A stretch of 64,000 nt of DNA from Yersinia frederiksenii ATCC 33641. GTDB lineage: Bacteria > Pseudomonadota > Gammaproteobacteria > Enterobacterales > Enterobacteriaceae. The notes under the pieces are model-generated. The model saw nothing but the letters and a program-made list of their open reading frames with translations, was not told the DNA's origin and did no database searches. Position numbers and translations under genes: made by a program. Where the stretch lies: assembly GCF_000754805.1 (NCBI RefSeq), contig NZ_KN150731.1, forward strand, positions 1 through 64,000. The letters run 5' to 3'. Positions 1-64,000 of the stretch are shown here, in pieces (the stretch's first letter is position 1; every line of letters begins with the position of its first letter).

Positions 1-267
1 GGTCTTGCTGCTACTGTTCCTATTAATGCTAAATCGGTTAATGGTTGGGTAGGGATAACGACAACGGGCCCGGCAAATAATCAGATTTTTGTCGCGTCAT
101 CAGCGTCAGGGATTTATGAGCATTTGATTCAGTCGGCCCAGATAACAACATTAAACGCATCTCTACCTGAAATCCCCATCATTACCCCGCAGGCGGTTTA
201 TTATAAGGCGGCCTCAAACGGTACGGTGTCTCTATTCGTTATTGATATAAACGGGTACACGTTCTAA
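1..267 (+). CDS. Tail fibre protein, C-terminal 88 residues (partial at window edge)
   Basis: The frame is open from base 1 to a TAA at 265-267. The 88 visible residues are nearly the same as the C-terminus of the tail fibre encoded at 8854-10287 on the other strand, including the ending INGYTF. The distal end of a phage tail fibre normally sets receptor specificity, so the two neighbouring prophages share, or have exchanged, the same tip. The start and the upstream domains lie outside the window. The gene is followed 13 bases later by the same type of small gene that follows the other fibre gene. Confidence 0.85.
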   Translation, partial: GLAATVPINAKSVNGWVGITTTGPANNQIFVASSASGIYEHLIQSAQITTLNASLPEIPIITPQAVYYKAASNGTVSLFVIDINGYTF

Positions 268-280
268 GAGAGGAAATGCT

Positions 281-463
281 ATGTATGTTCAATTTGCAGA
301 CGCTACTGAGGCAGTCATTATTAGTTATTTCTGCTGCCAGCAAGATCCAATTTATTATTCGTTCTTGGGAGAAGTTGAGGTGGATGACCCCCGCTACATA
401 GTGTTTTATGAAAAGATGCCGGACTATGTTCAAGTGAGTTTACCTACGCCTATCTATCCATAA
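281..463 (+). CDS. Small tail-fibre-associated protein (60 aa)
   Basis: It starts 13 bases after the tail-fibre stop, with AGAGAGGAAA as ribosome site. The protein is a diverged copy of the product of 8658-8840: both begin M(Y/H)VQFADA, carry CQQDPIYY near residue 23 and have DPRY near residue 40. The position directly after a fibre gene is where tail-fibre assembly chaperones usually sit, but at 60 residues this is much shorter than P2 gpG and I see no confident chaperone domain. Role in fibre assembly is therefore an inference from context. The two copies drift apart in their last 15 residues. Confidence 0.65.
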   Translation: MYVQFADATEAVIISYFCCQQDPIYYSFLGEVEVDDPRYIVFYEKMPDYVQVSLPTPIYP

Positions 464-499
464 CTGATATGGCAGGGATGCCAGTATAATAAATACAAT

Positions 500-519
500 A
501 CCGGGCTTAATGGCCCGGT
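500..519. terminator. Hairpin between convergent tail-fibre and DinI genes
   Basis: ACCGGGC and GCCCGGT pair across a 6-base loop. It lies between a plus-strand unit ending at 463 and a minus-strand unit ending at 548, so it could end either transcript. The T-run is weak (TCTATT), so efficiency is uncertain. Confidence 0.5.
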
Positions 520-547
520 CTATTCATCTACTTTATTAACTGACAGT

Positions 548-793
548 TCACGCCTGAAACCAATCATCTGCACTTTCCCACGTCTCCTTCAAAATCTCCT
601 GAATCACTTCTTTGTCATCAGGCATCCCACCTAGAACGGTTAATCCATCCGCGCCCGCAAATCTTACTTTCACGTCAAAATCGCTAAATTTCCGACTGAG
701 GCGATTTGTTAACTCTTCTGTCAGAGCATTAGTGTAGCCAACCGGAAAGCTCTTCGCATTCAGCTTATCTATCGTCACTTCGACACGCAGCAT
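548..793 (-). CDS. DinI-like SOS modulator
   Basis: 81 residues, the same size as E. coli DinI, and the C-terminal block EILKETWESADDWF almost repeats the DinI ending EILQETWESADDWF. DinI binds RecA filaments and tunes SOS co-protease and recombination activity in the cytosol. It is the second gene of a two-gene unit: its start lies 13 bases after the stop of the upstream DinI/MsgA-like gene, so it should share that gene's LexA-controlled promoter. In prophages such proteins are thought to adjust induction; that role here is inferred from family and context. Confidence 0.85.
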   Translation of the reverse strand: MLRVEVTIDKLNAKSFPVGYTNALTEELTNRLSRKFSDFDVKVRFAGADGLTVLGGMPDDKEVIQEILKETWESADDWFQA

Positions 794-806
794 AAATCCC
801 CCTCAA

Positions 807-1049
807 TTAAATATCGATAACTAGCCACTGATCTGCTTCATCAAACATTTCCTCAACCAGTCGGCTGAGGATGGCCTTATCACCTTTGCTGGCGTCGGTA
901 TTGATGCCATTCGCTTGCATGGGCTTAACCTTGACCTCAGCTTTAGGGAAGACACGGCGCACACGCTTGGTTAGTTCAGCCAGGATCAGCTCGTTGGCAC
1001 CCGGAATCTCTTTCACGTTTCGCTTATCGTAAACCAGTTCAACTTTCAT
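807..1049 (-). CDS. DinI/MsgA/ImpC-family SOS protein
   Basis: 80 residues starting MKVELVYDKRN, with VKVKPMQAN in the middle and EEMFDEADQWL at the end. These are the hallmarks of the MsgA/ImpC branch of the DinI family found in Salmonella and lambdoid prophages. I chose the ATG at 1049 because GAGGTG lies 7 bases upstream; an ATG 15 bases further out has no ribosome site. A LexA box lies 23 bases upstream of the start. First gene of a two-gene SOS unit with its diverged paralogue. Confidence 0.85.
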   Translation of the reverse strand: MKVELVYDKRNVKEIPGANELILAELTKRVRRVFPKAEVKVKPMQANGINTDASKGDKAILSRLVEEMFDEADQWLVIDI

Positions 1050-1071
1050 GATTTCACACCTCATTAAGTAA

Positions 1072-1087
1072 CTGTGTTTTTATACAG
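1072..1087 (-). promoter_or_regulatory. LexA (SOS) box for the DinI pair
   Basis: CTGT-N8-ACAG with a T-rich spacer, a perfect match to the conserved LexA half-sites, placed 23 bases upstream of the first DinI-like start codon. It fits SOS control of both downstream genes. Confidence 0.8.
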
Positions 1088-1229
1088 TAAAGTGGTGGTG
1101 ATTATCAATAGGGATTCATAATAGCGGGCTACCGTCTGACATAACCCGCTGATTATAAAGATCATAAAAAAGTTAATATATTATGAATATCATATCTAAC
1201 TCATTGTTTTAACTTAAAACCAATGGCAA

Positions 1230-1352
1230 TTTAAAATCCCTCGGCTTATGGCTGTGCGGGTTCAAGTCCCGCCCCGGGCACCATGGAAACAAATCTAAGT
1301 AAAACAAAGTAGTATGAGTATGTCGTTAACCGCCGTGAGGCGGTTTTTTTGT
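1230..1352 (+). repeat. Attachment site copy 1: tRNA-Leu(UAA) 3' part plus its terminator
   Basis: 123 bases repeated at 33801-33923 with one mismatch (C or T in the acceptor stem region). It begins in the anticodon loop (TTTAAAA, anticodon TAA), runs through the variable arm, T-arm and CCA end (to 1283), and includes a flanking stretch and the hairpin ACCGCC/GGCGGT with a T7 run (1329-1350). The T-arm and acceptor bases match the E. coli leuZ type. The 5' half of the tRNA is absent, so this is not a functional gene here. Confidence 0.9.
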
Positions 1353-1369
1353 GCCTGAAATTTGGCAAG

Positions 1370-1399
1370 TGGCAGCAAAATGGCAGCAGGGTGGCAGCA
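1370..1399 (+). repeat. Three TGGCAGCA repeats at 11-bp spacing: candidate integrase arm sites
   Basis: TGGCAGCA occurs at 1370, 1381 and 1392, one helical turn apart, just inside the left attachment repeat. The same octamer occurs at 33701-33708, just inside the right repeat next to int. Placement on both phage arms fits arm-type integrase binding sites, though the P2 arm sequence itself differs. Confidence 0.55.
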
Positions 1400-1473
1400 C
1401 CAGTTTTTTGATGCCATGAAAAATCCCGCCGAAAGCAGGATTAAGGTAGGGCAGATAAATATATTTTCGGTAG

Positions 1474-1689
1474 TCAGAACATAACCACCTGACCACCGTT
1501 TTGTGGGTGGGGTTGAACTGGGTTAATTTCACCTGGTTTTGATATTGAACGCATAAAACTTTCCATCGTCACAAAGGTATGGCCGCAATTCACATTGATG
1601 CACTGGTGATAGCGTTCTTTGGTTTCGGTGGTGATTTGGCTACTACTGCGGGTATGGGCTGCACTGTGGCATAAAGGGCAATTGAACAT
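1474..1689 (-). CDS. ogr: Ogr, zinc-finger activator of late genes
   Basis: 71 residues of the Ogr/Delta family, with a four-cysteine zinc site: C4 and C7 (CPLC) and a second pair spaced CINVNC near residues 30-35. In P2, Ogr contacts RNA polymerase alpha and turns on the late promoters by binding TGT-N12-ACA boxes; three such boxes are present in this prophage. It is the last gene of the rightmost tail operon in P2 order (after D) and lies beside attL, as in P2. It may be made both from the late F operon and from its own weak promoter, as known for P2. Confidence 0.95.
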   Translation of the reverse strand: MFNCPLCHSAAHTRSSSQITTETKERYHQCINVNCGHTFVTMESFMRSISKPGEINPVQPHPQNGGQVVMF

Positions 1690-1763
1690 GATCCGGACTC
1701 CGGCATCATCCCGACTATGGTCGGTGTTAATGATAATTATGCGTGATTATTGATTAAAAATCA

Positions 1764-2870
1764 TCATTCCATATCCAAATCATCTATTTTCACCTCTAAT
1801 TCCAGCGCGGTAGTAAAGCCGGTGTCACTCACTGAATGGGTAACAGTGACTAGCGTCCAATCGGCCTCGTCAATCTGCTTTTTGAATCCGGTCACTTTAA
1901 CCGGCACTTCTGGATAAAGATCGGCGCGACCCTTGGCAAGTTGGATGGAGAATTTCGCCGCGCCACGTTGCAGCCGTTCCCAATTCGATTTAGCCGCCCG
2001 TTGTGCGTTGTTTTTACTGGCGTAAGTGGTGCGCAAGGTCAGCACGTTTTCATCCGTGCCAATCAGATATTCACCTTGTTTCTCTTCTGGCTCTTTGGGC
2101 TTCGTGGCGGCGGTTGTTTTTCTTTTTCGTTTGCGCTTTACCTTAACCACCGGTTTTTCCGTGGTGCGGGTATTAAGCCAGTTCGCCACTACGCCGGTAT
2201 ATGCGCCTCGGTCAGCCATACTAAATTGATGGCCGTCACCCAAACTGCGGATAACGGTCATGACTGGTATCGGTTTACCGCTGGCAGTTTTCGATTGGCC
2301 TTGTTTAATAAATAACAAATTGCCATTCTTCACGGCGGCAATAGCGCCATATTGTTTCGCCAAGCGGGTAATTAAATTACCGTCTGATTCGTTGGTTTGG
2401 TCTATATGGTCAACCGTTAAATCAGACATGGCTTTATTTAAAGTTGGCGTGAGTTTATTGCGCTCGGCAATTATTTTAATGATCCCACCAATGGTGGTTT
2501 TATGGTAAGACTGATCACGGCGAACATTCAGCGTTTCACGAAAATCCGCACTGCGGGCGCGAATAGTCAGCTTATCCGGTGCGCCACTGTGCTCTATTTC
2601 ATCCACGGTGAAAGTACCTTTATCAATCAGCGCTGCCCCTTGCCAGCCTAACGCTACGGCTATTTTTGCCCCTCGGCGTGGTAGCACTAATTGACCGTCT
2701 GAATCATCTAACTCAATATCAAGCTGATCCGCTTCAAAGCCACGATTATCGGTTAGGGTTAATGACATTAGGCGCTTTTTAATGCCGCTGCTTTTATCGA
2801 TGCCATCCACGGTAATAGAATAATCCGGCGCGTTATGGCCGCTATTTAGCAGGCTATCCATCATGTTCAT
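1764..2870 (-). CDS. D: Tail protein gpD (baseplate/tail tube hub)
   Basis: 368 residues, close to P2 gpD (387). The family forms the hub between tail tube and central spike, equivalent to T4 gp27, with a late-control D domain across most of the length. A lysine/arginine-rich insert (VKVKRKRKRK) sits near residue 245. The ATG at 2870 overlaps the stop of U by four bases (ATGA), which supports this start through translational coupling. Last structural gene before ogr in the F operon. Confidence 0.93.
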   Translation of the reverse strand: MNMMDSLLNSGHNAPDYSITVDGIDKSSGIKKRLMSLTLTDNRGFEADQLDIELDDSDGQLVLPRRGAKIAVALGWQGAALIDKGTFTVDEIEHSGAPDKLTIRARSADFRETLNVRRDQSYHKTTIGGIIKIIAERNKLTPTLNKAMSDLTVDHIDQTNESDGNLITRLAKQYGAIAAVKNGNLLFIKQGQSKTASGKPIPVMTVIRSLGDGHQFSMADRGAYTGVVANWLNTRTTEKPVVKVKRKRKRKTTAATKPKEPEEKQGEYLIGTDENVLTLRTTYASKNNAQRAAKSNWERLQRGAAKFSIQLAKGRADLYPEVPVKVTGFKKQIDEADWTLVTVTHSVSDTGFTTALELEVKIDDLDME

Positions 2871-3331
2871 GATAATAATCCGCTGGCAGTGTCAGATATT
2901 TGAGAGGCAATATCATCAAATTGCTGAGATAAATCACCAAACATTTCTTTTAATGATTCATCGGTACGTTTCAGCGTGAGGGTAAATTCAATTTTCCGCG
3001 CCGACCCGTCACTAAAAAAAATACTTTTAGTACGGCTAAGATTCTCAATCACAAACATGCCGTGGATCGCGCCGTTCCCCTCAATCAGTGACCAGGCTTT
3101 GCCGGTTTCTGCCATCAGTTGTAACGCCATCAGTGAGACTTTACCGCCAGTCAATTCAGGGTATAACACACCGGATAAGGTAATTGATTCCTCGTCTGGC
3201 CCTAAAAACTGACTGACAGGCCGCAAGCCAAAGCGGGCATTGGACGGGTGACGCCATGCCATTTGATGCTGAAAATCTTGATAGGGGACGGTTTGCAACA
3301 TAAAGACAAACATCCCTAATGCCATCATCAT
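2867..3331 (-). CDS. U: Tail protein gpU
   Basis: 154 residues beginning MMMALGMFVFMLQTVPYQ, the typical start of the P2 gpU family (159 aa in P2). gpU is a contractile-tail assembly protein needed for tail completion. The first of three ATGs is preferred because AAGGAG lies 7 bases upstream. It sits between T and D and overlaps D by four bases, so the three are translated as one unit from the F transcript. Confidence 0.93.
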   Translation of the reverse strand: MMMALGMFVFMLQTVPYQDFQHQMAWRHPSNARFGLRPVSQFLGPDEESITLSGVLYPELTGGKVSLMALQLMAETGKAWSLIEGNGAIHGMFVIENLSRTKSIFFSDGSARKIEFTLTLKRTDESLKEMFGDLSQQFDDIASQISDTASGLLS

Positions 3332-3342
3332 GTTATAGCTCC

Positions 3343-6261
3343 TTAGTCGTCATGGTCTTGATAGCTGCGGTTTGATTTGTTTTGTACCTGGCGGTTATAG
3401 GCCGCAAGTTGTCGCGCCACCTCGCGGGCAATATCCTGTGCATCATGCTGTGGTAGCGGGTAGATATTGATGATTGGCGCGGGATGGCCGCCAGTTTGTT
3501 TTTGCTGACCATTGTTAGTTGGCCCGGTGTGGTGATTGCGGTACTGCGCAGCCGGTAAACTATAGGGATGCAGCGGTGCGGCGGCGGCCTGATAGCCGCT
3601 AAATAGCATGGAGGCGGCAACTGCCATAGCGGCAGTATTCCGGCGGCCGGTGACCTGCGCCGGGCCGTTAATGATTTCCGGGCCATGCTCACCCACCACG
3701 CCAAATTTACCTAATGGGATGTAACCGCCGTTATCATATTCGCCGGTATATTTCGCGGCGATATCAGCGGCGCTATTGCCCTTGGGGGCTGGCTTCCATG
3801 TGATGCCGTAATTACCTGCGGCGGCAGCTACCGCCGGATTTGCTTGTGCCAGTTCGCGGGTTTTCTCGGAGCGCTGTTTCACTTCATCCAGCTTTTCCAA
3901 TACCCACTTAATGGATGAAATTAATAACTTAAGCGGTGTCATTGCTAAATCAATGCCATCAGCCAGGAACTTACCAAAGGCTTTACCGGCATCGGCGGCG
4001 CTGTTCAGGTCGGCAGTGGTCGATTGCACCGGCTCTAATAACTTTTTAAACCAGTTCCAGACGCTTTTAACCGCATCACCAATCCAGTCAAATACCGGCC
4101 CCAGCGGTTTAAGTGCCTCTTTGATTGGCGCGGCAGCTTGCATAAAACCATCCACCACACCACCGAGAAATGCCTTAATTGGCTGCCAATACTTGTAAAT
4201 CAGCAAGCCAGCGCCAACGATGGCCGCACCAATGAGGCCAATCGGGCTGATTAATATCCCGAACAAGCCACCGAGGGCAAAGCGCAGGAATTTAAGCGGG
4301 GATTTAGCCAGCCAGCTAACGGCATTGCCCAATATTTTAAAACCGCTGATACCGGATTTAACCGGTGAACGCACCACATTAACCAGACCATTACCCAGCC
4401 CTTTAAGGGTGGCAATTGCCGACTGACCGCCATTTTTAGACAGGGTGAGCAGTGAGCGACTAAAGTTGCCGATCTGTGTGGTGGTTATCGGGGTAGTGCT
4501 TGCCAGTCTGGACATACCAAACGACAAGCGCGGCAGCAAGCGAATGCCTAATACTGAGGTAGTAAAGCGCAGTAGTGCGAACGGCCCCAAAATACCGACA
4601 ACGGCAATCGCCAGTGCGCCAAATGCGGCGGTCGCAATAGCGATAGCGGTACCCACTTGCACAATGCCAAGACTGATTTTTGGGTGAGCCTTGAGGAACT
4701 CAGCCACACCATGCATAAATTCAGTAATACTTTTGGCTGTAGACCTGAGCCATGCGTCATTTTTTTCAAATAATTCAACGCTGACGTTTTCCAAGGCTGC
4801 GTGAATAATTGTCATGTCGCCTTTCAGGTTGTCCAGCTTGGTAGCAGCCACGCGAGCCGCCTCGCCGTCATACTCACCTGGCTGCCCGCGCATCTTATCG
4901 AGCGAGCCATTACCGGCAGCGTGCATCAACACACCAAAGCCGGTGACAGCATATTGCCCGGCTATGTCCTTAAAGATAGCCCCGCGCTCAACGTTACCCA
5001 TCTTGGCGGTTTTCTCATTGATATCTTTGAGAATATCCACCAGATCGCGCATGTTGCCGTTTTTATCGGCGGTCTTAACGCCTAAATCTTTAACGGTACT
5101 AGAGCCACCAATGCGGCTTAAGATGCTGCGCATGGTGGTACCAGCCTGGCTCCCCTGAATACCGGCGCTACCCAGCATGGCGGTGGAAGCGGCGACCGTT
5201 TCCAGACTCTGCCCGTATTCCCGGCCAACACCGCCGGAATACTTCATAGACTCACCCAGCATCGGGATATCCACGTTATTACGGGTAAACAGAGCGGTGA
5301 GCACGTCGGCCACCCGATCCATTTTCTCCGCCGGTATACCCATCGCGGTTTGAATATTGGAAGCAATATCCGCCGTAGTACCGAGATCAATATCGCCTGC
5401 GGCCGCCAGATTCAGCATACCCGGCATCGCCCCAACCACTTGTTTAGGGGTGTAGCCGGTACGACCAAGATAATATTGACCCTCGGCGACTTGCAGATCG
5501 GTAAATTTAGAAGAGAGAGGCAAGGTGCGCGCCTGATGGCGCATAGCTTGCATTTCAGGCGAGTTTTTATCTTGAATGCGGGTTACTGCCTGAGTGCCGC
5601 TCATCATGGCGTCAAATTCATAACCGACATGCAAGGCGTTCTCAATCCCGCGCCCCATCGCGCGACCAGTGGATAGCGAGGTGTAACCCAATCCGGCGGC
5701 AATGGCTTTGCGCTGATTGCTGCTATCAAAGCGGTTACGGGCGGCACTGAGGCGCTGTTGCTGTTGGGCTTGCTGTTCTAACCTGCGCTGCTGTGCGGTC
5801 AGTGCGGCGGTGGTGCTGGTGATATTAGCCTTAAGGGATCGTTGAGCCTGACCTAATCGGTTAGTGGCAATGCCGCTGCTTTGTAATGCGGTGCGTTGGG
5901 TATGTAACGCAATACGTAAATCATTGTATTTTTGCTTAAGCCTGGCGGCTTCTTCACTGGCGCGCTTAAACTCTCTAGCCTGTTTAGCTGTGGGGGAGGC
6001 ACTGTTTTTTAACTCGGTGGCAAGCTGGCGTGCTTTATCGCGGGCGGCGGCCAGCGCCTGAGCGGCACCATTGACCGCCACTTTATTCTTGCGAAAGCCC
6101 TCAATTTTAGCCGCCTGGCTATTGAGTTGTTTAAGTTCTTCTTTGGAGTTTTTAATAGATGCGGCCAGCATCTTATTGCTGGCCAACATAGATTTAAATG
6201 GCTTGGTGACTTTATCTATGGCACTTAAAGAAACCTGTAAGCGGAGGTTCTTATCACTCAT
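3343..6261 (-). CDS. T: Tail tape measure protein gpT
   Basis: 972 residues, the longest gene of the prophage (P2 gpT is 815). The N-terminal 200 residues are rich in Lys, Gln and Ala with heptad-like runs, expected to form a coiled coil. The middle has hydrophobic glycine-rich stretches near residues 530-570 and 660-690, as in tape measure proteins that insert in the membrane. A Tail_P2_I/TP901-type core around residues 200-400 contains GIQGSQAGTTMRS. It sets tail length and is threaded through the tube. The ATG at 6261 overlaps the end of the E' frame; a GTG three bases upstream is a less likely start. Confidence 0.93.
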   Translation of the reverse strand: MSDKNLRLQVSLSAIDKVTKPFKSMLASNKMLAASIKNSKEELKQLNSQAAKIEGFRKNKVAVNGAAQALAAARDKARQLATELKNSASPTAKQAREFKRASEEAARLKQKYNDLRIALHTQRTALQSSGIATNRLGQAQRSLKANITSTTAALTAQQRRLEQQAQQQQRLSAARNRFDSSNQRKAIAAGLGYTSLSTGRAMGRGIENALHVGYEFDAMMSGTQAVTRIQDKNSPEMQAMRHQARTLPLSSKFTDLQVAEGQYYLGRTGYTPKQVVGAMPGMLNLAAAGDIDLGTTADIASNIQTAMGIPAEKMDRVADVLTALFTRNNVDIPMLGESMKYSGGVGREYGQSLETVAASTAMLGSAGIQGSQAGTTMRSILSRIGGSSTVKDLGVKTADKNGNMRDLVDILKDINEKTAKMGNVERGAIFKDIAGQYAVTGFGVLMHAAGNGSLDKMRGQPGEYDGEAARVAATKLDNLKGDMTIIHAALENVSVELFEKNDAWLRSTAKSITEFMHGVAEFLKAHPKISLGIVQVGTAIAIATAAFGALAIAVVGILGPFALLRFTTSVLGIRLLPRLSFGMSRLASTTPITTTQIGNFSRSLLTLSKNGGQSAIATLKGLGNGLVNVVRSPVKSGISGFKILGNAVSWLAKSPLKFLRFALGGLFGILISPIGLIGAAIVGAGLLIYKYWQPIKAFLGGVVDGFMQAAAPIKEALKPLGPVFDWIGDAVKSVWNWFKKLLEPVQSTTADLNSAADAGKAFGKFLADGIDLAMTPLKLLISSIKWVLEKLDEVKQRSEKTRELAQANPAVAAAAGNYGITWKPAPKGNSAADIAAKYTGEYDNGGYIPLGKFGVVGEHGPEIINGPAQVTGRRNTAAMAVAASMLFSGYQAAAAPLHPYSLPAAQYRNHHTGPTNNGQQKQTGGHPAPIINIYPLPQHDAQDIAREVARQLAAYNRQVQNKSNRSYQDHDD

Positions 6262-6427
6262 CACTGCCCCCGTTGCGGATAATGGCTTTATGTCGCCATT
6301 CTAAAAGTTCGCCGACCGTCATCGGATCGGTGGCTGACGGCGGCCAATGGAAGGTGACCGCAATATCAGCCACCAAATCATCAACGGTTAAGCACTCAGG
6401 TAGTCGGACTTGACCGAGTTCGGCAAG
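6254..6427 (-). CDS. E': E' extension reached by -1 frameshift from E
   Basis: This frame has no start of its own. Reading from C at 6427 it gives 57 residues (starting LAELGQV, containing MTVGELLEWR, ending GGSDE) and ends TGA at 6254, overlapping the start of T. Joining it to E by a -1 slip on the heptamer T-TTT-TTC (6433-6427) gives an E+E' protein of 162 residues. P2 makes E+E' the same way, by -1 frameshifting on T-TTT-TTG. Such long/short pairs are tail assembly chaperones that coat the tape measure protein, equivalent to lambda G/GT. Confidence 0.85.
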   Translation of the reverse strand, partial: LAELGQVRLPECLTVDDLVADIAVTFHWPPSATDPMTVGELLEWRHKAIIRNGGSDE

Positions 6428-6741
6428 AAAAAAATCGCCAGCGCCTGAGACAGCGCATAGATATCAGCCGGATCAAGATTGCTAATTTCTGGCACGGTCA
6501 GATTCGGGGTAGTGATGCGTGGCAACACACGGATCAAGGCGTCAACATCAGTATCTAATAGCGCTTGCAACTTAGCCCCGCGCAGTGCTCCGGCGTTGGG
6601 CTTGTTAACGGTCACTTCGGTGATGGTGGTATTGCCCCGAACAATAGGCACATCCAGAGTGATTACGTTAAATTTGTCTTGCTCCGGCGCAGTGGTATCA
6701 ATCCCTGTTGCGGCCTCGGTGACTGCTTTGTCTACTTTCAT
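6388..6741 (-). CDS. E: Tail assembly chaperone gpE
   Basis: 117 residues from the ATG at 6741 (MKVDKAVTEAATG). An in-frame upstream ATG adds 25 hydrophobic residues that are not seen in the family, so I reject it. P2 gpE is 91 aa; the longer tail here arises because the zero frame continues past the slip site. It lies between FII and T, the fixed position of this chaperone, and ends in a run of seven T that forms the slip site for E'. Made in excess over E+E' in related phages. Confidence 0.88.
   Translation of the reverse strand: MKVDKAVTEAATGIDTTAPEQDKFNVITLDVPIVRGNTTITEVTVNKPNAGALRGAKLQALLDTDVDALIRVLPRITTPNLTVPEISNLDPADIYALSQALAIFFLPNSVKSDYLSA
6427..6433 (-). other. Programmed -1 frameshift heptamer in E
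   Basis: The coding strand reads T-TTT-TTC in the E frame, matching the X-XXY-YYZ form. The -1 frame stays open from here to 6254 and encodes a recognisable E' domain. The zero frame ends at 6388. Confidence 0.8.
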
Positions 6742-6817
6742 GATGACTTTCCAAATAAAAATAAAGATAAGAAATGAAATAAGGTGCGAAATAATCCACG
6801 CGACGATATTCGCCATG

Positions 6818-7333
6818 TTACAGACCGATATTGCGGCGGTGGGCTTCCAACATGTCTACGCCATTAACGATTTCAACCATATTCACAATATCGACCTCGA
6901 TCAGCACTTCGCCGTCCCACGTCAATTTGTAGTAGGTGTTTTTGGTGGAAATCTTGGTGGTGGTGTTATCACCTTGCTTGCTGTCACCGCCGTCAATTTC
7001 CTCATGGCGGCCACGCATTACGATCTCTACCGCGTGGGTTTCGCCGGTATCGTCGCGCTGATAGGAGCCTGCAAAACGCAGCAATACACCGTCAACCTTG
7101 GTTACACCCCATTGCTTATAAATCTCGGACTCAATGCCACCGAGTGTCCAGTCGACATCTAACGCACCATCAGCCAGCCCCAAATCGACCTTGGCGCTGC
7201 CATTCATGCCGCCACCGCGAAACTCTTCAAATTTGCGGTTGAGTTTTGGCAAGGTGATCGATTCAACCACCCCTTGATAGCTGTTCCCGTCATTGAATAC
7301 ATTCAGGAACTTAAGTTTGCGTGGTAAGGCCAT
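6818..7333 (-). CDS. FII: Major tail tube protein gpFII
   Basis: 171 residues (P2 FII 172), starting MALPRKLKFLNVFNDGNSY, a typical opening of the P2 tube family. It polymerises as the inner tube within the contractile sheath. It follows FI by 11 bases in the same operon, so tube and sheath are made together from the F promoter at about 8545. Complete, with nothing unusual. Confidence 0.95.
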   Translation of the reverse strand: MALPRKLKFLNVFNDGNSYQGVVESITLPKLNRKFEEFRGGGMNGSAKVDLGLADGALDVDWTLGGIESEIYKQWGVTKVDGVLLRFAGSYQRDDTGETHAVEIVMRGRHEEIDGGDSKQGDNTTTKISTKNTYYKLTWDGEVLIEVDIVNMVEIVNGVDMLEAHRRNIGL

Positions 7334-7344
7334 AATTAAGCTCC

Positions 7345-8520
7345 TTAGCTGTTAACGGCGGCGGCGAAATTAGCCAGATAGCGATCAGTAATGCGCTGGC
7401 GCAGGGTTAAATCTTCCAGTGGTGGCACTGGCGTATAGTCGTAATCGATAAACAGGCGGCCCGCTTTCAGGGTGTCTTTATCGTTCACGCTGTCGTCATA
7501 CCAGCAATCGCCATCGATCAAATAGCCCAATGATTTCAATTCGCGCATTTTGGCGCGAATGCCCTCAATGATGTCTTTTGCCAGTGACGGCGTAAGCGGC
7601 TTATCGTTAGCCCACATATGCGCCTCGGCCATGGTGTCAGCCAATACCTGTGCGGTGCGGGTGTAATTTTCAAAGGCAAATAGCGGATCATCAGAGCAGG
7701 AGCGGGAACCCCAGAAGCGATAGCCGTCTTTGCGGATCAGCGTGGTGACGTCTTTACTGTTAAGTAAATTGGCATCGGTGGCGCTGTTTTGCAGATCCCA
7801 AAACACATCTGCGCTAATACCGGTGACGCCATTCACCCCAACGTTAGACAGTGTTTTATGCCAACCAACATCATTATCAATCTTGGCACGCAATCCGAGG
7901 GCGCGTGCAGTCGCAAAGGCGGTAGCCTCAGCATTAGTGACCGTATCCCAACTGAGAAAATCCGGCCAAATCACCATGGCCTCTCGCTGGCTGAAATTAT
8001 CGCGGTAGATAATGGCCTCTTCTTTGGTTTTACAACCATAAGCGCTGATGTAGGCAAAGGCGCGTAAATCTTGAGCGATAGAAAGCAGTTCAGTGGCTAC
8101 CGCTTTAGTGTCATGACCGGGTACACCTAAGATGCGGGGTTTAACGTCAAACTTGCCCTGTGCGGCTAACAGCGCTTTCATGCCGGTGTAGCGGCCATCT
8201 GGCGTGGATCCACCAATGATGTTTGACGTGGTTTCGGCTTCGGTTTCGCCTTGAGCGACACGAACAACGATAGTGACGGGTTTGGTTTGGTCGCCGATAG
8301 CATCCAATGAGTGGGCTAATGTGCCGGTTTCACCGGCCTTGCCACTGGCGGCTAACACATCGGTGAGTAATACCGGGGTATTTAATGGAAATACGGTGGC
8401 GTCAGCATCATCGGAGGTACAGACCATCCCGACCACCGCCGTACTGACAGTGCGGATCGGGCGAGTGCCTTCGCTAATTTCAATGACGCGCACACCATGG
8501 TGGTAATCGGTTGCAGACAT
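7345..8520 (-). CDS. FI: Major tail sheath protein gpFI
   Basis: 391 residues (P2 FI 396), with the usual N-terminus [16 protein letters not shown] and the family block SLSWDT-type region replaced by DFLSWDT near residue 190, and WFWGSR-type motif as [11 protein letters not shown] near residue 270. It forms the contractile sheath. CCGGAG lies 8 bases upstream of the ATG. First gene of the F operon; an Ogr box lies 71-88 bases upstream of the start codon. Confidence 0.95.
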
Positions 8521-8543
8521 GCGTTTTCTCCGGTTAAGCGTTC

Positions 8544-8608
8544 ATTCGCTATGATGCCGGATTGTCACGCGCGGGGCAGTTAGTGGGGATTGTGTGAGAG
8601 GTGGCACA
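8544..8608 (-). promoter_or_regulatory. Late promoter PF with Ogr box
   Basis: TGT-N12-ACA at 8591-8608 is centred 55 bases upstream of a predicted start near 8544. ATCATA (8555-8550 on the minus strand) fits as the -10 element. This is the geometry of P2 late promoters and leads directly into FI. Confidence 0.8.
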
Positions 8609-8619
8609 AGAAAAGGGCG

Positions 8620-8639
8620 GCTACTACCGCGATAGTAGC
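8620..8639 (-). terminator. Terminator after the H operon
   Basis: GCTACTA pairs with TAGTAGC around a 6-base loop; on the minus strand it is followed by CCGCCCTTTTCTT. It follows the small gene ending at 8658 and precedes the F promoter. No gene occupies this site, where P2 carries Z/fun. Confidence 0.6.
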
Positions 8640-8657
8640 AGCAACCACTGCATGATA

Positions 8658-8840
8658 TTAAGGATAGACTGGCGGCACCATTCCTATTTTTCCCATTTCT
8701 GGGATTGACTCATAAAAACTGATATAGCGGGGATCGTTTACTTCAACCTCCCCGAGAAATTCATAATAAATTGGATCTTGTTGGCAGTAGAAACAACCAA
8801 TAATCACTGATTCAGCCGCATCTGCAAATTGAACATGCAT
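8658..8840 (-). CDS. Small tail-fibre-associated protein (60 aa)
   Basis: Sixty residues starting MHVQFADAAESV, with CQQDPIYYEF and DPRYISFYE. It occupies the position of P2 gene G, the tail-fibre chaperone, but is only about a third as long and not visibly related to it. It is paralogous to the product of 281-463, and each lies just after a near-identical fibre C-terminus, so fibre tip and small gene move as a pair. AGAGAGGAAA upstream gives a strong ribosome site. A chaperone or tip-binding role is inferred only from this linkage. Confidence 0.7.
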   Translation of the reverse strand: MHVQFADAAESVIIGCFYCQQDPIYYEFLGEVEVNDPRYISFYESIPEMGKIGMVPPVYP

Positions 8841-9130
8841 ATTATTTCCTCTCTTAGAACGTGTACCCGTTTATATCAATAACAAATAGAGACACCGCAC
8901 CGTTTGAGGCCGCCTTATAATAAAACGCCTGTGGGGTGATGAGGGGGATTTCTGGTAGAGGCGTATTTAATGTTGTTATCGGAGCCGACTGGATCAAATG
9001 CTCATAAATCCCTGTCGCTGATGATGCGACAAAAATCTGATTGTTTGCCGGGCCTGTTGTCGTTATTCCTACCCAACCATTAACCGATTTAGCATTAACA
9101 GGAACAATAGCAGCAAGACCGATGGCAATA
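8658..9130 (-). repeat. Inverted repeat with positions 1-463
   Basis: The last ~277 bases of H plus the small gene after it match 1 to about 430 on the opposite strand at roughly 90% by eye, fading in the last 30 bases. The repeat may extend left of the window. The two copies are inverted and about 8.7 kb apart, so homologous recombination between them could invert the intervening DNA and swap fibre tips. Confidence 0.8.
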
Positions 9131-10287
9131 TAATTTGCAGGCAAACTATTTGATGTTGTTGCCGGTACAACTGGCGTAATTATTCTTCTATCCGCCTGGT
9201 ACCCAATAACAAACTGACTATTCGCTGTTCTCCATACGCTAACCAATGCCGAGGCTGTATATCCTGGCGGCATAATACCGTACAAAACCTCCGGAGCTAA
9301 CACAGGTGTTGTATTAACAGCCAGCAATGCAGACGCCTGAGTGGATGGGTTGTAAATCGCATACAGCGCGACAAATCCAGTAACCGGCACCGAGCCGGTA
9401 TCCATACCGCCAGCGCCAGTGGTCGCCAGGTTAATCGTTTTGTTGAAGCCAGTTAGCTTGTACTGAAACCCACCTAACGCCGTTTGCACGATTAATTCAT
9501 CTGCCGTGAAAGTGGCTGTAGATGAAGCCGCCGTAACGCTCATTTTTGCATTGCGTGAAGTACCAATGACGCCAGTCAGTTGTGCCATCTGTAAATATTG
9601 CTGATGGGGGTTGTCTGCTTTGCCGTGGTCATCCAGTGCCTTGGTTGTCGCCTCGGAAACCGTCTTGACGGCCTTTGGTGTAGCGGCCAGCACTTCGCTA
9701 TCGCTGGTTGTGGCGCTGCTTAATTTCACAAAGCCTTTTTCGGTTTTGCTGGCGTCCGGGTGGTTACGTGATTTCTCATGTTCAACCAGTAAATTATCGG
9801 CGTATTGCTTAACCTCAATTGCTTTGTCATCGGCGTACTTACGCGTTGCCAGCACCACCGATGGATCGATTTTTAATGTGACCGCTTCAGTACTGCTCAC
9901 AATCAGCACCATGCGCACGGTTTGCGTGCGGCCACTGCCCTCCTGCAATTGCGGTTTATAGGTTTCCGGGCAGTTGGCAATGGCGATTAATACGCCGTCT
10001 TTATCAAACAGACCCACTTCACGTATCCACCAACCGCCATCCGTTTCCGGAATAACCTGTTCCGCGATAATCTGGCTACTGTTGGCCGCATCAATACTTA
10101 ATGAATTCAATGCGGCGCGGCGTTTTTCACTGATAAGCTGCGTTTGTGCCGGGCTAGGTGTGGGCAACGCGCCGCCACCGTCACCCACTGCCATCTGCGT
10201 AATTTGTAATTGGGTACCGAGAGCGGCCGCATTTGCCAGCTTGGCCGCCCCCAAATTGGTCAGTAGCGCAAAATATTTCACTGTCAT
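8854..10287 (-). CDS. H: Tail fibre protein gpH
   Basis: 477 residues (P2 H is 669). The N-terminal 160 residues form a DUF3751-type tail-attachment domain with MTVKYFALLTNLGAAKLA and GGWWIREVGLFDKDG. A spacer with HPDASKTEKGFVKLSS (near residue 175) and DNPHQQYLQ (near 230) follows, then a distinct distal domain. The last 88 residues match the truncated fibre at 1-267 in inverse orientation. Recognises the host surface. The ATG overlaps the end of I by four bases, so it is coupled to the V-W-J-I operon. Confidence 0.92.
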   Translation of the reverse strand: MTVKYFALLTNLGAAKLANAAALGTQLQITQMAVGDGGGALPTPSPAQTQLISEKRRAALNSLSIDAANSSQIIAEQVIPETDGGWWIREVGLFDKDGVLIAIANCPETYKPQLQEGSGRTQTVRMVLIVSSTEAVTLKIDPSVVLATRKYADDKAIEVKQYADNLLVEHEKSRNHPDASKTEKGFVKLSSATTSDSEVLAATPKAVKTVSEATTKALDDHGKADNPHQQYLQMAQLTGVIGTSRNAKMSVTAASSTATFTADELIVQTALGGFQYKLTGFNKTINLATTGAGGMDTGSVPVTGFVALYAIYNPSTQASALLAVNTTPVLAPEVLYGIMPPGYTASALVSVWRTANSQFVIGYQADRRIITPVVPATTSNSLPANYIAIGLAAIVPVNAKSVNGWVGITTTGPANNQIFVASSATGIYEHLIQSAPITTLNTPLPEIPLITPQAFYYKAASNGAVSLFVIDINGYTF

Positions 10288-10892
10288 GGGTTCACTCTCA
10301 TATCATCAATCAGATGCACAACACCGCCAGTGTAATTCTGGCCGGTGACGGTAATGGTTTCGGGTAGGTAGGGGTAAATGGTCATTTCGTCACCGTCATA
10401 ACTGGCGGCGCTGATGGGGATGATTCCATTTACATCCAAATTAATTGACAGGCCGATCAGATGGCGGCTACATGGCTTGGCATCTTCAATCAGGCGTTCT
10501 AATTCCTGATACATTTCTTCGGTAATACCGGTTTCCAGCACACCTACATCCAGGCGAAACGTGCCGGGTGCCTCGTTGGTTTTCCACCACTCAATCACAC
10601 GGATCAGATAACCGAGCGGCTCCACTACGCGGCGGATCGCGCCAATGGTGCCTTTGCGTTTATGCACGACGTAAGAGGCTTTGACGACGGCGCGCTTTGT
10701 CGCTTCCGGCCAATTCTCATCCCAGCGATCCACTGACCAGGCCCACGCCAGATATGGCAATAATTCCAGTGGGCAGGTGTCAGCATTCCATAGCTGGCGT
10801 AATGGCACCTCAATATCCGCCATGCGCGCACAGGCTTGCGCGGCGGCAATTTCCAGTGGTGTAGAGCCAACGGGTAACAGGCGTTTATTCAT
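10284..10892 (-). CDS. I: Baseplate protein gpI
   Basis: 202 residues (P2 I 176), tail protein I family, with the diagnostic LPYLAWAWSVDRWDENWPE near residue 45-65 and GTIGAIRRVVEPLG near residue 85. It is a baseplate wedge component needed for fibre attachment. It overlaps J by eight bases and H by four, which places it in one translationally coupled late operon. The C-terminal 30 residues exceed P2 gpI. Confidence 0.93.
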   Translation of the reverse strand: MNKRLLPVGSTPLEIAAAQACARMADIEVPLRQLWNADTCPLELLPYLAWAWSVDRWDENWPEATKRAVVKASYVVHKRKGTIGAIRRVVEPLGYLIRVIEWWKTNEAPGTFRLDVGVLETGITEEMYQELERLIEDAKPCSRHLIGLSINLDVNGIIPISAASYDGDEMTIYPYLPETITVTGQNYTGGVVHLIDDMRVNP

Positions 10893-11793
10893 CAGAGCCG
10901 CCCACCGTCAAGGTATAGCCGGTACAATAAGCGGCCTGCGTCCTATCCAGTACCACATCAACCATCGGCGCGGCCAGTTCGACCCGTTGCACACCCTCAA
11001 CATGCAGTGCGGCATAAATAGCGGAAAGGCGAATATCGCGCCCTAATCGGCGCTGAGTGCTGATATAGGTTTGCAATTGGGCTTCTGATGCTGCGCGGAT
11101 AGGCTCGGCTTCCGGCCCTGGGTAAAAATAGAGCGTGGCGTCAATCTGGTATTCCACGATATCAGCGGCGTTAACCGTCAATCGGTCGGCAACTGGCCGC
11201 ACATTCTCATCATTCAGTGCGGCAAAGACTTTATTCAATAAATCCTGTGGTGCCGTACCGTTTCCCTCACGGGATAGCACGGTGACGGTAACGCAAGCGG
11301 GGGACGGGCTGATTGCGGAGGCGTCAGCGATGCGGCCGTCAGCACTACGTGCATGGTATTCATACGCGCCGGTTGGCCCCGCCACACTCAACCCCTCAAA
11401 GGCTTGCGGGATACGTACCCGGAAATCGTCGTCAGACTCCATCACGGCGGCAGTGGGCGGGATGGCATCTGGATTGGCTGGCGTGATGGTTAATCGCTCA
11501 ATACCATTATTCGCGCCGAGGTGATCTAAATCGCTACCCATCGCATGAGCCACCATCACCGCCTGCGCCCCCTCATTGACACGCTGGCGCAACAGCAATT
11601 CACGGTAGGTACTTTCCTGCAACAGTTTCACGATGGGTTCCGACTCAAATGATAATGTTAGGCGCACCGCGTCTTGTTGGTCAGCTGGATATAAGGCGAT
11701 AAATGCCTCTTTGCGTAAGGTAAACAGGCTTTCAAAATCCAGTGATTCAATCACCAGCGGGGCCGGTAACTGGCTTAAGTCGATAGTCGGCAT
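10885..11793 (-). CDS. J: Baseplate wedge protein gpJ
   Basis: 302 residues, exactly the length of P2 gpJ, starting MPTIDLSQLPAP. The family builds the baseplate wedge at the edge of contractile tails, like Mu gp47 and T4 gp6. The motif RADGRI-type block appears as SADGRIADASA near residue 150. It shares one base with W and eight with I. No anomalies. Confidence 0.95.
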   Translation of the reverse strand: MPTIDLSQLPAPLVIESLDFESLFTLRKEAFIALYPADQQDAVRLTLSFESEPIVKLLQESTYRELLLRQRVNEGAQAVMVAHAMGSDLDHLGANNGIERLTITPANPDAIPPTAAVMESDDDFRVRIPQAFEGLSVAGPTGAYEYHARSADGRIADASAISPSPACVTVTVLSREGNGTAPQDLLNKVFAALNDENVRPVADRLTVNAADIVEYQIDATLYFYPGPEAEPIRAASEAQLQTYISTQRRLGRDIRLSAIYAALHVEGVQRVELAAPMVDVVLDRTQAAYCTGYTLTVGGSDE

Positions 11794-12149
11794 TATTGGC
11801 CCCCTAGCGGCACGGTCAGACTTAACCGGTTATTGCTGTCTGTGCGGCTGCCGGTTAAATCCACGATCATTTTGCCGTCAATCTGCGTGCTAATACTGAT
11901 GGCGTTTAGGGTAACGCGCGGTTCCCAGCGCATCACCGCACCATAGACAGCGGCCATCATTTTTAGCCGTAAGGCGGGATTCTGAGGCTGGTCGATTAAG
12001 GTTGATAATAGCGAGCCATAATCACGGCGCATTACCCGCGTGCCTTGTGGCGTAGTCAGAATGTCGCTGATTGACTGGCGAATATGGTCAATATCGCCGA
12101 TGGCTAAACCGCTATAGCAATCCATGCCGATATATTGATAAGTTGTCAT
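11793..12149 (-). CDS. W: Baseplate protein gpW (lysozyme-fold)
   Basis: 118 residues (P2 W 115), gp25-like family with IRQSISDILTTPQGTRVMRRDYGS near residue 25-48. T4 gp25 homologues stabilise the sheath-proximal wedge. The ATG overlaps the V stop by four bases (ATGA). It is the second gene of the V-W-J-I-H late operon. Confidence 0.95.
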   Translation of the reverse strand: MTTYQYIGMDCYSGLAIGDIDHIRQSISDILTTPQGTRVMRRDYGSLLSTLIDQPQNPALRLKMMAAVYGAVMRWEPRVTLNAISISTQIDGKMIVDLTGSRTDSNNRLSLTVPLGGQ

Positions 12150-12781
12150 TTAATCCCCGCCGTATAATCCCCGCCGCGCTGCACTGCCCCGTGGTCATGC
12201 TCATCGACAACCACACCATTAGATGAAAACTTACCGCCACTATGCTCAATATTCCCGCTCATTTTGCCGCCTTGTTTAACTTCTAAGGTGGAGGTAGTCA
12301 GATGTTTGGTGCACTCCACAATAGGGGTATCCAGCGTGATTTTTATTGAGGCGGTATTGGTAATATTGGGGGCGGTGGCATTGATTGATTCACTGGCATT
12401 GATTGCCGCAGTCTTTATTCCGGTTACCGCTAAATGACTGGTTTCCGGTTCGTACTCAAAACGCGCACCATCAGGAAAGGTGATCACGATGGCATCAGCC
12501 GATTGTGACGGGGCTGGATTGGCATCCGAAAAGATGGCGGGCAGCACAAAGCCGGTGGTGAGTTCACCGCCGATACTGAGCACCATGACTTGCTCACCCA
12601 CGGAGGGGGCAGACCAAAAACACACCCGACCGGCGCGCAGGGTTAACCAATTGAGCCAATCGGTTTCAAGGTTGCCGATTTTGACTCGGCATAATCCGCT
12701 AGCAAGATCGACGTCTGAGACGATGCCAATGCGGATAATGTTAGCCAAGAGGCGCTTGAGGCCAGCAATAAGGATATTCAT
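12146..12781 (-). CDS. V: Baseplate central spike gpV
   Basis: 211 residues from the ATG at 12781, the same length as P2 gpV. The open frame extends 33 codons further but that part lacks family similarity and overlaps the Ogr box. An N-terminal OB-fold domain (residues 1-100) is followed by a repetitive beta stretch rich in N, T and I that forms a triple-stranded helix. The tip carries HDH within VVDEHDHGAVQ near residue 196, the HxH motif that binds iron at the spike apex in P2 V. It pierces the outer membrane at injection. Confidence 0.95.
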   Translation of the reverse strand: MNILIAGLKRLLANIIRIGIVSDVDLASGLCRVKIGNLETDWLNWLTLRAGRVCFWSAPSVGEQVMVLSIGGELTTGFVLPAIFSDANPAPSQSADAIVITFPDGARFEYEPETSHLAVTGIKTAAINASESINATAPNITNTASIKITLDTPIVECTKHLTTSTLEVKQGGKMSGNIEHSGGKFSSNGVVVDEHDHGAVQRGGDYTAGIK

Positions 12782-12845
12782 TCGGTCAGTTTGCCGCCTA
12801 CGGGCGCGCGGGGCATGTGATGGTTTTTGTGTGAGGGATGGCACA
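12781..12845 (-). promoter_or_regulatory. Late promoter PV with Ogr box
   Basis: TGT-N12-ACA at 12828-12845. Its spacer (gtgagggatggc) is close to that of the F box (gtgagaggtggc). A start 55 bases from the box centre would fall at about 12781, on the V start codon, so the message would be leaderless or the spacing differs. The -10 region (CAAACT) is poor. Confidence 0.65.
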
Positions 12846-12945
12846 AGGGAAAGGGATCGCAGACCATGGAGCATCGTCACATCTATCTGTACTGCAGCTT
12901 ATTTTTATTTCGTTTAACCAAGGCGGCCAACACAGATAACAATGA

Positions 12946-13401
12946 CTATTTAGCGATATGCTCTAACGCTAAATCGCCTATCCATTCGATATCACTGTCA
13001 GTAAAGCCGAGTAATTGGCGGCGCTCGTATTTCACTGTTGGCCCGTTCTTTGTGACTTTATCCCGCAAGCCGTAGTGGTGCACCCTGGCCAAATTATTGA
13101 CCGTACCGCTAAAGGTGACGGCGGCCTCATCGGCGCTGGATTCGGCCTTGATAAAACGGGCGGTGCGCAGTTTGGTAAACATCTTACGCTTGATGCGGCC
13201 TTGTTTATCACGGCGCTTTTTCTTGCGGGCCACAAATGGAGATCCGTCAGGATTTTGTTGTGCCTGAATGTGCTTTTGTTGACGCTGGCGCAGTTCTTTA
13301 GAGACTTGACGCATAAATGCGCCGCGCGCCTGTGGGGATAATTGCGCTAGCAAGATTGATAATGTTTGGTCTAATTCGTGCAGGTCACTCACTCGGCCCA
13401 C
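12946..13401 (-). CDS. S: Tail completion protein gpS
   Basis: 151 residues (P2 S 150), virion morphogenesis family. The middle is strongly basic (ARKKKRRDKQGRIKRK near residue 60-75) as in relatives, followed by VHHYGLRDKV near residue 108. It acts with gpR to complete the tail so it can join the head. It overlaps R by 13 bases. The last gene of the capsid-lysis-R-S late operon driven from the O promoter. Confidence 0.93.
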   Translation of the reverse strand: MGRVSDLHELDQTLSILLAQLSPQARGAFMRQVSKELRQRQQKHIQAQQNPDGSPFVARKKKRRDKQGRIKRKMFTKLRTARFIKAESSADEAAVTFSGTVNNLARVHHYGLRDKVTKNGPTVKYERRQLLGFTDSDIEWIGDLALEHIAK

Positions 13402-13856
13402 TCCGCGACGGTTTTACCGTCAACGTTCACTTTGTAACTGTTGACAAAATATTCCGGTGGCACTGGCTCATCCAAATGAGTCACGGTTAACACCCCGTCT
13501 TGTTCTTTAACGATAGTTCGCTCGGTGAGCTTGAGATCAATACTGATATCTCGCAGCTTATTATCCAAATAATCCACCTCAAAGGTGAAACCATCTGGCC
13601 GTTTATCTGGGTTTGCCATGATATCCGGCTGGTTTGTGCGCAACCAATGCAGGATAGGGACAATGATCAAATCCAAATTATCGGCATAATCCGTAATCAC
13701 CAGATTTAAGGTGTACTGATATTCAAAGGATAATGACGGGGCCAGTGTGGCAATAATGGCCCCGTTGTCGATAAACAAATGCAAGCAATCGGGGTTTTTC
13801 TTGATGTACGGCACGGCTTTCATGATATTGGCGCGCAAGGAGTCAGGCTTTAGCAT
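13389..13856 (-). CDS. R: Tail completion protein gpR
   Basis: 155 residues, exactly the P2 length, from ATG at 13856 (MLKPDSLRANIMKAVPYIKKNPD). An upstream in-frame extension of 17 residues is rejected because it overlaps the spanin gene and lacks family similarity. gpR is required for the tail-head joining step. It overlaps LysC by 14 bases and S by 13, typical of this compact late operon. Confidence 0.93.
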   Translation of the reverse strand: MLKPDSLRANIMKAVPYIKKNPDCLHLFIDNGAIIATLAPSLSFEYQYTLNLVITDYADNLDLIIVPILHWLRTNQPDIMANPDKRPDGFTFEVDYLDNKLRDISIDLKLTERTIVKEQDGVLTVTHLDEPVPPEYFVNSYKVNVDGKTVAEWAE

Positions 13857-14109
13857 CGGAAGCGGCCTCTTGCTGGCAAATGAGAACAGTATCAATCTGC
13901 GCGGCACAAGCGTGCAAAGCCGCTTCTAATTGGTCGATATCGTCGTTTAAATCACCGTTAGTTTGTGGGCTAGCCGCCGGAAACAGGCAGGGCGTGACTG
14001 TCGGACAGCCATTGACGGTAATCTTCGGCCCCGGTGAGGGCGGGCCGTCGGCGCAACCGGATAATATCATCAGGCAGGGGAGTGTCAGCCCAATGGCGTA
14101 GCGTTTCAT
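13843..14109 (-). CDS. lysC: LysC/Rz1-like outer-membrane spanin lipoprotein
   Basis: 88 residues from ATG at 14109 (MKRYAIGLTLPCL). A lipobox LSGC puts the lipidated cysteine at residue 19. The first half is proline-rich (GPPSPGP), usual in Rz1. Its start lies inside the LysB frame, read in another phase; this nested arrangement is typical of i-spanin/o-spanin pairs. Together they bridge inner and outer membrane and disrupt the outer membrane at lysis. It extends past LysB by 127 bases, so it is partly overlapping rather than fully embedded. Two further Cys pairs (CPTVTPC, CAAQ) are present. Confidence 0.85.
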   Translation of the reverse strand: MKRYAIGLTLPCLMILSGCADGPPSPGPKITVNGCPTVTPCLFPAASPQTNGDLNDDIDQLEAALHACAAQIDTVLICQQEAASDAKA

Positions 14110-14383
14110 TTTCACGGTATAACCTCTTAAGCTGGTTGCTGCGTTGCGCCAGCAACTGATCCGCATTAGCAACCTGTTGGCGTAACCGCGCCTGTGCCTG
14201 ATTGTTGGCATTGGCGGTCAGTGCCAGGGCGATAAGCTGGCCGTTTTTACTGGCTGTTTCGGCTGCTTGCATATCAATCACCACCTGGCGGGCCTCCGAT
14301 AAACGGTAGGTTTGTACACTACCGGCAACCAATAAGACGGCGGCGACTGTCCAGGCGAGTGGGGCTGTATTGATAATTGACAT
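13970..14383 (-). CDS. lysB: LysB/Rz-like inner-membrane spanin
   Basis: 137 residues: one N-terminal membrane segment (residues 8-25, PLAWTVAAVLLVAGSV) and a long Gln/Ala/Leu-rich coiled coil (residues 40-100), the layout of an i-spanin. It starts 3 bases after the endolysin stop and contains the start of the o-spanin in another frame. Acts in the last step of lysis with LysC. Confidence 0.88.
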   Translation of the reverse strand: MSIINTAPLAWTVAAVLLVAGSVQTYRLSEARQVVIDMQAAETASKNGQLIALALTANANNQAQARLRQQVANADQLLAQRSNQLKRLYRENETLRHWADTPLPDDIIRLRRRPALTGAEDYRQWLSDSHALPVSGG

Positions 14384-14386
14384 GGA

Positions 14387-14782
14387 TTAGCCCGGATATT
14401 GACGAGCGGGCAATTGAAAATGCGGGCCGTCTTTAAAGGTTGTCCAATTGCCGCCCCATTCCACGGCGATCCCCAACTCGGCGGCGGCCTGTTTCATGGC
14501 GTCAGCCATGGGGTAAAAATACCTCCATTCCCAACTGATCTTACCGTCCGGTAACGGCACGATATCGACCGCATGGCCGGTTAAATGGCGGCTGTTTAGG
14601 GTCTGGCTGGCACCGGCTTTGACTAGGTCACGCTGGCGCTCTATTGTGCGGCGGCCCTCAATCACTTTAAAATCAATGGGGGTGAGTTCTAGGGCGCGGC
14701 GCACGACTTTGACCAAATCAGGATGCACGCCGATCAGATTGCTCTCGCTGGCCTTACCGAAAATGAATTTATTGTTTTGCAT
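14387..14782 (-). CDS. Endolysin, M15-family L-Ala-D-Glu peptidase
   Basis: 131 residues from ATG at 14782, overlapping the holin end by 14 bases. Zinc and catalytic motifs of the M15C/VanY-like peptidases are visible: SRHLTGHAVDIVP near residue 62-75 (His and Asp ligands) and HFQLP near the C-terminus (third His). It cuts the peptide stems of peptidoglycan, like phage T5 and Listeria phage endolysins. P2 uses a different enzyme (gpK) here, so the lysis module was swapped. There is no signal sequence, so export depends on the holin. Confidence 0.9.
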   Translation of the reverse strand: MQNNKFIFGKASESNLIGVHPDLVKVVRRALELTPIDFKVIEGRRTIERQRDLVKAGASQTLNSRHLTGHAVDIVPLPDGKISWEWRYFYPMADAMKQAAAELGIAVEWGGNWTTFKDGPHFQLPARQYPG

Positions 14783-15155
14783 CCGTGGTTCCCGCCTTTT
14801 TGTTGATGACTTTGAATACCAGTTCACGAATGGCTTGTAAGCCAATCAGCCCGATTAGGCAGCTAATAAAGATTTCTACTTTCCCAGCGGCGACTTCGGT
14901 TAATGCACCATTCAGCCAGGGAATAGCATCAATAAGTCGGATCAGCATGGGGGAAATGACCGGGCCTATATTGACGCCGACCAGCCCACACACCACGCCC
15001 TCGCCGATGCCTTCACGTAACTTGCCACCGCCCCATACCACACGACGAAACGCCACAATAAAGGCGACAAAAAAGCCATTTATCATGGTGGAATGGGCGG
15101 AATAAAAGGCCAGTGCCGCACCTATCCAACTTGGATCTTTTTCTGGCATCTTCAT
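14769..15155 (-). CDS. Holin, lambda-holin family
   Basis: 128 residues with about three hydrophobic segments (near residues 23-38, 50-72 and 90-112) and a charged C-terminus (INKKAGTTDAKQ). The family (phage holin, lambda type) forms holes in the inner membrane that release the endolysin. It precedes the peptidase with a 14-base overlap, giving the usual holin-endolysin-spanin order. P2 gpY occupies the same slot but is shorter. Confidence 0.85.
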   Translation of the reverse strand: MKMPEKDPSWIGAALAFYSAHSTMINGFFVAFIVAFRRVVWGGGKLREGIGEGVVCGLVGVNIGPVISPMLIRLIDAIPWLNGALTEVAAGKVEIFISCLIGLIGLQAIRELVFKVINKKAGTTDAKQ

Positions 15156-15186
15156 GTCCGTTACCCCCTTGTGGGGAATTATGCAA

Positions 15187-15390
15187 TTAGTCCCAAAGTT
15201 GCAGGGTTTGCGTGGTGGTTGCGGTGCTCACTTCGGGCATTTCCACCGGATAACCGTGCGGTAAAAACGGCCCGATATCGGATAGCCCCGGATTAGCCGC
15301 CAACACTTTTTCTGTCACACCCTCAGTGCGGCCGTAGTAGCGCCAGCACATCGCGTCAACAGTGTCGTACTGCTGCGCCAGAATGCGCAC
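15187..15390 (-). CDS. X: Tail protein gpX
   Basis: 67 residues, identical in length to P2 gpX, with the LysM-like fold signature YDTVDAMCWRYYGRTEG near residue 8-24 and NPGLSDIGPFLPHG near 35-48. It is a small tail protein of the terminator/hub region in P2-like phages. It shares one base with L. Confidence 0.93.
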   Translation of the reverse strand: MRILAQQYDTVDAMCWRYYGRTEGVTEKVLAANPGLSDIGPFLPHGYPVEMPEVSTATTTQTLQLWD

Positions 15391-15881
15391 TAAATCAGCT
15401 CCACTGTCATACGGCTGATAGCCTGAATATCGTTAATCGCCCAGGCAGCATCACGGCGTAAATTGTCAATGGTCGGCTCCAGTGAATCGGCCCGCTTCCC
15501 TCCCGCGCCAGTGGTATCAAAACCGCGAAAACGATCAGTCAAACGGGCCTGCATCAGGCAAAACACCGCGCTGCGGTACAACTGAATGCGGGTGCTTTCA
15601 TCGTTCAGCTTTTCCGCTGGCACATCAGCCGCCGAGAGATAACCTTGTTTTTGCTGGGTTAAGCGCCAGACCATCAGCCGGTTATTCACTTCATTGATGG
15701 CAAACAGCGCCGCTTCCATAACCCGTGGCTGGGTAATGGTGCCGTCTTGCCGCGACTCTTCGCGGTACTGCTTTAAGTCGATATCCGGCCAGAAACCGTC
15801 ATTTTTAATAACAATATCTTCGGCTGGCTCCACCGGTGCTGGCGTATCTGGCGTCTGATTGGTGTTAATAACGATATCCAT
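15390..15881 (-). CDS. L: Head completion protein gpL
   Basis: 163 residues (P2 L 169). The family block FWPDIDLKQYREESRQDGTITQ lies near residue 31-52. gpL closes the filled head and forms the connector to the tail. It is followed by X with a one-base overlap and separated from M by 98 bases without a gene. Confidence 0.94.
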   Translation of the reverse strand: MDIVINTNQTPDTPAPVEPAEDIVIKNDGFWPDIDLKQYREESRQDGTITQPRVMEAALFAINEVNNRLMVWRLTQQKQGYLSAADVPAEKLNDESTRIQLYRSAVFCLMQARLTDRFRGFDTTGAGGKRADSLEPTIDNLRRDAAWAINDIQAISRMTVELI

Positions 15882-15979
15882 GCTGAGACTCTCAAAATAA
15901 GCGGGCGGTGGACGGTGGCCTTGTTAGGGTAAAAAATATCCTGACTTGGCTACCGTGCCGCCCTCGCCGGGGCGTAGGG

Positions 15980-16636
15980 TTATGAGACTGCTTTAATCAG
16001 CTTCTCAAGATTCTTGATATCGGTTTTTACACCGCTGTTATCATCCAGTTGCAGCGCCGTTTTCAAATTTGCCAGCGCAAGAACGTTGTCGCCGCCCTGA
16101 CGCAGGGCATAACCGACAAACTTATGCAGACGGGCGCAAACCATATCCGGCATATCCTGACCGGTGAGAATTTGCTGGGTACGCAATAGCTGCGGGGTAT
16201 CTAGCGGCTTTTGGTCGGTCAAGGTGCGCTGTGCAATGGCGGCGACTTCCTCGGCAATCAGACATGCGGTGGTGCGCTTAAAGCTGTCTGGCGTGACCAA
16301 ATCATGCTTAATGGCGTACTCCGCAATATCTAAACCGCGAGTGATGTCGCCGACATCCAGATGCCAAATCAGCATGCGCATCAGAATGTCATCCTGCTCA
16401 CCGCTCCCTTTCGCCAGCACCCCCGCCACCCACGGCTGATAAGTCGGTAACATGCCTTGTTTGACCTCGGCCTTGCGGGCTATCGACTCAATACGGCCCA
16501 ATTGGGCCATATCCTGTTGCAGCTTGAACAACAACAGTTCGTAGTTGCTGGCGTGGCTCAGTGTGGCCGCCTCGCTCAGTGAATCCGATTGTTGAGCCGC
16601 CACAAATAACCGGTGACGGCGAACGGGGTTGCTCAT
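15980..16636 (-). CDS. M: Terminase small subunit gpM
   Basis: 218 residues (P2 M 247), P2-type terminase endonuclease subunit family, with LPTYQPWVAGVL near residue 62 and LIWHLDVGDI near residue 88. Works with gpP to cut cos sites and start packaging. It begins 6 bases after the capsid gene in the O operon, whereas its partner gpP lies in the divergent P operon. Confidence 0.93.
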   Translation of the reverse strand: MSNPVRRHRLFVAAQQSDSLSEAATLSHASNYELLLFKLQQDMAQLGRIESIARKAEVKQGMLPTYQPWVAGVLAKGSGEQDDILMRMLIWHLDVGDITRGLDIAEYAIKHDLVTPDSFKRTTACLIAEEVAAIAQRTLTDQKPLDTPQLLRTQQILTGQDMPDMVCARLHKFVGYALRQGGDNVLALANLKTALQLDDNSGVKTDIKNLEKLIKAVS

Positions 16637-16642
16637 AATGGA

Positions 16643-17698
16643 TTAACCTTCTGCTGGGACGGAGAAATCACCGAATTCAATGTTTTCAATGAATGCCACG
16701 CAGCCAAAATCCTCAACCACATAGGCTTCATTGACCGACTCATAGTTTTCAATGCGATCCCGCTTTGGATTGTCGATGATTGAACGGCGGCGGGTGCCGT
16801 CTTGCCAGTAGATAGACAAGTTATCCAAGCGAGTGATCAAGATGGCATTCGCCGGGAAAGACGGTGCGCGCACGGCGGGCTGACCGCCAACACGTTTCTG
16901 GCTGATAATTAAATCGGCCGCCAATGCTTCGGTGTTCGGCTGTTCTTTATTGACGATCGGAAAGTATTTATCTGCCAGTAACTGACGGCCCACAATGGCG
17001 ACCAGTTCGGTATCCTCTTGGAACCACGGTTGGATCATCTCATCAGTGGCCGCCATCACCAGCGCATCCAGATTATGGAAGTCGCCGCCTTTGCCGATGC
17101 GGATTTTCGGCGAGATAACAGCACCCTGCTCATCAACCACTTTATCCATCACCTGGCTGGGTGCATTGTCTCGAATACTTTGCAGCCAACCGATATTGAC
17201 GTCTTGCAAGAGCATATTGACGGTGTGATCAGAGGTTTTCGCGCGATGCGTACCGTTAAAACCGATCATGATGCGATCAAGCGCCTGACGCTTCACAATG
17301 GCATCACGAATACGGGTCTGGAAATCGGGAAACTTAGACCACATGTCTAACTTCTGATAAGGCAATGCGGTGTCAAAGTTGGTTTGGGTGCAATTGTAGC
17401 GAGTGCCATCTAAGCCGCTCGGATCAGAGGCTTCACGTTCTTTCAGGCTGGTATCGGTGGTACTGGCAATCGGGCGTTCGATACCCAAACCGACCTTTTC
17501 ACCCTCTTTCTCATCCACCGGGTACATGTTAATTTTTAACAGAAAAGCGCTGCTTTCCTGCTGTTTTGTTTCCAGTTTTTGCGCAATGGATGGCTCAACG
17601 GTAAATTTCGCGCTGATATCCTCTTTGCTGTCCAAATTATTCAATCGGGCAACTTGCTGTAAAAACTGGTTGTACTGAAATCGGGTCGTTTTTTTCAT
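16643..17698 (-). CDS. N: Major capsid protein precursor gpN
   Basis: 351 residues (P2 N 357). The N-terminal ~30 residues contain the region normally removed by the gpO protease. Family motif RDAIVKRQALDRIMIGFNGT lies near residue 137. It assembles with the gpO scaffold into procapsids. It is the most strongly expressed late gene in P2; CTAAGGATT upstream offers only a modest ribosome site here. Confidence 0.95.
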   Translation of the reverse strand: MKKTTRFQYNQFLQQVARLNNLDSKEDISAKFTVEPSIAQKLETKQQESSAFLLKINMYPVDEKEGEKVGLGIERPIASTTDTSLKEREASDPSGLDGTRYNCTQTNFDTALPYQKLDMWSKFPDFQTRIRDAIVKRQALDRIMIGFNGTHRAKTSDHTVNMLLQDVNIGWLQSIRDNAPSQVMDKVVDEQGAVISPKIRIGKGGDFHNLDALVMAATDEMIQPWFQEDTELVAIVGRQLLADKYFPIVNKEQPNTEALAADLIISQKRVGGQPAVRAPSFPANAILITRLDNLSIYWQDGTRRRSIIDNPKRDRIENYESVNEAYVVEDFGCVAFIENIEFGDFSVPAEG

Positions 17699-17734
17699 GT
17701 GAAATTAAATCCTTAACGTAGCAAGCGGGCTGAC

Positions 17735-18547
17735 TTAGCAATCCGTCAGAATGGCGCTGTCATTGCCGGTTGATGGTTCGCGCTGGGAGAAACTGCGATC
17801 TGTATTGCTGAGCGTGGTTTTTAACGTGGCAAGCTCTTGATTTGTCGCATCGCTGGCCGCTTTGAGGTCGGTAAATTTCTGTTCCAAGGCGGTAAGGGCG
17901 CTAAATTTCCCCTCAACTTGCTGCGCAACCAACTCAACCGCCTGATGCACATCGTTGAACTGCGCATCATCACCGGTCTGTTTTTTGGTGAACATGGTTT
18001 TGATAGTGGTTAGCAGGTTGGTTTTGGGTTCCTGCTCGGCTTCAAATTCCAGATTAATTTCGGTGGCTTCGGTAAAAATGGCGTCCGACTGGCTTTTGCG
18101 TGATGCCAGCGGGCTATGCTCGCTCTGCGCGCAGAATGTCAGCATTTCAGCGCCTAATGAGGCGGGAACATCGGTAAAACCGATGCCGGTCAAATAGGCT
18201 TTGCCGGTATCAGCAAACTTCTCAATATATTCAATGCTGGAATAAACCTTTTGCCGCGCCTGACGCAGTTTTACCAGATCGTCGGTGGCATCGACCTGAA
18301 CAAGCAGCGCTAATTTACCTTTCAGTGGCCCGTCTGCGATTTCCTCATACTTGGCCGCCGTGATATCGCCATAAGCGCGGAACTGGCTATCAGGCAACAC
18401 ACTCTTGATGTGTTCCAGATTGGCGCGCGAACCACGAAATGCCGGGTTGTAGCTTTCAGCCATTTCAATAATGTGTGCGCGTGGCACATGGCGGCCATCA
18501 CTGGTTGCCCCCTCAACGACGGCACGGAAAAACTTGGATATTGGCAT
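17735..18547 (-). CDS. O: Capsid scaffold and protease gpO
   Basis: 270 residues from ATG at 18547 (MPISKFFRAVVEG), near P2 gpO (284). An upstream in-frame stretch of 50 codons crosses the divergent promoter and is rejected. The N-terminal serine protease domain has Asp17, His46 (NLEHIK) and Ser104 (VYSSIEY) in the positions of the P2 triad. The C-terminal ~90 residues form a coiled-coil scaffold (DVHQAVELVAQQVEGK). It directs capsid size and cleaves N, itself and the portal. Confidence 0.94.
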   Translation of the reverse strand: MPISKFFRAVVEGATSDGRHVPRAHIIEMAESYNPAFRGSRANLEHIKSVLPDSQFRAYGDITAAKYEEIADGPLKGKLALLVQVDATDDLVKLRQARQKVYSSIEYIEKFADTGKAYLTGIGFTDVPASLGAEMLTFCAQSEHSPLASRKSQSDAIFTEATEINLEFEAEQEPKTNLLTTIKTMFTKKQTGDDAQFNDVHQAVELVAQQVEGKFSALTALEQKFTDLKAASDATNQELATLKTTLSNTDRSFSQREPSTGNDSAILTDC

Positions 18548-18576
18548 GTGATTGATCCCGGTCTGATTCGATAGTA

Positions 18577-18688
18577 GTGACCTATGTTGGCGACCAGCGA
18601 CCAACGGAACAATCAGGCGCTCTTGTGCTATGGCTGGCACAAGGTGTAATGCGGGAGGGAGAGGGTGTGGATAGGTAGCCTTGCGGTA
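18577..18688. promoter_or_regulatory. Divergent late promoters PO and PP sharing one Ogr box
   Basis: A single TGT-N12-ACA at 18624-18641 is centred at 18632.5. Fifty-five bases to either side give predicted starts near 18578 (O, leader ~30 bases) and 18688 (P, leader ~28 bases). The spacer ends in TGGC like the other two boxes. One box could serve both promoters. Confidence 0.8.
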
Positions 18689-18715
18689 ATTGAGCAATAA
18701 AACAGGCTATTTCAC

Positions 18716-20479
18716 ATGGAAATCTCTTCTATCAATGCCGATTTAGATCCCCGCCGTCAAGCCATGTATCTGTATTGGCAAGGGCTGCGCATCGCCCGAA
18801 TTGCGGAAATGATCGGTGAGAAAGCGGTCACGGTACACAGTTGGAAGCGCCGCGACAAGTGGGACGCTTACGGGCCGCTGGATCAGATGCAACTGACCAC
18901 GGCGGCGGAATATTGCCGCCTGATAATGAAGCCTGTCAAGGAAGCCAAAGACTACAAAGAGATTGATTTGCTGGGCCGACAGGCTGAGCGTCACGCCCGC
19001 ATTGGTAAATACAATGATGGTGGTAACGAGGCCGTCCTTAATCCCAATATTGAAAACCGCAACAGTGGCACGCGTAAAGCCGCGCAAAAAAATGTATTCA
19101 GCGAGGCGCAGATTGCCAAACTGAAAGATATTTTCAATGAATCTATGTTCGGTTATCAGCGCAACTGGTATGAAGCTGGTTTGTCACCTGATTTTCGTAT
19201 CCGTAATTTGCTCAAATCCCGCCAGATAGGAGCAACCTACTTTTTCTCATGGGAAGCTCTGTTGGATGCGCTCGACACCGGCCGCAACCAAATGTTTGTT
19301 TCGGCCTCCAAAGCGCAGGCGCACCAGTTCAAAAACTATATTGTTGCCGCGGCGCGCCAGGTGGATGTTGATTTGCGCGGTGAGGTAATTATTTTACCCA
19401 ATGGCGCGGAAATGCACTTTCTCGGCACCAATGCCAGCACCGCGCAGGGCCGTCCCGGCAATCTTTATCTGGATGAATATTTTTGGATCCCCGGCTTTCA
19501 GAAGCTGCGCCGCGCTGCATCGGGCATGGCCTCGCAAAAAAGATACCGCTCCACCTATTTTTCTACGCCATCCAGCACGTCACATGAGGCTTACCCGTTC
19601 TGGGCTGGCACCTTATTTAACAAGGGAAAGGCTAAAGATAAGCGCATTGAAATTGACGTCAGTTACCCACGGCTGGCCGCTGGACGGTTGTGTGAGGATA
19701 AGCAGTACCGCCAGATTGTCACCATTGAAGATGCCCTGAAAGGGGGTTGTGACCTGTTTGATATTGATGAATTACGCAATGAAAACAGTGATGAAGATTT
19801 TGAAAACCTGTTTATGTGCGGCTTTATTGACGATAACGCCTCCACCTTCAAGCTGGCCGAAATGCAGCGTTGCATGGTGGATAGCTGGGAAAAATGGTCA
19901 GACGTTAAATTACTGGCACTGCGCCCGTTTGGTGACCGGCCGGTGTGGATTGGTTACGACCCGGCCAGCACCGGCGACAGTGCCGGTTGTGCCGTCATAG
20001 CCCCGCCAGTGGTGGCGGGCGGTAAATTCAGGGTGTTAGAGCGCCACCAGTGGAAAGGCATGGATTTTGCTGACCAGGCCAGCAATATCAAAAAGATCAC
20101 CGAGCGCTATAACGTCACTTACATCGGTATTGATGATACCGGGCTGGGCCGTTCCGTTACGCAATTAGTGCGGCAATTCTTCCCGGCAGTTAACGCCATT
20201 CACTACAGCTTAGAAATGAAAGCCGACCTGATTTATAAAGCAAAAAATATCATTCAAGGCGGCCGCCTGGAGTTTGACGCGGGCTGCATTGATATCGCCA
20301 CTGCGTTTATGTCTATCCGTAAAACCATGACCGCCAGCGGCCGCAACGCCACCTTTGTGACTGACCGCTCCAAAGACGTCAGTCACGGTGATGTGGCGTG
20401 GGCCATTATGCACGCCTTATTCCATGAGCCTCTTGAAGGCATTAACAGCAATAACACCAGTGTGATGGAGATCTATTAA
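18716..20479 (+). CDS. P: Terminase large subunit gpP (ATPase/nuclease)
   Basis: 587 residues (P2 P 590). An N-terminal helix-turn-helix (residues 15-45, ending HSWKRRDKW) precedes the ATPase with a Walker A-like LKSRQIGAT near residue 165, Walker B LYLDEYFW near 250 and the coupling motif FSTPSS near 283. A C-terminal RNase-H-like nuclease has YDPAST near 415 and YIGIDDTGLG near 465. It packages DNA and, with gpM, cuts cos. Its TAA overlaps the ATG of the next gene by one base. A reduced paralogue of its ATPase domain follows directly. Confidence 0.96.
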   Translation: MEISSINADLDPRRQAMYLYWQGLRIARIAEMIGEKAVTVHSWKRRDKWDAYGPLDQMQLTTAAEYCRLIMKPVKEAKDYKEIDLLGRQAERHARIGKYNDGGNEAVLNPNIENRNSGTRKAAQKNVFSEAQIAKLKDIFNESMFGYQRNWYEAGLSPDFRIRNLLKSRQIGATYFFSWEALLDALDTGRNQMFVSASKAQAHQFKNYIVAAARQVDVDLRGEVIILPNGAEMHFLGTNASTAQGRPGNLYLDEYFWIPGFQKLRRAASGMASQKRYRSTYFSTPSSTSHEAYPFWAGTLFNKGKAKDKRIEIDVSYPRLAAGRLCEDKQYRQIVTIEDALKGGCDLFDIDELRNENSDEDFENLFMCGFIDDNASTFKLAEMQRCMVDSWEKWSDVKLLALRPFGDRPVWIGYDPASTGDSAGCAVIAPPVVAGGKFRVLERHQWKGMDFADQASNIKKITERYNVTYIGIDDTGLGRSVTQLVRQFFPAVNAIHYSLEMKADLIYKAKNIIQGGRLEFDAGCIDIATAFMSIRKTMTASGRNATFVTDRSKDVSHGDVAWAIMHALFHEPLEGINSNNTSVMEIY

Positions 20480-21204
20480 TGAAATATGCTTGTTTTGATG
20501 AAACTAATACTGAGCACCTAAAATACTGGATGCATATGTGGGCCTTTAATCATCAGCGCGAATGGTATAAGGCTGGCATTGATAATCGCACACGGAATAT
20601 CACTAAAACTCGGCTGGCGGGGGCGGATCTGTTCTTTGCTCTTGAGGGATTGATTGATGCCCTGGAGACTGGCCGTGACCAAATCTATTTTAGCGCAGGG
20701 GAAGAGACTGAGAGTGCAGCGTGGCAATATATCCTTACCTGGATGGCTGTAGGTAAACTTGCCGTGACAGATTCTTGTAGGGATGAGTTCAATGAAGTGA
20801 ACTTTATACGCTTGAATAACGGTGCGCAGATCAGCTTTCTTAATGAAAAATCACTTGCTGCGGGATATTCCGGCAATGTCTATGTGAGTGAATACGCCTG
20901 GGCGGATAATCCAGACAGATTATTAAAAGTGGCCGATGGTATATCCATGCATAAGCGCCACCGCCGCACGTACTATACGACGCCATCCCCTAGCGTCGCT
21001 GCGTTTACACTTTGGCAACAAGCGCTAGAGAACGATCGCCAATGGAGCCAAATTGTCACCATTGAAGATATCGCCGGTAACGGATGCTTATACAGCCCGG
21101 AAGATATTGTCAGACTCAGGGGAGAAATGAGCGAACTCGAATTTGCCATGCTTTACATGTGCCAATGGCCGACGCGGGCAGTTAATCAAGGGGCCGCACT
21201 ATGA
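20479..21204 (+). CDS. Truncated, Walker-defective paralogue of the gpP ATPase domain
   Basis: 241 residues that align along their whole length with residues ~135-370 of gpP: QREWYKAG against QRNWYEAG, LIDALETGRDQIYFSA against LLDALDTGRNQMFVSA, QIVTIED in both, LYMCQW against LFMCGF. The N-terminal helix-turn-helix and C-terminal nuclease are missing. Walker A KSRQIGAT has become KTRLAGAD and Walker B YLDEY has become YVSEY, so ATP hydrolysis is unlikely; the TTPSP coupling motif survives. It overlaps P by one base and Q by four (ATGA), so it is translated with them. P2 has no gene here. Possible roles (inference): terminase assembly partner, packaging regulator, or dominant-negative decoy against other phages. 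Confidence 0.85.
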   Translation: MKYACFDETNTEHLKYWMHMWAFNHQREWYKAGIDNRTRNITKTRLAGADLFFALEGLIDALETGRDQIYFSAGEETESAAWQYILTWMAVGKLAVTDSCRDEFNEVNFIRLNNGAQISFLNEKSLAAGYSGNVYVSEYAWADNPDRLLKVADGISMHKRHRRTYYTTPSPSVAAFTLWQQALENDRQWSQIVTIEDIAGNGCLYSPEDIVRLRGEMSELEFAMLYMCQWPTRAVNQGAAL

Positions 21205-22232
21205 GTCGTAAACAGCGAAATAAACGTAATACTGCGGCAATGGTAAAAAGTACCGCACCACAAGCCGAAGCGTTTACTTTTGACGACCCGATCCCGATGA
21301 TGGACAGGCGCGATATTCTGGATTATCTGGAATGTGCGGTTATGGATCGTTGGTATGAGCCACCGGTGTCCTTTAATGGGCTGGCGAAATCCTTTCGCGC
21401 GGCGGTACATCATAGCTCACCTATCTACATGAAACGTAATGTATTGGTTAGCTTGTTTGAGCCGCACCGGCTGCTATCCAAGCAGGATTTTAGCCGTTAT
21501 GCGCTGGATTTTTTGGTGTTCGCCAACTCATTTTTAGAGGCCCGTTATAACCGGTTGGGCGGCATAATGAAACTGGTACCCAGCCCAGCCAAATACACCC
21601 GCCGGGGGGTGGAAACGGACACATATTGGTATGTCTCATCCTATGCGAACCCGCACCCGTTTGAAGCCAATAGCGTTTTTCATCTGCTCGACCCGGATAT
21701 TAATCAGGAGATCTACGGCGTTCCTGAATATCTCGCCTCGTTAAACTCGACCTGGCTCAATGAAGCCGCGACACTATTTCGCCGTAAATACTATCTCAAT
21801 GGCAGTCACGCCGGATTTATCCTGTATATGAATGATGCCGCCCATAAGCAGGAGGATATCGACGCCTTACGCAAGGCATTGAAAGAGTCCAAAGGGCCGG
21901 GCAACTTCCGCAATTTGTTTATGTATGCCCCAGCGGGTAAAAAGGACGGTATCCAAGTGATCCCGCTGGCAGAAGTGGCCGCCAAAGATGAATTTATGAA
22001 CATTAAGAACACCACTCGCGACGATCAGCTTGCTATGCAGCGAGTGCCGCCTCAATTGATGGGGATCCTACCGAATAATACCGGCGGTTTTGGTGATGTG
22101 GAAAAAGCCGCGCGGGTATTTGCCATCAATGAATTAGCACCATTACAAGAACGGCTAATGGAATTAAATAATTGGGTGGGAGAGGAAGTTATCAGATTTA
22201 AACCTTATGAGTTACTCGCCAAACAAGAATAA
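21201..22232 (+). CDS. Q: Portal protein gpQ
   Basis: 343 residues (P2 Q 344). The family core includes DPDINQEIYGVPEYL near residue 165-180 and the QRVPPQLMGILPNNTGGFGD block near residue 275-295. Twelve subunits form the channel through which gpP pumps DNA. It is coupled by ATGA to the terminase paralogue rather than directly to P as in P2. A terminator follows 20 bases after the stop. Confidence 0.95.
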   Translation: MSRKQRNKRNTAAMVKSTAPQAEAFTFDDPIPMMDRRDILDYLECAVMDRWYEPPVSFNGLAKSFRAAVHHSSPIYMKRNVLVSLFEPHRLLSKQDFSRYALDFLVFANSFLEARYNRLGGIMKLVPSPAKYTRRGVETDTYWYVSSYANPHPFEANSVFHLLDPDINQEIYGVPEYLASLNSTWLNEAATLFRRKYYLNGSHAGFILYMNDAAHKQEDIDALRKALKESKGPGNFRNLFMYAPAGKKDGIQVIPLAEVAAKDEFMNIKNTTRDDQLAMQRVPPQLMGILPNNTGGFGDVEKAARVFAINELAPLQERLMELNNWVGEEVIRFKPYELLAKQE

Positions 22233-22252
22233 ATCCACTTTATGCATATGCT

Positions 22253-22274
22253 AACCGCCTTTTGGCGGTTTTTG
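22253..22274 (+). terminator. Terminator of the P-Q operon
   Basis: AACCGCC pairs with GGCGGTT around a TTTT loop and is followed by TTTTTG. It lies 20 bases after the portal stop codon. Confidence 0.85.
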
Positions 22275-23093
22275 CATTTATATGCACATGAAAAATTCAA
22301 TTAGCGGCCTTTTTATTTCAGCAACGACGAATTGTGTCAGTCACAATAACTAAAAATTAATTGCTTGTGACACGTCACAAGGCTCTTGATTTTATTTCTG
22401 TGCCATGTCACGATTTTAAAAGAGCAAGCCGCAACGGCCGCCGCAAAATTCAGTGATAATTGCTCAAATTGTTTAGTAAACTAACCTCAACATATCTGCA
22501 AGTTCAAAGCGCAATAATCCGCATGATTCTATTCACTCCCTAATCACTATCCAGACCGCGCCAATGCTGGGTTTTCAGTCTCTTTCTAAGTGCATAAAAA
22601 GTGAATATTTAGTCATTGCAGCGTGGGGGCGGGGGGGCACGCGCAGCGGGGTGTGGTCGGTGGTGTCACGCATCCTCATATGTGGCATAAATCACCCTGT
22701 ATACGCATGTGCTCAACCCTGCCTTTTCGACATAAAATGTGTATCATCGGAGGAGGAATAAAAAAGCGCCTCTCTGTGTGGCGTGGAGGCGCTTTTGTGT
22801 AGGGTGATTTTGAGGGTAAATTGAGTGACATCTTTATTTTATTCAAACTATCGCATATCTATTCATTTTTATATCTTATCTAATATTGTCGTGGTACACT
22901 ATCAGCACCCGCGCTATAGGGTGTCTAGCATCAGTTTCTTATAGTTTTACGTCTACATGCTCATGAGCTACACTGCTTAAAGGAAGTAGCCCAAATTTCT
23001 TTAATCTTAAAAAAACATCGCCATTGTGTGATTCATCTTCATTCTTGTGTAGCATGTAGAAGAAATTCAATAGGTAAAGGCTGAGACGGCGGA
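22275..23093. other. Non-coding stretch between portal and cargo genes; probable cos region
   Basis: No convincing gene in about 820 bases. In P2 the cohesive-end site lies just after Q, at this map position. Bases 22621-22656 form an extreme G-rich run (GGGGGCGGGGGGGCAC) whose pattern resembles the P2 cohesive end GGCGAGGCGGGGAAAGCAC, but by my reading on the opposite strand to the one P2 would predict. I regard cos here as likely by position and unproven by sequence. Confidence 0.4.
22762..22796. terminator. Strong hairpin, 11-bp perfect stem
   Basis: AAAAGCGCCTC pairs with GAGGCGCTTTT across 13 bases. A-rich on the left and T-rich on the right, so it could stop transcription in both directions. 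It separates the packaging/cos region from the cargo genes. Confidence 0.65.
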
Positions 23094-23960
23094 ATGCTAT
23101 ATAAATTCTTCTCTTTAAATGATAACTCTCTATCCTCCTTATATAATTCTTCCCTCTGGTTCTCAAAGGTCTGTGATTTCAATGATCCATTTGAGGGACA
23201 GGTTAAAATAATAGATGGAGAGCTGACAGATTCTAATATGGTTAAATTGATTAAAGTTATGAATTCATCAGGAGGGTTGAATAGGTTTCTGAATTTAAAA
23301 AACTCTAATGAGACATTAGATGCACTCACAGAAATAATGATACTGAATAAAGGTGAAATACTTAAGAATGAAATTCTTAGGATAGCTAGGCATGCCTTTA
23401 ATACTGTTGTTGAGCGCTACACAAATGGCGGAGCTTGCTGCTTTGTTTCTGATGGAAATCAATCTAACGACTTGCTAAGCCCTTTAACAAGTAGGCTTAT
23501 GTGGGGACATTACGGTAATGGCCTTCGTGGGTTTGCATTGAAATTTAGAGATGACATTTTCTGTGATGTAAATAGTGAACTAAAAAAAGAAATGATTTCG
23601 GGGCCATATGAAATAGATTATATAAATGATTATCCGGTTGTTAATTTAGTTGAGTTATCTAACCAGCTTTATGTCGAAAAAAATGAACTTAAGGTGTTTA
23701 AACATATTGGTAAGTTAACTTCATCTAAAAATAAAGACTGGGAGTATGAGCAAGAAGTTAGATATATTTCAATGGAGGGGAACAGGCTTTTCAAGTACAA
23801 CCCTGAGCATATTGAATTACTTTGTATTGGTGAAAAAATGCCTAATTATCAAGTTAAGTGTTTATTATCAATTGCAAAGGAATTAGGAATAAAGAAAATT
23901 TGCAGAACAAAACTATCAAATGATAGTTATACAATAGGGTTAAATTACGAAGTTTATTAG
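23094..23960 (+). CDS. DUF2971 family protein
   Basis: 288 residues. The start MLYKFFSLNDNSLSSLYNSSLWFSKV and FNDPFEG near residue 36 are hallmarks of DUF2971; RLMWGHYGNGLRGFALKF (near 140) and WEYEQEVRYI (near 220) are also typical. The function of this family is not established. Base composition is clearly more AT-rich than the phage genes around it, a sign of separate origin. It sits in the slot where P2 carries tin/old and faces an Abi-alpha gene, so a defence role is a reasonable guess from context. Confidence 0.8.
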   Translation: MLYKFFSLNDNSLSSLYNSSLWFSKVCDFNDPFEGQVKIIDGELTDSNMVKLIKVMNSSGGLNRFLNLKNSNETLDALTEIMILNKGEILKNEILRIARHAFNTVVERYTNGGACCFVSDGNQSNDLLSPLTSRLMWGHYGNGLRGFALKFRDDIFCDVNSELKKEMISGPYEIDYINDYPVVNLVELSNQLYVEKNELKVFKHIGKLTSSKNKDWEYEQEVRYISMEGNRLFKYNPEHIELLCIGEKMPNYQVKCLLSIAKELGIKKICRTKLSNDSYTIGLNYEVY

Positions 23961-24095
23961 AAGAGTTTTGAATGTACTGACTAATACTTGAATTGAGGCT
24001 CTTGTTGAACTGAGCCAAAGCTAGTCTGACATTGGTTTTTATGCCAAACTAGGGACATTACTCAAATCACAATATGTTAATCAACAGGGAACAGA

Positions 24096-24815
24096 TCAAC
24101 TATCTGTAGATGGAATACAGGCTGAAACAAACAACTTGCCAAAATCAGTAAGGTGAATTTCACTAAAACAACGAATACCGGTCTGAACTCCATTCACAAA
24201 AATTGGATCTTGTTTTGTAACGGGCCATGTTACTAAAGAGAGTGATTCAAGATGAGAATAATATATCCCCATAGATTCCGGAGATAATAAATCGTCTAAC
24301 GGTATAGTCGAACTTTCAATTACTCTATTCTCAAGCCTATTTTCTTGTAAATTTAGATCCTGTGTATATACCTGATGAAAAGGTTCAACATCCAATTTAA
24401 GAAGCAACAAAGCCTCATCGCTGGTCAATTGTTTAATTATTTGCACAAATGATGGATGAACAAGCTCTACATACTTTTGGTCGGCAGATTTAAATAATAC
24501 CTCTTTGAATAAATCCCATAGAGGACTAGATTCTTTTATAAAACGCATAGATTCAATGGCTGGACCAGAAATCTCAGGAGCTACTTCGATTCTTCGAGAT
24601 TCAGGAATGCGTACATTCATTTCACGTAATAAACGTTCCAGACGATCCTGAAAGGTTGCAGCAATCTGTAATGGTGCAAGCAAAAGTCGAGCTGTTTTGA
24701 CTAAATCCGCGCCAACCTTACCCAGTTCTTTAAGTCCTGGAGAAAGCGCATCGTTGTATGTATTCTCAACAAGTTTAGAGTCAATAACGCTATTAATAAT
24801 CTTGCTATTATCCAT
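24096..24815 (-). CDS. Abi-alpha (DUF4393) family protein, copy 1
   Basis: 239 residues from ATG at 24815, which has GAGAGG upstream; an upstream start adding 11 residues is weaker. The Abi_alpha/DUF4393 pattern is visible: an N-terminal helix-rich segment, ISGPAIESMRFI near residue 85, and the core HPSFVQIIKQLTSDEALLL near 123-141. The product of 31851-32654 carries nearly the same core in the same prophage. The family is annotated as abortive infection alpha from lactococcal phage resistance. It converges on the DUF2971 gene, and its AT-rich composition suggests later acquisition. Confidence 0.8.
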   Translation of the reverse strand: MDNSKIINSVIDSKLVENTYNDALSPGLKELGKVGADLVKTARLLLAPLQIAATFQDRLERLLREMNVRIPESRRIEVAPEISGPAIESMRFIKESSPLWDLFKEVLFKSADQKYVELVHPSFVQIIKQLTSDEALLLLKLDVEPFHQVYTQDLNLQENRLENRVIESSTIPLDDLLSPESMGIYYSHLESLSLVTWPVTKQDPIFVNGVQTGIRCFSEIHLTDFGKLFVSACIPSTDS

Positions 24816-24848
24816 TTGTTGCCTCTCAATTGTTAACAAAATGTTCAC

Positions 24849-25165
24849 TCTTATCCTAGCAACTTCATCAGATTAACCAAACGATGAGTTACTAGACTGG
24901 TCTTAAACATGCGCCTGTAGAAAAAAACAAAAATCTGATTGCTATAGTCGCAGTGCACTTTGTATTGATCGAAAAATAGCAAATTCACGCCGTATTTCCA
25001 ACCAAATCATAAATCCAGTTAGCCACTTTTATCTCTTCATACATTGATGTTGTTAGATAAGGCCTTAGTCCGCATTCAGTCTTATGTTTTGATTTTGGGT
25101 TCGATGGGTACTGACTGTCATATCGACGTCAATTGCAAACTTTATCGAGACTATTTTTATATTTA
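24849..25165. other. Intergenic stretch without a supported gene
   Basis: About 317 AT-rich bases upstream of the Abi-alpha gene and after the small replication-operon genes. It should hold the Abi-alpha promoter, but I see no clear -35/-10 pair. Confidence 0.4.
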
Positions 25166-25522
25166 TCAATTGGATAAGTGGAGTATATCCAACATCAACC
25201 GCCTATACCCCAACGTCTGCCAACACTCCGCATCCCCCTGCAAGCAACAACCAGCCTTATCACCTGGCAGCGTATCCCCGCACCGTTTACAGCTACTTTT
25301 CTTCAATTCGGCAAGTTGCTTATGCAGTAACTTATTATCCTGGCGGATCAGGCTGGCTAAATACTCGGTCACCTCATAAGGTTGACGAGCAATGCGGCGC
25401 TGTTCGCATCCCTCCAGCACCATAGCCAATTCCTGTGCATCTAAACGCAGGGTAAGTGTAGTTATGCCTAATTCTTTATCACGCTGGCGTTGGGCGCGTT
25501 TACGGTCACTTGCTGTCGTCAT
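25166..25522 (-). CDS. Conserved P2-like phage protein with a cysteine cluster
   Basis: 118 residues. The first 60 residues (SDRKRAQRQRDKELG, then LTLRLDAQEL) look like a ribbon-helix-helix style DNA-binding segment. A C-terminal cysteine group CKRCGDTLPGDKAGCC near residue 77-92 suggests a metal site. It is the last gene of the replication operon and overlaps the gene before it by four bases. Similar proteins sit next to gene A in P2-like phages. Function unknown; a DNA-binding regulatory role is possible. Confidence 0.7.
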   Translation of the reverse strand: MTTASDRKRAQRQRDKELGITTLTLRLDAQELAMVLEGCEQRRIARQPYEVTEYLASLIRQDNKLLHKQLAELKKSSCKRCGDTLPGDKAGCCLQGDAECWQTLGYRRLMLDILHLSN

Positions 25523-25749
25523 TTTTTATATCCCTGACCTTTTTCCGCCAGCCCACGAATTGCCGGGCGGGCCAATATGATTTTCTGACAATCGTGAATG
25601 GCTCGGCAGAACTCATCACGCTCACAAGGATGTTCAATCGGAAGCTGTAAATATTGATTCCACACATCGCCAAGCATTTGAGCCACTCGCTGTTCGTCGG
25701 CTGACAATATACAAATGGTATCGGTGTAATTAATGCTGGTGACTTTCAT
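25519..25749 (-). CDS. Small phage protein after gene A
   Basis: 76 residues, no recognised domain. It overlaps the end of gene A by 20 bases and the next gene by four, so it belongs to the early replication operon. Mixed charge, one pair of Cys (CERDEFC near residue 42), no membrane segment. Function unknown. Confidence 0.65.
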   Translation of the reverse strand: MKVTSINYTDTICILSADEQRVAQMLGDVWNQYLQLPIEHPCERDEFCRAIHDCQKIILARPAIRGLAEKGQGYKK

Positions 25750-28285
25750 GCTTTATCCCCTCTCGTAATTTCGCCACTCGGCTCATTACGCTAAATACCC
25801 GCTGGGCGGTGGTTGGCTGGCATTGGTACAAACAACAGTCTTCTCTTGCCCGCCAGTTCTGGCCGCCGATAGTCAACGTTGCCCCGCAAGCCAGTGATTG
25901 CGCTTGCTGTATGCTGATGGAAAGCCCGATTGACTCCGCAAAATCACGAATTTTTGTTGCCACGGGTGCCAGTTGTGCGGTTTTTTCTTGCCGCTGGGTG
26001 GCTTTTTCGGCTGATGCCTTGCGTGCGGATCCCTCGGCTGGCGTTAATGCGTTGGTTTTAATGACTGTCGGCGGCTCTTTTTTCACCCTGCGGAGCAAGG
26101 CTCGACGTTCTGCATCAGTGATCGTGGTGAAATCGATTACTTTTTCTTCTAATGTTCTGTCTATAGCCTCGCCCGGTTCGCGTGTTTTTTGCTCTACCGG
26201 AGAGTTATTGACAGAACTCCAAGGGACGGCGGGGCCGTCCTGAAAAACATCAACCCCCACGGCAACGGCGGGTTTCGCCTTTTGGCAGGCAACAATTTTC
26301 CAACTTTTTAAGCGGGTACAAATTCGGGACTCTTCCCCTAGGCGTGGGGAATAGACGCCAAAAATCTTTTCGGTAGTTTCGCCGTAGGCGTTAGGCTGCT
26401 CGTTGTCCTGGTAGGCAATGCGCACGGTGTAATCATCGCGCGGAATTAGGACGCCGCCTTGCTTCATGATGTAGGTAGCAAAGCAGCCAGCATCGGCGGC
26501 GGCGGTGACCGCATCCATTGCCGGATCAATCAGTAGTGGCTTGCCGCGCTGATAGGTGCCGGAAATCTTGAGTGTAGTGACCAGTTGATTGCTCAACTTG
26601 CGCAATTCTCGCCAGACAGTCACCGGCGGTGTACCTATTGGCTGATATTGACGGATACGGTGACGTGACGCCCAAGCCATAGCAAAGCGGGCCGTTTCTT
26701 TCAGTGGCTTGCCGGTTTCATGGTCTAGCTCGCCGTCCAGCGCGTAACCATCAATATTTTTACTGATGTATTTAGCGATATAGGCGGTGGCGCTACCTTT
26801 CTTCGGATCCAGCCGTTTAGTGGTAAACCGGGCGCTGGTTCGCTTACCTAATTCGGCGCGATCAGTTTTGACAGCATAGGCGCGCATAATCTCAGTGATA
26901 GCGTGGCACTCTTGCGGTTTCATGAACAACAGTAAGTGCCAGTGCGGTGTACTGTCATGATGCGGCTCAGCGACACGGAAACCGTAAACACGCAGATTTT
27001 CCCTGCCCAATTTGGAGGTAATGTTGCTCCATAACTTGGTGAGATAAGCTTGCGCCTGTGGTGGCGTGGTGTGATTCCACTTCGGGTTAGCGTGGCCGCT
27101 TTGGTTGTTGGCGTGGTATTTAGACGGGCAAGTGATGGTGTAAAACACCCCAACATCACCACGCGACTGTGCAACCAGTTCGATCCCTTTCATGCGTGCC
27201 ATTAATTCATGGCGGCGTATCGTCGGATTGCTGATACTGGCATCCACCATCGCTTCTAAAGAAACGGTGTTACCCTCGTTATCAACTAATTCATGTTGCT
27301 TGAAGAATTCACGGTTGCGGCGTTTTTGCTCTATCCAGTCGGCCAATGCCTCTTTACTGACATAGGGTGCGGCACGCTTATGGATCAAGCCAGCAGCGCG
27401 CAACTGACTTTCTCGCCAGTCATTACGCAGCCGCCACAATTTACGCTCCCACCAATCCGCATTAATCAGCCGGGCAATAGCAGAGTGATAGATTGTGCGA
27501 TCAACAGGCTTATCTGGCTGGCCGGGCTTCGGCCCCAACTCGCGCCAGTGCGACGGCCTGACCCGTAAAGACCACACTTCGAGCGCAATATTGCGATAAA
27601 TGGTCAATAACTCGGCATCAGATAAAGTGCGAGTTTCTTCTGTGGGTGTGGATACCTCAGTGCAGAACATTTCATTAATACGGCCAGCAATATCATTTGC
27701 CAGCGACTTAACCCGGCGTTTGCTCAACTCGGCAAGATGGCTATAGATGCCCTGAAAATAAGCCATTAGCTCAGAAACGTGACCTTGGCTAACGCCTTGG
27801 TATTGGCGCACGGCATCCAGACGTAACAATGCACTCTTGCCGGTTCCGGTTAAGAATGCATTGGTATGTTTATCGCCATGATTTTCACGTAACCATCTAA
27901 TTTTATTTTGAAAATGAGACTTAATAAAAATAGGCTGCTCATCAATACGAGCTTCTATGCCCTCTGCTGAATTCGCCCATTGTTGCTTATCACGTAAATA
28001 GATCTCGCGCTCCAGCTCAGCGCGTTCTCTCCACATTTTTAGTAAGGTTTGGTTAGGCTCCCGTAGTTCGGTATAACCCAACGCATTCAAACGTTTTACG
28101 TAACGGATAACCAGCGGGTGTGATTTAGGTTTTGCCACTACAGCAACCGGCGCTAAAGGCTGATAACCACCAATCGCCGGACGCGGGGCATTCCACGAGT
28201 GTTCCCATTCAATAGAAACATCACCGTTGCCCGGATAAGGTAACGGTGATGTGGGCGTGATACGGCCACGGGAATGTTCAGTCAT
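25730..28285 (-). CDS. A: Replication initiator gpA (HUH endonuclease)
   Basis: 851 residues (P2 A 761). The HUH metal site lies in HHDSTPHWH (residues 442-450) and the two catalytic tyrosines of rolling-circle initiators in YIAKY (Tyr502 and Tyr506). It nicks the origin, which in P2 lies within gene A itself, and starts one-way rolling-circle replication together with host Rep helicase. The extra length over P2 is mostly a C-terminal tail rich in Lys, Glu and Ala. It overlaps dam by eight bases. Confidence 0.94.
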   Translation of the reverse strand: MTEHSRGRITPTSPLPYPGNGDVSIEWEHSWNAPRPAIGGYQPLAPVAVVAKPKSHPLVIRYVKRLNALGYTELREPNQTLLKMWRERAELEREIYLRDKQQWANSAEGIEARIDEQPIFIKSHFQNKIRWLRENHGDKHTNAFLTGTGKSALLRLDAVRQYQGVSQGHVSELMAYFQGIYSHLAELSKRRVKSLANDIAGRINEMFCTEVSTPTEETRTLSDAELLTIYRNIALEVWSLRVRPSHWRELGPKPGQPDKPVDRTIYHSAIARLINADWWERKLWRLRNDWRESQLRAAGLIHKRAAPYVSKEALADWIEQKRRNREFFKQHELVDNEGNTVSLEAMVDASISNPTIRRHELMARMKGIELVAQSRGDVGVFYTITCPSKYHANNQSGHANPKWNHTTPPQAQAYLTKLWSNITSKLGRENLRVYGFRVAEPHHDSTPHWHLLLFMKPQECHAITEIMRAYAVKTDRAELGKRTSARFTTKRLDPKKGSATAYIAKYISKNIDGYALDGELDHETGKPLKETARFAMAWASRHRIRQYQPIGTPPVTVWRELRKLSNQLVTTLKISGTYQRGKPLLIDPAMDAVTAAADAGCFATYIMKQGGVLIPRDDYTVRIAYQDNEQPNAYGETTEKIFGVYSPRLGEESRICTRLKSWKIVACQKAKPAVAVGVDVFQDGPAVPWSSVNNSPVEQKTREPGEAIDRTLEEKVIDFTTITDAERRALLRRVKKEPPTVIKTNALTPAEGSARKASAEKATQRQEKTAQLAPVATKIRDFAESIGLSISIQQAQSLACGATLTIGGQNWRAREDCCLYQCQPTTAQRVFSVMSRVAKLREGIKHESHQH

Positions 28286-29117
28286 TTAATTGTGCCGGAA
28301 TTGTCGCAATAATCTCCCCGATGCTTTTTCTGCCATCACTTTTACAACTGATAGAGCGCGGAGCCGTAATAGAGTGGAGGGTGTAGCGGCTATAGAGATC
28401 GCGGGTGATAGGGGTATCGCTATTGGAGGCAACAACGTGACAACCATTTTCACCGGCCCTTGCCAGTAGGCGGGCTAAACGAAATTGCTGATCAGCGTTA
28501 AAACCCTCGGTGTGATAGTGGGTAAAGTCAGCGGTGCTGGATACTGGGATATAAGGTGGATCGCAATAAATCACATCACCGGCAACGGTCATTTCCAGTG
28601 CTTCGGAAAAGTCGCAACACAGGAATGTGGCTTTCTTGGCTTTCTCGGCAAAAAAACGGATCTCAGCTTCGGGGAAATAGGGCGCTTTGTATTTACCATA
28701 AGGAACGTTAAATTGCCCTTGTTGGTTATAGCGACAAATACCATTAAAACAGTGACGATTTAGGTAAAGGAATATTGCCGCTCTGGATATATCATCATGA
28801 TTTTGTGCATTAAATATTTTGCGGAAAATATAATATTGTTCGTGGGAATTAGCCGTAAGAAACAGTGAGGACGCTACATTGATTAACTCGCTCGTTTCTC
28901 TTTTGGCTATTTCATAGAAATTAATCAGATCACTATTAATATCAGTAATCAAATACTCATCATAATCCGTATTTAGCATCACAGAGCAGGAGCCAGCAAA
29001 CGGCTCAACCAACCGTTTACCGGTTGGCAAATGTTGAAGTAAGATTGGCATAATACGGGCCTTTGAACCGGCCCATTTCAGCGGTGAGCGATTTATTTTC
29101 ATCAGCCGCTTACTCAT
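28278..29117 (-). CDS. dam: DNA adenine methyltransferase (Dam family)
   Basis: 279 residues. Dam family order is intact: PLKWAGSKARI (residues 12-22), the SAM motif LVEPFAGSCSV (36-46) and the catalytic DPPY (186-189). It should methylate the N6 of adenine, probably in GATC, in the cytosol. The ATG overlaps the preceding gene's stop by eight bases. Phage-borne Dam can protect against restriction or affect replication timing; P2 itself lacks it. Confidence 0.92.
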   Translation of the reverse strand: MSKRLMKINRSPLKWAGSKARIMPILLQHLPTGKRLVEPFAGSCSVMLNTDYDEYLITDINSDLINFYEIAKRETSELINVASSLFLTANSHEQYYIFRKIFNAQNHDDISRAAIFLYLNRHCFNGICRYNQQGQFNVPYGKYKAPYFPEAEIRFFAEKAKKATFLCCDFSEALEMTVAGDVIYCDPPYIPVSSTADFTHYHTEGFNADQQFRLARLLARAGENGCHVVASNSDTPITRDLYSRYTLHSITAPRSISCKSDGRKSIGEIIATIPAQLND

Positions 29118-29313
29118 TTATTTTATTTTGGATTTTATCGGACTCTTGGCGCAGTAATTCCACCGATTCTTTAACACATAAACCACGGGCAATAATGACA
29201 TTAGCCAGACTTTCCAGAAGCTCAGAGGTCAGTATTGCTTGTTTCCTGCGCTCACTTATCAAGGCATCATTGAGTAAATCAGCATTTTTAATTTTCTTAC
29301 TCGGCATATTCAA
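29110..29313 (-). CDS. DUF2732-like small phage protein
   Basis: 67 residues with LLESLANVIIARGL and VELLRQESDKI, the pattern of the DUF2732 proteins found upstream of gene A in P2-like phages. Predicted all-helical. Function unknown. It is coupled to dam by an eight-base overlap. Some uncertainty remains over the family because the protein is short. Confidence 0.65.
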   Translation of the reverse strand: MNMPSKKIKNADLLNDALISERRKQAILTSELLESLANVIIARGLCVKESVELLRQESDKIQNKINE

Positions 29314-29389
29314 ATCCTTAATTTTAGATAATAGGAATCCCGACGCGGTAAATGCGCCATATTTGATAACCCGCTAAAACGTTATTTCT

Positions 29390-29698
29390 TTATAACAAGT
29401 CTTTTGGAATTGAATTTAAATCAACCCATAAATCCAAAGCCGCTTTACGTACTGCGTTTCTCTCGTGATATTCCAATTCACGAAATTTTCTTTCGTGGCT
29501 GTCTTTCTTTATCCCAGCGGCATAATAAATAATACCTTTGGTCTTACCCCTGCTTAATGACTCCAAACATCGCTCAAACTCTTCATCTGGATCTTTTTTA
29601 AACAGTTCCTTTATGCGGGCTAAATGCCGTAAGCCTACTTTCTGGTTCCATTCCTGCATTGAAAGTGGTGATGTATCTATATTCGCTTGCTCCATCAT
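29390..29698 (-). CDS. Hypothetical early phage protein
   Basis: About 102 residues, charged and helical, no recognised domain (contains KVGLRHLARIKELFKKDPDEE and ERNAVRKAALDLW). Two adjacent ATGs at 29698 and 29695 follow GTGAGG; the open frame extends seven codons further without a ribosome site. It lies in the early leftward operon between the small membrane protein and the DUF2732-like gene. Confidence 0.6.
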   Translation of the reverse strand: MMEQANIDTSPLSMQEWNQKVGLRHLARIKELFKKDPDEEFERCLESLSRGKTKGIIYYAAGIKKDSHERKFRELEYHERNAVRKAALDLWVDLNSIPKDLL

Positions 29699-29735
29699 TC
29701 GCACCTCACGTGAGAACAATTAATGCGGGTTAAAC

Positions 29736-29888
29736 CTACTGACGCGCTTTGCGCTCTACCTCTTTCTTGATATTGCTACGGTTGCGGTGATCGCGGATCA
29801 CGGCGCGGACAGATAAAACCCCAATCCAGACCAGTAATGCCAATACAACCAATGCACCGCCAGTCAATTCAATTAGCTGTCCTGGCAT
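29736..29888 (-). CDS. Small membrane protein (50 aa)
   Basis: A short frame of 50 residues, MPGQLIELTGGALVVLALL at the N-terminus, with one membrane segment (residues 8-28) and a basic tail (RDHRNRSNIKKEVERKARQ). It overlaps the gene before it by 16 bases and is read in another phase. The clear membrane-plus-basic-tail layout and operon position argue that it is real. Function unknown; small early membrane proteins of phages sometimes affect superinfection. Confidence 0.6.
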   Translation of the reverse strand: MPGQLIELTGGALVVLALLVWIGVLSVRAVIRDHRNRSNIKKEVERKARQ

Positions 29889-30187
29889 GTTGGTACCTCA
29901 TCATTAAATGGCTGAGGAATAACACCGGATTCACGGAATTCCTGCGTTGCTATATTCAATTGATGAAAAGTGGCTAAATTATTCTCACCTAATTGCCAGG
30001 CAATGGCCGTAATCATGCTCAAACCTGCAAGGGTATTACTGGCGATGGCTTTTTTCTCACGGGCATGAAGATTTGTTTTAAGGGATAGAACGCCATTTTT
30101 CTCTATCGTATGGTGAGCTAAGTGGCCCATATCGGTTATATGAGTTCGCAGTATGGCGTTAGCTATTTGTAGGCAAGGTGATTTCAT
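29873..30187 (-). CDS. Hypothetical early phage protein
   Basis: 104 residues, no recognised domain. It contains a helical segment with REKKAIASNTLAGLSMITAIAWQL near residue 44-67, moderately hydrophobic but not clearly membrane-spanning. Coupled by ATGA to the gene before it. Early leftward operon. Confidence 0.6.
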   Translation of the reverse strand: MKSPCLQIANAILRTHITDMGHLAHHTIEKNGVLSLKTNLHAREKKAIASNTLAGLSMITAIAWQLGENNLATFHQLNIATQEFRESGVIPQPFNDEVPTCQDS

Positions 30188-30390
30188 GCTGCGGCTCCTG
30201 TCTCACGTTCGCTATGCAACTGATCGATAAATCCTGTTGCGATTGCTTGAGCATCATGTAAACCGAAAGACTGTTCACCTAACAGCACTTCATAGCGAGC
30301 AATGGGATTAATCGCTGTTCTTGGTCGGTGAGTAATAATAAAGCCACGATAGGCTGATGAATGGCGGCTAATAATGGTTAAGGCGTACAT
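30184..30390 (-). CDS. Hypothetical early phage protein
   Basis: 68 residues, no recognised domain (MYALTIISRHSSAYRGFIITHR at the start, then a beta-like half and a helical tail). It overlaps the next gene by four bases and follows the Cox-like gene by 11. Similar short proteins follow cox in other P2-like phages, but I cannot name a family. Confidence 0.55.
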   Translation of the reverse strand: MYALTIISRHSSAYRGFIITHRPRTAINPIARYEVLLGEQSFGLHDAQAIATGFIDQLHSERETGAAA

Positions 30391-30401
30391 TGTATTTTCC
30401 C

Positions 30402-30605
30402 CTAACTATTGGCTATGGCATCTTTCAACATAGCGACCAAATTAACTTCAACTTTGTCACCGGCTTTAATTTTCGGACGAATAATAATCCGGCCATCACG
30501 CACCATCCCTCGGCAGGTAGCAAAAGGAATGCCTGTCATTACTGCATACTCTTTCAGAGAGACATAACCAGTGGGTACGGTGATGTTGATGGTGACATTA
30601 CCCAT
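30402..30605 (-). CDS. Cox-like excisionase/repressor candidate
   Basis: 67 residues with a winged-helix excisionase pattern: YVSLKEYAVMTGIPFATCRGMVRDGRI near residue 14-40, resembling P2 Cox (IPYQEFAKLIGKSTGAVRRMIDKGKL). In P2, Cox represses the lysogeny promoter and directs excision with Int. It is second in the early operon, divergent from C. The first gene (30618-30809) is the other candidate for this regulatory role. Confidence 0.65.
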   Translation of the reverse strand: MGNVTINITVPTGYVSLKEYAVMTGIPFATCRGMVRDGRIIIRPKIKAGDKVEVNLVAMLKDAIANS

Positions 30606-30617
30606 AATTTCCCCTTA

Positions 30618-30809
30618 TCAATCAGCCTGAATAGCCGCGATGCCGCGCAAGTAAACCAGGCGGGCCATACTGGAAATTGAACGACTTTCTTTTGCTGCAA
30701 GTGCTTCTAATTCTGAGCGTTCATCATCAGACAAACGCATCGGGGTAGGATTTTTTGAGGCGATCCCTTTCGGTAATCGCGAGCGCTGATCATGTTCGAC
30801 TTGTTTCAT
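30618..30809 (-). CDS. Ribbon-helix-helix DNA-binding protein
   Basis: 63 residues; MRLSDDERSELEALAAKESRSISSMARLVYLRGIAA (residues 24-59) fits an Arc/CopG ribbon-helix-helix domain after a basic N-terminal arm. It is the first gene of the early leftward operon and lies 60 bases from C on the opposite strand, where a second switch regulator would be expected. Probably binds the C-Pe control region, by inference from position. Confidence 0.65.
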   Translation of the reverse strand: MKQVEHDQRSRLPKGIASKNPTPMRLSDDERSELEALAAKESRSISSMARLVYLRGIAAIQAD

Positions 30810-30876
30810 AATGGTATATTGTGATCCACTAAGTTCCTGTACAACACAATTTAAGGAAGTATTGTTCCTATGTCAA
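30810..30876. promoter_or_regulatory. C / early-operon switch region
   Basis: The 60 bases between the divergent RHH gene and C must hold both promoters. A TATATT (30815-30820) and two direct copies of GTTCCTnTnnAA-like sequence (30833-30844 and 30864-30876) are visible; P2-type C repressors bind direct repeats. Assignment is tentative. Confidence 0.35.
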
Positions 30877-31238
30877 ACAAAAAAGAGGAATTATTATTCC
30901 TAATTGGCGCGCGACTGCGTGAAGAAAGGGAAAAAACGGGTGAAAGCCAAGAGGCTATGGCGACAAATTTCGGTGTTTCAACTAGAACTTGGGGTAAATA
31001 CGAGAGAGGGGAAACTGTGCCTGATGCTGCCACACTCGCATTATTGAATGCTCAGTATGGTTTAGACGTCATGTACATATTGACTGGAAAACGAACCCCT
31101 CCAGACACTATCTCTACAGAAGAATTGAAACTAGTAGAGAATTACCGAGCAATGGATGACTCGGCAAAGCTAAATATACAGGCGGTTGGCGATGCGTTCG
31201 CGCAATCAAAGCCGAATAAATTGGCTAACAATAATTAG
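30870..31238 (+). CDS. C: Phage repressor C (XRE-type helix-turn-helix)
   Basis: 122 residues. The N-terminal helix-turn-helix spans residues 8-65 (ESQEAMATNFGVSTRTWGKYERGETVPD), followed by a short helical tail with no peptidase domain, as in P2-like repressors, which are not cleaved by RecA. It maintains lysogeny by shutting off the early promoter. It heads a plus-strand unit that continues with a secreted protein, an Abi-alpha protein and integrase, all separated by under 45 bases, so these should be expressed in the lysogen. Confidence 0.88.
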   Translation: MSNKKEELLFLIGARLREEREKTGESQEAMATNFGVSTRTWGKYERGETVPDAATLALLNAQYGLDVMYILTGKRTPPDTISTEELKLVENYRAMDDSAKLNIQAVGDAFAQSKPNKLANNN

Positions 31239-31278
31239 TAAATAAACATGATTTTTACGAATAAGGAGGTTGTTTACA

Positions 31279-31818
31279 ATGAAGCTAATAAATAGATTGC
31301 TGATTGCATTCACGTTGATTTTTTCCAGTGCGGTCTATGCAGACGGCCCTACAAAATTTTCATCTGTTCCAGATATGATTCAACAGTTTAATGATTTTTC
31401 TACTGACAATGGCACTTTTAAAGTAATTTCAAAAAAACCTCTTCATATCCAATTATCTCCAGAAGTATTTCCGAATGATCTAAAAAAAGTGATTTCTGAA
31501 CAAACAGAAAGAGCGGCGATATATGGTATATATCGTAGTTTTATCCATACAGATGTAGATAAAGTCACTGTAACTGCCATACCTAAAATTTATAGTAAAG
31601 ATGATTATCTGAGTGCAGATAAAGTGACTATTACAAAGACTCGCGTCCAAGCATTAAACGATATTCAGAAATTTATACCCATAACTGATTTTTCTGAACT
31701 CACTATGTCAGATGAATACGGGCATGATGAGACATCTAAAGAATATAAGCAGCTTTATTATAATGATCAGGGCGGAGCTGGCCTTAATGAATTTTTTAAA
31801 TATATCACCAAGAACTAA
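31279..31818 (+). CDS. Secreted/periplasmic protein of unknown function (prophage cargo)
   Basis: 179 residues from ATG at 31279, chosen because AAGGAGG sits 9 bases upstream; a TTG nine bases earlier overlaps that site. Signal peptide MKLINRLLIAFTLIFSSAVYA with likely cleavage after YADG or VYA. The mature part has no recognised domain, no cysteines and an AT-rich gene. It lies between C and the second Abi-alpha gene in the lysogeny unit. Export plus lysogenic expression would suit superinfection exclusion or a change to the host envelope, but nothing in the sequence proves this. Confidence 0.7.
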   Translation: MKLINRLLIAFTLIFSSAVYADGPTKFSSVPDMIQQFNDFSTDNGTFKVISKKPLHIQLSPEVFPNDLKKVISEQTERAAIYGIYRSFIHTDVDKVTVTAIPKIYSKDDYLSADKVTITKTRVQALNDIQKFIPITDFSELTMSDEYGHDETSKEYKQLYYNDQGGAGLNEFFKYITKN

Positions 31819-31850
31819 CTAAATAATACAAAAAATATCTGGGAGCTATC

Positions 31851-32654
31851 ATGAGCGAAGAAAATAAAATTAGGGATGCCGCAGATGCAGTGGCTGGTAT
31901 TGTTAAAGCTGTCCCAGTATATCAGGATGTTCTGCAACCAGCAGCTCAGGAGGTTGGCACAGCACTACAGACGGTGGCTAAAACAATACATATCGTATTA
32001 GCACCGGTGAGTGCCATGGTCTGGGGATATGATAAAATCAAAGACTTTATTTCTATTAAAGTAGCAGAAAAATTAAAGGATGTACCACCTGAAAATTTAA
32101 TTTCACCAAAACCTAATGTGGCAGGGCCAGCTTTAGATGCCTTAAAATATATAGGTCATGATGAGAGCTTAAGTGATCTTTATGCAAATTTATTAGCTTC
32201 CTCAATGAATAAAGATACTGCAAATTATACACATCCTTCATTCGTTGATATCATTAAACAATTAACGTCAGATGAAGCCAAGTTATTGAGATACATTTCA
32301 GTTAATAGTATTTTGCCAATAATTGATGTGAAATTAAGAACTGATACTGGTGGTATTATGATATATAGACGGAATTTTTCACTTTTAGGTGTTAACTCTG
32401 AAGTTGAGGTTACGGAAAACACATCGAGCTATATTGACAATATATGTAGGTTAGGACTGTGCGCTATTCCTATAATGTCAGAATATGTTGATTCAAGTCA
32501 TTACTACGATATTGAGGATTTACCTGAGATTAAGTTTTTAAATAATTCTGACTCTGGTGATGTGCCTAGATTAAAGATTGAGCGTAAGGCTTTAACAATA
32601 ACTGATTTTGGTGTTAATTTTCTAAACACGTGTGTTAGCCCTAGCGTTCAATAG
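31851..32654 (+). CDS. Abi-alpha (DUF4393) family protein, copy 2
   Basis: 267 residues. N-terminal alanine/valine-rich helical part (residues 8-60, VLAPVSAMVWGYDKI near 48), then VAGPALDALKYIGHDESLSDLYANLLASSMN (near 90-120) and the core HPSFVDIIKQLTSDEAKLL near 127-145, almost the same as in the protein from 24096-24815. The C-terminus ends with TDFGVNFLNTC, paralleling TDFGKLFVSAC in copy 1. GGGAGC precedes the ATG. Lies between a secreted protein and int. The family is linked to abortive phage infection; a role against other phages during lysogeny is inferred. Confidence 0.82.
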   Translation: MSEENKIRDAADAVAGIVKAVPVYQDVLQPAAQEVGTALQTVAKTIHIVLAPVSAMVWGYDKIKDFISIKVAEKLKDVPPENLISPKPNVAGPALDALKYIGHDESLSDLYANLLASSMNKDTANYTHPSFVDIIKQLTSDEAKLLRYISVNSILPIIDVKLRTDTGGIMIYRRNFSLLGVNSEVEVTENTSSYIDNICRLGLCAIPIMSEYVDSSHYYDIEDLPEIKFLNNSDSGDVPRLKIERKALTITDFGVNFLNTCVSPSVQ

Positions 32655-32678
32655 TGTTACAGCATGGAGCTTGTATGT

Positions 32679-33683
32679 ATGGCTGTAAGTAGATTATCTA
32701 GCGGTAAATGGCTTTGTCAATGTTTCCCTTATGGGCGTGACGGTAAGCGGATACGTAAACAGTTTGCGACTAAAGGCGAAGCGCTTTCATATGAACGCCG
32801 TATGATGGTGAATAAGCAAGATACGGAGCTAGGTGTCAGTGCGGTAACGCTTAATGAATTAGTTGAGCGCTGGTATGAAATGCACGGTAAAACCCTATCT
32901 TCTGGCGAGTCCCGTAAAACTAAATTATTGGCTATTTGTGAGCGAATAGGGGAACCCTTAGCGGCAGATGTCGATAAAAATATGTTTGCTGTTTATCGGG
33001 AACGACGGCTGAATGGCGAATGGCAAGCAAAAGGGCGCACTATTGTAAAAGAAGCCACTGTTAACCGTGAACAATCATACCTACATGCTGTATTTTCAGA
33101 ATTAAAACGCCTTGGCGAGTGGGAGGGAAGTAACCCGCTTGATGGTATCCGGCAATTTAGCGAGGGCGATCAAGAGCTGGCCTTTCTGTCACAAGATGAA
33201 ATCAAGCGGCTTTTAGTCTCCTGTGATGAGTCGGAAAATAAAAGTTTGGGAACTATCGTTCGCCTCTGCTTGGCTACAGGTGCTAGGTGGGGAGAAGCGC
33301 AGGATATGAAACAGTCGCAGATATTACCTAGTCGTGTGACTTATATTAATACTAAGGGCAAAAAGAACAGAACCGTACCGATATCTGAAAAACTATTTAA
33401 ACGTATACCAAAAAATCGCGGCGCTTTATTCACTCCATCCTATGATGCATTTAAACATGCATTAAAAAGGGCGGCTATTGAGTTGCCTAAAGGGCAACGC
33501 ACACACGTACTCAGACATACCTTTGCCAGTCACTTTATGATGGGCGGCGGAAACATTTTAGTGCTGCAACAAATTCTTGGTCATAGCACTATTTTAATGA
33601 CGATGAGATATGCACATTTTGCCCCTAACCACTTGGATGCGGCCATCGCATTAAACCCCTACGACAAGCTAGTTATTGAGTGA
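32679..33683 (+). CDS. int: Phage integrase (tyrosine recombinase)
   Basis: 334 residues from ATG at 32679 (MAVSRLSSGKW, with GGAG upstream); the frame opens five codons earlier. P2-like integrase with N-terminal arm-binding domain (residues 1-55), core-binding domain and catalytic domain. Catalytic residues are seen in ATGARWGEAQ (Arg), HVLRHTFASH (His-x-x-Arg), GHSTILMTMRYAHF (His and Tyr). It recombines phage and host sites at the tRNA-Leu 3' end; the right attachment repeat starts 118 bases downstream. It ends the C-led lysogeny unit. Confidence 0.95.
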   Translation: MAVSRLSSGKWLCQCFPYGRDGKRIRKQFATKGEALSYERRMMVNKQDTELGVSAVTLNELVERWYEMHGKTLSSGESRKTKLLAICERIGEPLAADVDKNMFAVYRERRLNGEWQAKGRTIVKEATVNREQSYLHAVFSELKRLGEWEGSNPLDGIRQFSEGDQELAFLSQDEIKRLLVSCDESENKSLGTIVRLCLATGARWGEAQDMKQSQILPSRVTYINTKGKKNRTVPISEKLFKRIPKNRGALFTPSYDAFKHALKRAAIELPKGQRTHVLRHTFASHFMMGGGNILVLQQILGHSTILMTMRYAHFAPNHLDAAIALNPYDKLVIE

Positions 33684-33700
33684 TAAATAGTGAATTTTAG

Positions 33701-33708
33701 TGGCAGCA
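33701..33708 (+). repeat. TGGCAGCA octamer, candidate integrase arm site
   Basis: Fourth copy of the octamer found three times at 1370-1399, here on the int side, 93 bases from the core repeat. Confidence 0.45.
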
Positions 33709-33749
33709 AAAACAAACCCTGCGAAAATATAGCTAAACATACGCATTTA

Positions 33750-33778
33750 TAACTTATTGAATCAACTTAACTTATTGA
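33750..33778 (+). repeat. Direct repeat TAACTTATTGA (two copies, 18-bp period)
   Basis: Copies at 33750-33760 and 33768-33778, between int and the attachment core. The place is right for an accessory-factor site such as Cox or IHF, but neither consensus clearly fits. Confidence 0.4.
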
Positions 33779-33800
33779 TTTTAAAAGGTAGCATCAAATT

Positions 33801-33923
33801 TTTAAAATCCCTCGGCTTATGGCTGTGCGGGTTCAAGTCCCGCCTCGGGCACCATGGAAACAAATCTAAGTAAAACAAAGTAGTATGAGTATGTCGTTAA
33901 CCGCCGTGAGGCGGTTTTTTTGT
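33801..33923 (+). repeat. Attachment site copy 2 (right end of the P2-like prophage)
   Basis: Matches 1230-1352 with one mismatch, again from the tRNA-Leu anticodon loop through CCA and the GC hairpin with a T7 run. No 5' tRNA half lies upstream. Host genes begin after it. Confidence 0.9.
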
Positions 33924-34023
33924 TTCTGAAATCACATTTCACCATTGCTTCACCATATCATTTCGCCACATTCTGCCCACCCACTACGGGAACAACATTT
34001 ACTTTTCTATCATACCCCGCTGT

Positions 34024-34314
34024 CTACGTAATATTTGCATGTCCGAAATAAGCCAGCTTCTCCCCCAATGATCCTTCCAAGTCGGAAATTCCCTTGGCCT
34101 TTAGGCCATAGAACGTGAAATTAAAATCCAATTCAGGAAATGTATTTGCGGCCAGTTTTATTGCCTTTAGCCATCGGCTATTGAATTCGTCTATTTTGTA
34201 ACGATGTCCAGTGGACTGATGTAATACATAAATGCCATTTACGCCAAGATACACTTTAGCTAGTTCTTCTTTTTCTGGATAAACTGGTTGGTTGCGTAAA
34301 CTAAAGGGGGTCAA
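34024..34314 (-). pseudogene. Integrase C-terminal remnant
   Basis: 96 residues resembling the distal part of a tyrosine recombinase: WLKAIKLAAN near residue 49, then FTFYGLKAKGISDLEG (where active enzymes have FTFHDLRAK) and EKLAYFGHAN (GHA box) near the end. The box II His and Arg are replaced by Tyr and Lys, the first Arg domain is missing, and no catalytic Tyr follows. It is about 100 bases outside the attachment repeat, suggesting a past integration event at this tRNA. Confidence 0.6.
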
Positions 34315-34498
34315 GAAGTGCCCCCACGTAGTTTGATAGCGCCCATCTCAACTGTGATGAAGAATATTCTAGCTTTACGTAAAATCTCACATTGCTTTGA
34401 TGGAATGCTATAACTTGTCAGCCAGACCAGATCTTTCTGTGTGATAAAATTATTTAATAGAGATACCATCAAGCCTTGTATATAGAGGATTATGGTAA

Positions 34499-35395
34499 AT
34501 GCTTAAAAGAGATGGTGTGATACCACGAGCCTACAAACAGGTGGATGTATTTACCACCTCGCCATTGCAGGGGAATCCCTTGGCGGTGATCCTAGAGGCT
34601 GAGGGATTGAATGAAATTCAGATGCTTTCATTAGCTCGCTGGACCAACCTTTCGGAAACGACGTTTGTTTTTAAACCCACTAATCCGGTTGCAGATTATC
34701 AGGTGCGCATTTTTACCCCCGAAAAAGAGTTGCCCTTTGCTGGACATCCGACACTAGGTACGGCCCACGCATTATTGGAGGCTGGGTTGGTTACCAAACA
34801 GCCGGGGGTTGTTATGCAAGAATGCGGGATTGGTGTGATTGCGGTCAATATCTTACCTGAAGGAACACTGGCATTCGCGGCACCTGCGGTAACGTTTCGA
34901 ACGGTGGCTGTTGAGGGAAGGGAACTGCTAATGGCCGCTTTTCAGCCTGCGGTGATTGAAACAGATACGATGCTGATGGTTGCTGATATGGGCATTCGCT
35001 GGCTTATGGTGCGTATGCCAAATGCTCAATCTTGCCTGGCTGTGACGCCGGATCAAACCATGATTAAAAAGCTACAAATTGCTTGTGATGTTGATGGCGT
35101 GGCGCTTTATGGCGCCTATTCATCTGGTGATCCAGCAGATTATGAAATGCGAGCGTTTCTGGTTGAATGGGATAAGTTGGTTGAGGATCCCGTGACGGGC
35201 AGTGCTAATGCGTGCTTGGCCCGTTTATTGAAGGTCAATAAATTCCCAGACGGTGGCTTGAAGGCACAGGGGTATCAGGTTCGACAAGGTACCCAACTAC
35301 AGCGAGAAGGTCGGGTTAGCGTTCGTTTTATTCACGATGAACCATGGATTGGTGGACAGAGTTGTACGTTGATTAATGGCTGGTTGCACATTTAG
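34499..35395 (+). CDS. PhzF-family isomerase/epimerase-like protein
   Basis: 298 residues, full length for the PhzF/YddE family. Typical blocks are YKQVDVFTTSPLQGNPLAVI (residues 12-31), the catalytic Glu in LSETTFV near residue 53, FTPEKELPFAGHPTLGTAHA near residue 74-93, and EDPVTGSANACLAR near residue 225-238. The cytosolic fold has two diaminopimelate-epimerase-like halves. The substrate is unknown in most members and no phenazine genes are nearby, so I would not infer antibiotic synthesis. Monocistronic. Confidence 0.9.
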   Translation: MLKRDGVIPRAYKQVDVFTTSPLQGNPLAVILEAEGLNEIQMLSLARWTNLSETTFVFKPTNPVADYQVRIFTPEKELPFAGHPTLGTAHALLEAGLVTKQPGVVMQECGIGVIAVNILPEGTLAFAAPAVTFRTVAVEGRELLMAAFQPAVIETDTMLMVADMGIRWLMVRMPNAQSCLAVTPDQTMIKKLQIACDVDGVALYGAYSSGDPADYEMRAFLVEWDKLVEDPVTGSANACLARLLKVNKFPDGGLKAQGYQVRQGTQLQREGRVSVRFIHDEPWIGGQSCTLINGWLHI

Positions 35396-35775
35396 GTGTG
35401 GTAATAATCTACTGATTATCAGACATTGTGACCGAGAATGAATACAGCGCTTGTTTCCGGCCCGAATAATAAGCACTGATGATTATAGATGCTGTTCTGC
35501 ATCATGATAACAAGTGCCCGCAAAATATCGCTGTGGTTAAATCACTTTCCAGTGACGGTTTCAACCAATGGCGCTGGTATATAAGAACTAGCGTAATGTA
35601 ATGCCTAATTAATAAAAATGAGAATTATTATCAACAATGGTTAAACAAATTAACTTATTTGATTGATTAGTAAGCATGCTGAATCAATGATTAAAGCGGC
35701 TATTACGGGCACTGAAAGTAATAGCCGAATCGTCCGTCATTTTAGGTATGGCGGCTAATCATGGAGGAAGTTACG
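35396..35775. other. Intergenic region with a Fur box
   Basis: No gene in 380 bases. It holds the Fur-like site at 35619-35633 and the ribosome site GGAGG before 35776. Confidence 0.5.
35619..35633 (+). promoter_or_regulatory. Fur box
   Basis: TGAGAATTATTATCA differs at one base from the 7-1-7 Fur consensus TGATAATnATTATCA. It is 143 bases upstream of the small exported peptide gene. Confidence 0.6.
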
Positions 35776-35961
35776 ATGAAAGATATGTTAAAAGGTTTAC
35801 TGTTAGTTGGCGTTATGTCCGTATCTGCGGGCGCGATGGCTGAAGAATGTAATCCTTCCAGCAAATGGTGGCCTTATTGCAATGATCCTGCTACTGGGCC
35901 AGATGTAGGCACTCCTGAGTATGCACAGTGCCAAGCTAATGGTGGATGCACTAATAATTAG
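35776..35961 (+). CDS. Small exported cysteine-containing peptide
   Basis: 61 residues from ATG at 35776 (GGAGG 8 bases upstream; an in-frame ATG 15 bases earlier lacks a ribosome site). Signal peptide MKDMLKGLLLVGVMSVSAGAMA with a clean AMA cleavage site. The mature peptide is about 39 residues, acidic, with four cysteines (ECNP, PYCN, AQCQ, GGCT) that could form two disulfides, and a W-W-P stretch. I do not recognise the family. A near-consensus Fur site upstream suggests it is made when iron is scarce. A hairpin terminator follows. Confidence 0.7.
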   Translation: MKDMLKGLLLVGVMSVSAGAMAEECNPSSKWWPYCNDPATGPDVGTPEYAQCQANGGCTNN

Positions 35962-36019
35962 ATGAGCATGAAGAATCCCTATGTTGGGAGTCTAGTTTAA
36001 TATGCTCAGTATCATTGCC

Positions 36020-36041
36020 AAACCGTCTACGGGCGGTTTTT
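36020..36041 (+). terminator. Terminator after the small exported peptide
   Basis: AAACCGTC pairs with GGGCGGTTT (one G-T pair) and is followed by TTTT. It is 59 bases after the stop. The rest of the stretch to 36320 holds no supported gene. Confidence 0.7.
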
Positions 36042-36320
36042 ACATATCTGGCCACCACTCCCAAGTGAATTCAATAAAGCAGGAGAGAGCAAACTAGCCA
36101 CATATTCAATGCAATATGGTGAAACCGACCGTGACAGGGAAAGATGATTAATTTGGTCAAAGAGTTAAAACCGGTGATATTAGCGAATCGCGCAGTAGTG
36201 GAATAGTAAGTAGAAAAGGTTCTTCGAGATATCAGTGTTACTTCGCTAACACTCTGTTAAACAGCAATTCAGGTTTCATAACCTAACGTGGTATAGTCCA
36301 ATATTTACGGAAGAATCAAT

Positions 36321-37190
36321 TTGAGTAACTCATCCATTCGCCTTAACAAATACATTAGTGAGAGCGGCATCTGTTCTCGTCGTGATGCCGATCGTTATAT
36401 TGAACAGGGAAATGTGTTCATTAACGGTAAGCGGGCTGTAATTGGCGATCAAGTATATGCTGGGGATGTGGTGAAAGTTAACGGTCAGCTTATCGACGCG
36501 CGTGATGAAGATGACTTGGTATTGATTGTTCTGAATAAACCGGTTGGTATCATAAGTACCACAGAAGATAGTGAACACAATAATATTGTTGATTTCGTCA
36601 ACCACAGTAAACGAATCTTCCCTATCGGGCGTCTGGATAAAGACTCTCAAGGGTTGATTTTCCTGACTAACCAGGGCGATTTGGTTAACAAGGTCTTGCG
36701 TGCAGGAAACGATCACGAGAAAGAGTATGTAGTGACTGTCAACAAACCGGTGACTGAGGAGTTTATTCTCGGTTTAGGGGCCGGAGTACCAATGCTTGGA
36801 ACAGTGACAAAAAAATGCAAAGTGAAGAAAGTATCAACCTTTGTATTTAACATCACTCTGGTACAAGGGCTTAATCGCCAGATTCGCCGCATGTGTCAGT
36901 ATTTTGGGTATGAAGTCACTAAGCTTGAACGTACTCGCATCATGAATATCAACCTGAAAGGGCTACCACTGGGTGAGTGGAGAGATTTGAATGATGATGA
37001 ACTCATTGGTTTATTTAAATTAATTGAGAACTCCTCATCCGAAGGAAAAACAGCTAAAAAAGTACAAACTAAGTCTGTTACACATAAAAAAACAAATAGT
37101 AATGGGCCAAAAAAGGCTGAGAAACCGGATGGTAATTCCGCTTCTCGTAAACGCTTTGCTCAGCCTGGACGTAAGAAAAAAGGGCGCTAG
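36321..37190 (+). CDS. rluF: 23S rRNA pseudouridine synthase RluF
   Basis: 289 residues (E. coli RluF 290). S4 domain at residues 6-65 ([25 protein letters not shown]), catalytic block [17 protein letters not shown] with Asp near residue 108, [10 protein letters not shown] near residue 188 and a basic C-terminal tail ending GRKKKGR. It makes pseudouridine at 2604 (and 2605) of 23S rRNA. The start is TTG with GGAAG 8 bases upstream; the family start (SVRLNKYIS) agrees with this choice. Confidence 0.95.
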
Positions 37191-37445
37191 ATTGGTATAA
37201 TTATCGTCGGCCTGGGCAACTCATAAATCCTTCTAGTGTATTTTGCCGCGGCCGATTTCATTCTGTTCACATAATGACTGCAGATGCATAATAGCGGATT
37301 CAATTCTGTTTCTTGTTACGTGTTCAATTTGAGTATCTTGACTCTCAAACGATGACTGCTCAGGGTGTGATTAGATTAATTAATAGACCCTTCCATTTTT
37401 TATGTTAACTAACATGAAAGGGCAACTTTAGCCTTTGATTTATTT

Positions 37446-38258
37446 TTACGCGAAAGGTGGCTCTTTCTTTAGAATTTTATCGATCACATTGAGTACACCG
37501 GAGTCATTATTTGATTCTGTCTGATATTTTGCTATTTTTTTAATATTTTCAGGTGCGTTGGCCATTGCGAAACCAAAACCGGCATACTGCAACATTTCAA
37601 TATCATTACCTCCATCACCGAAGGTGACAACTTCCTCATCTTTTACACCCCATATGTTTTGCAGTAATTTAATACCATTGGCTTTGTGTACACCAGGCAC
37701 TATCAGATCGACAGAACCGTGACCACTGGACACTGGGGTGACAATCCCTGCTAATTCATTTTCAATGAACAACATAAAGTCGGCCAACTTATCATTGGGT
37801 AAACTTATTGCGAATTTGAATGCTGGCTCATCAACTTGACTAAAGTTATCGATGATTTTAAGTCGATAGTAATATTGACTCATAGTAGTAAAGAAGTCAT
37901 TGCTTGAAGATTTCAACATGTAAGCGCTGTTTTTGCCGCAAACGATGATGTCGATATAGGGGATCGGTAATAATGTTTTTATGACTTTAGTACAATCTTC
38001 ATCTGAAATTTTTCCGCAAAAAATTTCACTGTTCTCATTGCTGACGTAGGCGCCATTTTCAGCGACAAATGCTATTTCATGAGCAATTTCCGGAAAGTAG
38101 GTAATTAGCTGATAATATTGATTTCCGCTAGCAACAACAAACTTTATCCCATTGTTTTTTAATTGGGAGTACTGCGAACTAAAGCGTTTCCTATCAAAAT
38201 TCATTTGATCATTGAGAAAGGTTCCATCCATATCAACAGCAATAATTTTAATACTCAT
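37446..38258 (-). CDS. HAD-family sugar phosphatase, SupH/YbiV type
   Basis: 270 residues, Cof-type HAD hydrolase. Motif I is DMDGTFLND (Asp9 nucleophile), followed by FVVASGNQYYQLI (motif II), and FGDGGNDIEMLQYA (motif IV) near residue 215. The SGNQYYQL segment and FVAENGAYV closely match E. coli YbiV/SupH, a sugar-phosphate phosphatase. A cap domain (C2) lies between. Downstream of the MFS gene on the same strand, with a terminator between. Confidence 0.88.
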   Translation of the reverse strand: MSIKIIAVDMDGTFLNDQMNFDRKRFSSQYSQLKNNGIKFVVASGNQYYQLITYFPEIAHEIAFVAENGAYVSNENSEIFCGKISDEDCTKVIKTLLPIPYIDIIVCGKNSAYMLKSSSNDFFTTMSQYYYRLKIIDNFSQVDEPAFKFAISLPNDKLADFMLFIENELAGIVTPVSSGHGSVDLIVPGVHKANGIKLLQNIWGVKDEEVVTFGDGGNDIEMLQYAGFGFAMANAPENIKKIAKYQTESNNDSGVLNVIDKILKKEPPFA

Positions 38259-38323
38259 GTTATTTCCTTCTTTAACATATCAAAGACACTGGTTTGATAG
38301 AGGATATCTTAGTACTCTTCATT

Positions 38324-38353
38324 TAAAAAAAAGCTAGCATAATTCTGCTAGCT
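38324..38353 (-). terminator. Terminator of the MFS gene
   Basis: On the minus strand AGCTAGC pairs with GCTAGCT around 8 bases and is followed by a T8 run. It lies about 90 bases after the stop of the gene at 38442. Confidence 0.8.
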
Positions 38354-38441
38354 GGTAAAATTACCATACTCAGTCACAAACTTTATTTTCAGAGAACGTT
38401 AACACTCAGTCATCTGCTTATCTCTAGCGGTAGGATAGAAA

Positions 38442-39611
38442 CTAGTCGCAGGAATAGTTCAGCTTAAAAGCACCTGCTGCGATGACAATGAAGGTTAGCG
38501 CGACGATAGAGAATGCAGTGTAGAGGTCTGTTAAGTGTGCAATGAAACCGATTAGCGCAGGGCCACCCAGAACACCGAAATAACCTAGCGTTGCCACCAT
38601 GGCAACTGACATATTCACTGGCATGACTTTTTCTTGACCGGCCAATGTTATCAACACTGGAACAATATTCGCAGCCCCTATTCCGACCAAAGCAAACCCA
38701 AGTAATGTGAATTTCCAGTCCGGTATAATGACCGCTACGGCATAACCGACCATGGCAAATAGACTACTCAAGATCAGCACATGTTTACGCCCCAGAATGC
38801 TAACAACTTTATCGCCAGTAAAGCGCATGACAGACATGGTTCCACCGAAAACAGCAAATCCCCAACCCGCATGTGTTATATCAAGGCCACGATCGTTCGT
38901 AAGAAAGACACCACTCCAATCCAACACTGCTCCTTCAGCCATAAAACAAATCATGCACATCAGTGCCATGAGGATGAGGCGAAAATTTGGTCGCGGTTTG
39001 GTTATTACAAGCTCATTAGGTTCTTTATTATCACCAAAGGGGATTAACTCATTGAATACGGCTGATGTAATTATTGCTATCAGGACGATGGCAATGAATG
39101 TCACAGTAAGAGGCATTAATCCTAAAGCAAAGAGTATTGCGCCTCCGCCTGCACCGGCAATGGAACCAATGCTGAATAGGCAATGAAAGCCAGACATCAG
39201 TGGCTTATCTGATGATTGCTCAACCAGAGAACCCTGCACATTAACGGCAACATCAACCAAGCCAATCCCTGCGCCAAAAAAGAACAAGCAGAATGCCATC
39301 AAGGAAAATTGATCAATTATGGCCAAGGTGGGTAGGAAAATACAGGTAAGTACAATACCGAATAGCATGATTTTCCTACACCCAAAGTAGCCAATCAGTC
39401 TCCCCGAGAACAGCATGGCGAGCAGTGAGCCTGTGCCCAAACAAAGCAAAAGTAATCCTAATGAGCCAGCCTCGAACTGGAGCCGATGTTGTGCGTAGGG
39501 GACGAGTGAAGCCCACAATCCCATAGCAAATCCAGCGATGAAAAAAACCGCACGGGTGGATGTCCGTTTAGCACGGGTATCCAGAGGGAAATCGATGGCA
39601 TAGCTAGACAT
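38442..39611 (-). CDS. MFS transporter, YbjJ-like
   Basis: 389 residues with about 12 membrane segments. The start region FFIAGFAMGLWASLVPYAQ and FGAGIGLVDVAVNVQG (near residue 113-128), then GFHCLFSIGSIAGA (near 142), are characteristic of the YbjJ group. It is an inner-membrane transporter of unknown substrate. In E. coli ybjJ sits beside a HAD phosphatase gene (ybjI); here too a HAD phosphatase of the same family follows. The ROK regulator gene upstream on the same strand may control a sugar-related pair. Confidence 0.85.
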   Translation of the reverse strand: MSSYAIDFPLDTRAKRTSTRAVFFIAGFAMGLWASLVPYAQHRLQFEAGSLGLLLLCLGTGSLLAMLFSGRLIGYFGCRKIMLFGIVLTCIFLPTLAIIDQFSLMAFCLFFFGAGIGLVDVAVNVQGSLVEQSSDKPLMSGFHCLFSIGSIAGAGGGAILFALGLMPLTVTFIAIVLIAIITSAVFNELIPFGDNKEPNELVITKPRPNFRLILMALMCMICFMAEGAVLDWSGVFLTNDRGLDITHAGWGFAVFGGTMSVMRFTGDKVVSILGRKHVLILSSLFAMVGYAVAVIIPDWKFTLLGFALVGIGAANIVPVLITLAGQEKVMPVNMSVAMVATLGYFGVLGGPALIGFIAHLTDLYTAFSIVALTFIVIAAGAFKLNYSCD

Positions 39612-39845
39612 TAAAGGATTACCTTCATCTGATTAATCGCGGTTGTTTTCAATCTAAAACACTTTATAAAAGACTTAAATTAAGTGATAAAATATAATGG
39701 CGCAGCTTGAGGTGTCAAGGACATTCTTGTCATAAGAGGTTTATAGTGAGAGGTGAGAGACTAGGACGGGGGGATGATTGATTGCTGTAGACTTGCGCTA
39801 TTTCGGCCCGTGATAGAATTGCCGATCGATAAGTATCCGGGCGAG

Positions 39846-40871
39846 TTAAATATCAAAAACCCTAAAATTATTATATGCATCAAGTGTATATTCGAATATC
39901 CCATAATGGTAATCCGACTTGATCGAGTCACGATAAACAAAATGTGGAATATGTTGACTATCAAACTTTTCCAGTAATTTAGCAGATAGTTCATCAATGC
40001 AATGCTGGCTAATTTTGCTCCCCGATATAGCGATGGTAGCTGGGTTTATTATTGCAATCAGAGAGGATGTGATATTAATCAGTTTTTCTAGAGTGAGGTT
40101 TATTTGAGCATTATTACTAGCTTCATTTTCTAAATCATCATAGAAAGGAAGTTTTGAAACTTCTCCTGCAAATTGGCTGGCACCACGGAGCATTTCGCCT
40201 GAAATAACAATTCCGCAACCTGCGCAATGTCTTGGTGGCATATATATATAAGCAATAGGATCATTTATATTACGGCAATTATGTCGGTAAAAACCAAATG
40301 CAGCATAATTCATATCATTACCGACCTGAACAAAAATACCTAATTTATGACTTAACAACTCTGCTATTGCTAAGTCTTCGATACGGGGTATATCACAGGT
40401 GAGTACTTTGCCATCGACCACAACACCGGGTAGCCCAAGCCCTATTGCCTTTATATTACTGTGCTTATCTATAACGTTTTGAATGTGGATCATCAGTTTA
40501 TCTACAGTAAAATCGTGATAAATTTCGTTATACTCTTCGATTTTTTTGCCATCAGCAGAGGTCAGAGAAGATGATATCATCCCCGAATTACCAACACCCT
40601 CAACATAAACGCTTAATACGCTAAAATAACTGGCATTATATTTATAGCGCTTTGCAGGCCGACCACCGCGCGACTGATCGAGAGACTCTTCAATAACCTC
40701 TCCCTTTACACATAATTCATTCAAAATTGTGCCACAAGTTGCCAGACTTAACCCTGTTTTTATCGATATATCTCCTTTGGTGGCTGATACCAGTGATTTT
40801 ATTGTGTTAGCAACCAACATGATATTTTTTTGTTTCATCTGTTTGGTTGTATTAATCAGCACGGCAGTCAT
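39846..40871 (-). CDS. ROK-family transcriptional regulator
   Basis: 341 residues from the ATG at 40871 with GGTG upstream; the frame opens eight codons earlier at a TTG. N-terminal winged helix (IKSLVSATKGDISIKTGLSLATCGTILNEL, residues 21-50) with the GRPAKRY wing, then a ROK sugar-kinase-like domain: IGLGLPGVVVDG near 143, HCAGCGIVISGEMLRGASQFAGE near 215-237. The family (NagC, Mlc, XylR) senses sugars or sugar phosphates. It may regulate the transporter and phosphatase downstream on the same strand (inference). Confidence 0.85.
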   Translation of the reverse strand: MTAVLINTTKQMKQKNIMLVANTIKSLVSATKGDISIKTGLSLATCGTILNELCVKGEVIEESLDQSRGGRPAKRYKYNASYFSVLSVYVEGVGNSGMISSSLTSADGKKIEEYNEIYHDFTVDKLMIHIQNVIDKHSNIKAIGLGLPGVVVDGKVLTCDIPRIEDLAIAELLSHKLGIFVQVGNDMNYAAFGFYRHNCRNINDPIAYIYMPPRHCAGCGIVISGEMLRGASQFAGEVSKLPFYDDLENEASNNAQINLTLEKLINITSSLIAIINPATIAISGSKISQHCIDELSAKLLEKFDSQHIPHFVYRDSIKSDYHYGIFEYTLDAYNNFRVFDI

Positions 40872-41087
40872 TTTTTTCACCAGTAATTTAACCAAAATAA
40901 ATATAACATGTTCGTATTTATGAAGAAATAATTATCATAATCTTTGCTCGGAGGTTACAGCGAGTAAACTTTGCGATAAGTTGACTCACTTGTCGACATA
41001 TCTTATTCAATGTTATCTTTCGTTTAGGTGTGTATCTGTCGCGGGTACTAGCTTGTTCAACTGGCTAGATTGTTTGAGGGCTATTTG

Positions 41088-41630
41088 ATGGAATCGCTAT
41101 TGACTGATCGTTTGTTGCTATTGCCTTTGACGTTACGAGATGCGCAGCAGATACAGCAAAAATTTCCAATTTGGGACGTCGTTAAATATCTTGATGCTTC
41201 AGCGGTTCCCTGGCCTTATCCCGCTGAGGGTGGTTTAACTTTTGTGCGTGACATTGCATTGCCTAAGATGCAGTGTGGCAGTGGTTTTTTCTGGTCAATT
41301 CGCCCTAAAGTTGCCCCAGATACATTGATTGGTGTCATTAATCTAGTTTGTGATACTGAAGATCATCGCGGTTTTTGGTTAAGTCCGGAATGGCAGGGAC
41401 AGGGGCTAATAAGCGAAGCCAGCACAGCAGTGACCCATTTTTGGTTTACCCAATTAAATCGCCCCTATCTGCGGGTAACAAAAGCTGCGCCGAATCAAGC
41501 CTCCGCCGCTATCTCTCGTAAGAATGGGATGCGTTTGGTAGGAAGAGAAGAACGAGATTATGTGGGCGGTCATTTCCCGACAGAAATATGGGAGATTCGC
41601 CGCGAAGAGTGGTTGAAAAATAATAGGTGA
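41088..41630 (+). CDS. GNAT acetyltransferase, RimJ/RimL type
   Basis: 180 residues from ATG at 41088 with GAGGG upstream. Starts with ESLLTDRLLLLPLTLRDAQQI, typical of the Acetyltransf_3 family, and has FWLSPEWQGQGLISEASTAV near residue 95-115, the acetyl-CoA-binding stretch (Q-G-Q-G-L). It would transfer acetyl groups to protein N-termini or small amines; the substrate is unknown. Stands alone on the plus strand. Confidence 0.85.
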   Translation: MESLLTDRLLLLPLTLRDAQQIQQKFPIWDVVKYLDASAVPWPYPAEGGLTFVRDIALPKMQCGSGFFWSIRPKVAPDTLIGVINLVCDTEDHRGFWLSPEWQGQGLISEASTAVTHFWFTQLNRPYLRVTKAAPNQASAAISRKNGMRLVGREERDYVGGHFPTEIWEIRREEWLKNNR

Positions 41631-41688
41631 ACAGAGTCAGTCATCTTTGGCGTAACATCGCCTGAATTAATTAAATGTGGATGGATAC

Positions 41689-42081
41689 ATGGCAAGTAAA
41701 AAAAGAGGGATGGGATATATTGCCATCGTGGTTGATGATTACGATCGAGCGATTGAATATTATACCGAAAAATTAGGTTTCTTTTTACGAGAAGACGAGC
41801 CACAGCCAGGTAAGCGCTGGGTATCAGTGTCACCGAGTGAGGACAGTGAATGCCGTTTATTGTTGGCTCGGGCGTCAAATGATCATCAAGCCACATTTAT
41901 TGGCAACCAATGTGGTGGCCGGGTTTTCCTTTTCCTTGAGACCGAGAATTTCTGGCGTGATTATGAGCTTATGAAATCAAAGGGGGTTACTTTCTGCGAA
42001 GAACCCCGTAAAGAGTCTTATGGCATGGTGGTGGTATTCGAAGATATCTACGGCAATCGTTGGGATCTTTACCAAAAATAG
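41689..42081 (+). CDS. VOC-superfamily (glyoxalase-like) protein
   Basis: 130 residues from ATG at 41689; an ATG four codons earlier is possible. One VOC domain: GYIAIVVDDYDRAIEYYTEKLGFF at the start and VVFEDIYGNRWDLYQ at the end, the beta-alpha-beta-beta-beta pattern seen twice. Metal ligands are only partly obvious (Glu in VVFED, no clear His early), so a lyase or resistance role cannot be assigned. Ends before a strong terminator. Confidence 0.85.
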   Translation: MASKKRGMGYIAIVVDDYDRAIEYYTEKLGFFLREDEPQPGKRWVSVSPSEDSECRLLLARASNDHQATFIGNQCGGRVFLFLETENFWRDYELMKSKGVTFCEEPRKESYGMVVVFEDIYGNRWDLYQK

Positions 42082-42105
42082 ATAATCCCATTAAACCAGT
42101 CAAGC

Positions 42106-42142
42106 GTACTGAATGTTGTATCTCATTCAGTACCTATTTTTT
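42106..42142 (+). terminator. Terminator after the VOC gene
   Basis: GTACTGAATG pairs perfectly with CATTCAGTAC around an 8-base loop and is followed by CTATTTTTT. Confidence 0.88.
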
Positions 42143-42300
42143 ACCCTCGATTTCAATCTATCGTTGCCACAGTTCCCTACTTATTTTCCAAATATCAAAT
42201 GCTGCGCGAAATATTTTCCATGCCTTAAATGTGGGTATATCATGGCTAACACGACGCCTTTTTCTTGTGGCGACAATTTTTCGTAAGGGAGCTTGGGTAT

Positions 42301-43038
42301 ATGAAAGGAAAGTTAGTGCTGGCAATGTTGATAATGGCCAGTTTCTCATTGCAGGCAAATGAACATCATGGCTGGGGTTACGAAGGCAAAGAAGCGCCCG
42401 AAAACTGGGGGAAATTAAGCCCTGAATTTCATTTGTGCCAGGATGGACAAAATCAATCACCAGTTGATATTCATGGAGCATTGCATAGCAATTTAGCACC
42501 ACTGGCGGTGCATTATATTACTGAACCTCAGAATATTATTAATAACGGTCATACTCTACAAATTAATGTTGCTAAAGGCGATACTCTAGAGATAGATGAT
42601 GAGTTATTTACTTTGCAACAATTCCATTTCCACGTTCCTAGTGAGAATGAAATAAACGGGCAGCAATTCCCATTGGAAGCACATTTAGTGCATATGAATG
42701 ACCGCGGCGAACTATTGGTCGTGGCAGTGATGTTTAATGTTGGCTCCGCTAATCCAGAACTTAATAAGGCTTGGAGCCAAATACCTGAGACGTTAAATCA
42801 ACAGGTTGCACTGAAAGAAACATTGAATCTGAACACATTGCTACCGACAGATAGACATTACTATCGTTTCAGTGGTTCTTTAACCACGCCACCTTGTTCT
42901 GAAGGGGTCCGTTGGCTGGTAATGAAAAAGCCATTAACTGTCTCCGCTGCACAAATCGCACAATTTAAATCAGCTATTCATCATGATGCTAATAATCGGC
43001 CGATACAGCAATACCACGGCCGAGTGATTGTTGATTAA
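42301..43038 (+). CDS. cah: Periplasmic alpha-carbonic anhydrase
   Basis: 245 residues from ATG at 42301 with GGGAG upstream; the longer frame begins inside non-coding DNA. Signal peptide MKGKLVLAMLIMASFSLQA. Zinc ligands sit in QFHFHVPSE (two His, near residue 103-110) and EAHLVH (third His). HGWGYEG and QSPVDI at the start, and SLTTPPCSEGVRW near 198, complete the alpha-CA pattern; two Cys (in LCQDG and PPCSE) can form the usual disulfide. Interconverts CO2 and bicarbonate in the periplasm. Confidence 0.94.
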   Translation: MKGKLVLAMLIMASFSLQANEHHGWGYEGKEAPENWGKLSPEFHLCQDGQNQSPVDIHGALHSNLAPLAVHYITEPQNIINNGHTLQINVAKGDTLEIDDELFTLQQFHFHVPSENEINGQQFPLEAHLVHMNDRGELLVVAVMFNVGSANPELNKAWSQIPETLNQQVALKETLNLNTLLPTDRHYYRFSGSLTTPPCSEGVRWLVMKKPLTVSAAQIAQFKSAIHHDANNRPIQQYHGRVIVD

Positions 43039-43047
43039 GAAATAGAA

Positions 43048-43064
43048 ACCCGCATCAAGCGGGT
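43048..43064 (+). terminator. Hairpin after the carbonic anhydrase gene
   Basis: ACCCGC pairs with GCGGGT 10 bases after the stop. There is no T-run, so it may stabilise the 3' end rather than terminate. Confidence 0.45.
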
Positions 43065-43363
43065 ATATAAAACGGCAATTTAATAAAACCCTGATGTTGG
43101 CAAAGTTATGTGTCAACGGTAAACACACTAAAACTGACACGATCAATAGTAGGCGATAGCAGAATTGTTGGAACAGGCAGAACAGTAAATATTTCGAAAA
43201 GATAATCTCAGTTAGATCGGTATTTTTTATGCTATCGGCTTTTGTGAAAAGTATAGTTTTACGCTTACCGGAATTGGATAGCACCGATGGAGAGAGTCAT
43301 CACGCGTTTATTTGCTGTCCCTCATTTAGTTGTTCGGGCAGAAAAAGATGACAGGAGATTGCT

Positions 43364-43720
43364 ATGAATAAGATAAACTTACAACGGGTTTATGATGTTC
43401 AAGCGCCATATCATGCCAATACCTTTCTCGTTGACCGTTTGTGGCCACGGGGGATCAGTAAGGCCCGCTTGCAAGGGGTGGTATGGCTAAAAGAGGTCGC
43501 TCCAGATAATGCACTGCGTCAATGGTTTCATCAAAATCTCGACTGGCCGGAGTTTGTGGTGCGCTATCAGGCCCAGCTCAACCATTCAACAGCATGGCAA
43601 CCTTTGTTAGAGGTGCTTAAGCAGCAACCCATAACCTTGTTGTATGGTAGCCGCGATGCTGAACAAAATCAGGCAATAGTCTTGCGCGATTTTTTGCTCA
43701 GTAAGTGCACGGAAAACTAA
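43364..43720 (+). CDS. DUF488 family protein (YeaO-like)
   Basis: 118 residues. FLVDRLWPRGISKARL near residue 21-36 and WLKEVAPDNALRQWFH near 42-57 mark the YeaO branch of DUF488; LLYGSRDAEQNQAIVL near 92 is also conserved. The family's function is not established. AGGAG lies upstream of the ATG. Converges on ansP with a shared hairpin between. Confidence 0.9.
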   Translation: MNKINLQRVYDVQAPYHANTFLVDRLWPRGISKARLQGVVWLKEVAPDNALRQWFHQNLDWPEFVVRYQAQLNHSTAWQPLLEVLKQQPITLLYGSRDAEQNQAIVLRDFLLSKCTEN

Positions 43721-43760
43721 CAAACCCGGCTAATTTCACGCCAATATGAATAATGTGAAA

Positions 43761-43798
43761 CTCAGCCCGTAGGTAAATTTACCCACTGACGGGCTGAG
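43761..43798. terminator. Convergent terminator between the DUF488 gene and ansP
   Basis: CTCAGCCCGT pairs perfectly with ACGGGCTGAG, with a nested GTAAATTTAC palindrome in the loop. It lies between two genes that face each other. Confidence 0.75.
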
Positions 43799-43806
43799 AA
43801 TTCGTA

Positions 43807-45333
43807 TCAACTCGCTGATTTTTGTTCGCGCAACTTCACTGATTGTGTCGTTATTACTACACTTTCTTCTTCTTTGGCGGGTGTTTCTACTGGTTCTGCC
43901 GCGACTTCACGGGCCCGTTTACGTAGGCTGAACCAGCCTACAACTAATAACAGAGCGACCACTGGCAAAGTGGCAATGGTCCACGTCCCGTTTGGATAGT
44001 CGAAAGCCATCATGACTAAAACACTCGCTAGGAAAAATAGCGTTAACCACGATGTCACTGGAGCTCCTGGCATCTTGAAAGCAATGGGTTTTGCTGTTCC
44101 TTTCTTAATTGCCTGACGTAATTTCATCTGGCAAATAATGATAAAGGCCCATGAACTGATAATCCCCAATGAGGCGATATTCAGCACAATCTCAAATACT
44201 TGAGAGGGAACGAGGTAATTGAGTACCACACCGAAAACATAAATTCCAACAGTCACCAGTATTCCGGCATAAGGAACCGACTGTGAGCTCATTTTTGACA
44301 TGAATTTTGGTGCAGATCCGCCCATTGATAGTGAACGAAGGATACGGCCAGTAGAATAAAGACCTGAGTTTAGGCTGGAAAGTGCGGCAGATAGCACCAC
44401 AATATTCATGATTGTTCCGATATAGGGAACACCTAGGTTACTAAAGAATGTTACAAAGGGGCTTTGACCTGCCTGATAGGCATTCCAAGGCAGTAAACAT
44501 ACTAATAGAACCACAGAGCCGACATAAAACAGGCCAATACGCAGAATGACACTGTTGATGGCCTTGGGGAGCATTTTTTCTGGGTCTTTACATTCCCCGG
44601 CAGCGGTACCGATAAGCTCAATCCCCGCGAAGGCAAATATCACCCCTTGAACTAATACCAATGCCGGTAATAATCCGTGGGGGAAGAAGCCACCATTATC
44701 GGTGATCAGATTCATGCCCGATGAGTGTCCTGCAACACTTTGGCCCGTTCCGAGGAACACCACCCCGACGATCAAAAATATCGAAATGGCAGCGACTTTA
44801 ATCAGTGCGAACCAAAACTCCATTTCTGCGAACCATTTCACACCAATCATATTCATTGTTGCAACAATCGACAGTGCCCCTAGCGCAAACAGCCATTGGG
44901 GAACATCAGAAAATGTGCCCCAATAGTGCATATAAAGTGCTACGGCGGTGATATCGACGATCCCGGTCATCGCCCAGTTGAGGAAATACATCCATCCGGC
45001 GACATAGGAGGCTTTTTCCCCCAGAAACTCACGGGCATAAGAAACGAAGCTACCGCTGGTAGGGCGGTGCAAGATCAGCTCTCCGAGAGCCCGAAGAATA
45101 AAAAACGAAAATACCCCACATACCAGATAAACTAAGGCCAGTGCTGGGCCAGCCATTTGCAAACGTGCACCTGTGCCTAAAAATAAGCCAGTACCAATAG
45201 AACCGCCAATCGCTATCATTTGTATATGACGTCGGCCCATACTTTTGTGGTAACCGGTATCATGAGAATCTAACCAGCGCTTTTTTGCGGCATGATGGTT
45301 CTCCGTAGCGTGCTTTCCTGACATCATAGACAT
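43807..45333 (-). CDS. ansP: L-asparagine permease AnsP
   Basis: 508 residues (E. coli AnsP 499), amino acid/proton symporter of the APC superfamily with 12 membrane segments. Strong matches along the length: GYHKSMGRRHIQMIAIGGSIGTGLFLG near residue 26-52, ALYMHYWG near 130, NMIGVKWFAEMEFW near 160, GTAAGECKDPEKM near 235, SLNSGLYSTGRILRS near 318. Imports asparagine from the periplasm. Charged C-terminal tail of about 40 residues. Confidence 0.93.
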   Translation of the reverse strand: MSMMSGKHATENHHAAKKRWLDSHDTGYHKSMGRRHIQMIAIGGSIGTGLFLGTGARLQMAGPALALVYLVCGVFSFFILRALGELILHRPTSGSFVSYAREFLGEKASYVAGWMYFLNWAMTGIVDITAVALYMHYWGTFSDVPQWLFALGALSIVATMNMIGVKWFAEMEFWFALIKVAAISIFLIVGVVFLGTGQSVAGHSSGMNLITDNGGFFPHGLLPALVLVQGVIFAFAGIELIGTAAGECKDPEKMLPKAINSVILRIGLFYVGSVVLLVCLLPWNAYQAGQSPFVTFFSNLGVPYIGTIMNIVVLSAALSSLNSGLYSTGRILRSLSMGGSAPKFMSKMSSQSVPYAGILVTVGIYVFGVVLNYLVPSQVFEIVLNIASLGIISSWAFIIICQMKLRQAIKKGTAKPIAFKMPGAPVTSWLTLFFLASVLVMMAFDYPNGTWTIATLPVVALLLVVGWFSLRKRAREVAAEPVETPAKEEESVVITTQSVKLREQKSAS

Positions 45334-46409
45334 TCCCTATTTTCCTGTCTGTTGTGCAATCATCGTGAATGTATTACTGCCACCGATTGCTAAAGATTAA
45401 TGCATAAATAGCGTCTTAGCGCCTTCAGTTGTTATGGTGTATATCATGACTATTGAATTATGGGAGGGCATGCTATCGTTTCTGTCGTGATGAGGCAAAA
45501 AAATATTCACTTATAAACTATTTCTTTTCCGTTATTACTAGATTCACTAATTGGTTGGCTAAGATTAATTAATAACCAAGGGGAATGTTGTTATAATAAT
45601 GCATTTTCCATCTCCATTGGTTAAATTTAGAACAGTAGGCAACGTGTTGTTATGTGGCGAAATCTAATTACACTCCTTTCTTTAGTAACCAAATATGACC
45701 TTATCATAACTATTAATACTGTTTTTCAACTGATGTTACTCCTACATACTATGATTCCACATAAAATTCCTATTCATCAGAATGAGGTGAAATAGTGGCT
45801 GCTATTTCTATAGGCACCATTTAAAATTTATTATTTATTTATACATAGCGAAGTAAATATCTACAATGATATTTGCTAAATGATTGGATTGTAGGCGATG
45901 TGAGCATATTACCAATAAATAGTGTCACTACTTTTACCTTATGCATAGTGCACGGATTATCACTTTTAGTGATAAATAAAGCCCTCAAGATAAGGCATGA
46001 CAGTAGGCGTTGCGGCGCTATTGATGTTAGTTTAACCACTTCGGATTTCTATGATCTGCACTAAAAAAGTTGACTAATTATCAACTGAAAAGCATAACAG
46101 ATAAATCTCCATTATCTTAAATTATTTAATTACAAAACCCCGAGTTAAGTTAATTAAAATAAACTTGTTGATGTGTTCTCAAATACCAGTTAATTACTGG
46201 GGGTTACAGTTTTTTCTTTTTGGATATAATGGTATTTTGATTCTGCATATTTACACTTTTCTTTAATTGATTTGTGTCAATAAAGGATTTTTGGTGCTGG
46301 GTTAGTCGATATTCTGTCGAAGAGTATCAGAAAATTAAAGGTTATTAACTGGCATAGCATTAGATTCGTTACCTTCCGTTTTTCAGGCGCTACCAATAGC
46401 AGGTTTAAA
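45334..46409. other. Long AT-rich intergenic region between ansP and the 2HCT transporter gene
   Basis: About 1.08 kb without a convincing gene; a 63-codon frame at 45873-46064 has no ribosome site or recognisable product. It should carry divergent promoters for ansP and the carboxylate transporter. An FNR-like site lies at 46267-46280. Confidence 0.55.
46267..46280 (+). promoter_or_regulatory. FNR-like site upstream of the carboxylate transporter
   Basis: TTGAT-TTGT-GTCAA matches the FNR consensus TTGAT-N4-ATCAA at nine of ten positions. A TATTCT (46310-46315) could serve as the -10. Confidence 0.5.
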
Positions 46410-47768
46410 ATGAAAAAAATAAATCAGGATGCCACTCTTACTTCCGATAAAGAAATTAATACAGCAGAGAGATATTCAGTCAAGAGGCTGATGGAAAATA
46501 TAAACCAGATGAATATAAACACTATGCCGATGGCTTTATTTATGACCATTTCGGCTATTGTGTTTATTTCAGCCTATGCGAGTTATTTGCCAAAAAATAT
46601 GATTGGTGGCTTGGCGGTGATTATGACTATGGGTTTTGTTCTCTCCCATATTGGTCGTCATATTCCGCTGTTAAAAGATATTGGTGGTCCGGCTATCTTG
46701 TGCTTAATGGTACCCTCTGTTTTGGTCTACTTTGGTCTATTCCAAATTAATACGCTCGATACGGTTCACTTGCTGATGAAGGAGGCTAATTTACTCTACT
46801 TCGTCATCGCCAGCCTGGTTGTTGGCAGTATTCTTGGTATGAATCGCGTGGTGCTCATTCAGGGGATGACTCGTATGTTTATCCCACTGGTGGTGGGGAC
46901 CATAACTGCTGTAGCGGCGGGATTATTGGTGGGGAAATTATTCGGTTTTAGCCTTTATCACACCTTCTTTTTTATTATCGTTCCCATAATTGGCGGCGGA
47001 ATTGGTGAAGGCATCTTGCCATTGTCACTGGCTTATTCTGCCATCTTGGGACAAGCACCAGATGTTTATGTTGCGCAGTTGGCTCCGGCTGCCGTGGTCG
47101 GTAATATTTTCGCCATTATTTGCGCTGGGGTGCTGGCTCGTATTGGAATACGTCGTAAGGATCTTAATGGTGAGGGGATGTTAATTCGATCAGCACAGGA
47201 TAATGCCATATTCACCTCGCAAGAGGGGCCAAAACAAGCCGATTTCCAGTTAATGGGAGGGGGGCTATTGATGACCTGCGCCTTCTTTATTGTGGGCGGG
47301 TTGTTTGAAAAACTGGTGCATATTCCAGGCCCAGTACTGATGATTCTGATTGCGGTAATGTGTAAGTATGCGCAGGTGATACCCGCGAAAATGGAGCAAG
47401 GCGCGCACAGTTGGTATAAGTTTGTGTCTACTACTTTGGTGTGGCCACTGATGATTGGCTTGGGTATGTTGTATGTGCCGCTGGAAAGTGTGGTAGCGGT
47501 GTTCTCTGTAGGATATATCGTCGTGTGTGGGGCTGTTGTTCTATCAATGGCCGCTGTCAGTTTTATTATCGCACCTTATTTAAATATGTATCCCGTGGAG
47601 GCTTCCATTGTGACGAGTTGCCATAGTGGGTTAGGGGGAACTGGCGATGTCGCTATTTTGTCTGCTTCTAACCGAATGTCATTGATGCCGTTTGCCCAAA
47701 TAGCCACCCGTATTGGCGGTGCCTCTACCGTGATTGGTGCCACGCTGCTGTTAGGCTGGATTATGTAA
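46410..47768 (+). CDS. 2-hydroxycarboxylate transporter (malate/citrate type)
   Basis: 452 residues, 2HCT family (CitS, CimH, MaeN, MleP). The two re-entrant-loop signatures are present: IIGGGIGEGILPLS near residue 193-206 and SGLGGTGDVAILSASNRM near residue 409-426. The second resembles the CimH/MaeN branch more than Klebsiella CitS, so malate or citrate are both candidates. Sodium or proton symport across the inner membrane with about 11 segments. The facing two-component system is of the carboxylate-sensing class, supporting a regulon. Confidence 0.88.
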   Translation: MKKINQDATLTSDKEINTAERYSVKRLMENINQMNINTMPMALFMTISAIVFISAYASYLPKNMIGGLAVIMTMGFVLSHIGRHIPLLKDIGGPAILCLMVPSVLVYFGLFQINTLDTVHLLMKEANLLYFVIASLVVGSILGMNRVVLIQGMTRMFIPLVVGTITAVAAGLLVGKLFGFSLYHTFFFIIVPIIGGGIGEGILPLSLAYSAILGQAPDVYVAQLAPAAVVGNIFAIICAGVLARIGIRRKDLNGEGMLIRSAQDNAIFTSQEGPKQADFQLMGGGLLMTCAFFIVGGLFEKLVHIPGPVLMILIAVMCKYAQVIPAKMEQGAHSWYKFVSTTLVWPLMIGLGMLYVPLESVVAVFSVGYIVVCGAVVLSMAAVSFIIAPYLNMYPVEASIVTSCHSGLGGTGDVAILSASNRMSLMPFAQIATRIGGASTVIGATLLLGWIM

Positions 47769-47790
47769 ATAAATGCTAAGGGGTTAGACA

Positions 47791-47826
47791 TAACAAGTGG
47801 CATTCTTGCTCAGATGCCACTTGTTA
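47791..47826. terminator. Convergent terminator between transporter and response regulator
   Basis: TAACAAGTGGCAT pairs with ATGCCACTTGTTA (13 bp, perfect) around a 10-base loop, followed by TTAG. It can serve both strands. Confidence 0.8.
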
Positions 47827-47854
47827 TTAGGGGCCGAAATGATCAGGCCAATGG

Positions 47855-48574
47855 CTACTGGCAATATTGTTTCAATACTTCTTGTTGGCTGGGTAAGAGC
47901 TTATAGAGATAAACGGGTCGCCCTGTTGCACCATAAAGAACTTTAGTACTCAGAACTTCTGTATCAGAGAGATAAATCAAATATTTACGGCAAGAAACGC
48001 GTGAAATCCCAATAGCATTCGCCATCTGTTCAGTTGAGAACTCTCCATCCTGCATCTCTTGAATCCATTCACATACAGTACGCAATGTTTGTGCTGTTAG
48101 TCCTTTTGGTAATTTTTTGCGCTCGATAGGGGCTGAGTTATTGCGCCGCAGCAATGTGTCCACATCTTCTTGGGCACAATATTCACGTTGCTCCAGCAAA
48201 TTCTGTTTTTCGCGATAAGTCGAGAGTGCCTCTTCAAAGCGAGAAAATTGAAATGGCTTAATTAAGTAATCAACGACCCCATATTGCAGGGCTTTTTTAA
48301 TGGTATTTACATCCGTAGCAGATGAAATAACAATGACATCGGTATGTTCGCTGAATTCGCGTAGCACAGGCAGCAAGTCTAGCCCATTGTCTTGGCGCAT
48401 AAATACATCCAGTAAAACCAAGTCAATAGGCTGCTCCGCTGCCATTAAATGCTCTCGGGCTTGTTGCAAAGTGGATACTGAGCCACAGCAGTTGAAACCG
48501 GCTACTTGGCTTAGATAACACTTATTCAGCTCAGCCACCATTGCATCGTCATCCACTATTAATACATTAATCAT
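47855..48574 (-). CDS. Response regulator, CitB/DcuR family
   Basis: 239 residues. Receiver domain: acidic pocket VDDDAMV (residues 6-12), phosphoacceptor Asp in LVLLDVFMRQDNG near residue 56, Lys in YLIKPFQF near 107. The C-terminal helix-turn-helix contains TEQMANAIGISRVSCRKYLIYL near residue 182-203. It is coupled by an eight-base overlap to the sensor kinase. Probably activates the adjacent carboxylate transporter gene. Confidence 0.9.
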   Translation of the reverse strand: MINVLIVDDDAMVAELNKCYLSQVAGFNCCGSVSTLQQAREHLMAAEQPIDLVLLDVFMRQDNGLDLLPVLREFSEHTDVIVISSATDVNTIKKALQYGVVDYLIKPFQFSRFEEALSTYREKQNLLEQREYCAQEDVDTLLRRNNSAPIERKKLPKGLTAQTLRTVCEWIQEMQDGEFSTEQMANAIGISRVSCRKYLIYLSDTEVLSTKVLYGATGRPVYLYKLLPSQQEVLKQYCQ

Positions 48575-50243
48575 GATTTACCGCGCTGATGTTGTTTGAC
48601 GAATTGTCACTAGCGGTCATGCTATTCGACGTTATATTGTAGGGAAGGCTAATAAAGAACTGTGTAAACACGCCAGCTTCAGAATCAAACTCAATACTAC
48701 CACCGATACTCTCTAAACTTTGCCGAACCAGACTCAAACCGATGCCATGTTCATTGCCTTTGGTCGAAAAGCCATTATCAAAAATACGGTCTTGTAACTC
48801 GGCTGCAATGCCCGGCCCATCATCACTGACAACACAATGTACCCGGCCATTTTGATAATGAAAGCTAACATTAATTTCCCGCTGAACCTGCTCCCCAATT
48901 GCTTCCATGGCATTCTCAATGAGGTTACCCAATACGGTAATCATGGTGGTGGTGACTTGCTCATTATCAGTATCGGGTAAGAGGCTATCGTCACTGATTG
49001 ATAGGGTGATACCCAAATCGCGAGCCCGATTGATCTTCCCTAACAGAAAACCGGCTATTACCGGAGATTTTACCTTGCGCAACAGAGAACCAATTTCTGC
49101 CTGATAATTATTGGACGTTTTGACAATATAGTCTTCGAGTTGCTGGTAATATTTCATATGTAATAAGCCCAGAATAACATGGAGCTTATTCATAAACTCG
49201 TGCGATTGTGCCCGCAATGCATCGGCATAATGCACCATACCGGTTAGGCGTTGCATCAATTGGCTAACTTCTGTTTTATCACGAAAAGTTGCAATAGCAC
49301 CGATAATATCGCCTTTCACCATTACTGGAACGGTGTTGGTCAGTAATATACTACCATTAAAGTTTATCTCTTCATCGCGCCGCGCAATACCGGTTTCCAG
49401 AACCTGCTGTAAATACAAACGTACCGGCCAGTATTTACTGGCATTACTCAGTAATAAATTCTCCATCGGCCCACTTTGTTTAAACAAACGCTTCGCTTCA
49501 TGATTAACCACAGTAATGCGTGAGTCGGCATCAACAGCAATAACCCCCTCCTTAATGGATTGCAGCATAGCGTTGCGTTGTTCGAACAAATTAGATATCT
49601 CGTAGGGTTCAAAACCCAGCATCATTCTTTTAAGTACTTTTACTAAGAACCACGTCCCTAGAGAACCAATTAATGCGCCAAATAAGATGGTCCAAGGGAT
49701 AGTCCAGCGAGTTTCACTGACTACGGAGTCAATACTGGTCAGGGAAATACCAATGGCGACCACGCCAATTTGTTTCCCATGAGGCTCATAGACCGGAAGG
49801 AAAATACGTAATGCGCGCTCCAACACGCCTCGGTTTATTGCGCTATTTTCCTTACCTTGTAATGCGGGCTGCAGATCATTGCCAATGAAATGCTGTCCGA
49901 TCATCTCAGGATTGGGGTGCGAATAACGGATACCTTTCATATCGGTCACAACAATGAATAGCAGGTCATTAGCTTGCTGAACTTCACGGGTATAAGCCTG
50001 TATTTGCTGCCCAGCCACCGGATCACTTAATCCTTTTATTATCGTGGGCGAAAAAGATAATGCCCGCGCCACAGCAACCGCTTTGTCTTGCAAACTCTCT
50101 TGTGCCATCCGACTGAGCTGAACAAAGAACAGTGTATGGACTACCAATAGCACAGATATAATCACCCCAGAGACCATCAATGTGATTGAAGTGCTAAGCC
50201 GTAACGGCACTTTTTGCTTTCCTGCCGTTGTTGCGTTGTTCAT
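48567..50243 (-). CDS. Sensor histidine kinase, CitA/DcuS family
   Basis: 558 residues from ATG at 50243 (GGAG upstream; a GTG six codons earlier is possible). Two membrane segments (near residues 20-42 and 182-200) flank a periplasmic PASp domain with RYSHPNPEMIGQHFIG, the di/tricarboxylate-sensing signature of CitA/DcuS. A cytoplasmic PAS (near 225-320), phosphoacceptor His in AQSHEFMNKLHVILG near residue 350, and an ATPase with NLIENAMEAI (N box) and DDGPGI (G1) follow. Senses an external carboxylate such as citrate, malate or fumarate. Confidence 0.9.
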   Translation of the reverse strand: MNNATTAGKQKVPLRLSTSITLMVSGVIISVLLVVHTLFFVQLSRMAQESLQDKAVAVARALSFSPTIIKGLSDPVAGQQIQAYTREVQQANDLLFIVVTDMKGIRYSHPNPEMIGQHFIGNDLQPALQGKENSAINRGVLERALRIFLPVYEPHGKQIGVVAIGISLTSIDSVVSETRWTIPWTILFGALIGSLGTWFLVKVLKRMMLGFEPYEISNLFEQRNAMLQSIKEGVIAVDADSRITVVNHEAKRLFKQSGPMENLLLSNASKYWPVRLYLQQVLETGIARRDEEINFNGSILLTNTVPVMVKGDIIGAIATFRDKTEVSQLMQRLTGMVHYADALRAQSHEFMNKLHVILGLLHMKYYQQLEDYIVKTSNNYQAEIGSLLRKVKSPVIAGFLLGKINRARDLGITLSISDDSLLPDTDNEQVTTTMITVLGNLIENAMEAIGEQVQREINVSFHYQNGRVHCVVSDDGPGIAAELQDRIFDNGFSTKGNEHGIGLSLVRQSLESIGGSIEFDSEAGVFTQFFISLPYNITSNSMTASDNSSNNISAVNHD

Positions 50244-50409
50244 GTCATGCTCCAGAGACACCGGCCTGAGTGATTGTCAGACGTCTAGATTGATGAAATG
50301 GGGGCGGTATAACGAGTGGCAAGTCAAAATATGTGAGCAGCCAAAATCGCTCTCTAGTTTACGCTGTTTATTCTATAGGATGCTAAGACTTAGGATTACT
50401 TTAGCTACA

Positions 50410-50427
50410 TAACTATTTATATAGTTA
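50410..50427. promoter_or_regulatory. Perfect inverted repeat upstream of the sensor kinase
   Basis: TAACTAT-TTAT-ATAGTTA, 167 bases upstream of the kinase start. It could be a regulator binding site; no known consensus is claimed. Confidence 0.4.
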
Positions 50428-51058
50428 TCAAATTTACTACTCTTGGTAACCTACGATGACATGAAGGGCCGTGGGGAGTGGGACTAAAGATTAGGTCGGA
50501 GAGTGATAGATACTGATGTTCAACTCAATTCGTTAAGACTCGCGCTTTCTGATGTGTTGATGATGCCTTGGTGTTGTTAGCATGAATTGGTATAAAGAAC
50601 AGTCATCGTTAATATAAGCGTCCGCGCTTCAGCGAGTCATCATGACACTATCTTTTCATATGGCGATTATTAACTAACAGTCTGCCTGTAATATGCCGCT
50701 ATTATGCCATATGAATAGTCAATTACACATTAATCTGCTATTCCTAATTAAATCAGCTCTGATCTAAATCGTTTAACGCACCTCATTAATGCCATGATAC
50801 TGCGATAGAATCATTGTTCTACCGATTGACAAAAGATAATCAAAGTATTGAAAACAACTGATATACAGTTTTCTTAACCTAGGATATCTTACTCTAAGAA
50901 TTTCATGATCAATTGATAGGACTAATGTTCAAAGACGCGGGAAATTGTTATTGCCATTCTATATAAATAAAAATCTAACAAGTATTTCTGGCGTTATAAT
51001 AAGTTATAGAGTTAGAAAAAGCAGAAAAATAAACAAAAAGTAAACGGGAGATAACTAT
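50428..51058. other. Intergenic region upstream of glutaminase
   Basis: About 630 AT-rich bases with no supported gene. GGGAG precedes the glutaminase ATG at the right end. I see no clear promoter elements. Confidence 0.4.
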
Positions 51059-52066
51059 ATGCCTAAAGATGATAGCAATAATGGAATTATCGACTACGTA
51101 TCAACCGGGCATCTGCCAGATCAAGACACCGTTATTAAACTGGTACAAGAAGCCCATAAACGTTTTGGCACTGATACTGAAGGTGTAGTTTCTACGGTTT
51201 ACCCTGCATTAGAACGCATTCCTCCTAATCTCTTTGGTGTGTGCATGGTCGGTACGAATGGCAAAGTGCATTCAGCCGGTGATGTGGACTATGAATTTAC
51301 CATTATGAGTGTCTCCAAACCTTTCGTCTTTGCTTTGGTCTGTCAGGCCATTGGGGCGAAAGTCGCCCGCGAAAAACTGGGAGTGAACAGTACGGGAATG
51401 GCATTTAACTCCGTCACCGCCATTGAGCGAGCACCCGATGGGCGCACCAATCCGATGGTTAACTCCGGTGCAATTGCAACCACCAGTTTGGTGCCGGGAG
51501 CAACTTGTGATGAACAGTGGAAATTTATTTACGACGGTTTATGTCGTTTTGCCGGTCGTGAATTGACGCTGAATGAAGAAGTATATCAATCCGCCTGTGA
51601 AACCAATTTCCGTAACCGTGGTATCGCCAATGTATTGGAGAGTTATGGTCGTCTGGGATGTGACCCGCTGATTGCCACCGACTTATATACCCGTCAGTGT
51701 TCATTGAATGTCAGTGCTCGTGATCTGGCGGTGATGGGAGCGACCTTGGCTGATGGGGGAGTTAACCCACTGACGCGTGAACGAGTAGTCGATAACGATG
51801 TATGTCATTACGCCTTAGCCGTAATGGTCACGGCGGGGTTGTACGAAACATCCGGTGATTGGCTTTATGACATTGGCCTTCCTGGAAAAAGCGGTATTGG
51901 TGGTGGGATTGTGACAGTGTCACCGGGAAAGGGAGGGTTGGGGACTTTTGCTCCGTTACTTGATAGCGCGGGTAATAGTGTTAAAGGTCAGCTAGCTGCC
52001 CGCTTCTTATCACGTAGTCTTGGGATGGACATGTTTGTTTCTGAACCTTACACCGAAAAGAGTTGA
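51059..52066 (+). CDS. glsA: Glutaminase
   Basis: 335 residues, about 25 more than E. coli glutaminases. Serine-dependent beta-lactamase-like fold: the catalytic SxxK lies in MSVSKPFVF near residue 78-86, then NPMVNSGAI near 130, Tyr in ESYGRLGC near 198, and GLPGKSGIGGG near 280. Converts glutamine to glutamate and ammonia in the cytosol. Starts with GGGAG 10 bases upstream. The MFS gene follows 123 bases later on the same strand; glutaminases often work with acid resistance, which is only a possibility here. Confidence 0.93.
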   Translation: MPKDDSNNGIIDYVSTGHLPDQDTVIKLVQEAHKRFGTDTEGVVSTVYPALERIPPNLFGVCMVGTNGKVHSAGDVDYEFTIMSVSKPFVFALVCQAIGAKVAREKLGVNSTGMAFNSVTAIERAPDGRTNPMVNSGAIATTSLVPGATCDEQWKFIYDGLCRFAGRELTLNEEVYQSACETNFRNRGIANVLESYGRLGCDPLIATDLYTRQCSLNVSARDLAVMGATLADGGVNPLTRERVVDNDVCHYALAVMVTAGLYETSGDWLYDIGLPGKSGIGGGIVTVSPGKGGLGTFAPLLDSAGNSVKGQLAARFLSRSLGMDMFVSEPYTEKS

Positions 52067-52189
52067 TCGGTGGGAGTCAGAAAGCGCTCGAAAGCCAGTT
52101 ATGGTTCGCACGACACGGTGCTGTAAATCGGATTGAGCTTAAACCACAACGTTGTTCAAAAGTTGCTTTTCAAAAGGGTAGATACATTT

Positions 52190-53830
52190 ATGGCAAATCA
52201 ATCAGCTCACCACGCAGGTGCGGAAGTTAAAGAGTCCTGGGTGCCGATGATAACCATCGCATTGGCTCAGATTCTGATGTCATTTAACGTTGCCTCCTTG
52301 CCAGTAGCATTGGGCGGGATGGTAAAAAGCTTTAATGTGCCACCGACGACGATTGCAACCGCGATCGTCATGTACTCATTGTCAGTTGCCGGTTTTGTCA
52401 TGTTGGGGGCCAAACTTAACCAACGTTTCGGGCCATTGGTCGTATTCCGCACTACTGTTCTGCTGTTTGGTATTGCACAAGTCATGATGACATTCAGCCC
52501 GAATGTGACCGTGATGATCAGTGCGCAGGCATTAAGTGGTCTGGCGGGGGCTGCATTGGTGCCCGCCCTGGTGGCGCTAATTGCTGAGAATTATCGTGGT
52601 ACGCAACAGGCTACTGCACTCGGTGCTTTGGGTTCTGCCCGTGCCGGTGCGGGTGTGGCGGCGTTCATGATAGGGGGGGTACTCGGTACCTATATTGGCT
52701 GGCGTCCGGCGTTCGGCATATTGATTGTGTTATCTGCCATCATCTTTGTGTTGAGTTTTCGTTTGAAATCAGACCAAGGTCGCCCAGAAATTGGCATCGA
52801 TATTATGGGTGTGATTCTGGCCGCGTCAGCGATTATTTTGCTGTCGTTTGGTTTTAATAACCTAAATCGTTGGGGCTTCGGCTTGGTGCGTGATGGTGCA
52901 CCTTTCGATCTGTTGGGCTTCTCGCCAGCACCCTTTATGATTGTATTAGGTATCGTGTTGGGTCAGGCGTTTGTGGTGTGGACTCGCCGTCGACAAGAGC
53001 AGGGTAAAACACCATTGCTGGCACTGGAGGTTATTACCTCTGGCCCTGAAAAAGCGGCAGTATTTGCCATGTTCGCCGTGGTAGCGCTGGAAGCTATGCT
53101 GAACTTCTCAGTTCCGCTGTATATCCAGATAGTGCAGGGCAGTACACCGATGGCGACGGCGATTGCCATGATGCCGTTTAACTTATCAGTGTTCTTCTCG
53201 GCTATGCTGATTGTTCGCTTCTACAAGAAACTGACGCCACGTAAAATTGGTCGTTATGGCTTTATCACTTGCACTATTGCCTTGTTATGGCTGGCGTTTG
53301 TGGTACGTAATAACTGGAGTGAGTTCGCGGTACTCTTTGGTCTGGTGGTGTTTGGTCTCGCTCAAGGGGCGCTGGTGACTTTGCTATTCAACGTATTGGT
53401 TAGTGCCTCACCAAAAGAGCTGGCGGGTGATGTCGGTTCGTTACGTGGGACCACGAACAACCTGGCAAACGCCATTGGTACTGCGGTTGCCGGTGCATTG
53501 CTGGTGGGCTTACTCAGTGCCAACGTCATGCGTGGAGTGGCTGAAACCCCAATCCTGACACCTGAAATTCAAGCGCAAGTTAATATGGACAGTATCAACT
53601 TCGTGAGTAATGACCGTTTGCAAGGTGTGCTAGCACAAACTACCGCCACCCCGGAACAAGTTGCAGAGGCGGTGCGTGTTAATGAAGAAGCACGTCTTCG
53701 CTCTCTGAAATTTGGCTTGCTGATTATGGCGCTGTTATCACTGCTGGCTATCTTCCCAGCGGGGCGCTTACCTGACTATCTGCCAGGAGAGTTACCTGCG
53801 GATAATCTGGATGAAAAAAGCCGTAAATAA
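52190..53830 (+). CDS. MFS transporter, DHA2-like
   Basis: 546 residues from ATG at 52190; the frame opens 19 codons earlier at a TTG. About 14 membrane segments, with motif A-like GAKLNQRFGPLVVFR near residue 78 and motif C-like GSARAGAGVAAFMIGGVLG near residue 158-176, and a periplasmic-sized loop near residues 450-490 (TPEIQAQVNMDSINFVS). The layout fits drug:H+ antiporters of the DHA2 group. Substrate unknown. May be co-transcribed with glutaminase. A terminator follows. Confidence 0.85.
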   Translation: MANQSAHHAGAEVKESWVPMITIALAQILMSFNVASLPVALGGMVKSFNVPPTTIATAIVMYSLSVAGFVMLGAKLNQRFGPLVVFRTTVLLFGIAQVMMTFSPNVTVMISAQALSGLAGAALVPALVALIAENYRGTQQATALGALGSARAGAGVAAFMIGGVLGTYIGWRPAFGILIVLSAIIFVLSFRLKSDQGRPEIGIDIMGVILAASAIILLSFGFNNLNRWGFGLVRDGAPFDLLGFSPAPFMIVLGIVLGQAFVVWTRRRQEQGKTPLLALEVITSGPEKAAVFAMFAVVALEAMLNFSVPLYIQIVQGSTPMATAIAMMPFNLSVFFSAMLIVRFYKKLTPRKIGRYGFITCTIALLWLAFVVRNNWSEFAVLFGLVVFGLAQGALVTLLFNVLVSASPKELAGDVGSLRGTTNNLANAIGTAVAGALLVGLLSANVMRGVAETPILTPEIQAQVNMDSINFVSNDRLQGVLAQTTATPEQVAEAVRVNEEARLRSLKFGLLIMALLSLLAIFPAGRLPDYLPGELPADNLDEKSRK

Positions 53831-53861
53831 GTTGTAGTAACCATTGATGTAATAAAACAGA

Positions 53862-53888
53862 CGGACAGTGTTATGCACTGTCCGTTTT
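53862..53888 (+). terminator. Terminator after the MFS gene
   Basis: ACGGACAGTG pairs with CACTGTCCGT around a short loop, followed by TTTG. Confidence 0.8.
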
Positions 53889-54181
53889 GCCTTATTTATT
53901 GGAGGACAGACTAGCCTTGCTGTGGGTGTATAGCCATGACAGTTGCATCCCAGCGTGTATTGGTTACGTAATGACGGCTCACTGAGCCCCCTCGATAGAT
54001 TATCCCAGTGGCAGATTTCGTTTTATGGAGGTGAATCACTGATGGAATAAACGTTATTAAAGGCAGAGTAAGCGTATTTTTGTAACCACGTAATTGAGGC
54101 AAGCAAAGTAGTATGAAGATGCGTTGCTTGCTCATAGAGATCACAATGAGTGGCGGTGCTTTATGTTGATTTCCCCGGCTT
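53889..54181. other. Intergenic stretch without a supported gene
   Basis: About 290 bases. A 77-codon minus-strand frame (53911-54144) is present but lacks a recognisable product or clear ribosome site; I do not call it. Confidence 0.4.
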
Positions 54182-54712
54182 TTACTGGGTCGGTGGTGTT
54201 AGTACTGTAATAGAAGAAAACTGCAAGTGATGCATAAATTCACGCAAAATCAGTAAACGTGCGGCAAACTCATTATCTGCTGGGATCCCTTCAGATGCTG
54301 CGGGTCTCCCCATCATCACTGCGGCTAAGCGATCAAACAGGCGCTCCACTGATTCGAGTGACAGGGTTATTTCAGTTTGCTGCGGCAAACCCGCAAGTTG
54401 GGCGATAGCGCCGATATGGCTGTCGGCAGTAATCAGTTGTGATGCTCTGTTCACTGCAGGGCTAATACGGATAACTTCGTCCTCAACTACCATAATGGCG
54501 GTTTCCATCTCATCTGCTGTCGGTGGATTGTGTCTAAAATAACGCAAGGCGATATTATTAGAGCCAACAATAAGACGCTGTTCAGCGAAAGCCATACCTG
54601 GGTTATCAGTCACTACCGTTGTAGATTCATGGCTAATATATAGCAGTGTTATCAGCCGATTATCACCAAGTGCTGCACGAATATTTTCATATCCTGTCTG
54701 AATGTCATTCAT
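54182..54712 (-). CDS. Hypothetical protein (176 aa), divergent from fetM
   Basis: 176 residues, no family recognised. The first half is beta-like (LITLLYISHESTTVV, QRLIVGSNNIALRYFRH), the second helical (ESVERLFDRLAAVMMGRP). No signal peptide or membrane segment, so cytosolic. Codon use and composition match the host genes. It shares a 225-base upstream region with the iron-uptake operon, so the two may share control, but no functional link can be shown. Confidence 0.7.
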   Translation of the reverse strand: MNDIQTGYENIRAALGDNRLITLLYISHESTTVVTDNPGMAFAEQRLIVGSNNIALRYFRHNPPTADEMETAIMVVEDEVIRISPAVNRASQLITADSHIGAIAQLAGLPQQTEITLSLESVERLFDRLAAVMMGRPAASEGIPADNEFAARLLILREFMHHLQFSSITVLTPPTQ

Positions 54713-54855
54713 ATCAACCCACCTAAAACGTTGTCAGTTATTCACTCAAACTATGTGGCGTAAGTAACCTAGTTGATGTATGCCGCGTATTTTTGAGTAA
54801 AGAATTGCGGTACTTCCCGCATTTTTAAACAAAAATTCAAAAGACTAAATATTTT

Positions 54856-54869
54856 TTGATGCTGATCAA
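54856..54869 (+). promoter_or_regulatory. FNR box upstream of fetM
   Basis: TTGAT-GCTG-ATCAA matches the FNR consensus at all ten defined positions. A start 41.5 bases downstream of its centre would be near 54904, with a TTAATG (54892-54897) as a plausible -10, the arrangement of a class II activated promoter. Confidence 0.75.
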
Positions 54870-54898
54870 GACACATTTCCCTTGTTTAGTGTTAATGT

Positions 54899-54916
54899 AA
54901 ATAAATCTCATTATCA
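54899..54916 (+). promoter_or_regulatory. Possible Fur site at the fetM promoter
   Basis: The right half ATTATCA (54910-54916) is perfect, the left half poor. It overlaps the predicted transcription start, where Fur would block transcription. Weak on sequence alone. Confidence 0.35.
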
Positions 54917-54937
54917 ACATCATGTGCGTTAATCATT

Positions 54938-56872
54938 ATGCGAATTTGGCTCAAGTTCTGTCTGCTTTGTTGCTGTTGGTGGTTATCAAGCTCTATCGCT
55001 TGGGCCAATCCAGATTACCAGCAGTGGGTCAATGATATCCAATCCCGTCTCGATAAAACTTCCCAGTTATATCAACAGCAGAATAATGACGAAGCCCGTA
55101 CTACGGTGCAAATGGCGTATTTTGAAGTCTTTGAGAACCTCGAAGGGCCGATTCGAATCAATATTTCGGCGCAGAAAAGTTATCAGATGGAAGCCGCCTT
55201 TGGTGAAATTCGCCGGATGATCGGCGAGGGGAAATCTCAAGCCGAGGTTGATAATAAAATTAACTGGCTTAAAAACGAACTGACTGGGGTGTTGCCCATC
55301 CTGACCGATGGTCACAAGCTAACTGCCGAGCAGCAGCATGCGACTTATGAAAATAACGATATTGCCGTGTATTGGCAGCAAAGTTTCAAAATCATCGATG
55401 ATTTATTGGCACAGGCTATCACTGAATATCAGGATGGTAACCTCGCTGCTGCCAGCCAAAGCGTGCAACAGGCTCATTATCAAGGTTTTAAAAACTCTGA
55501 AATGGAAATGTCTGTGCGGGGGAATCGCTCCTCACAGCAGGCTGCAGCTATTAATCAGCAATTTACGGCATTAATTGATCTCACCAGCAAACCGGATCAA
55601 ATAACAGAAATTGCCTATCGAGTCACCGGGTTGCTCCAAACCATTGAGGATATCCTTCCGGGGTTACCGACGACGCGCGAGCAACAACAAGTTAGCGCCG
55701 ATCAGACCGCAATGGGGCAATCTTCCACTTCTACCATCAATTCTGATGGGCAAACCAATGCAGACTGGGCTGCCGTTTCCAGCAAAATAAATCAATCAAT
55801 TAGCGATTCCATTAGTCAGTATCAGAAAGGGCAGACTACCCCTGCGATGATGGCGGTGCAGGATACCTATTTTGATTTATTTGAAGCCAGTGGCATGGAG
55901 AACAAAGTTGGCTCGCGCGATGCGGCATTTAAATCGACGTTAGAAGGGCACTTCACTCGGTTAGTCAGTTTGATGAAAGCCGGCCAGCCAGTCGAACAGT
56001 TACAATCTGAAGCCCAAGCCTTGCAAAAGGATCTGGCCAGTGCAGTAGAGATGCTCGGTGGCGGGGATGAAACGGATTGGAGTCTGTTTATTTACAGCCT
56101 GCTTATCATTGTCCGCGAAGGTCTGGAAGCCTTACTGATTGTGGCTGCTATCGTTGCCTATCTGGTGAAAAACAACCATCAGGACAAATTACCACTGATT
56201 CGCCAATCTGTTGTGGTGGCCTTAATCGCCAGTGTGCTGACTGCCTTTGTCTTCCAATGGCTATTTGCCAATTCAGGGCAAAGCCGTGAACTCTTGGAAG
56301 GTTTCACCATGATGATCGCCGTGGTGATGCTGTTCTCCATGAGCTATTGGTTGCTTTCGAAGACGGAGGCACGCCAATGGAAAGCCTATCTTGAAGGTAA
56401 ATTCTCCAAATCTCTCAGTAGTGGCTCAATGATAGGGTTGTGGCTGACCAGTTTCTTGGCGGTATACCGCGAAGGGGCTGAAACTGTCTTGTTCTATCTG
56501 GCCCTGATGGGCGACGCCAGCACAGCAAGTGGTCACTTATCGATTTTAGCCGGTTTTGGCGTTGGCTGTGTCATCTTACTGGCCGCTTATCTGGTTATGC
56601 GTTTTACCGTAGTCAAATTGCCACTGAAGCCTTTCTTCATGTTTACTGGCGGCTTTATGTATCTAATGGCGTTTGTGTTTGCCGGTAAGAGTGTTCTTGA
56701 ACTGATTGAAGGCAAATTGTTTGAGCCAACGCTATTGCCGGGCGTTCCTGAAATTAGTTGGTTAGGAATCTATCCATATCTGGAAACCTTGATTCCTCAA
56801 GGGATACTACTGATTGCTGCTCTGGTCGCCCTGTGGGTGATGCAACGGCGTGGTCGTGCTATCCCAGCATAA
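54938..56872 (+). CDS. fetM: FTR1-family iron permease FetM
   Basis: 644 residues. Signal/first segment at residues 5-24 (FCLLCCCWWLSSSIAWA) leads a large periplasmic N-terminal part (to about residue 380) with two related helical repeats (AYFEVFENLEGPIR near 62; DTYFDLFEASGMENK near 308). The C-terminal seven-segment FTR1 domain has the iron-binding REGLE-type motifs IIVREGLEALLI near 388-399 and VYREGAETVLF near 509-519. Imports iron across the inner membrane with FetP. First gene of the iron cluster, behind an FNR box. Confidence 0.93.
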   Translation: MRIWLKFCLLCCCWWLSSSIAWANPDYQQWVNDIQSRLDKTSQLYQQQNNDEARTTVQMAYFEVFENLEGPIRINISAQKSYQMEAAFGEIRRMIGEGKSQAEVDNKINWLKNELTGVLPILTDGHKLTAEQQHATYENNDIAVYWQQSFKIIDDLLAQAITEYQDGNLAAASQSVQQAHYQGFKNSEMEMSVRGNRSSQQAAAINQQFTALIDLTSKPDQITEIAYRVTGLLQTIEDILPGLPTTREQQQVSADQTAMGQSSTSTINSDGQTNADWAAVSSKINQSISDSISQYQKGQTTPAMMAVQDTYFDLFEASGMENKVGSRDAAFKSTLEGHFTRLVSLMKAGQPVEQLQSEAQALQKDLASAVEMLGGGDETDWSLFIYSLLIIVREGLEALLIVAAIVAYLVKNNHQDKLPLIRQSVVVALIASVLTAFVFQWLFANSGQSRELLEGFTMMIAVVMLFSMSYWLLSKTEARQWKAYLEGKFSKSLSSGSMIGLWLTSFLAVYREGAETVLFYLALMGDASTASGHLSILAGFGVGCVILLAAYLVMRFTVVKLPLKPFFMFTGGFMYLMAFVFAGKSVLELIEGKLFEPTLLPGVPEISWLGIYPYLETLIPQGILLIAALVALWVMQRRGRAIPA

Positions 56873-56940
56873 TGGTCCGGCATGATGCCGGTGTGAAGAA
56901 CGACAATGTATTTATCATTTGATACCAGAGGGTGTGCTAC

Positions 56941-57468
56941 ATGACCATGAAGAAAACGATTATTGCCAGCAGTATCATCGCCAGCATTTTTGCAGCCCCG
57001 GCTGCTTTTGCTTTTAAAGAGTATCCAGCCGGCGAACCTATCAAGATTAATGATATGGAAATTGCTGCAGTTTACTTACAGCCGATTGATATGGAACCGC
57101 GCGGCATGGGCTTGCCAGCAGCGAAGGCAGACATCCATTTGGAAGCGGATATCCATGCTACCGAAGGTAATAAAAATGGTTTCGGTGCTGGTGAATGGAT
57201 GCCATACCTGACTATTGCCTATACCTTAGTAAATACCGACACCGGCGCTAAACAAGAAGGCACGTTTATGCCAATGGTCGCCAGCGACGGCCCACATTAT
57301 GGGGCTAACATCAAAATGATGGGCGTGGGTAACTATAAAGTGACTTATCATATCAGCGAGCCATCTAAAGCGGGTCTGCATCGCCACACCGACAGTGAAA
57401 CTGGTGTTGGTCGCTGGTGGAAACCGTTTGATGTGAGCTACGACTTCAAATATACCGGTTTGAATTGA
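56941..57468 (+). CDS. fetP: Periplasmic iron-binding protein FetP (P19/Tp34 family)
   Basis: 175 residues from ATG at 56941 with GAGGG upstream (an ATG six bases later is also possible). Signal peptide ends APAAFAF. The P19 metal site residues are seen: Glu and Met in MEIAAVYLQ and the Met-rich MEPRGMGLP (near 50-58), DIHLEADIH (near 63-71), and HRHTDSETGVGRWW near 146-159. Binds copper and ferrous iron and feeds the FTR1 permease. A strong terminator follows, splitting fetMP from the rest. Confidence 0.94.
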   Translation: MTMKKTIIASSIIASIFAAPAAFAFKEYPAGEPIKINDMEIAAVYLQPIDMEPRGMGLPAAKADIHLEADIHATEGNKNGFGAGEWMPYLTIAYTLVNTDTGAKQEGTFMPMVASDGPHYGANIKMMGVGNYKVTYHISEPSKAGLHRHTDSETGVGRWWKPFDVSYDFKYTGLN

Positions 57469-57476
57469 TAATGATG

Positions 57477-57512
57477 ACCGCGATAGCTAATACCGTTATC
57501 GCGGTTTTTTTT
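57477..57512 (+). terminator. Terminator between fetP and the downstream iron genes
   Basis: ACCGCGATA pairs with TATCGCGGT around an 11-base loop, followed by a T8 run. It lies 9 bases after fetP and 54 before the next start, so most transcripts should end here unless read-through or a second promoter serves the rest. Confidence 0.9.
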
Positions 57513-57565
57513 CATGGCTGAAAGCTTAAGCATTGTTGTTATCAATCCCTGCCCAAGGTGTGCTC

Positions 57566-58963
57566 ATGAGTTATTTTTTTGTTTCCGTATTACAAGCTTT
57601 TTTACCTGTGGCGCTATTGCTGGGGCTCAGTTGGGCGGTTCGGCCTGCACCCGCGCTAAATCGGGTCATATGGATAACAATACTCATGGCTATCGTAGGG
57701 ATGTGGGCCAGTAACCATTACCCTAAATCTCAGCAATTACAGCTAGTGTTGGCTGTGGTTCAGCTTATTGCATTATTGTTATTCCTGTTCAGTCAATTGA
57801 TTCTCCGCCAATCATTAGGCTATCTCTGGCAGGCTCTGTTGGTATTGGGGGCGGCATTCAATTGGGGTAATAACCCGAATCTGGGAGCCTTTACCAATAC
57901 TCATGTAATCAATACTGATCTACTGCTTAATTTGGCAGCTATAGTGGTGGCGTTCGCTTGGGTTGTCTTCAGTGCGGTACTGCTGTTGATGATGATTAAG
58001 CAATTACCGCGTTGTCGCTGGCTGTTACTGATACTGTTAACGCTATTATTGATTTTGCCGCTCAGTGGCGATGCGATTCTGTTGTTGATGAAGTTACAGG
58101 TTATGCCGTTAACTAAATCACTTCTTAGCTATGTTGCGTTAGTCACTAATGGGCATGCCTGGTTGAGCTACGTTTGCGCGCTGCTATTGGCGTTTACCAC
58201 GCTGTGCTATTTAATGCCACTGCGTCATGCCAGTAGGGTTGTCAGCGAAAATGCAGAACCTATTGCTCACCGCAAGGCCTTGGCCGATTATCGCAATGTA
58301 CGCCGTATTTTGGTCTTCTCTTTACTGGCGTGGGTCGTGGTGGCGGGCGCTCAGCTCTACTGGGATAAAGTTGCCTCGCAACCACCTCAATTGTCTGAAG
58401 CTTTGCCCGTCACATTAGCGGCTGATGGGTTGGTTCATATTCCGGTTGAACAAGTGCGAGATGGCAAATTACACCGTTTTGTCTGGATTGCTGATGATGG
58501 CAAAGCCGTGCGTTTTTTCATTATTAACCGCTATCCGGACCGGTTACGCCTTAGCGTTGTTTTTGATGCCTGCCTCTTATGTGGCGATCAGGGCTACGTG
58601 ATGGAGGGTAATCAGGTTATTTGTGTCGCCTGTGCTGTGCATATATTCATACCATCAATTGGCAAAGCAGGGGGGTGTAATCCCATCCCGCTGGAAGATT
58701 GGAAAAGTGATGATAAAGAGTTAGTGATTCCTAGGGCTTCTCTTGAGATGGGGGTTAATTATTTCACCACTGTCGTCACCTTAGATGTAATTGATCCAGT
58801 TGATAAAAGTCACCTAACCAACCAAAAAGCCGAATATAAATACAGTTATGGCGACAAAACTTATTTCTTCTCATCTGAGGCGAATTACAACCGTTTCCGT
58901 GAACATCCGGAGCAATTTGTCACTCCGGTTGAAGACAGTAGCGATATGCAGGAGAGCCGATAA
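57566..58963 (+). CDS. Membrane Fe-S protein, DUF2318, with C-terminal YHS domain
   Basis: 465 residues from ATG at 57566 (AAGGTG upstream). About nine membrane segments in the first 280 residues, then a DUF2318 domain with four cysteines in DACLLCGDQGY and VICVACAVHIF (near residue 345-375) plus GGCNPIP, likely a metal or Fe-S site. A C-terminal YHS-like domain (KYSYGDKTYFFSSEANYNRFREHPEQF, near 425-450) is fused on, a segment known in heavy-metal proteins. Precedes the FtsX-type permeases by two bases; clusters of this kind follow fetMP in E. coli F11. Confidence 0.85.
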   Translation: MSYFFVSVLQAFLPVALLLGLSWAVRPAPALNRVIWITILMAIVGMWASNHYPKSQQLQLVLAVVQLIALLLFLFSQLILRQSLGYLWQALLVLGAAFNWGNNPNLGAFTNTHVINTDLLLNLAAIVVAFAWVVFSAVLLLMMIKQLPRCRWLLLILLTLLLILPLSGDAILLLMKLQVMPLTKSLLSYVALVTNGHAWLSYVCALLLAFTTLCYLMPLRHASRVVSENAEPIAHRKALADYRNVRRILVFSLLAWVVVAGAQLYWDKVASQPPQLSEALPVTLAADGLVHIPVEQVRDGKLHRFVWIADDGKAVRFFIINRYPDRLRLSVVFDACLLCGDQGYVMEGNQVICVACAVHIFIPSIGKAGGCNPIPLEDWKSDDKELVIPRASLEMGVNYFTTVVTLDVIDPVDKSHLTNQKAEYKYSYGDKTYFFSSEANYNRFREHPEQFVTPVEDSSDMQESR

Positions 58964-58965
58964 TT

Positions 58966-60258
58966 ATGCTGTGGCGCATGCTAAAGCAGTCTTGGTTTAG
59001 GAATGTTCGGCGCAAATCACTGGCGGTATTCACGGTATTTCTTGCCGCAGGGTTGATTTCCTCACTGCTGGCGGTGTCAATCGATATTGGCGATAAAATG
59101 TCGCGTGAGCTCAAATCCTATGGTGCCAATATTCTGATAGAACCAGCGGGCCAGGTGGCGCTGCCATCATTATTTGGTGAGAAAAGTAACCCGTTAACTG
59201 GGCAGGATTTTCTGGACCAGGCAGAGTTACCCAATATTAAGGATATTTTTTGGCGCAATAATATTGTGGGTTTCGCTCCATTGTTGAGCGGTGAAACCGA
59301 AGTCAATGGCCAGAGTATCCCGCTACTGGGAACCTATTTTAATCACCCGGTAGATGTGCCCGATGAAGAGGATTATCACACCGGTCAGCAGATTATCAGC
59401 CCTTATTGGCAGGTTAATGGGAGTTGGCCGCAAGAGCCAGTCAAAGCCGGTGCCACCGAAGTTCAAGCCTTGCTCGGCAAACAACTGGCACAACAAACCG
59501 GCTGGAAAATAGGCGACGAGTTGCATCTTAACGGTGTTTCCGGCCCGTTAACCGTGAAGATAAGCGGAGTGCTGAGCAGTGGTGGTGAAGAAGAAGGGCG
59601 GTTGGTGTTGCCACTTGCTGCTGTCCAGTTGCTGTTAGGGCTGCCGGGGAAAATTCAGGCCGTGAGGGTTTCGGCCCTGACGGTACCAGAAAATGAATTA
59701 TCACGTAAGGCACGTGACAATCTTGAAGCACTGAATGCCGAAGAGTACGACTTGTGGTATTGCACCGCCTATGTTTCTTCAATTGCCCATCAACTTGAAG
59801 AGGCAATATCTGGCTCTGTAGTGCGCCCTATCTGGCAAGTTGCTGCCTCTGAAGGGGTGGTGATTGAAAAAATACAGTTGTTGTTGGCGGTAGTCACACT
59901 GGCGGCGCTGATTGCGGCTGCGATGGGGATCGCATCACTGATGACCAGCACCATTATGGAGCGGGCGAAAGAGATTGGTTTAATGAAAGCCTTGGGGGCT
60001 CGGCAGTGGCAAATTCTGATGCTGTTCTATCTTGAAGCCGCAATCAGCGGCCTTATTGGCGGCTTAGCCGGTTGTCTGGCCGGTTGGGGATTGGCAAAAA
60101 CTATCGGCTTGATGCTATTTGGCGCGCCGCTGAGTTTTGCCTGGATGGTTGTGCCTTGTGTATTGGTGATATCGGTGTTGATTGCCGTCATTGGAACCTG
60201 GTTCCCCGCTCGGCGAATTGCCCGTCTTTACCCGGTAGAGGTGCTCTATGGCCGCTAA
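58966..60258 (+). CDS. ABC transporter permease, FtsX/MacB type (first)
   Basis: 430 residues. One N-terminal membrane segment (near 18-38), a large periplasmic domain (40-300), then three C-terminal segments (near 305-330, 350-380, 395-415), the MacB/FtsX layout. The coupling stretch ERAKEIGLMKALGARQWQI lies near residue 326-344. It pairs with the second permease and the ATPase after it as a mechanotransmission-type ABC system. Its job beside iron import (redox or metal handling in the envelope) is inferred. Confidence 0.88.
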   Translation: MLWRMLKQSWFRNVRRKSLAVFTVFLAAGLISSLLAVSIDIGDKMSRELKSYGANILIEPAGQVALPSLFGEKSNPLTGQDFLDQAELPNIKDIFWRNNIVGFAPLLSGETEVNGQSIPLLGTYFNHPVDVPDEEDYHTGQQIISPYWQVNGSWPQEPVKAGATEVQALLGKQLAQQTGWKIGDELHLNGVSGPLTVKISGVLSSGGEEEGRLVLPLAAVQLLLGLPGKIQAVRVSALTVPENELSRKARDNLEALNAEEYDLWYCTAYVSSIAHQLEEAISGSVVRPIWQVAASEGVVIEKIQLLLAVVTLAALIAAAMGIASLMTSTIMERAKEIGLMKALGARQWQILMLFYLEAAISGLIGGLAGCLAGWGLAKTIGLMLFGAPLSFAWMVVPCVLVISVLIAVIGTWFPARRIARLYPVEVLYGR

Positions 60259-61393
60259 TCAACGGGTAGCATTGGATGGTATGTTTTGGCGGTTAGTGTT
60301 GCGTGCATTGCGCCTGCGAATGCAGCGGGTCAGTGTGGTATTTGCCGCTCTGACGGTTGGCGCGGCGATTGTGACGGCAATGTCGGCAGTTTATTTCGAT
60401 ATCAATGCCAAAATGAGCCAGGAATTACGTACTTTCGGTGCGAACTTTTATATTGGTCCAGGACACGGCAGCACATTTGAGCAGGAGCAGTTCCAGCCGA
60501 TTATTGATGCTGCGCCGCAAGGGCTGATTAATGCCTCAAGTCCCTACATTTATGGTATGGCGCGCACTGAGCTGGAAAAAGTCGTGTTGATGGGAGTGTG
60601 GTTTGAATCTCTACAACAACTGGTGCCTTACTGGCAAGTGAGTGGTAATTGGATTGGGGTCAGTTTTGATGATCGCAACGCCATGATTGGCGTCAAACTT
60701 GCCGAGCGCTTGCATGTGAAAGTGGGCGATACCATCACGTTGATAAATGAAGGTGAACGTCAGCGCCTGCAAGTCAAAGGTATTGTGGAGTCAGGTGACG
60801 CCACGGATAACATGCTGATCGTCAATCTGGAGTTGGCGCAGAAATGGCTTCATCAACCGGGGCGCATCAGCAACGCGCTGTTGAGTGTCAGTAATGATGT
60901 GGGCCAGGTCGAGACCTTTGCCAGCCACCTTCGTGAGCAATATCCGGACCTTGAAATTAGGCCGATTCGTAAGGTTTCCGCTTCTGAGGGGCAGGTGCTC
61001 GATAAGATCAAAGGGCTGATGGGATTGGTCTCGGTGGTTATCCTCATTTTGTCATCTTTATGTGTCAATACCACATTAATGGCGATAGTGGGTGAGCGCT
61101 CGAAAGAGTTTGCTTTGCAAAAAGCGCTGGGCGCCAGCGGCGGGGATATTATTCGTCAAATGCTGACCGAAACCTTGATTATATCGCTGGCTGCCGCAGT
61201 CTGTGGTGCCCTGTTAGGTTATGTGCTAGCACAGGTCTTGGGGCAAACGGTATTTAGTGCGGCGATTGCTTTGCGTGCACCGGTATTACCGCTGACGTTG
61301 GTATTGTCATTGTTAGTGGCCGCTGTGGCGGCAATTGTTCCCACCCGCCGGGCTATTCATATTGAACCCGCTAAAGTCCTGAAAGGAGAGTAG
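60248..61393 (+). CDS. ABC transporter permease, FtsX/MacB type (second)
   Basis: 381 residues with the same membrane layout as the preceding gene, and the coupling block ERSKEFALQKALGASGGDII near residue 280-299. Its start lies 11 bases inside the first permease gene, so the two are translated together, as a heteromeric pair. Shares QELRTFGANFYIGPG-type segments (SRELKSYGANILIEPAG in the first), showing they are paralogues. Confidence 0.88.
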   Translation: MAANQRVALDGMFWRLVLRALRLRMQRVSVVFAALTVGAAIVTAMSAVYFDINAKMSQELRTFGANFYIGPGHGSTFEQEQFQPIIDAAPQGLINASSPYIYGMARTELEKVVLMGVWFESLQQLVPYWQVSGNWIGVSFDDRNAMIGVKLAERLHVKVGDTITLINEGERQRLQVKGIVESGDATDNMLIVNLELAQKWLHQPGRISNALLSVSNDVGQVETFASHLREQYPDLEIRPIRKVSASEGQVLDKIKGLMGLVSVVILILSSLCVNTTLMAIVGERSKEFALQKALGASGGDIIRQMLTETLIISLAAAVCGALLGYVLAQVLGQTVFSAAIALRAPVLPLTLVLSLLVAAVAAIVPTRRAIHIEPAKVLKGE

Positions 61394-61396
61394 CAA

Positions 61397-62110
61397 ATGA
61401 CATCGTCGCTAACACGGGTGAAACCTGAATACGCCGCAGATGCGGTGATTGAAACCCGGCACTTATATAAGCGTTTTGGCCAGGTGACGGCACTTGAGGA
61501 CATCAATATCCGTATTAATCGTGGTGAGTTTGTCGCCATCATGGGGGCATCAGGTTCAGGTAAAACCACATTAATGAACATTCTGACTTGTCTGGACACG
61601 GTCAGTGAGGGGCAAGTCCTGCTAGATGGCATTGATGCTGCGGGTCTGGATGAAGAAGGGCGCAGAAAGTTTAGGGCAGACAAGATAGGCTTGGTTTTTC
61701 AACAATTCCATCTTATCCCTTATCTAACCGCACTAGAAAATATCATGCTGGCGCAGCATTACCACAGTGTGGTGGATGAAGATGCCGCTCGGCAAGTATT
61801 AGAACACGTTGGGATGACACCACGTATGAGCCATTTGCCCAGCCAGCTTTCGGGTGGTGAGCAGCAACGAGTCTGTATTGCACGGGCATTGGTCAATCAG
61901 CCTCCCATCATATTTGCTGATGAACCTACGGGTAACCTTGATGAAGAGAATGAACAGCGGGTATTAGACTTACTTAACCATATTCATCGCCAGGGTAGAA
62001 CTATTGTTATGGTTACCCACAATCCAGATTTAGGGTGTGTTGCTGACCGCATAATTCGGCTCCAGCACGGTAAATATCTTAATGAAGAGAGCCGTCATCA
62101 TGTGGCGTAA
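61397..62110 (+). CDS. ABC transporter ATPase (LolD/MacB type)
   Basis: 237 residues. Walker A GASGSGKTTL near residue 50, Q-loop FQQFHLIPYLTA near 101, signature LSGGEQQRVCIARAL near 151, Walker B IIFADEPTGNLDEEN near 171, and H-loop in VMVTHNP near 206. It energises the two FtsX-like permeases. Starts three bases after the second permease. Confidence 0.95.
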   Translation: MTSSLTRVKPEYAADAVIETRHLYKRFGQVTALEDINIRINRGEFVAIMGASGSGKTTLMNILTCLDTVSEGQVLLDGIDAAGLDEEGRRKFRADKIGLVFQQFHLIPYLTALENIMLAQHYHSVVDEDAARQVLEHVGMTPRMSHLPSQLSGGEQQRVCIARALVNQPPIIFADEPTGNLDEENEQRVLDLLNHIHRQGRTIVMVTHNPDLGCVADRIIRLQHGKYLNEESRHHVA

Positions 62111-62597
62111 TCGATTAAAAGCAGCTGGGTTGTGCGGTTTACTGTTATTACTCAGTGCCTGTAAACAAGAGGAAGTCGCTGTGGGTGAGGTCGCTCCCCA
62201 ATTGGCCGCTTATGACCTGCAGGGCAAACCGGTTGCACTTGATCAGTGGAAAGGCAAACAGGTATACCTTAATTTTTGGTCGGCAAGCTGTGGCGGCTGT
62301 CTGGCTGAGATGGCAGCTTTAGATAAGCTGAGTCACGAATACCATAATGATATTGTGGTTGTAGCCATTAATACTGATCCTGAACAGGTGGATATTAATC
62401 CGGTATTAGCCCAGCGTAATATCAGTTACCCCGTCATTCGCGATCAATTGGGTATCACCCAAGAACGCTATCAAGTCATTGGTACACCAACTTCCTTTAT
62501 GATTGACCGTAATGGCAAGGTGACACAATTGCATCAGGGCGCACGTAATGAGAAAGACCTCGCTACGCTGTTCCAACAATGGGCGGCGGGGGCGTAA
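62100..62597 (+). CDS. Thioredoxin-like (TlpA/ResA) lipoprotein
   Basis: 165 residues from ATG at 62100, overlapping the ATPase by 11 bases. Lipobox LLSAC gives a lipidated Cys near residue 21. The thioredoxin fold has the CxxC active site in SASCGGCLAEM (near 62-72) and the cis-Pro in GTPTSFMI near 130. A periplasmic thiol-disulfide reductase anchored in a membrane; in the cluster it probably keeps the Cys sites of the DUF2318 protein or the cytochrome reduced (inference). Confidence 0.92.
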   Translation: MWRNRLKAAGLCGLLLLLSACKQEEVAVGEVAPQLAAYDLQGKPVALDQWKGKQVYLNFWSASCGGCLAEMAALDKLSHEYHNDIVVVAINTDPEQVDINPVLAQRNISYPVIRDQLGITQERYQVIGTPTSFMIDRNGKVTQLHQGARNEKDLATLFQQWAAGA

Positions 62598-62917
62598 TGA
62601 AGGTATGGCTGCTGGCCATGAGTGCGGTGATGTTCAGTGCAACCATTCAGGCTGCAACTGACGGCGAGCATATCTACAAACAAACCTGCTCAAGCTGCCA
62701 CGGACGTATGGCTGACCGCAAAGGTTTGGATAAAGCGCCACCCTTGATATCACTCTCTCGCGATGAAATCGTCGATGGGCTAACTGCTCGACGCGATGGC
62801 AAAATTGTTGGCAGGGGTAACAAAGCCAAAGCTCATCTCACTGATGAAGATATTCAAAAGTTGGCCGATCACATTGATAGATTAAAAACCGCGAAGCCTA
62901 AAACAGCACTTCAGTAA
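62597..62917 (+). CDS. Periplasmic c-type cytochrome
   Basis: 106 residues from ATG at 62597, overlapping the stop of the thioredoxin-like gene (TAATG). Signal peptide MKVWLLAMSAVMFSATIQA. Haem-binding CSSCH near residue 31-35 and a candidate axial Met is lacking in the usual place (the late half has HLTDEDIQKLADHID). Monohaem cytochrome c fold. As the last gene of the iron cluster it may pass electrons to reduce ferric iron or thiols at the membrane (inference). Confidence 0.9.
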   Translation: MKVWLLAMSAVMFSATIQAATDGEHIYKQTCSSCHGRMADRKGLDKAPPLISLSRDEIVDGLTARRDGKIVGRGNKAKAHLTDEDIQKLADHIDRLKTAKPKTALQ

Positions 62918-63087
62918 ACGAGTACCGGTTAGTCTATCATTCGCCGTTAACAATCGTGGTGATAAAATAAAGATACGCAATAGCGCCTCGCCCGTTTGTG
63001 GAATTTCGCCGCTTCATCTGTTGACATTAATGCTGTATTGTATGTTGCATATTAAATGCATCTTTAAGTTATCTGAGGAATATCAGC

Positions 63088-63957
63088 ATGGAAAATAGAT
63101 CTGATTTGCTTTGTTATAAACAATTGCCGGTCTGGAACAGTGCCGGCGTGCCAGCGATGTTTCGTGAAAAGCATAATACTAAAGCAGGAACTTGGGCCAA
63201 ACTGACCATTCTGAGTGGCGAAATGGATTTTCTGATCCTTGATGAAGCAGATAATACCTTGGAGAGGCATACATTTTCTTGTGAGCATCAACCACCGTTT
63301 ATTGAGCCGCAAGTGTGGCATCGTATTGCGGGGTGTTCAGATGACCTGCAATGCCAGCTTAGTTTTTATTGCACTCCGGAAGATTTTTACCATAAGAAAT
63401 ACAATTTAACACCGACACATTCCGAAGTGATTGATGCAGTGAAAACCGTTAAACCAGGGAAAGCACTGGATTTAGGCTGTGGTTCTGGGCGTAATTCACT
63501 GTATCTGAACTTATTAGGTTTTGATGTCACCGCCGTGGATAAAAATGGCGATAGCATTAGCAATTTACAGCAGATCATTGCACAAGAAGAACTGCAAAAT
63601 ATTACCGCCAGTACTTACAATATCAATGAAGCTGGTTTAGATAATCGCTACGATTTTATTCTCTCAACTGTGGTGTTGATGTTCCTACAACCGGAGAGAA
63701 TTCCACATATTATCAATAATATGCAAGAGTGCACTTTACCCGGCGGCTATAACCTGATTATCTCCGCTATGTCGACCGAGGATTTCCCTTGTACCGTGCC
63801 TTTCTCCTTCACATTAAAATCAGGTGAGCTCAGTCAGTACTATAAAGACTGGGACATTATTAAATACAATGAAGACGTTGGGCAACTGCATAAGACTGAT
63901 GCACAAGGCAACCGGATAAAACTGCGTTTTGCCACTTTATTGGCGAAAAAACCATAA
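63088..63957 (+). CDS. tehB: TehB-like SAM-dependent methyltransferase
   Basis: 289 residues, the long form of TehB with an N-terminal DUF1971 cupin-like domain (residues 1-90, [16 protein letters not shown]) joined to a class I methyltransferase; Haemophilus TehB has the same layout. SAM motif I is [15 protein letters not shown] near residue 124-138, followed by VTAVDKN (motif II) and the LPGGYNLII block near 222. Linked to tellurite resistance in the family. GAGGAA precedes the ATG. Stands alone, no tehA here. Confidence 0.9.
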
Positions 63958-64000
63958 TTATAGCGTTGCCCATAACTTGCTGCCTCGCGATTTCTAGCGC

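What the first reader, a model, noticed from the sequence alone, without database searches (positions are those of the whole stretch)
20479..21204. A degenerate terminase-ATPase paralogue locked between P and Q of a P2-like prophage
Seen: a 241-residue protein aligns with the ATPase domain of gpP from the same prophage, without its helix-turn-helix and nuclease. Walker A KSRQIGAT has become KTRLAGAD and Walker B LDEY has become VSEY, so two key residues are lost while the fold-defining blocks survive. The gene overlaps P by one base and Q by four, so its dosage is tied to the packaging motor. P2 has P directly followed by Q (established). Inference: a pseudo-ATPase that assembles with the terminase, tunes packaging or blocks terminase hijack by satellites of the P4 type, or poisons terminases of competing phages. 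An intact frame despite lost catalysis argues for selection on binding.
Basis: partly seen in the sequence, partly recalled or inferred. Interest (0 to 1): 0.78.

Follow-up and report, generated by a model that had tools for sequence, protein, structure and literature searches.

The report
Swappable half-dead terminase subunit gene
Some relatives of phage P2 carry an extra, shortened copy of the engine that stuffs DNA into the virus head; in many copies the fuel-burning site is altered in a fixed way, and phages gain, lose and swap the gene cleanly, so it probably steers the packaging machine or fools something that recognises it.

Summary
In detail: 20479-21204 (+) encodes 241 aa, one ATPase domain, between full-length gpP and portal gpQ, overlapping them by 1 and 4 bases, with the motif changes described. 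It is not a one-off decaying duplicate. It belongs to a family that includes gene W of coliphage 186, which sits in the same slot and is labelled "similar to Orf12". W and every gpP sampled fall on two sides of one branch (100/100). Of 112 full-length W rows, 39 keep the Walker A Thr and Walker B Asp together; 73 (the window among them) have Thr->Asp with Asp->Ser/Gly/Pro/Leu; none is mixed. Median dN/dS is 0.14-0.29, so selection holds the gene. W comes and goes at an ATGA seam: near-identical P-Q pairs exist with and without it, and plaque-forming Yersinia phages of one genus differ in it. In the window's group gpP shows no trace of whether W is there. Best reading: a dispensable, non-catalytic accessory subunit of the packaging motor. 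Interference with rival packaging, or a decoy for terminase-sensing immunity, is not excluded. A link with P4-like satellites was looked for and not seen (small sample).

The parts
18716..20479 (+). gpP-like large terminase (Terminase_5 + 6N + 6C), P2 P / 186 orf12 homologue
19214..19237 (+). Walker A of gpP, KSRQIGAT (residues 167-174)
   Evidence: K and T in 38 of 38 P rows
19472..19477 (+). Walker B Asp-Glu of gpP (residues 253-254)
   Evidence: D and E in 38 of 38 P rows
20479..21204 (+). W-family short terminase ATPase-domain gene, 241 aa
20605..20628 (+). altered Walker A of W, KTRLAGAD (residues 43-50; Thr replaced by Asp50)
20875..20892 (+). altered Walker B of W, NVYVSE (residues 133-138; Asp replaced by Ser137, Glu138 kept)
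20479..20482 (+). ATGA at the P/W seam (P stop and W start overlap by 1 base)
21201..21204 (+). ATGA at the W/Q seam (Q start and W stop overlap by 4 bases); W-less relatives have one such seam between P and Q
21201..22232 (+). gpQ-like portal protein

Best explanation
The gene is a D-type member of the W family (gene W of coliphage 186): a free-standing large-terminase ATPase domain encoded in overlap with gpP and the portal. Shown: family membership; a conserved, coupled loss of both Mg-ligand positions in the D-type; purifying selection; clean gain, loss and exchange of the gene between P and Q. Inferred: the protein docks on the gpP ring or the gpP-portal joint through the ATPase-ATPase surface and works as a non-catalytic accessory subunit. 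In the window type it keeps the P-loop Lys and Arg, the Walker B Glu and the Arg before strand 4, so it could lend an arginine finger to a neighbouring gpP without burning ATP itself, tuning start, pausing or selectivity of packaging. Some phages of the group work without it, so it is an accessory that pays only under some conditions.
For: Same slot and overlaps in 186, PSP3 and Yersinia phages 201.16 and 56.17. P-W overlap of 1 or 4 nt in 106 of 110 and W-Q overlap of 4 nt in 106 of 110 loci measured. W and P on two sides of a 100/100 branch and in 200 of 200 bootstrap trees with the motif columns masked. Motif states coupled: T with D 39, D with non-D 73, mixed 0 of 112 rows (after dropping L099 and L110). 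Asp50 in 68 of 68 rows of four D clades. W median dN/dS 0.144-0.285 in six clades, P 0.025-0.139 in the five where it was measured. Fold: terminase ATPase domain. Isolated ATPase domains of the D6E terminase can form pentamers and D6E uses a trans arginine in the loop before strand 4 (PMC5727402, passages); the Arg in that loop is in 38 of 38 P rows and in 34 of 34 window-, 201.16- and L114-type W rows.
Against: No binding, expression or phenotype data. P carries no mark of W in the window's group: P of W-less phage 42.18 is 98.1% identical to the window's P, like P of W+ relatives (97.8-98.6%), odd for an obligate partner. W distances follow P and Q less closely than P follows Q (Spearman 0.441 and 0.455 against 0.862; none of 2000 permutations reached any of the three, so a link exists). 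The Arg is not kept family-wide: His in 34 of 34 L066-type rows, Ser/Asn in 32 of 36 186-type rows. The Lys and Gln of P's conserved SASKxQA block are lost in W (kept in 1 and 0 of 34), so W may not contact DNA or ATP as P does. W lies outside all P in the trees, which a long branch alone could cause.
Confidence: 0.48

Rival explanations
1. Packaging interference: W is a dominant-negative terminase fragment that enters the rings of rival terminases (co-resident prophages, superinfecting phages, satellites) and slows them, while its own P tolerates it.
For: Presence not clustered on the P tree beyond shuffled labels, swapped W types over similar P and Q (L111 and L140: P 94%, Q 93%, W 36%), faster change than P in four of the five clades where both were measured, and a second P2-like P-Q pair without W in the same genome (L116).
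Against: P of the window's group shows no tolerance signature. Psu in 1 of 7 W+ and 11 of 46 W- genomes, so no sign of satellite pressure. Recalled, from no call: P4 can use 186, which has W, as helper.
Confidence: 0.22
2. Decoy for immunity that reads the terminase fold (Avs/AVAST type): W has the fold but no nuclease domain and an altered ATP site, and ties up or fails to trigger the sensor.
Against: No direct evidence; the structural match is expected from the shared fold; W is encoded next to an intact P that would still be sensed.
Confidence: 0.1
3. Rewired but active ATPase: Asp at the Walker A Thr position takes over metal binding from the lost Walker B Asp, so D-type W still hydrolyses ATP.
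For: The two changes go together in 73 of 73 D-type rows, and the new Asp is invariant while the Walker B site varies (S, G, P, L); Lys is kept in all rows and Glu in 72 of those 73.
Against: An acid at this position is expected to weaken phosphate binding (general knowledge, not from a call); the Lys and Gln of the SASKxQA block are lost in 33 and 34 of 34 representatives; one D-type row also lost the Glu (L050).
Confidence: 0.12
4. Passenger cassette: W is tolerated rather than useful, spread by recombination next to cos.
For: Presence toggles at a 4-base seam; recombination near cos is speculated for P2-like phages (PMC9122126, passages); W is not needed for plaques in some phages.
Against: dN/dS well below 1 in six of six clades measured, invariant Asp50 in four D clades, open frames with ATG in 110 of 110 measured loci (rows were picked by an open frame of 220-275 codons, so wrecks are counted apart).
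Confidence: 0.08

Closest known systems
Gene W of coliphage 186 (AAC34147.1; Eganvirus) and PSP3 gp2
   Same: Same slot between the P2 P and P2 Q homologues, same overlaps, ATPase domain only, same side of the W/P branch.
   Different: 186-type W keeps Walker A Thr and Walker B Asp and mostly lacks the Arg before strand 4; the window's W is 32-36% identical to 186-type members of alignment A4 and has Asp50/Ser137.
gpP, large terminase of P2-like phages (Pfam Terminase_5 + 6N + 6C)
   Same: Homologous ATPase domain; W has the terminase ATPase fold.
   Different: W lacks HTH and nuclease, lost the Lys and Gln of the SASKxQA block, and carries T42, P145, T167 and W230 in 34 of 34 representatives.
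PHROG phrog_3746 (terminase large subunit)
   Same: All 50 members of alignment A4 match it (best E 6.2e-124); for the window it is the best match.
   Different: It does not separate W from P: the window's P matches it too.
W of Yersinia phages vB_YenM_201.16 and vB_YenM_56.17
   Same: D-type W between P and Q, annotated only as terminase ATPase subunit.
   Different: Walker A otherwise unchanged (KSRQIGAD), Walker B Gly; 39% identical to the window's W.

Membership tests
186 W family | Lies between P and Q homologues with overlapping start and stop codons | tested here: met
   (one family member, L193, lies after Q instead)
186 W family | ATPase domain alone, 225-254 aa, no HTH, no nuclease | tested here: met
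186 W family | Groups with W and apart from gpP in a tree | tested here: met
   100/100; trait columns masked
186 W family | Shares the function of 186 W | not testable with these tools
   No functional account of 186 W was seen in the listings and passages; Portelli 1998 is not held
186-type subclade of W (Eganvirus) | Walker A Thr and Walker B Asp intact | tested here: not met
   window has D50 and S137
Large terminase (TerL, gpP) | Terminase ATPase fold | tested here: met
Large terminase (TerL, gpP) | Nuclease domain | tested here: not met
Large terminase (TerL, gpP) | Thr of Walker A and Asp of Walker B (taken as Mg ligands from general knowledge) | tested here: not met
Satellite- or rival-directed packaging inhibitors | Blocks packaging by another element | not testable with these tools
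   only an association with Psu was looked for, none seen
Decoys against Avs-type sensors | Binds the sensor without triggering it | not testable with these tools
   only a shared fold with a sensed terminase

The most novel reading that the evidence does not exclude
The P-Q junction of enterobacterial P2-like phages is an interchangeable slot for half-dead terminase subunits: proteins that mimic the packaging engine, either mixing into the gpP ring as non-burning subunits or fooling whatever reads the terminase fold (rival motors, Avs-type sensors), with the active site rebuilt in a fixed way (Thr->Asp with loss of the Walker B Asp) and not simply decayed.
Probability: 0.3. Interest if true: 0.82.

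Novelty: new variant of a known kind. Interest (0 to 1): 0.58.

Why it matters
Viral packaging motors are taken to be rings of identical subunits (five large-terminase subunits are seen in HK97: PMC10359639, passages). A conserved paralogue with an altered ATP site, encoded in the same operon, would mean a mixed ring, a built-in regulator or a decoy in a classical phage group. Natural pairs that differ in this gene (201.16 and 06.16-2; L108 and L104) and the laboratory phage 186, which carries a W, make the question directly testable.

Tried and rejected
Own-duplicate hypothesis: rejected, since W and P fall on two sides of a 100/100 branch.

Single origin of the altered site: undecided. The best tree needs two changes; holding the 24 D-type representatives together is not rejected (p-AU 0.203). 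L111, L108 and L124 are long branches.

Co-variation of the portal with W: mixed W+/W- pairs have Q a little more diverged than P (median -0.047 in 120 of 464 pairs, against +0.004 in 160 of 1114 same-label pairs), but those pairs are also more distant in P, Q was cut short in many loci, and L108/L104 have identical Q over 280 aa. Not used as evidence either way.

Satellite link: Psu in 1 of 7 genomes with an intact W (G311, partial matches), 0 of 2 with a wrecked W, 11 of 46 W- genomes. Psu rang in none of the 14 control genomes, and the W- genomes were picked by hand from the list, which was truncated. In the window's own genome alone nothing rang.

Other: solved structures by sequence gave no terminase. 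PADLOC: no match for W. NCBIfam: no match for the window's W or 186 W. Plasmids: 71 records matched one W query, all under 60% identity, 20 listed. A viral-contig scan with the L108 W gave no relative. Foldseek searches of PDB and of viral models were not obtained; VIA-align was. That 186 letter names mark genes found by amber mutants, and hence that W may be essential in 186, is recalled and could not be checked; the 186 record gives W a letter while the P and Q homologues bear Orf numbers, and its gene label W also covers the portal ORF.

Absence in print: searches of one open-licence library; no paper on a terminase paralogue of this kind was met in the listings. Subscription papers are mostly not held.

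Full report

Host. The genome is a Yersinia by inference: a same-genus genome, G007, has a contig of 461565 bases, the length of a Yersinia proxima contig that encodes the same kind of gene, and the window's P is 91% identical in DNA to that of Y. enterocolitica phage 42.18. The species was not identified.

It is the W gene of coliphage 186. In the 186 record the same slot holds 'W protein, similar to Orf12' between Orf12 (P2 P homologue) and Orf2 (P2 Q homologue); PSP3 gp2 is noted as 'similar to 186 W'. Yersinia phages 201.16 and 56.17 carry it, labelled only as terminase ATPase subunit. Scans of viral contigs gave 25 loci (24 with W, one of them 100% identical to the window's), 1, 7, 36 (two with only the 3' part of W left, one match ending at residue 159 and one holding only residues 217-240 at a contig end) and 36. 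One scan gave none. One scan of genome contigs (84,980 species) gave 19 loci, three with W (L059, L060, L066); such scans use a few peptide patterns and are not exhaustive.

How common. Same genus: 3 of 25 genomes. Family sample: W-length frames in 7 of 392 genomes, two of them wrecked (G378, G434), in a match list that was truncated, while 117 of 392 had any P or W match at the threshold. Wider samples: W-length frames only in genomes of the host's own family, in 369 class and 394 order genomes, at E up to 1e-48 and with at most seven candidates scored per genome. E. coli: 186-type in 8 of 5426 and L066-type in 17 of 5426 genomes (one strain is in both). Named phages: ten carry a W match (186, PSP3, EtG, Midge, SI22, SW9, BIS20, 201.16, 56.17, and 500465-1 in three pieces). 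336 records matched the window's W at all, 60 of them listed; I take most to be matches to P.

One family, not a local duplicate. In a tree of 34 W and 44 P representatives, W and P are two sides of one branch, 100/100. Left out of it were L099 (a P fragment with Ns) and L110 (wreck). With six long-branch P rows also left out and the two motif columns masked, the same split was in 100% of 200 bootstrap trees. W has its own invariant residues (T42, P145, T167, W230 and a one-residue deletion, 34 of 34) and has lost the Lys and Gln of P's SASKxQA block in both types (kept in 1 and 0 of 34; its second Ser is kept in 29% and its last Ala in 76%). W was found only in the host's family while P is far wider, so its place outside all P may owe something to a long branch.

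A coupled change in the active site. Of 114 rows aligned two were dropped (L099, L110). Of 112, 39 have Thr in Walker A with Asp in Walker B (36 186-type rows and L193-L195), and 73 have Asp in Walker A with Ser 45, Gly 24, Pro 2 or Leu 2 in Walker B. None is mixed. The P-loop Lys is in all 112; the Walker B Glu is in 108 (three Asp in T-type rows, one Ala in L050). All 38 P rows have K, T, D, E. Rows include near-copies (101 distinct of 114). The D-type needs two changes on the best tree, and one origin is not rejected (p-AU 0.203). In four D clades Asp50 is in 68 of 68 rows, and the Walker B residue is uniform in three clades and Ser in 32 of 34 in the fourth. Walker B entropy is 0.000, 0.026, 0.066 and 0.167 in the window, 201.16, L066 and L114 clades, against overall means of 0.311, 0.234, 0.240 and 0.645; the Walker A block is low in L066 and L114 but only moderately so in the window and 201.16 clades (82 and 78 of 233 blocks as low).

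Selection. NG86 dN/dS medians for W: 0.151 (window clade), 0.285 (201.16), 0.162 (186), 0.181 (L193 group), 0.186 (L066), 0.144 (L114). For P of the same loci: 0.025, 0.036, 0.051, not measured, 0.066, 0.139 (up to eight members per clade, pairs with dS 0.05-2 only). W is constrained but changes faster than P, save in the L114 clade where they are about equal. Starts are ATG in 110 of 110; the P-W overlap is 1 nt (73) or 4 nt (33), the W-Q overlap 4 nt in 106 of 110. The script chose the start nearest the P stop, which leans to such overlaps, and two loci (L121, L122) had no start within its range and were dropped.

A slot that toggles. Yersinia phages 201.16 and 56.17 (W+) and 06.16-2 (W-) are one genus; P is 98.8-99.0% and Q 97.4-97.7% identical between the W+ and the W- members, and 31.17 also lacks W. 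The ten phages of that study came from mitomycin-treated cultures and were purified from single plaques (PMC9224151, abstract and passages), so W is not needed for plaques there. L108 (W+) and L104 (W-) have flanks of 97.2% and 98.5% DNA identity that meet at ATGA and identical Q over 280 aa. The window's P is 98.1% identical to that of W-less 42.18, as close as to its W+ relatives. On a P tree of 62 representatives (16 W+), W presence needs 13 changes; shuffled labels average 14.2 and 117 of 500 are as low. Near-copies were collapsed only within a label and W+ loci were sought by W, so this shows repeated gain and loss, not frequency. L111 and L140 have 94% P, 93% Q but only 36% W identity: the slot takes different W types. 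W still correlates with P and Q (0.441, 0.455; no permutation of 2000 as high), less than P with Q (0.862). One locus, L193, has the order P-Q-W.

How it may work. D6E terminase work reports that isolated ATPase domains form pentamers and that a trans arginine before strand 4 serves the neighbour's site (PMC5727402, passages). The Arg in that loop of gpP is invariant (38 of 38). W of the window, 201.16 and L114 types keeps it (34 of 34) while losing both metal-ligand positions; 186-type W keeps the metal-ligand positions and mostly lacks the Arg (32 of 36); L066-type has His (34 of 34). The L193 group, L108 and L111 were not in that count. So most types counted seem to lack part of a shared active site, which suits a partner in a mixed ring; that this Arg is the finger is inferred from topology alone. 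Since gpP takes no visible notice of W, an accessory effect, a rival-directed effect and a decoy effect all remain open. HK97 motors show five large-terminase subunits on the portal (PMC10359639, passages). Avs sensors read terminase and portal (PMC12931631, passage).

Verdict. A real, selected, already-named kind of gene (186 W), in a variant with a rebuilt ATP site and a swappable habit. The function is unproved.

Noticed in passing
window 23094-23960 (+) and 24096-24848 (-): Two candidate anti-phage genes between the portal and the putative replication gene: DUF2971 / PADLOC PDC-S31 (E 3e-36) and Abi_alpha / PDC-S47 (E 9e-29). This is where the cos-proximal defence hotspot of P2-like phages lies, between gpA and gpQ (PMC9122126, passage).
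   Followed up: partly
L193 4001-4735 (+): A W gene placed after the portal gene (order P-Q-W) instead of between P and Q.
   Followed up: partly
L158 and L159, 4001-4270 (+): W reduced to its 3' part (residues 152-241) while P and Q frames are open.
   Followed up: no
L110 3547-4610 and L112 3238-5689: Wrecked prophages in which P and W are broken or run into each other; described only.
   Followed up: no
L116 3759-6508 (in G000:C1:4864500-4874000): A second P2-like P-Q pair without W in the same genome as the window.
   Followed up: no
L001 6801-7190, L002 6801-7190, L202 3998-4387: A 129-aa gene annotated as exonuclease directly behind the portal gene in some Yersinia phages.
   Followed up: no
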